A stretch of DNA of 7,281 nt from assembly GCA_937864935.1 (NCBI GenBank), contig CALMDN010000314.1, positions 1-7,281 on the forward strand. Direction: 5' to 3'. The notes beneath the pieces were generated by a model, which saw nothing but the letters and a program-made list of their open reading frames with translations, was not told the origin of the DNA and did not search any database. Each line of letters opens with the position of its first letter. Position 1 is the first letter of the stretch. This DNA comes from an uncultured Bacteroidales bacterium. GTDB taxonomy: Bacteria; Bacteroidota; Bacteroidia; Bacteroidales; Lentimicrobiaceae. The position numbers were made by a program, and so were the translations under genes. Below, one piece after another: positions 1 through 7,281 of the stretch.

Positions 1-507
1 ATGGCCATGGAGTTCAATGCCCTGCTGCCGGTGTTCGACCGGCCGGAGTTTACACAGGATTATGAAGGCTTTTTTCACCTGATGAAAATGGAAGGGACGG
101 TTGAAAAGGCTTCTTTTCAGTACATCATCCGCGATCACAGCAAAACCCTGTTCCTGAAGCGCAAAGAGATGATGCAGCAATGCGTGGCCTTTATGAACGA
201 GCGCTATGGCAGTGGTTGCTTCACCCTTGAGATGAAGGATCAGTATTATAACATGCGCGAAATGGTTGAACCGCAATACCACATTGTGGAAACCGCCCGC
301 CTCGCCATGGAAGCCCTTGGGATTGAGCCAAAAATCAAACCCATACGCGGGGGCACCGACGGTTGCCGCCTGTCGTATATGGGACTGCCCTGCCCCAACA
401 TTTTTGCCGGCGGACTCAACTTTCACGGGAAATTTGAATTTGTGCCGCTCGAATCCATGGAGAAGGCAACACGGGTGATTTTGAAGATTGTGGAGTTGAA
501 TTCGTAG
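1..507 (+). CDS. pepT: Peptidase T (tripeptide aminopeptidase), C-terminal part
   Basis: This is the last 168 residues of a zinc aminopeptidase of the M20 family that removes the N-terminal residue from tripeptides in the cytoplasm. The reading frame is open at the left edge, so the true start lies outside the window and the ATG at position 1 is only an internal Met. Recognisable PepT stretches are YEGFFHL (residues 21-27), EGTVEKA and YIIRD (to about 45), YYNMRE (82-87), PIRGGTDG (114-121), MGLPCPN (127-133) and NFHGKFEF (140-147). His142 in HGK corresponds by family alignment to the zinc ligand His379 of enterobacterial PepT. The zinc ligands and catalytic Glu of the N-terminal half are out of view. 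Residues about 17-95 form the end of the dimerisation (lid) domain and the rest is the C-terminal part of the catalytic domain. The stop is TAG at 505-507. There is no clear terminator downstream; repeats begin within about 15 bases. Confidence 0.95.
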   Translation: MAMEFNALLPVFDRPEFTQDYEGFFHLMKMEGTVEKASFQYIIRDHSKTLFLKRKEMMQQCVAFMNERYGSGCFTLEMKDQYYNMREMVEPQYHIVETARLAMEALGIEPKIKPIRGGTDGCRLSYMGLPCPNIFAGGLNFHGKFEFVPLESMEKATRVILKIVELNS

Positions 508-518
508 GGGGATAGAAA

Positions 519-546
519 ATCACGCGAAGACGCCACGACGCAAAGG
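519..546. repeat. Short GACGC-rich repeat fragment
   Basis: Just after pepT the sequence reads CACGCGAAGACGCCACGACG and then CAAAG, with three GACGC-like steps in a row. It resembles the degenerate 'GCGAAGACGC' repeats that I recall between genes in Bacteroidetes genomes. There is only one copy here, so calling it a repeat rests on memory of the type and not on a second copy in the window. Confidence 0.35.
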
Positions 547-573
547 TTATTTCCAGATTTATTGTTGCTATTC

Positions 574-591
574 AGACTAGTCTTCTAGAAG
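574..591. repeat. Two adjacent 10-bp perfect palindromes
   Basis: AGACTAGTCT (574-583) and CTTCTAGAAG (582-591) are each perfectly self-complementary and share two bases. They lie in an AT-rich stretch about 70 bases past the pepT stop. No T-run follows that would make a terminator. They could be a protein-binding site or chance. Confidence 0.3.
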
Positions 592-665
592 TTTAATTTT
601 CAGAAAAAAGATTGCGTATCATTGCAGCCTTGTTTCCTTGCCTGAGCTAAATATTGCTTCATGTA

Positions 666-715
666 CTGAGTTGGTCCGCGTCTTATTTTCCTGAGTTGGT
701 CCGCGTCTTATTTTC
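666..715. repeat. 25-bp exact tandem duplication
   Basis: The 25 bases at 666-690, beginning CTGAGTTGGTCCGCG and ending TTATTTTC, are repeated exactly at 691-715. The second copy is also the left part of the first hairpin unit described next. The first copy is therefore a half-hairpin that lacks its right arm, as expected from slippage or partial duplication. Confidence 0.9.
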
Positions 716-780
716 TGACGCGGACTTCCACAACTCAACTGGAACATGAAAATTCAACGGATATTTTGGGGTCCGCAATC
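694..780. repeat. Hairpin repeat unit, copy 1
   Basis: An 87-bp unit. It opens with a perfect 9-bp inverted repeat, GTCCGCGTC (699-707) and GACGCGGAC (717-725), around the loop TTATTTTCT. In this copy an outer pair, GAGTTG (693-698) and CAACTC (731-736), extends the stem after a 5-base bulge. The unit ends with GTCCGCAATC (771-780), which leads into a heptamer array. It matches copy 2 (808-894) at 76 of 87 positions, and the first 37 bases are identical. Confidence 0.9.
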
Positions 781-802
781 CGAAATCCGAAATCCGAAAT
801 CC
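777..802. repeat. AATCCGA heptamer array 1
   Basis: Three exact tandem AATCCGA units (777-783, 784-790, 791-797) plus AATCC. They lie between the two hairpin units. The type is familiar from Bacteroidetes intergenic DNA, where it produces spurious translations such as ISDFGFRISDFG. Confidence 0.85.
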
Positions 803-807
803 TCCAT

Positions 808-894
808 AGTTGGTCCGCGTCTTATTTTCTGACGCGGACTTCCATAGTTCTGCTTGAACAGGAAAATCCACCGGATATATGGGGGTCCGCAATC
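808..894. repeat. Hairpin repeat unit, copy 2
   Basis: The second copy of the 87-bp unit starts exactly 114 bp after copy 1. The inverted repeat GTCCGCGTC (813-821) and GACGCGGAC (831-839) with the same 9-base loop is fully conserved, while the linker carries the 11 differences. The hairpin is flanked by a 9-bp direct repeat, TCCATAGTT, at 803-811 and 841-849. Together with the heptamers, the two copies form a tandem pair of composite elements (hairpin, linker, heptamer array). Confidence 0.9.
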
Positions 895-939
895 TAAAAT
901 CCGATATCCGAAACCTGCAATCCGAAATCCGAAATGAAG
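891..939. repeat. AATCCGA heptamer array 2, running into the start codon
   Basis: Seven heptads in register: AATCTAA, AATCCGA, TATCCGA, AACCTGC, AATCCGA, AATCCGA, AATGAAG. Three are exact and the others have drifted. The last heptad contains the ATG (934-936) of the radical SAM gene, so the whole ribosome-binding region of that gene is repeat DNA with no Shine-Dalgarno motif. Confidence 0.8.
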
Positions 940-2811
940 AAGAAACATTTCACCATCCCCATCTTCGTGCCCGAGCTGGCCTGTCCCAACCGTTGCGTAT
1001 TCTGCAACCAGCACAGCATTTCGGGTTGCCGGAAGCAACCGGAGCCGGAGGAGGTGCGTGAGATTATCCTGAAGCACCTGAAAACCATCCCGGAAAAAGA
1101 TGCACACATCGAAATCGGGTTTTTCGGTGGCAGTTTCACCGGCATTGAACCGGAGTTGCAGGAAAAATATCTTGAGGTGGCGAAAGAATATTTAATTCCC
1201 GATCCCGGGTGGTCTCGACTCCGCTCGACCACCGGTAACAGGGAATCAAATCCCGGAATTACAGAGGAAGCCGGAACAAGGTGGTCGAGCGGAGCCGGGA
1301 CACGGTGGTCGAGCGGAGCCGAAACACGGTGGTCGAGCGGTGGTGGTCGAGCGGAGCCGAGACCAGCCGAGACCACCTTGTCCCGCAACCGCATCCACGG
1401 CATCCGCCTCAGCACCCGGCCCGATTACATCAGCGAGGCTGTGCTTACACGGCTGAAAAAGTACGGAGTGACCACCATTGAACTCGGGGCGCAATCGCTC
1501 GACGATGAAGTGCTCCGTGGGGCGGGTCGTGGACATACCGTTGAAGATGTGGTAAATGCCTCTGCGATGATCCGGGAGGCCGGGTTCAGCCTTGGCCTGC
1601 AGATGATGACCGGCTTACCGGGCGATACCCGGGAAAAATCGCGCTCTACGGCACGCCGAATCATTGAACTCGGAGCCGATTGCACGCGCATCTACCCTAC
1701 CCTGGTTATCAGGGGCACTGAACTGGAAAACAAGTGGAAATCGGGAATATATACCCCGCAGACCCTGGATGAAGCTGTGGAAACCGCTGCTGAGCTGCTC
1801 GATGTCTTCGATGAAGCAAACGTACGTGTTATCCGGGTTGGCCTGCATCCTTCCGAAAGCCTGCTCGATGGCAGTGAATTGCTGGCAGGCCCGTTTCATC
1901 CGTCCTTCAGGGCCCTGGTAGAAACATACCGCTGGAAAAAGAAACTTCAGCAACTGGTCGCCAGCGAAGGTAACAAAGAGTACATCCGCATTGAGGTCCC
2001 GGCAGACCAGCTGCCGTTTGCCATCGGACACGAATCATCGAACAAGCGCTGGTTGCAGCATCTTTTCAGCAAGGTTGAATTCATGACCACCAGCGGGAGT
2101 GAATCTTCAGAACCCCTGATTGTCTGCGATAAACGAATTCCCCTTCCGGCTAAAAATACCCTGAAAAAGCTGGGAGTCTGTCACTTTATCCGGACAGAAG
2201 ACCTGGTTTACAAATCCATTTCAGGACATCCCGATATCTTTCTCTGCCAATACGGCCGTCAGGTGGTGGTAGCCCCTGCCCTCTTACCCGCGCTGGAACC
2301 CGGCCTCATGGCTGCGGGATTCGAAGTGGTTCAGGGACAACAGAACCCGGGCAAAACCTATCCCGAAACGGCTCGGTACAATGCCGTGGTAACCCGTAAA
2401 TACCTTATTCATAACCTCCGGATTACCGATCAATCCATCCTCGATACCTTTTCCGACAGGGAACCGCTTCAGGTGAATCAGGGTTACACCAGATGCAACC
2501 TGCTGGAAATCAGTGACGACAGGTTTATCACCTCCGACAGAGGCATTGAAAAAGTGCTATCAGGCAAAGGAGCCTCGGTTCTGTTCGTTGACCCTGAGCC
2601 AGTGCGACTGAGGGGACAGAAATACGGGGTTTTCCCCGGCTGCTGCGGTGTTTACAGGCATGAACTGCTGGTAAACGGGAGTCTCCATTACCATCCGCAG
2701 TCGGCTGCAATCAGGGAATTTGTTCTCGCTTCCGGTTTAAGCATCCGTGAATTGTACAACGGCCCGCTTACCGATACCGGTGGATTGTTTGTTTTCGGGC
2801 GGGAAATCTGA
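934..2811 (+). CDS. Elp3-like radical SAM enzyme fused to a DUF6873-like domain
   Basis: A 625-residue cytoplasmic protein. Residues 1-395 match the short Elp3/COG1243-type radical SAM family that lacks the acetyltransferase domain. Cys17, Cys21 and Cys24 (CPNRCVFC) form the CX3CX2C iron-sulfur motif that cleaves S-adenosylmethionine; GGSFTG is at 65-70, GIRLSTRPDYI at 156-166, TTIELGAQSLDD at 180-191, QMMTGLPGD at 223-231 and RIYPTLVIRGT at 252-262. Residues 400-625 look like DUF6873, a predicted GME-fold domain, with SGHPDI (430-435), YLIHN (490-494), GYTRC (517-521), FITSDRGI (531-538), YGVFPGCCGV (564-573) and NGPLTDTGG (609-617). The substrate is unknown. The family is normally continuous where residues 91-150 stand here; those residues are repeat-derived (see 1208-1377). 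ATG 934 is the only start after the in-frame stop at 895-897, and it gives the usual family N-terminus KKKHFTIPIFVP. The stop lies 12 bp from the end of the convergent gene. Confidence 0.85.
   Translation: MKKKHFTIPIFVPELACPNRCVFCNQHSISGCRKQPEPEEVREIILKHLKTIPEKDAHIEIGFFGGSFTGIEPELQEKYLEVAKEYLIPDPGWSRLRSTTGNRESNPGITEEAGTRWSSGAGTRWSSGAETRWSSGGGRAEPRPAETTLSRNRIHGIRLSTRPDYISEAVLTRLKKYGVTTIELGAQSLDDEVLRGAGRGHTVEDVVNASAMIREAGFSLGLQMMTGLPGDTREKSRSTARRIIELGADCTRIYPTLVIRGTELENKWKSGIYTPQTLDEAVETAAELLDVFDEANVRVIRVGLHPSESLLDGSELLAGPFHPSFRALVETYRWKKKLQQLVASEGNKEYIRIEVPADQLPFAIGHESSNKRWLQHLFSKVEFMTTSGSESSEPLIVCDKRIPLPAKNTLKKLGVCHFIRTEDLVYKSISGHPDIFLCQYGRQVVVAPALLPALEPGLMAAGFEVVQGQQNPGKTYPETARYNAVVTRKYLIHNLRITDQSILDTFSDREPLQVNQGYTRCNLLEISDDRFITSDRGIEKVLSGKGASVLFVDPEPVRLRGQKYGVFPGCCGVYRHELLVNGSLHYHPQSAAIREFVLASGLSIRELYNGPLTDTGGLFVFGREI
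1208..1377. repeat. Palindromic and tandem GGTGGTCGAGCGGAG repeat block inside the radical SAM gene
   Basis: At the left edge (1208-1233) is a 26-bp element with inverted ends GGTGGTC and GACCACC; it is an exact reverse complement of the ideal repeat unit. Then come forward copies of GGTGGTCGAGCGGAGCCG at 1280-1297 and 1304-1321, a truncated one at 1328-1340, and a last one at 1342-1359 that continues to a closing GACCACC at 1371-1377. The first three copies have a strict 24-bp period, encoding the octapeptide TRWSSGA(G/E). Within the last copy AGCCGAGACC is duplicated in tandem (1355-1364, 1365-1374). No stop codon arises in the host gene frame. The same motif type (translating as VVERSRN) is one I recall as dispersed in Bacteroidetes genomes. 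Confidence 0.9.
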
Positions 2812-2823
2812 AAAATATCTGGT

Positions 2824-3303
2824 TTACCTGTTCAGAATTTTCACGATGGCCGCCAGCAACTCCGGTTGTTCGAGGTTGTTAAGAATTTCGGCCATTCCGG
2901 CTGCTTTTTCAGCCGGTTTTTTGTCGGAGGAAATCAGCTGGGCCAGGTCGCGCGACTGCTTCACGGTAATGAATTCGGCCAGTGCCTCCAGGGCTGGGTT
3001 GGCCGAAGGGTCGGGTTTTGGGGGCAGGCCGAACATCTCCAGCTCGGAGATGCAGGCTTCGAGTATCTCCCTCCCCATTTTACGGCAGACATCCATCTGG
3101 GTCATGCGGCCGGTTGCATCGCGCAGCGACCAGCTACTGAAATCAGGCTGAATCTGGCCGATCATCTCCACTTTACGTGAATTTTCCCCGAAAATGCGGC
3201 CCATCACCACAATGGCATTGGCTTTCCACGATTGAAGGTCAAAGGGTTTGTGATCGAGGCGGTCGATCAGTTCGCGGAGTACATCGGTCTCTTTCAGTGA
3301 CAT
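2824..3303 (-). CDS. Conserved-looking protein of unknown function
   Basis: A 159-residue soluble protein with no signal peptide or membrane segment. I do not recognise a named family with confidence. The N-terminal two thirds looks like a compact conserved domain: LIDRLDHKPFDLQSWKANAI (12-31), GRIFGENSRKVEMI (35-48), FSSWSLRDATG (55-65) and CRKMGREILEACISELEMFG (73-92). After a proline-rich hinge (LPPKPDPSANP, 93-103), the C-terminal 55 residues are predicted to be helical (EALAEFITVKQSRDLAQLI, then AEILNNLEQPELLAAIVKIL). The pattern W-x(8)-RIFGE-S resembles the helical N-terminal regions of some Bacteroidetes effector and defence proteins, but this is too weak for a function. The ATG at 3303 is the first in frame. 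The gene is divergent from dnaG, with about 150 bp between the two chosen starts, and convergent with the radical SAM gene. Confidence 0.75.
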   Translation of the reverse strand: MSLKETDVLRELIDRLDHKPFDLQSWKANAIVVMGRIFGENSRKVEMIGQIQPDFSSWSLRDATGRMTQMDVCRKMGREILEACISELEMFGLPPKPDPSANPALEALAEFITVKQSRDLAQLISSDKKPAEKAAGMAEILNNLEQPELLAAIVKILNR

Positions 3304-3417
3304 CGCTGACGAATTTGTTGGTTATGGACTTATGGAACAGCTAAGTTACTCAAAAACACGCTTTGCCGGACCTTACTGCTGATTTTCATACCCCTGCTCA
3401 GAATTGCCGGTTTTTCG

Positions 3418-3425
3418 TACATTTG
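3418..3425 (+). promoter_or_regulatory. Candidate -7 promoter element for dnaG
   Basis: TACATTTG matches the Bacteroidetes sigma-ABfr -7 consensus TAnnTTTG exactly. No good TTTG stands at the expected -33 distance, so the call is tentative. Transcription would begin a few bases downstream, past the ATG at 3426, which favours the TTG at 3453 as the dnaG start. Confidence 0.35.
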
Positions 3426-3452
3426 ATGCTGATCCTCCAAAATTTCAAAGTA

Positions 3453-5405
3453 TTGATTCCCAGGGATACCATTCAAAGCATCATTGATGTTGCCCGCATC
3501 GATGAGGTTGTCGGAGACTTCGTACAGCTGAAAAAGCGCGGGGTCAACCTCCTGGGACTGTGTCCGTTTCACAACGAAAAAACACCTTCGTTCACCGTAT
3601 CACCAGCCAAGGGCATTTTCAAGTGTTTCGGCTGCGGTAAAGCCGGCAATTCGGTGAATTTCATCATGGAGCACGAGAAGTACTCCTACCCCGAAGCCCT
3701 GAGGTACCTGGCCAACAAATACGGAATTGAAGTGGAGGAGCAGGAACCCACTCCTGAGGAAAAGCAGCTCGATACCGAGAGAGAAAGCCTTTTCAGCCTC
3801 AACACTTTTGCGCAGAAATTCTATACCCGCAACCTGCATGAATCTGAGGAAGGCCGGGCCATTGGCCTCAGCTATTTTGTTGAGCGGGGTTTCCGCGACG
3901 ACATCATTCAGAAGTTTCAGCTGGGCTTTGCACCCACTGCCTGGGATTCTTTTACGAAAGAAGCCCTGAAAAACGGTTATGCAGAAAAATACCTGATCGA
4001 TTCGGGACTTACCCTCAGTAAGGATGGCAAGCTCTACGACCGGTTCAGGGAAAGGGTGATGTTTCCGATTCACAACCTCACCGGCAAGGTGATTGGTTTT
4101 GGCGGCAGAATTCTGATTACAGACAAAACCAAACCCAAATATGTAAACTCGCCGGAATCGGAGGTTTACAACAAGTCGAAGAGCCTTTACGGGATCTGGC
4201 TCGCCCGCAACGCAATTGTAGCCAACGATAACTGTTACCTGGTTGAAGGTTACACCGATGTGATTTCGCTTCACCAGTCGGGAATTGAAAATGTGGTGGC
4301 CTCCTCGGGAACTTCGCTCACCACCGAGCAGATCCGGCTCATCAGCAAATACACCAGGAACATCACCATCCTTTATGATGGGGACTCAGCAGGTATCAAG
4401 GCCTCTTTAAGGGGCATCGACATGATCCTGGAACAGGGCATGAATGTGAAGATTGTGCTCTTCCCCGACGGGGAAGATCCCGATTCGTATGCCCGTAAAC
4501 ACCGATCGGCCGATGTTCAGGCTTTTATCGCTACAACCGCAAGTGATTTTATCGCCTTCAAAACCAGGCTGCTGCTCGATGAGACCAACAACGATCCCAT
4601 AAAAAAGGCTGCACTGATACACGAAATCATCGAAACCATCAGCATCATTCCCGATCCCATCATCCGGCCGCTGTATGTGCGCGAATGCTCTGAAATCATG
4701 GGCATTGCCGAGCAAACCCTGATGAATGAACTGAACCGCATGCTGCGGAAAAAGGTTCAGAAAGGGGCAATGAAGGAGGAGCAGACCGAAGTGATTGAGC
4801 CGGCCATTGTTGCCCCGCCGCAGGAGCCGGTACTCGATATCGCTGACTGCAGTGCCCAGGAGCTTGATGTGATCAGGGTGTTGCTGCACTTTTCAGGGAA
4901 AATGGCAATCCTTAAGATTCCCGGAAATGAACCCGGTCAGGTTGTTGAAACCAGTGTTGAGGTAACCGAATTAATCTGCAATGACCTGAGGGCAAACCAG
5001 ATTACCTTCGATAATCCCACATTTCAGAAAATCTTCGATGCCTATGCTGAAGGTGTGGATAGCCAGAAGCTGCCGGATGACCGGTTTTTTCTCATGCACC
5101 CCGATCAGGATGTCGCTGCTGCTGCAATCAATATCCTGAGCCCGAAATATGAGTTAAGCCCGGGATGGGAAGAAATCAAGATACATGTCCCTACCGAAGA
5201 GGAAGACCTTGAAGATACCGCAACAAGAGCCATTTTCTCGCTGGTTCATAGAAAATTATCGGCACTGATTCATAAAAACCAGGTTGAAATGAAAGAACTT
5301 CCATCCGACAGTGAAGCCTGGGCCGATCACCTGTCACGGGACATCTACCTGAAAAAAGCCCGAAACGAAATAAGCAGAAGATTGGGACGGATTCTGAATG
5401 CATGA
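3453..5405 (+). CDS. dnaG: DNA primase DnaG
   Basis: DnaG makes the RNA primers for DNA replication and works with the replicative helicase DnaB. Numbered from the TTG at 3453, the protein has 650 residues. The N-terminal zinc-binding domain carries Cys37-x2-His40 (CPFH) and Cys58-x2-Cys61 (CFGC). The polymerase core includes RVMFPI (201-206) and GKVIGFGGR (211-219). The TOPRIM catalytic motifs are VEGYTDV (264-270, Glu265), YDGDSAG (308-314, Asp309 and Asp311) and PDGEDPDS (338-345). The last 180 residues or so are the variable helicase-binding region. The frame is open back to a TTG at 3363, and ATG 3426 would add nine residues. I chose TTG 3453 because it gives (M)IPRDTIQSIIDVARIDEVVGDFV, the usual DnaG N-terminus, and because a promoter-like TACATTTG lies directly before ATG 3426. 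rpsU and rpoD, the E. coli neighbours, are absent. Confidence 0.95.
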   Translation: MIPRDTIQSIIDVARIDEVVGDFVQLKKRGVNLLGLCPFHNEKTPSFTVSPAKGIFKCFGCGKAGNSVNFIMEHEKYSYPEALRYLANKYGIEVEEQEPTPEEKQLDTERESLFSLNTFAQKFYTRNLHESEEGRAIGLSYFVERGFRDDIIQKFQLGFAPTAWDSFTKEALKNGYAEKYLIDSGLTLSKDGKLYDRFRERVMFPIHNLTGKVIGFGGRILITDKTKPKYVNSPESEVYNKSKSLYGIWLARNAIVANDNCYLVEGYTDVISLHQSGIENVVASSGTSLTTEQIRLISKYTRNITILYDGDSAGIKASLRGIDMILEQGMNVKIVLFPDGEDPDSYARKHRSADVQAFIATTASDFIAFKTRLLLDETNNDPIKKAALIHEIIETISIIPDPIIRPLYVRECSEIMGIAEQTLMNELNRMLRKKVQKGAMKEEQTEVIEPAIVAPPQEPVLDIADCSAQELDVIRVLLHFSGKMAILKIPGNEPGQVVETSVEVTELICNDLRANQITFDNPTFQKIFDAYAEGVDSQKLPDDRFFLMHPDQDVAAAAINILSPKYELSPGWEEIKIHVPTEEEDLEDTATRAIFSLVHRKLSALIHKNQVEMKELPSDSEAWADHLSRDIYLKKARNEISRRLGRILNA

Positions 5406-5460
5406 CCGTTTCGAAAAACTATTCTGTTAAAAATTTGTTAATCTGCTAACCTAAAAATCA

Positions 5461-5688
5461 ATGTATATGAAAAAGAATGTTGGAAACACCGACAAGCTGA
5501 TCAGGCTGGTCATTGCGCTGGTTATTGCAGTTTTGTACTTCATGGATGTCATCAGCGGCACCCTCGCCCTGGTTCTCGGAATTGTTGCCATTGCGATGGT
5601 TGCTACCAGTTTGTTGAATTTCTGCGGACTTTACGCTATCTTCGGATTCAGTACCTGCAAAAACAAGGCAGACAACACCGCGAAATAG
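5461..5688 (+). CDS. Small DUF2892 (YgaP transmembrane-type) inner-membrane protein
   Basis: A 75-residue protein that matches the pattern of the DUF2892 family: a KKNVGNTDKLIRL start (4-16), two hydrophobic segments (about 12-30 and 34-55) joined by a short turn, and a C-terminal FCGLYAIFGFSTC motif (54-66). The same domain forms the membrane part of the rhodanese YgaP; here it stands alone with no rhodanese domain. Its function is not known. Cys55 and Cys66 sit at the positions where the family often has cysteines. Translation can start at ATG 5461 or ATG 5467. The second gives the commoner family start MKKN. The leader (CTAAAAATCA) is A-rich without a Shine-Dalgarno motif. The gene follows dnaG by 55 bp and ends 29 bp before a strong terminator, so it may be the last gene of a dnaG transcript. 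Confidence 0.85.
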   Translation: MYMKKNVGNTDKLIRLVIALVIAVLYFMDVISGTLALVLGIVAIAMVATSLLNFCGLYAIFGFSTCKNKADNTAK

Positions 5689-5717
5689 TTTCGGTAGTTC
5701 ATTCCTGCCAGCATACA

Positions 5718-5753
5718 AAACGACCTGTTTTTTCAAAACAGGTCGTTTCTTTT
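5718..5753. terminator. Bidirectional rho-independent terminator
   Basis: A perfect 14-bp stem, AAACGACCTGTTTT (5718-5731) and AAAACAGGTCGTTT (5735-5748), encloses a 3-base loop TTC. On the plus strand it ends in a T-rich tail (TTTCTTTT). On the minus strand it is followed by TTTTGTATG. It sits between the convergent DUF2892-type gene and the YceI-type gene and can serve both. Confidence 0.93.
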
Positions 5754-5789
5754 ATGGCGATGATGCACAAAACCATCGACTCACCCCGG

Positions 5790-6344
5790 CTACTTTGCCA
5801 GTTTCTCAAGATTTACCTCCACATCTATCTGTATGGTTTTGGAAATGTTGCTGGCAACCGTATTCGGAATTTTGATTCCGTAATCGGCAAGCAGGATGTT
5901 AAAGGTAGATTTACCGATGACCTTTCCATCTTTCACCTCAAAGGTGCCCTTTTCTGTTACTTTTTTGGTAATGCCTTTGATGGTCAGGTCGCCTTCCACG
6001 GTGGTCTGATACACGCCGTTCCTGGTGAAATCAATCTCTCCGATGTTCTTTACTTTTCCCGAGAAGGTTGCATTCGGAAATTTATCTGATTCAACATAGT
6101 TTTCGTTGAAATGCTCCTGCATCAGGGCCTTCTCAAACTGGAAAGACTTCATGAGTACTTTAAACACGAAATCACCGTTCTTCTGATCCAAAGCACTGTT
6201 TACCTGTCGGTTATGTGCCTCAATGTCTTCAACCGGAGTACTTGAAAAGAAACGGATGTAACCATTCTTGGTAATATACTTCTGGGCGCTTACACTGACT
6301 GTTGCCAGCAATGCAAACATAAAAAGGATTGTTGCTTTCTTCAT
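5790..6344 (-). CDS. Secreted YceI-family protein
   Basis: A 184-residue protein with a clear signal peptide: MKK, a hydrophobic core (ILFMFALLATVSV) and a signal peptidase I site after SVSA (residue 20), leaving a periplasmic protein that starts QKYITK. The rest is a YceI lipocalin-like beta-barrel of the Bacteroidetes subtype. Visible signatures are GYIRFFSSTPVEDIEAHN (28-45), MQEHFNENYVESDKFPNATF (75-94), GDLTIKGITKKV (118-129) and LLADYGIKIP (151-160). YceI barrels bind long isoprenoid or fatty-acid-like lipids. Binding here is inferred from the family and not shown by any catalytic residue. The length is normal for the family. The gene is 76 bp downstream of the OB-fold gene on the same strand, may share its transcript, and ends at the bidirectional terminator. 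Confidence 0.93.
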   Translation of the reverse strand: MKKATILFMFALLATVSVSAQKYITKNGYIRFFSSTPVEDIEAHNRQVNSALDQKNGDFVFKVLMKSFQFEKALMQEHFNENYVESDKFPNATFSGKVKNIGEIDFTRNGVYQTTVEGDLTIKGITKKVTEKGTFEVKDGKVIGKSTFNILLADYGIKIPNTVASNISKTIQIDVEVNLEKLAK

Positions 6345-6420
6345 TGTTGATGTTTGTTGGTTGGTTTGTATTCGGTTTTTTTCAGCTGACTTCCAGAACA
6401 GTGGCTGACTTCAGTGCTGG

Positions 6421-6858
6421 TTATTTTACAACACTGCAATGTTCCATAATCACATCTGTTTCATTGTACCCGGTACACAGGCCTTTAAGGGTAAGCGTTG
6501 AGCCCGGAGCAACGGCAATCACGGATCCGGCATACTCGGGGAGCATGGTAAACCTTACCCCTTCACTTCCGAACATTCCCTCTTCGTAACTGAATACTGC
6601 AATGGTGAGCGAATCAGGCTGCTCCACCGCCGTTAATTCACCCGTTAGTGACAATACCTTGCCGTTGTATTTGCCTGAAGCCAGCTCCGGATTGGTCCTG
6701 AACTCCTCAAACACCGCCACAGCTTTCATTTCAAAGTCTGCTTCCGCTTTGGAATAGTCGGTATGTGGCTTGTTGAATAAAAAGAAATAGACAAAAATTC
6801 CGGCTATCAGTCCCAGGCCTGCAAGTACAGCACCTGCTGTCAGTATTTTACGTTTCAT
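6421..6858 (-). CDS. Membrane-anchored OB-fold (tRNA_anti-like) protein
   Basis: A 145-residue protein, counted from ATG 6858. It has a positively charged start (MKRK), one transmembrane segment (about 5-28), a helical linker (SKAEADFEMKAVAVFEEFRT, 36-55) and a C-terminal OB-fold of the tRNA_anti-like family (about 62-145): KYNGKVLSLTGELTAVE (63-79), SEGVRFTMLPE (98-108), GSTLTLKGLCTGY (119-131) and VIMEHCSVVK (136-145). The two family cysteines, Cys128 and Cys141, are present. Despite the family name there is no sign of RNA binding; such anchored OB domains are common in Bacteroidetes envelopes and their role is unknown. The frame extends six codons upstream to a TTG at 6876; I prefer ATG 6858 because the charged MKRK then directly precedes the membrane segment. 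It is followed on the same strand by the YceI gene. Confidence 0.88.
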   Translation of the reverse strand: MKRKILTAGAVLAGLGLIAGIFVYFFLFNKPHTDYSKAEADFEMKAVAVFEEFRTNPELASGKYNGKVLSLTGELTAVEQPDSLTIAVFSYEEGMFGSEGVRFTMLPEYAGSVIAVAPGSTLTLKGLCTGYNETDVIMEHCSVVK

Positions 6859-6916
6859 CTCAGGGGGTTTTATCAATTAACAGTTGTGAAGCATTTTGGT
6901 TAATTTTCCCCGAACA

Positions 6917-7017
6917 TTCATACGGGGTTTCCGGGTTGCGGTATTTCAAGCAATTGTTTGTTTAACAGTTGGGGAAAAGAGCTATTTGTTTTGCAACCTG
7001 TCGGAAACCCGTATGAA
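6917..7017. repeat. Large imperfect inverted repeat between two minus-strand genes
   Basis: The left arm (6917-6939, TTCATACGGG then GTTTCCG then GGTTGC) is mirrored by the right arm (6993-7017, GCAACC, then CGGAAA, then CCCGTATGAA). The arms match at 22 positions, with one extra G on the left and three extra bases on the right, around a loop of 53 bp. A second, shifted pair is TTTTCCCC (6904-6911) and GGGGAAAA (6971-6978). The 10-bp direct repeat TTAACAGTTG occurs at 6877-6886 and 6962-6971. No T-run follows either arm closely, so it is not a standard terminator. It could be a structured leader of the OB-fold gene, an operator region or a degenerate small repeat element. Confidence 0.7.
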
Positions 7018-7029
7018 ACTGCCCGAAGA

Positions 7030-7281
7030 TTATTTTTTCTGAAATATCAGTTCTTTGATTTTTAATGGATTGTCATCTTTCAGGATAATTTGCTGGTCAG
7101 AAAAACTGACAATCTGAAAATCATCGGAGAGTGCTTCCATCTGTTCATTTCCTGTGAGGCTGATGATGAGTTTATTGCCGTCATCCGACTGGTGGCTGCT
7201 GTCATCAGAACCTGAATGCTCACTTCCGATACTCCAGCTTCCAGTGAAAACGATTCCTGAAACATTGGCCGTTAAGGTACC
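7030..7281 (-). CDS. C-terminal part of a hypothetical protein, possibly secreted
   Basis: Reading the minus strand from the right edge, an open frame with no start in view runs 83 codons to TAA at 7030-7032. The protein reads GTLTANVSGIVFTGSWSIGS, then an acidic and serine-rich turn (about 21-35: EHSGSDDSSHQSDDG), then NKLIISLTG, LSDDFQIVSFSDQQIIL and a final IKELIFQKK. The alternating hydrophobic strands (GSWSI, LIISL, FQIVSF, QQIIL) suggest the end of a beta-sandwich or lipocalin-like domain. It resembles the C-termini of small Bacteroidetes lipoproteins of unknown function, in which a W-x-I strand is followed by LSDDFxIVxFSD. The signal sequence would be outside the window, so secretion is inference. 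Its stop lies 171 bp before the ATG of the OB-fold gene, and the gap holds the large inverted repeat. Confidence 0.6.
   Translation of the reverse strand, partial: GTLTANVSGIVFTGSWSIGSEHSGSDDSSHQSDDGNKLIISLTGNEQMEALSDDFQIVSFSDQQIILKDDNPLKIKELIFQKK

What the first reader, a model, noticed from the sequence alone, without database searches (positions are those of the whole stretch)
1208..1377. Palindromic repeat block inserted in frame into a radical SAM catalytic domain
The family runs directly from the helix after GGSFTG to GIRLSTRPDYI. Here about 60 residues of repeat-derived low-complexity sequence (three TRWSSG octads) sit between them. The block begins and ends with palindromic elements in opposite orientation, has a 24-bp (8-codon) period, introduces no stop codon and leaves the CX3CX2C, GGSFTG and downstream motifs intact. 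Dispersed intergenic-type repeats seldom land in conserved enzymes. This one either makes a tolerated surface loop between two barrel elements or has quietly inactivated the enzyme. The inverted copies could also fold the mRNA within the gene.
Basis: partly seen in the sequence, partly recalled or inferred. Interest (0 to 1): 0.72.

Follow-up and report, generated by a model that had tools for sequence, protein, structure and literature searches.

The report
Swappable palindrome loop inside an enzyme
In the bacterial genus Lentimicrobium, one conserved radical SAM enzyme carries at a fixed place a stretch of protein built in frame from scattered palindromic DNA repeats; relatives have 0 to 102 extra residues there with little regard to kinship, so the stretch is predicted to be a floppy surface loop that has likely been swapped between species together with the helix before it.

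Summary
Window 1208-1377 is a REP-type inverted dimer: a 26-nt palindrome, a 46-nt spacer, two 24-nt units in the other orientation and a 50-nt nested copy. It is read in frame inside an Elp3-like radical SAM/DUF6873 gene (934-2811) and adds 62 residues between helix a2 and strand b3.

It is not a one-off. Of 17 same-genus genomes in which the gene was found, 8 have extra sequence at this site; so do 32 of 82 aligned proteins (5-102 residues). Of the other 50, 49 keep the family's 25-residue spacing and one has one residue more. The flanks are under purifying selection (dN/dS 0.16 against the sister species), so inactivation is unlikely; the insert is predicted to be disordered.

Unexpected: presence/absence needs at least 15 changes on the gene tree, even between proteins about 98% identical elsewhere, and the preceding helix changes with it. 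That suggests exchange of helix plus insert as a cassette. Co-adaptation of the helix is the main rival; a synonymous-site test at larger distances did not support exchange.

In-frame REPs in proteins are known (Rickettsia RPEs, REP-decorated genes), so this is a new variant of a known kind.

The parts
934..2811 (+). Elp3-like radical SAM / Radical_SAM_C / DUF6873 gene, 625 aa
   Evidence: nearest solved folds are Elp3 chains
1144..1194 (+). codons 71-87, helix a2, which co-varies with presence of the insert
   Evidence: helix 73-84 in the model
1208..1233 (-). 26-nt palindromic repeat, inverted orientation, read as GWSRLRSTT
   Evidence: core identical to dispersed copies
1234..1279 (+). 46-nt spacer; same length and 30 of 46 sites the same in the orthologue of G009
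1280..1303 (+). 24-nt repeat unit 1, read as (T)RWSSGAG
1304..1327 (+). 24-nt repeat unit 2, read as (T)RWSSGAE
1328..1377 (+). 50-nt nested palindrome (one repeat in the loop of another), read RWSSGGGRAEPRPAETT
   Evidence: window 1327-1375 matches dispersed sites
1210..1362 (+). codons 93-143, predicted disordered loop
   Evidence: pLDDT under 50

Best explanation
The block is an in-frame REP-type palindrome dimer at a fixed site of an Elp3-like radical SAM enzyme in Lentimicrobium, predicted to form a disordered surface loop on a likely still-working enzyme, and it has likely been exchanged between species together with the helix before it. Steps. (1) Inferred: an inverted palindrome pair with a 46-nt spacer entered the a2-b3 turn early in the genus; the palindrome has no stop in any of its six frames, so entry could be harmless. 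(2) Shown: the insert now adds 5 to 102 residues; two close relatives differ by exactly 16 residues, two 24-nt units; in G013 the unit palindrome-spacer-palindrome is doubled; the window ends in a nested copy of the dispersed type. (3) Shown: presence is scattered over the gene tree, and the 15-17 residues before the insert co-vary with it while 18 other stretches tested do not. (4) Inferred: short recombination tracts between the conserved FGGSFTG and GIRLSTRPDYI codons carry helix plus loop in and out, which would also explain why insert-free copies have exactly 25 residues. (5) Inferred: the loop does little for catalysis, since a2-b3 turns of radical SAM barrels lie away from the iron-sulphur site (general knowledge, not measured here).
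For: Same site filled in 8 of 17 genomes and 32 of 82 rows. At least 15 changes of state on a 55-row tree built without helix and insert, 13 forced by well-supported branches. Helix change against near flanks: 7 unlike sister pairs median ratio 4.1, 10 like pairs 1.5, p 6e-4; with the helix read straight from the sequence p 1.5e-3; P0011/P0019 6 of 17 against 3 of 244, p 2e-6. Over a 50-row clade unlike state lowers helix identity by 0.12, 0 of 500 label shuffles as low; 18 other windows lie between -0.01 and 0.02 (shuffles ignore kinship). Insert resemblance follows the gene tree weakly: best insert match is the nearest gene in 6 of 29. P0001/P0004 differ by a 16-residue gap. dN/dS 0.16. Loop pLDDT under 50; insert-free P0019 has the same elements with a short turn there.
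Against: Synonymous-site test among 16 genomes: unlike state does not lower synonymous identity of the helix clearly (coefficient -0.035, 160 of 2000 shuffles as low, 13 of 34 control windows as low), and like-state insert pairs are hardly raised (0.59 against 0.57 in the N part). No DNA was available for the closest unlike pairs. P0025/P0059 differ in state without excess helix change (p 0.32). Insert resemblance does follow kinship to some degree (32 of 2000 permutations as low), and shared repeat units confound it. The changes concentrate at the end of the helix next to the insert, as co-adaptation would also give. Sources are metagenome assemblies.
Confidence: 0.5

Rival explanations
1. 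Co-adaptation without exchange: one old insertion, many independent exact losses (or gains), and selection that adjusts the end of helix a2 each time the loop comes or goes.
For: The co-varying residues lie mostly at positions 11, 12, 14 and 15 after FGGSFTG, next to the insert (28 of 32 A, 30 of 32 V, 30 of 32 E in insert-bearing rows); synonymous test negative; P0025 without insert keeps an insert-like helix.
Against: Needs at least 15 state changes with exact return to 25 residues in 49 of 50 rows under 5 extra; in P0011/P0019 six helix changes against 0 of 68 before and 3 of 176 after, including positions away from the insert.
Confidence: 0.32
2. Repeated fresh insertion: dispersed palindromes keep landing in this turn because it is the one tolerant site.
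For: The window's last 49 nt match dispersed copies at 94-98%; inverted dimers are the common arrangement elsewhere (26 of 60 neighbouring pairs).
Against: The 46-nt spacer is shared by distant orthologues (window, G009, G013) but not by 89 fetched stretches with dispersed copies; the same frames are used in most inserts; it does not explain the helix.
Confidence: 0.13
3. Decay or artefact: the insert marks a dying gene or an assembly error.
For: The gene was not found in G004 and G006; in G016 the frame is broken after the insert; the window's assembly has 589 contigs.
Against: dN/dS 0.16; open frames in six insert-bearing genomes; the same arrangement in independent records, P0007 (+86) on a 3.7-Mb contig; the G016 break lies outside the insert and similar inserts are open in P0045 and P0054.
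Confidence: 0.05

Closest known systems
Rickettsia palindromic elements (RPEs) in protein genes
   Same: Palindromic repeats, stop-free, in frame inside working genes; clusters encode 43-82 residues in R. conorii and Thauera (PMC3733652, section 15 read).
   Different: Other repeat sequence (no CGTC end), other phylum; here one gene, one site, many species, with scattered presence and a co-varying helix.
REP-decorated genes of the GTAG and CGTC REP super-families
   Same: Mostly intergenic, often inverted dimers, now and then in frame in genes; recB of two Xanthomonas species has REPs at about the same site (PMC3733652).
   Different: The present repeat lacks the GTAG/CGTC tag, and no copy lies within the about 1.5-kb flanks of 30 Y1_Tnp loci.
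Intragenic dimorphic or homeologous small variable segments (E. coli, S. aureus, S. pyogenes)
   Same: Short in-frame blocks that differ inside otherwise conserved genes; segment replacement and homeologous recombination proposed (PMC2884548, passages read).
   Different: Those are within species; here one alternative is a palindrome array and the scatter spans a genus.

Membership tests
REP (GTAG/CGTC super-families) | GTAG or CGTC tetranucleotide at one end | tested here: not met
   of 170 copies with 14-nt flanks, GTAG in 10, CTAC in 7, CGTC in 5, GACG in 18
REP (GTAG/CGTC super-families) | short palindrome, dispersed, mainly intergenic, often as inverted dimers | tested here: met
   13 of 19 genomes; by a codon-usage score 2 of 171 copies outside the gene look coding on both sides, one weakly; 26 of 60 close pairs are -+, 1 is +-
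REP (GTAG/CGTC super-families) | for GTAG repeats, association with a tyrosine transposase (RAYT) | tested here: inconclusive
   Y1_Tnp in 15 of 19 genomes, no repeat within the flanks of the 30 loci fetched; further Y1_Tnp matches not examined
RPE-like protein-coding palindrome | palindrome read in frame inside a gene kept by selection | tested here: met
   open frame, dN/dS 0.16 on flanks
RPE-like protein-coding palindrome | product translated and working with the insert | not testable with these tools
   needs proteomics or enzymology
Elp3 (TIGR01211) | score above the curated cut-off of 350 bits | tested here: not met
   128.9 bits; no acetyltransferase domain found by Pfam
radical SAM enzyme | CX3CX2C motif and Radical_SAM domain | tested here: met
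   C17, C21, C24 (sequence); PF04055 74.9 bits

The most novel reading that the evidence does not exclude
A palindromic repeat has become a travelling gene cassette: helix a2 plus a REP-built loop moves between Lentimicrobium species by short recombination tracts, so that one position of one enzyme is switched over and over between a tight turn and a disordered loop of up to about 100 residues, nearly independent of descent.
Probability: 0.45. Interest if true: 0.65.

Novelty: new variant of a known kind. Interest (0 to 1): 0.5.

Why it matters
It supplies many natural with/without pairs for the old question whether REP-type repeats inside proteins are tolerated junk or useful loops, and it shows a repeat-built protein segment whose presence is nearly unlinked from descent. 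If cassette exchange is right, a repeat spreads inside a conserved gene by recombination of its flanks and needs no transposase for that.

Tried and rejected
Transposase link: no repeat (up to 3 substitutions) in the 30 Y1_Tnp loci fetched. Rfam: nothing at gathering score in the window. Other coding hosts: 15 frames over dispersed copies had no Pfam match; a codon-usage score flagged one 368-aa frame in G007 (L187, same place as L157) and weakly a 102-aa frame (L201). That score is imperfect: it missed the gene itself in G011. Synonymous tests for exchange: not supportive. A DNA alignment of the block that crosses the spacer also hit a tandem array in G012 (C14, 68%); ungapped, the spacer matches there at 23 of 46, chance level (L161).

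Paper searches: palindromic element/in-frame/Rickettsia, RPE/WPE and coding palindromes (25), REP/Bacteroidetes/RAYT (26), Lentimicrobium/repeat/palindrom (27), REP in coding (70), intragenic palindromic repeats (71), RPE at same position (80), four 13-letter forms of the repeat (90, no paper). In the titles and abstract starts listed I saw nothing on this repeat or this gene; supplements were not searched.

Rows dropped: alignment A1 holds the window and 81 of the 120 homologues listed; 39 were left out by hand (near-duplicates, distant rows, fragments). Of the 39, P0067 has an insert of 24 and the fragment P0085 starts inside an insert; no other departs from 25. The careful tree used 55 of the 82 rows. 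The sister pairs were picked by hand from the trees (7 unlike, 10 like); P0035/P0043 are paired with weak support and P0015/P0018 too. The lists were capped, so the survey of dispersed copies is not complete.

Full report
What is there. The window is contig C314 of a 3.0-Mb, 72.5% complete assembly of 589 contigs; homologues with names are from Lentimicrobium. Gene 934-2811 encodes 625 aa with Radical_SAM, Radical_SAM_C and DUF6873. The nearest solved folds are Elp3 chains, but the TIGR01211 score is far under its cut-off. It lies between the end of a peptidase T gene (1-507) and a 159-aa frame without a Pfam match (2824-3303, minus), which is followed by dnaG.

Anatomy of the block. 1208-1233 is a 26-nt imperfect palindrome in inverted orientation; 1234-1279 a spacer; 1280-1303 and 1304-1327 two 24-nt units; 1328-1377 a 50-nt palindrome in which one repeat sits in the loop of another (the division is mine). 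The 26-nt palindrome has no stop in any of its six frames. The gene reads the inverted copy as GWSRLRSTT and the direct ones as RWSSGAG and RWSSGAE; the nested copy is read partly in another frame and comes back because its offsets of 14 and 10 nt add to 24.

Dispersed copies. With at most one mismatch the repeat occurs in 13 of 19 same-genus genomes, 164 copies by my addition (0 for the reversed control in all 19). Around listed copies I fetched 89 stretches outside the gene (L112-L151, L162-L210) with 171 copies at up to two mismatches. By a codon-usage score one 368-aa frame in G007 (L187) and, weakly, a 102-aa frame (L201) have coding-like sequence on both sides of a copy, besides the radical SAM gene itself; the score missed that gene in G011. 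Fifteen frames over copies, these two included, had no Pfam match. Of 60 neighbouring pairs within 150 nt, 26 are -+, 1 +-, 21 ++ and 12 --, and none is 24 nt apart. Used as a DNA query, the block matched across its spacer the same gene in G013 and G009, and at 68% a tandem array in G012, while its last 49 nt matched many dispersed sites, best at 98%. Ungapped, the spacer's best match in the 89 stretches is 27 of 46, against 28 for a shuffled spacer.

Relatives. The gene was found in 17 of 19 genomes (G004 and G006 gave only distant radical SAM hits). Eight carry extra sequence at this site (G000, G003, G005, G009, G011, G012, G013, G016); nine do not, G017 having one extra residue. G011's contig starts inside the insert; G016 has a frame break after the insert. 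Of 82 aligned rows 32 have 5-102 extra residues, 49 none and one has one. P0001 and P0004, 571 of 598 columns identical, differ there by a 16-residue gap, two octads. In G013 the unit of palindrome, 46-nt spacer and palindrome is doubled (read from the printed sequence).

Selection. Against G012 the flanks give dN 0.107, dS 0.65, ratio 0.16 over 554 codons (Nei-Gojobori); the parts give 0.066 (5-70), 0.161 (helix, 17 codons), 0.124 (155-330) and 0.197 (331-625). Spacer DNA of window and G009 agrees at 30 of 46 sites without gaps, more than third positions of the gene at 155-330 and 331-625 (0.40, 0.37) and about as at 5-87 (0.60).

Structure. AF2 with 82 rows gives mean pLDDT 87, residues 93-143 under 50, helix 73-84 before and strand 156-161 after. 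The insert-free P0019 (62 rows) has helix 71-86 and strand 92-97 with a short turn between. Where the turn lies relative to the cluster is general knowledge of radical SAM barrels, not measured here.

Scatter and cassette. On a careful tree without helix and insert columns (55 rows) the state needs at least 15 changes; 13 are forced by well-supported branches; 53 (insert) and 39 (no insert) of 500 shuffles are as low, so it is barely clustered. Unlike sister pairs show excess change in residues 71-87: P0011/P0019 6 of 17 against 0 of 68 and 3 of 176; P0033/P0053 7 of 17 against 1 of 30 and 6 of 176; P0005/P0032, P0006/P0020, P0030/P0031 and P0014/P0027 p 0.001 to 0.03; P0025/P0059 none (p 0.32). 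Ten like pairs have p 0.08 to 1. The contrast holds when the helix is read straight from the sequence, and 18 other windows do not show it. I read this as exchange of helix plus loop. Against that, the synonymous test among 16 genomes is not supportive, and insert resemblance follows the gene tree to some degree (Spearman -0.25, 32 of 2000 permutations as low; nearest gene is best match in 6 of 29). Co-adaptation stays open at about 0.3.

Known kinds. In-frame RPEs and REP-decorated proteins are described in PMC3733652 (passages, section 15), including clusters that encode 43-82 residues and two Xanthomonas recB genes with REPs at about the same site. Replaced intragenic segments are described in PMC2884548 (passages). 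The present repeat lacks the GTAG/CGTC tag. Hence a new variant of a known kind, not a new kind.

Noticed in passing
window 669-930: Upstream of the gene lies another set of repeats: GTCCGCGTC..GACGCGGAC palindromes (two full copies) and ATCCGAAATCC-type arrays. With up to 2 mismatches the palindrome occurs in 4 of 19 genomes, in G001 and G007 also near this gene.
   Followed up: partly
L211 (G001:C1:19300-36000): In G001 the upstream repeats and the first about 31 codons of the gene remain beside the peptidase T gene, while a full copy lies about 11 kb further on, with long frames between.
   Followed up: partly
L187 739-1842 (-), G007:C23: A 368-aa open frame with the repeat in frame near its start and coding-like codon use on both sides; perhaps a second decorated gene. 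No Pfam match.
   Followed up: partly
L019 (G005), P0008, P0034: Here the repeat has a second palindrome in its loop, read as SSLSDCD(K/R)QAGG: nested palindromes inside the same insert.
   Followed up: no
L030 (G018), P0126: Another length-variable stretch of the same enzyme lies before HIEVGFFGG, outside the insert-bearing clade.
   Followed up: no
P0124, P0125: Two homologues lack the N-terminal radical SAM part and start further down, perhaps broken genes.
   Followed up: no
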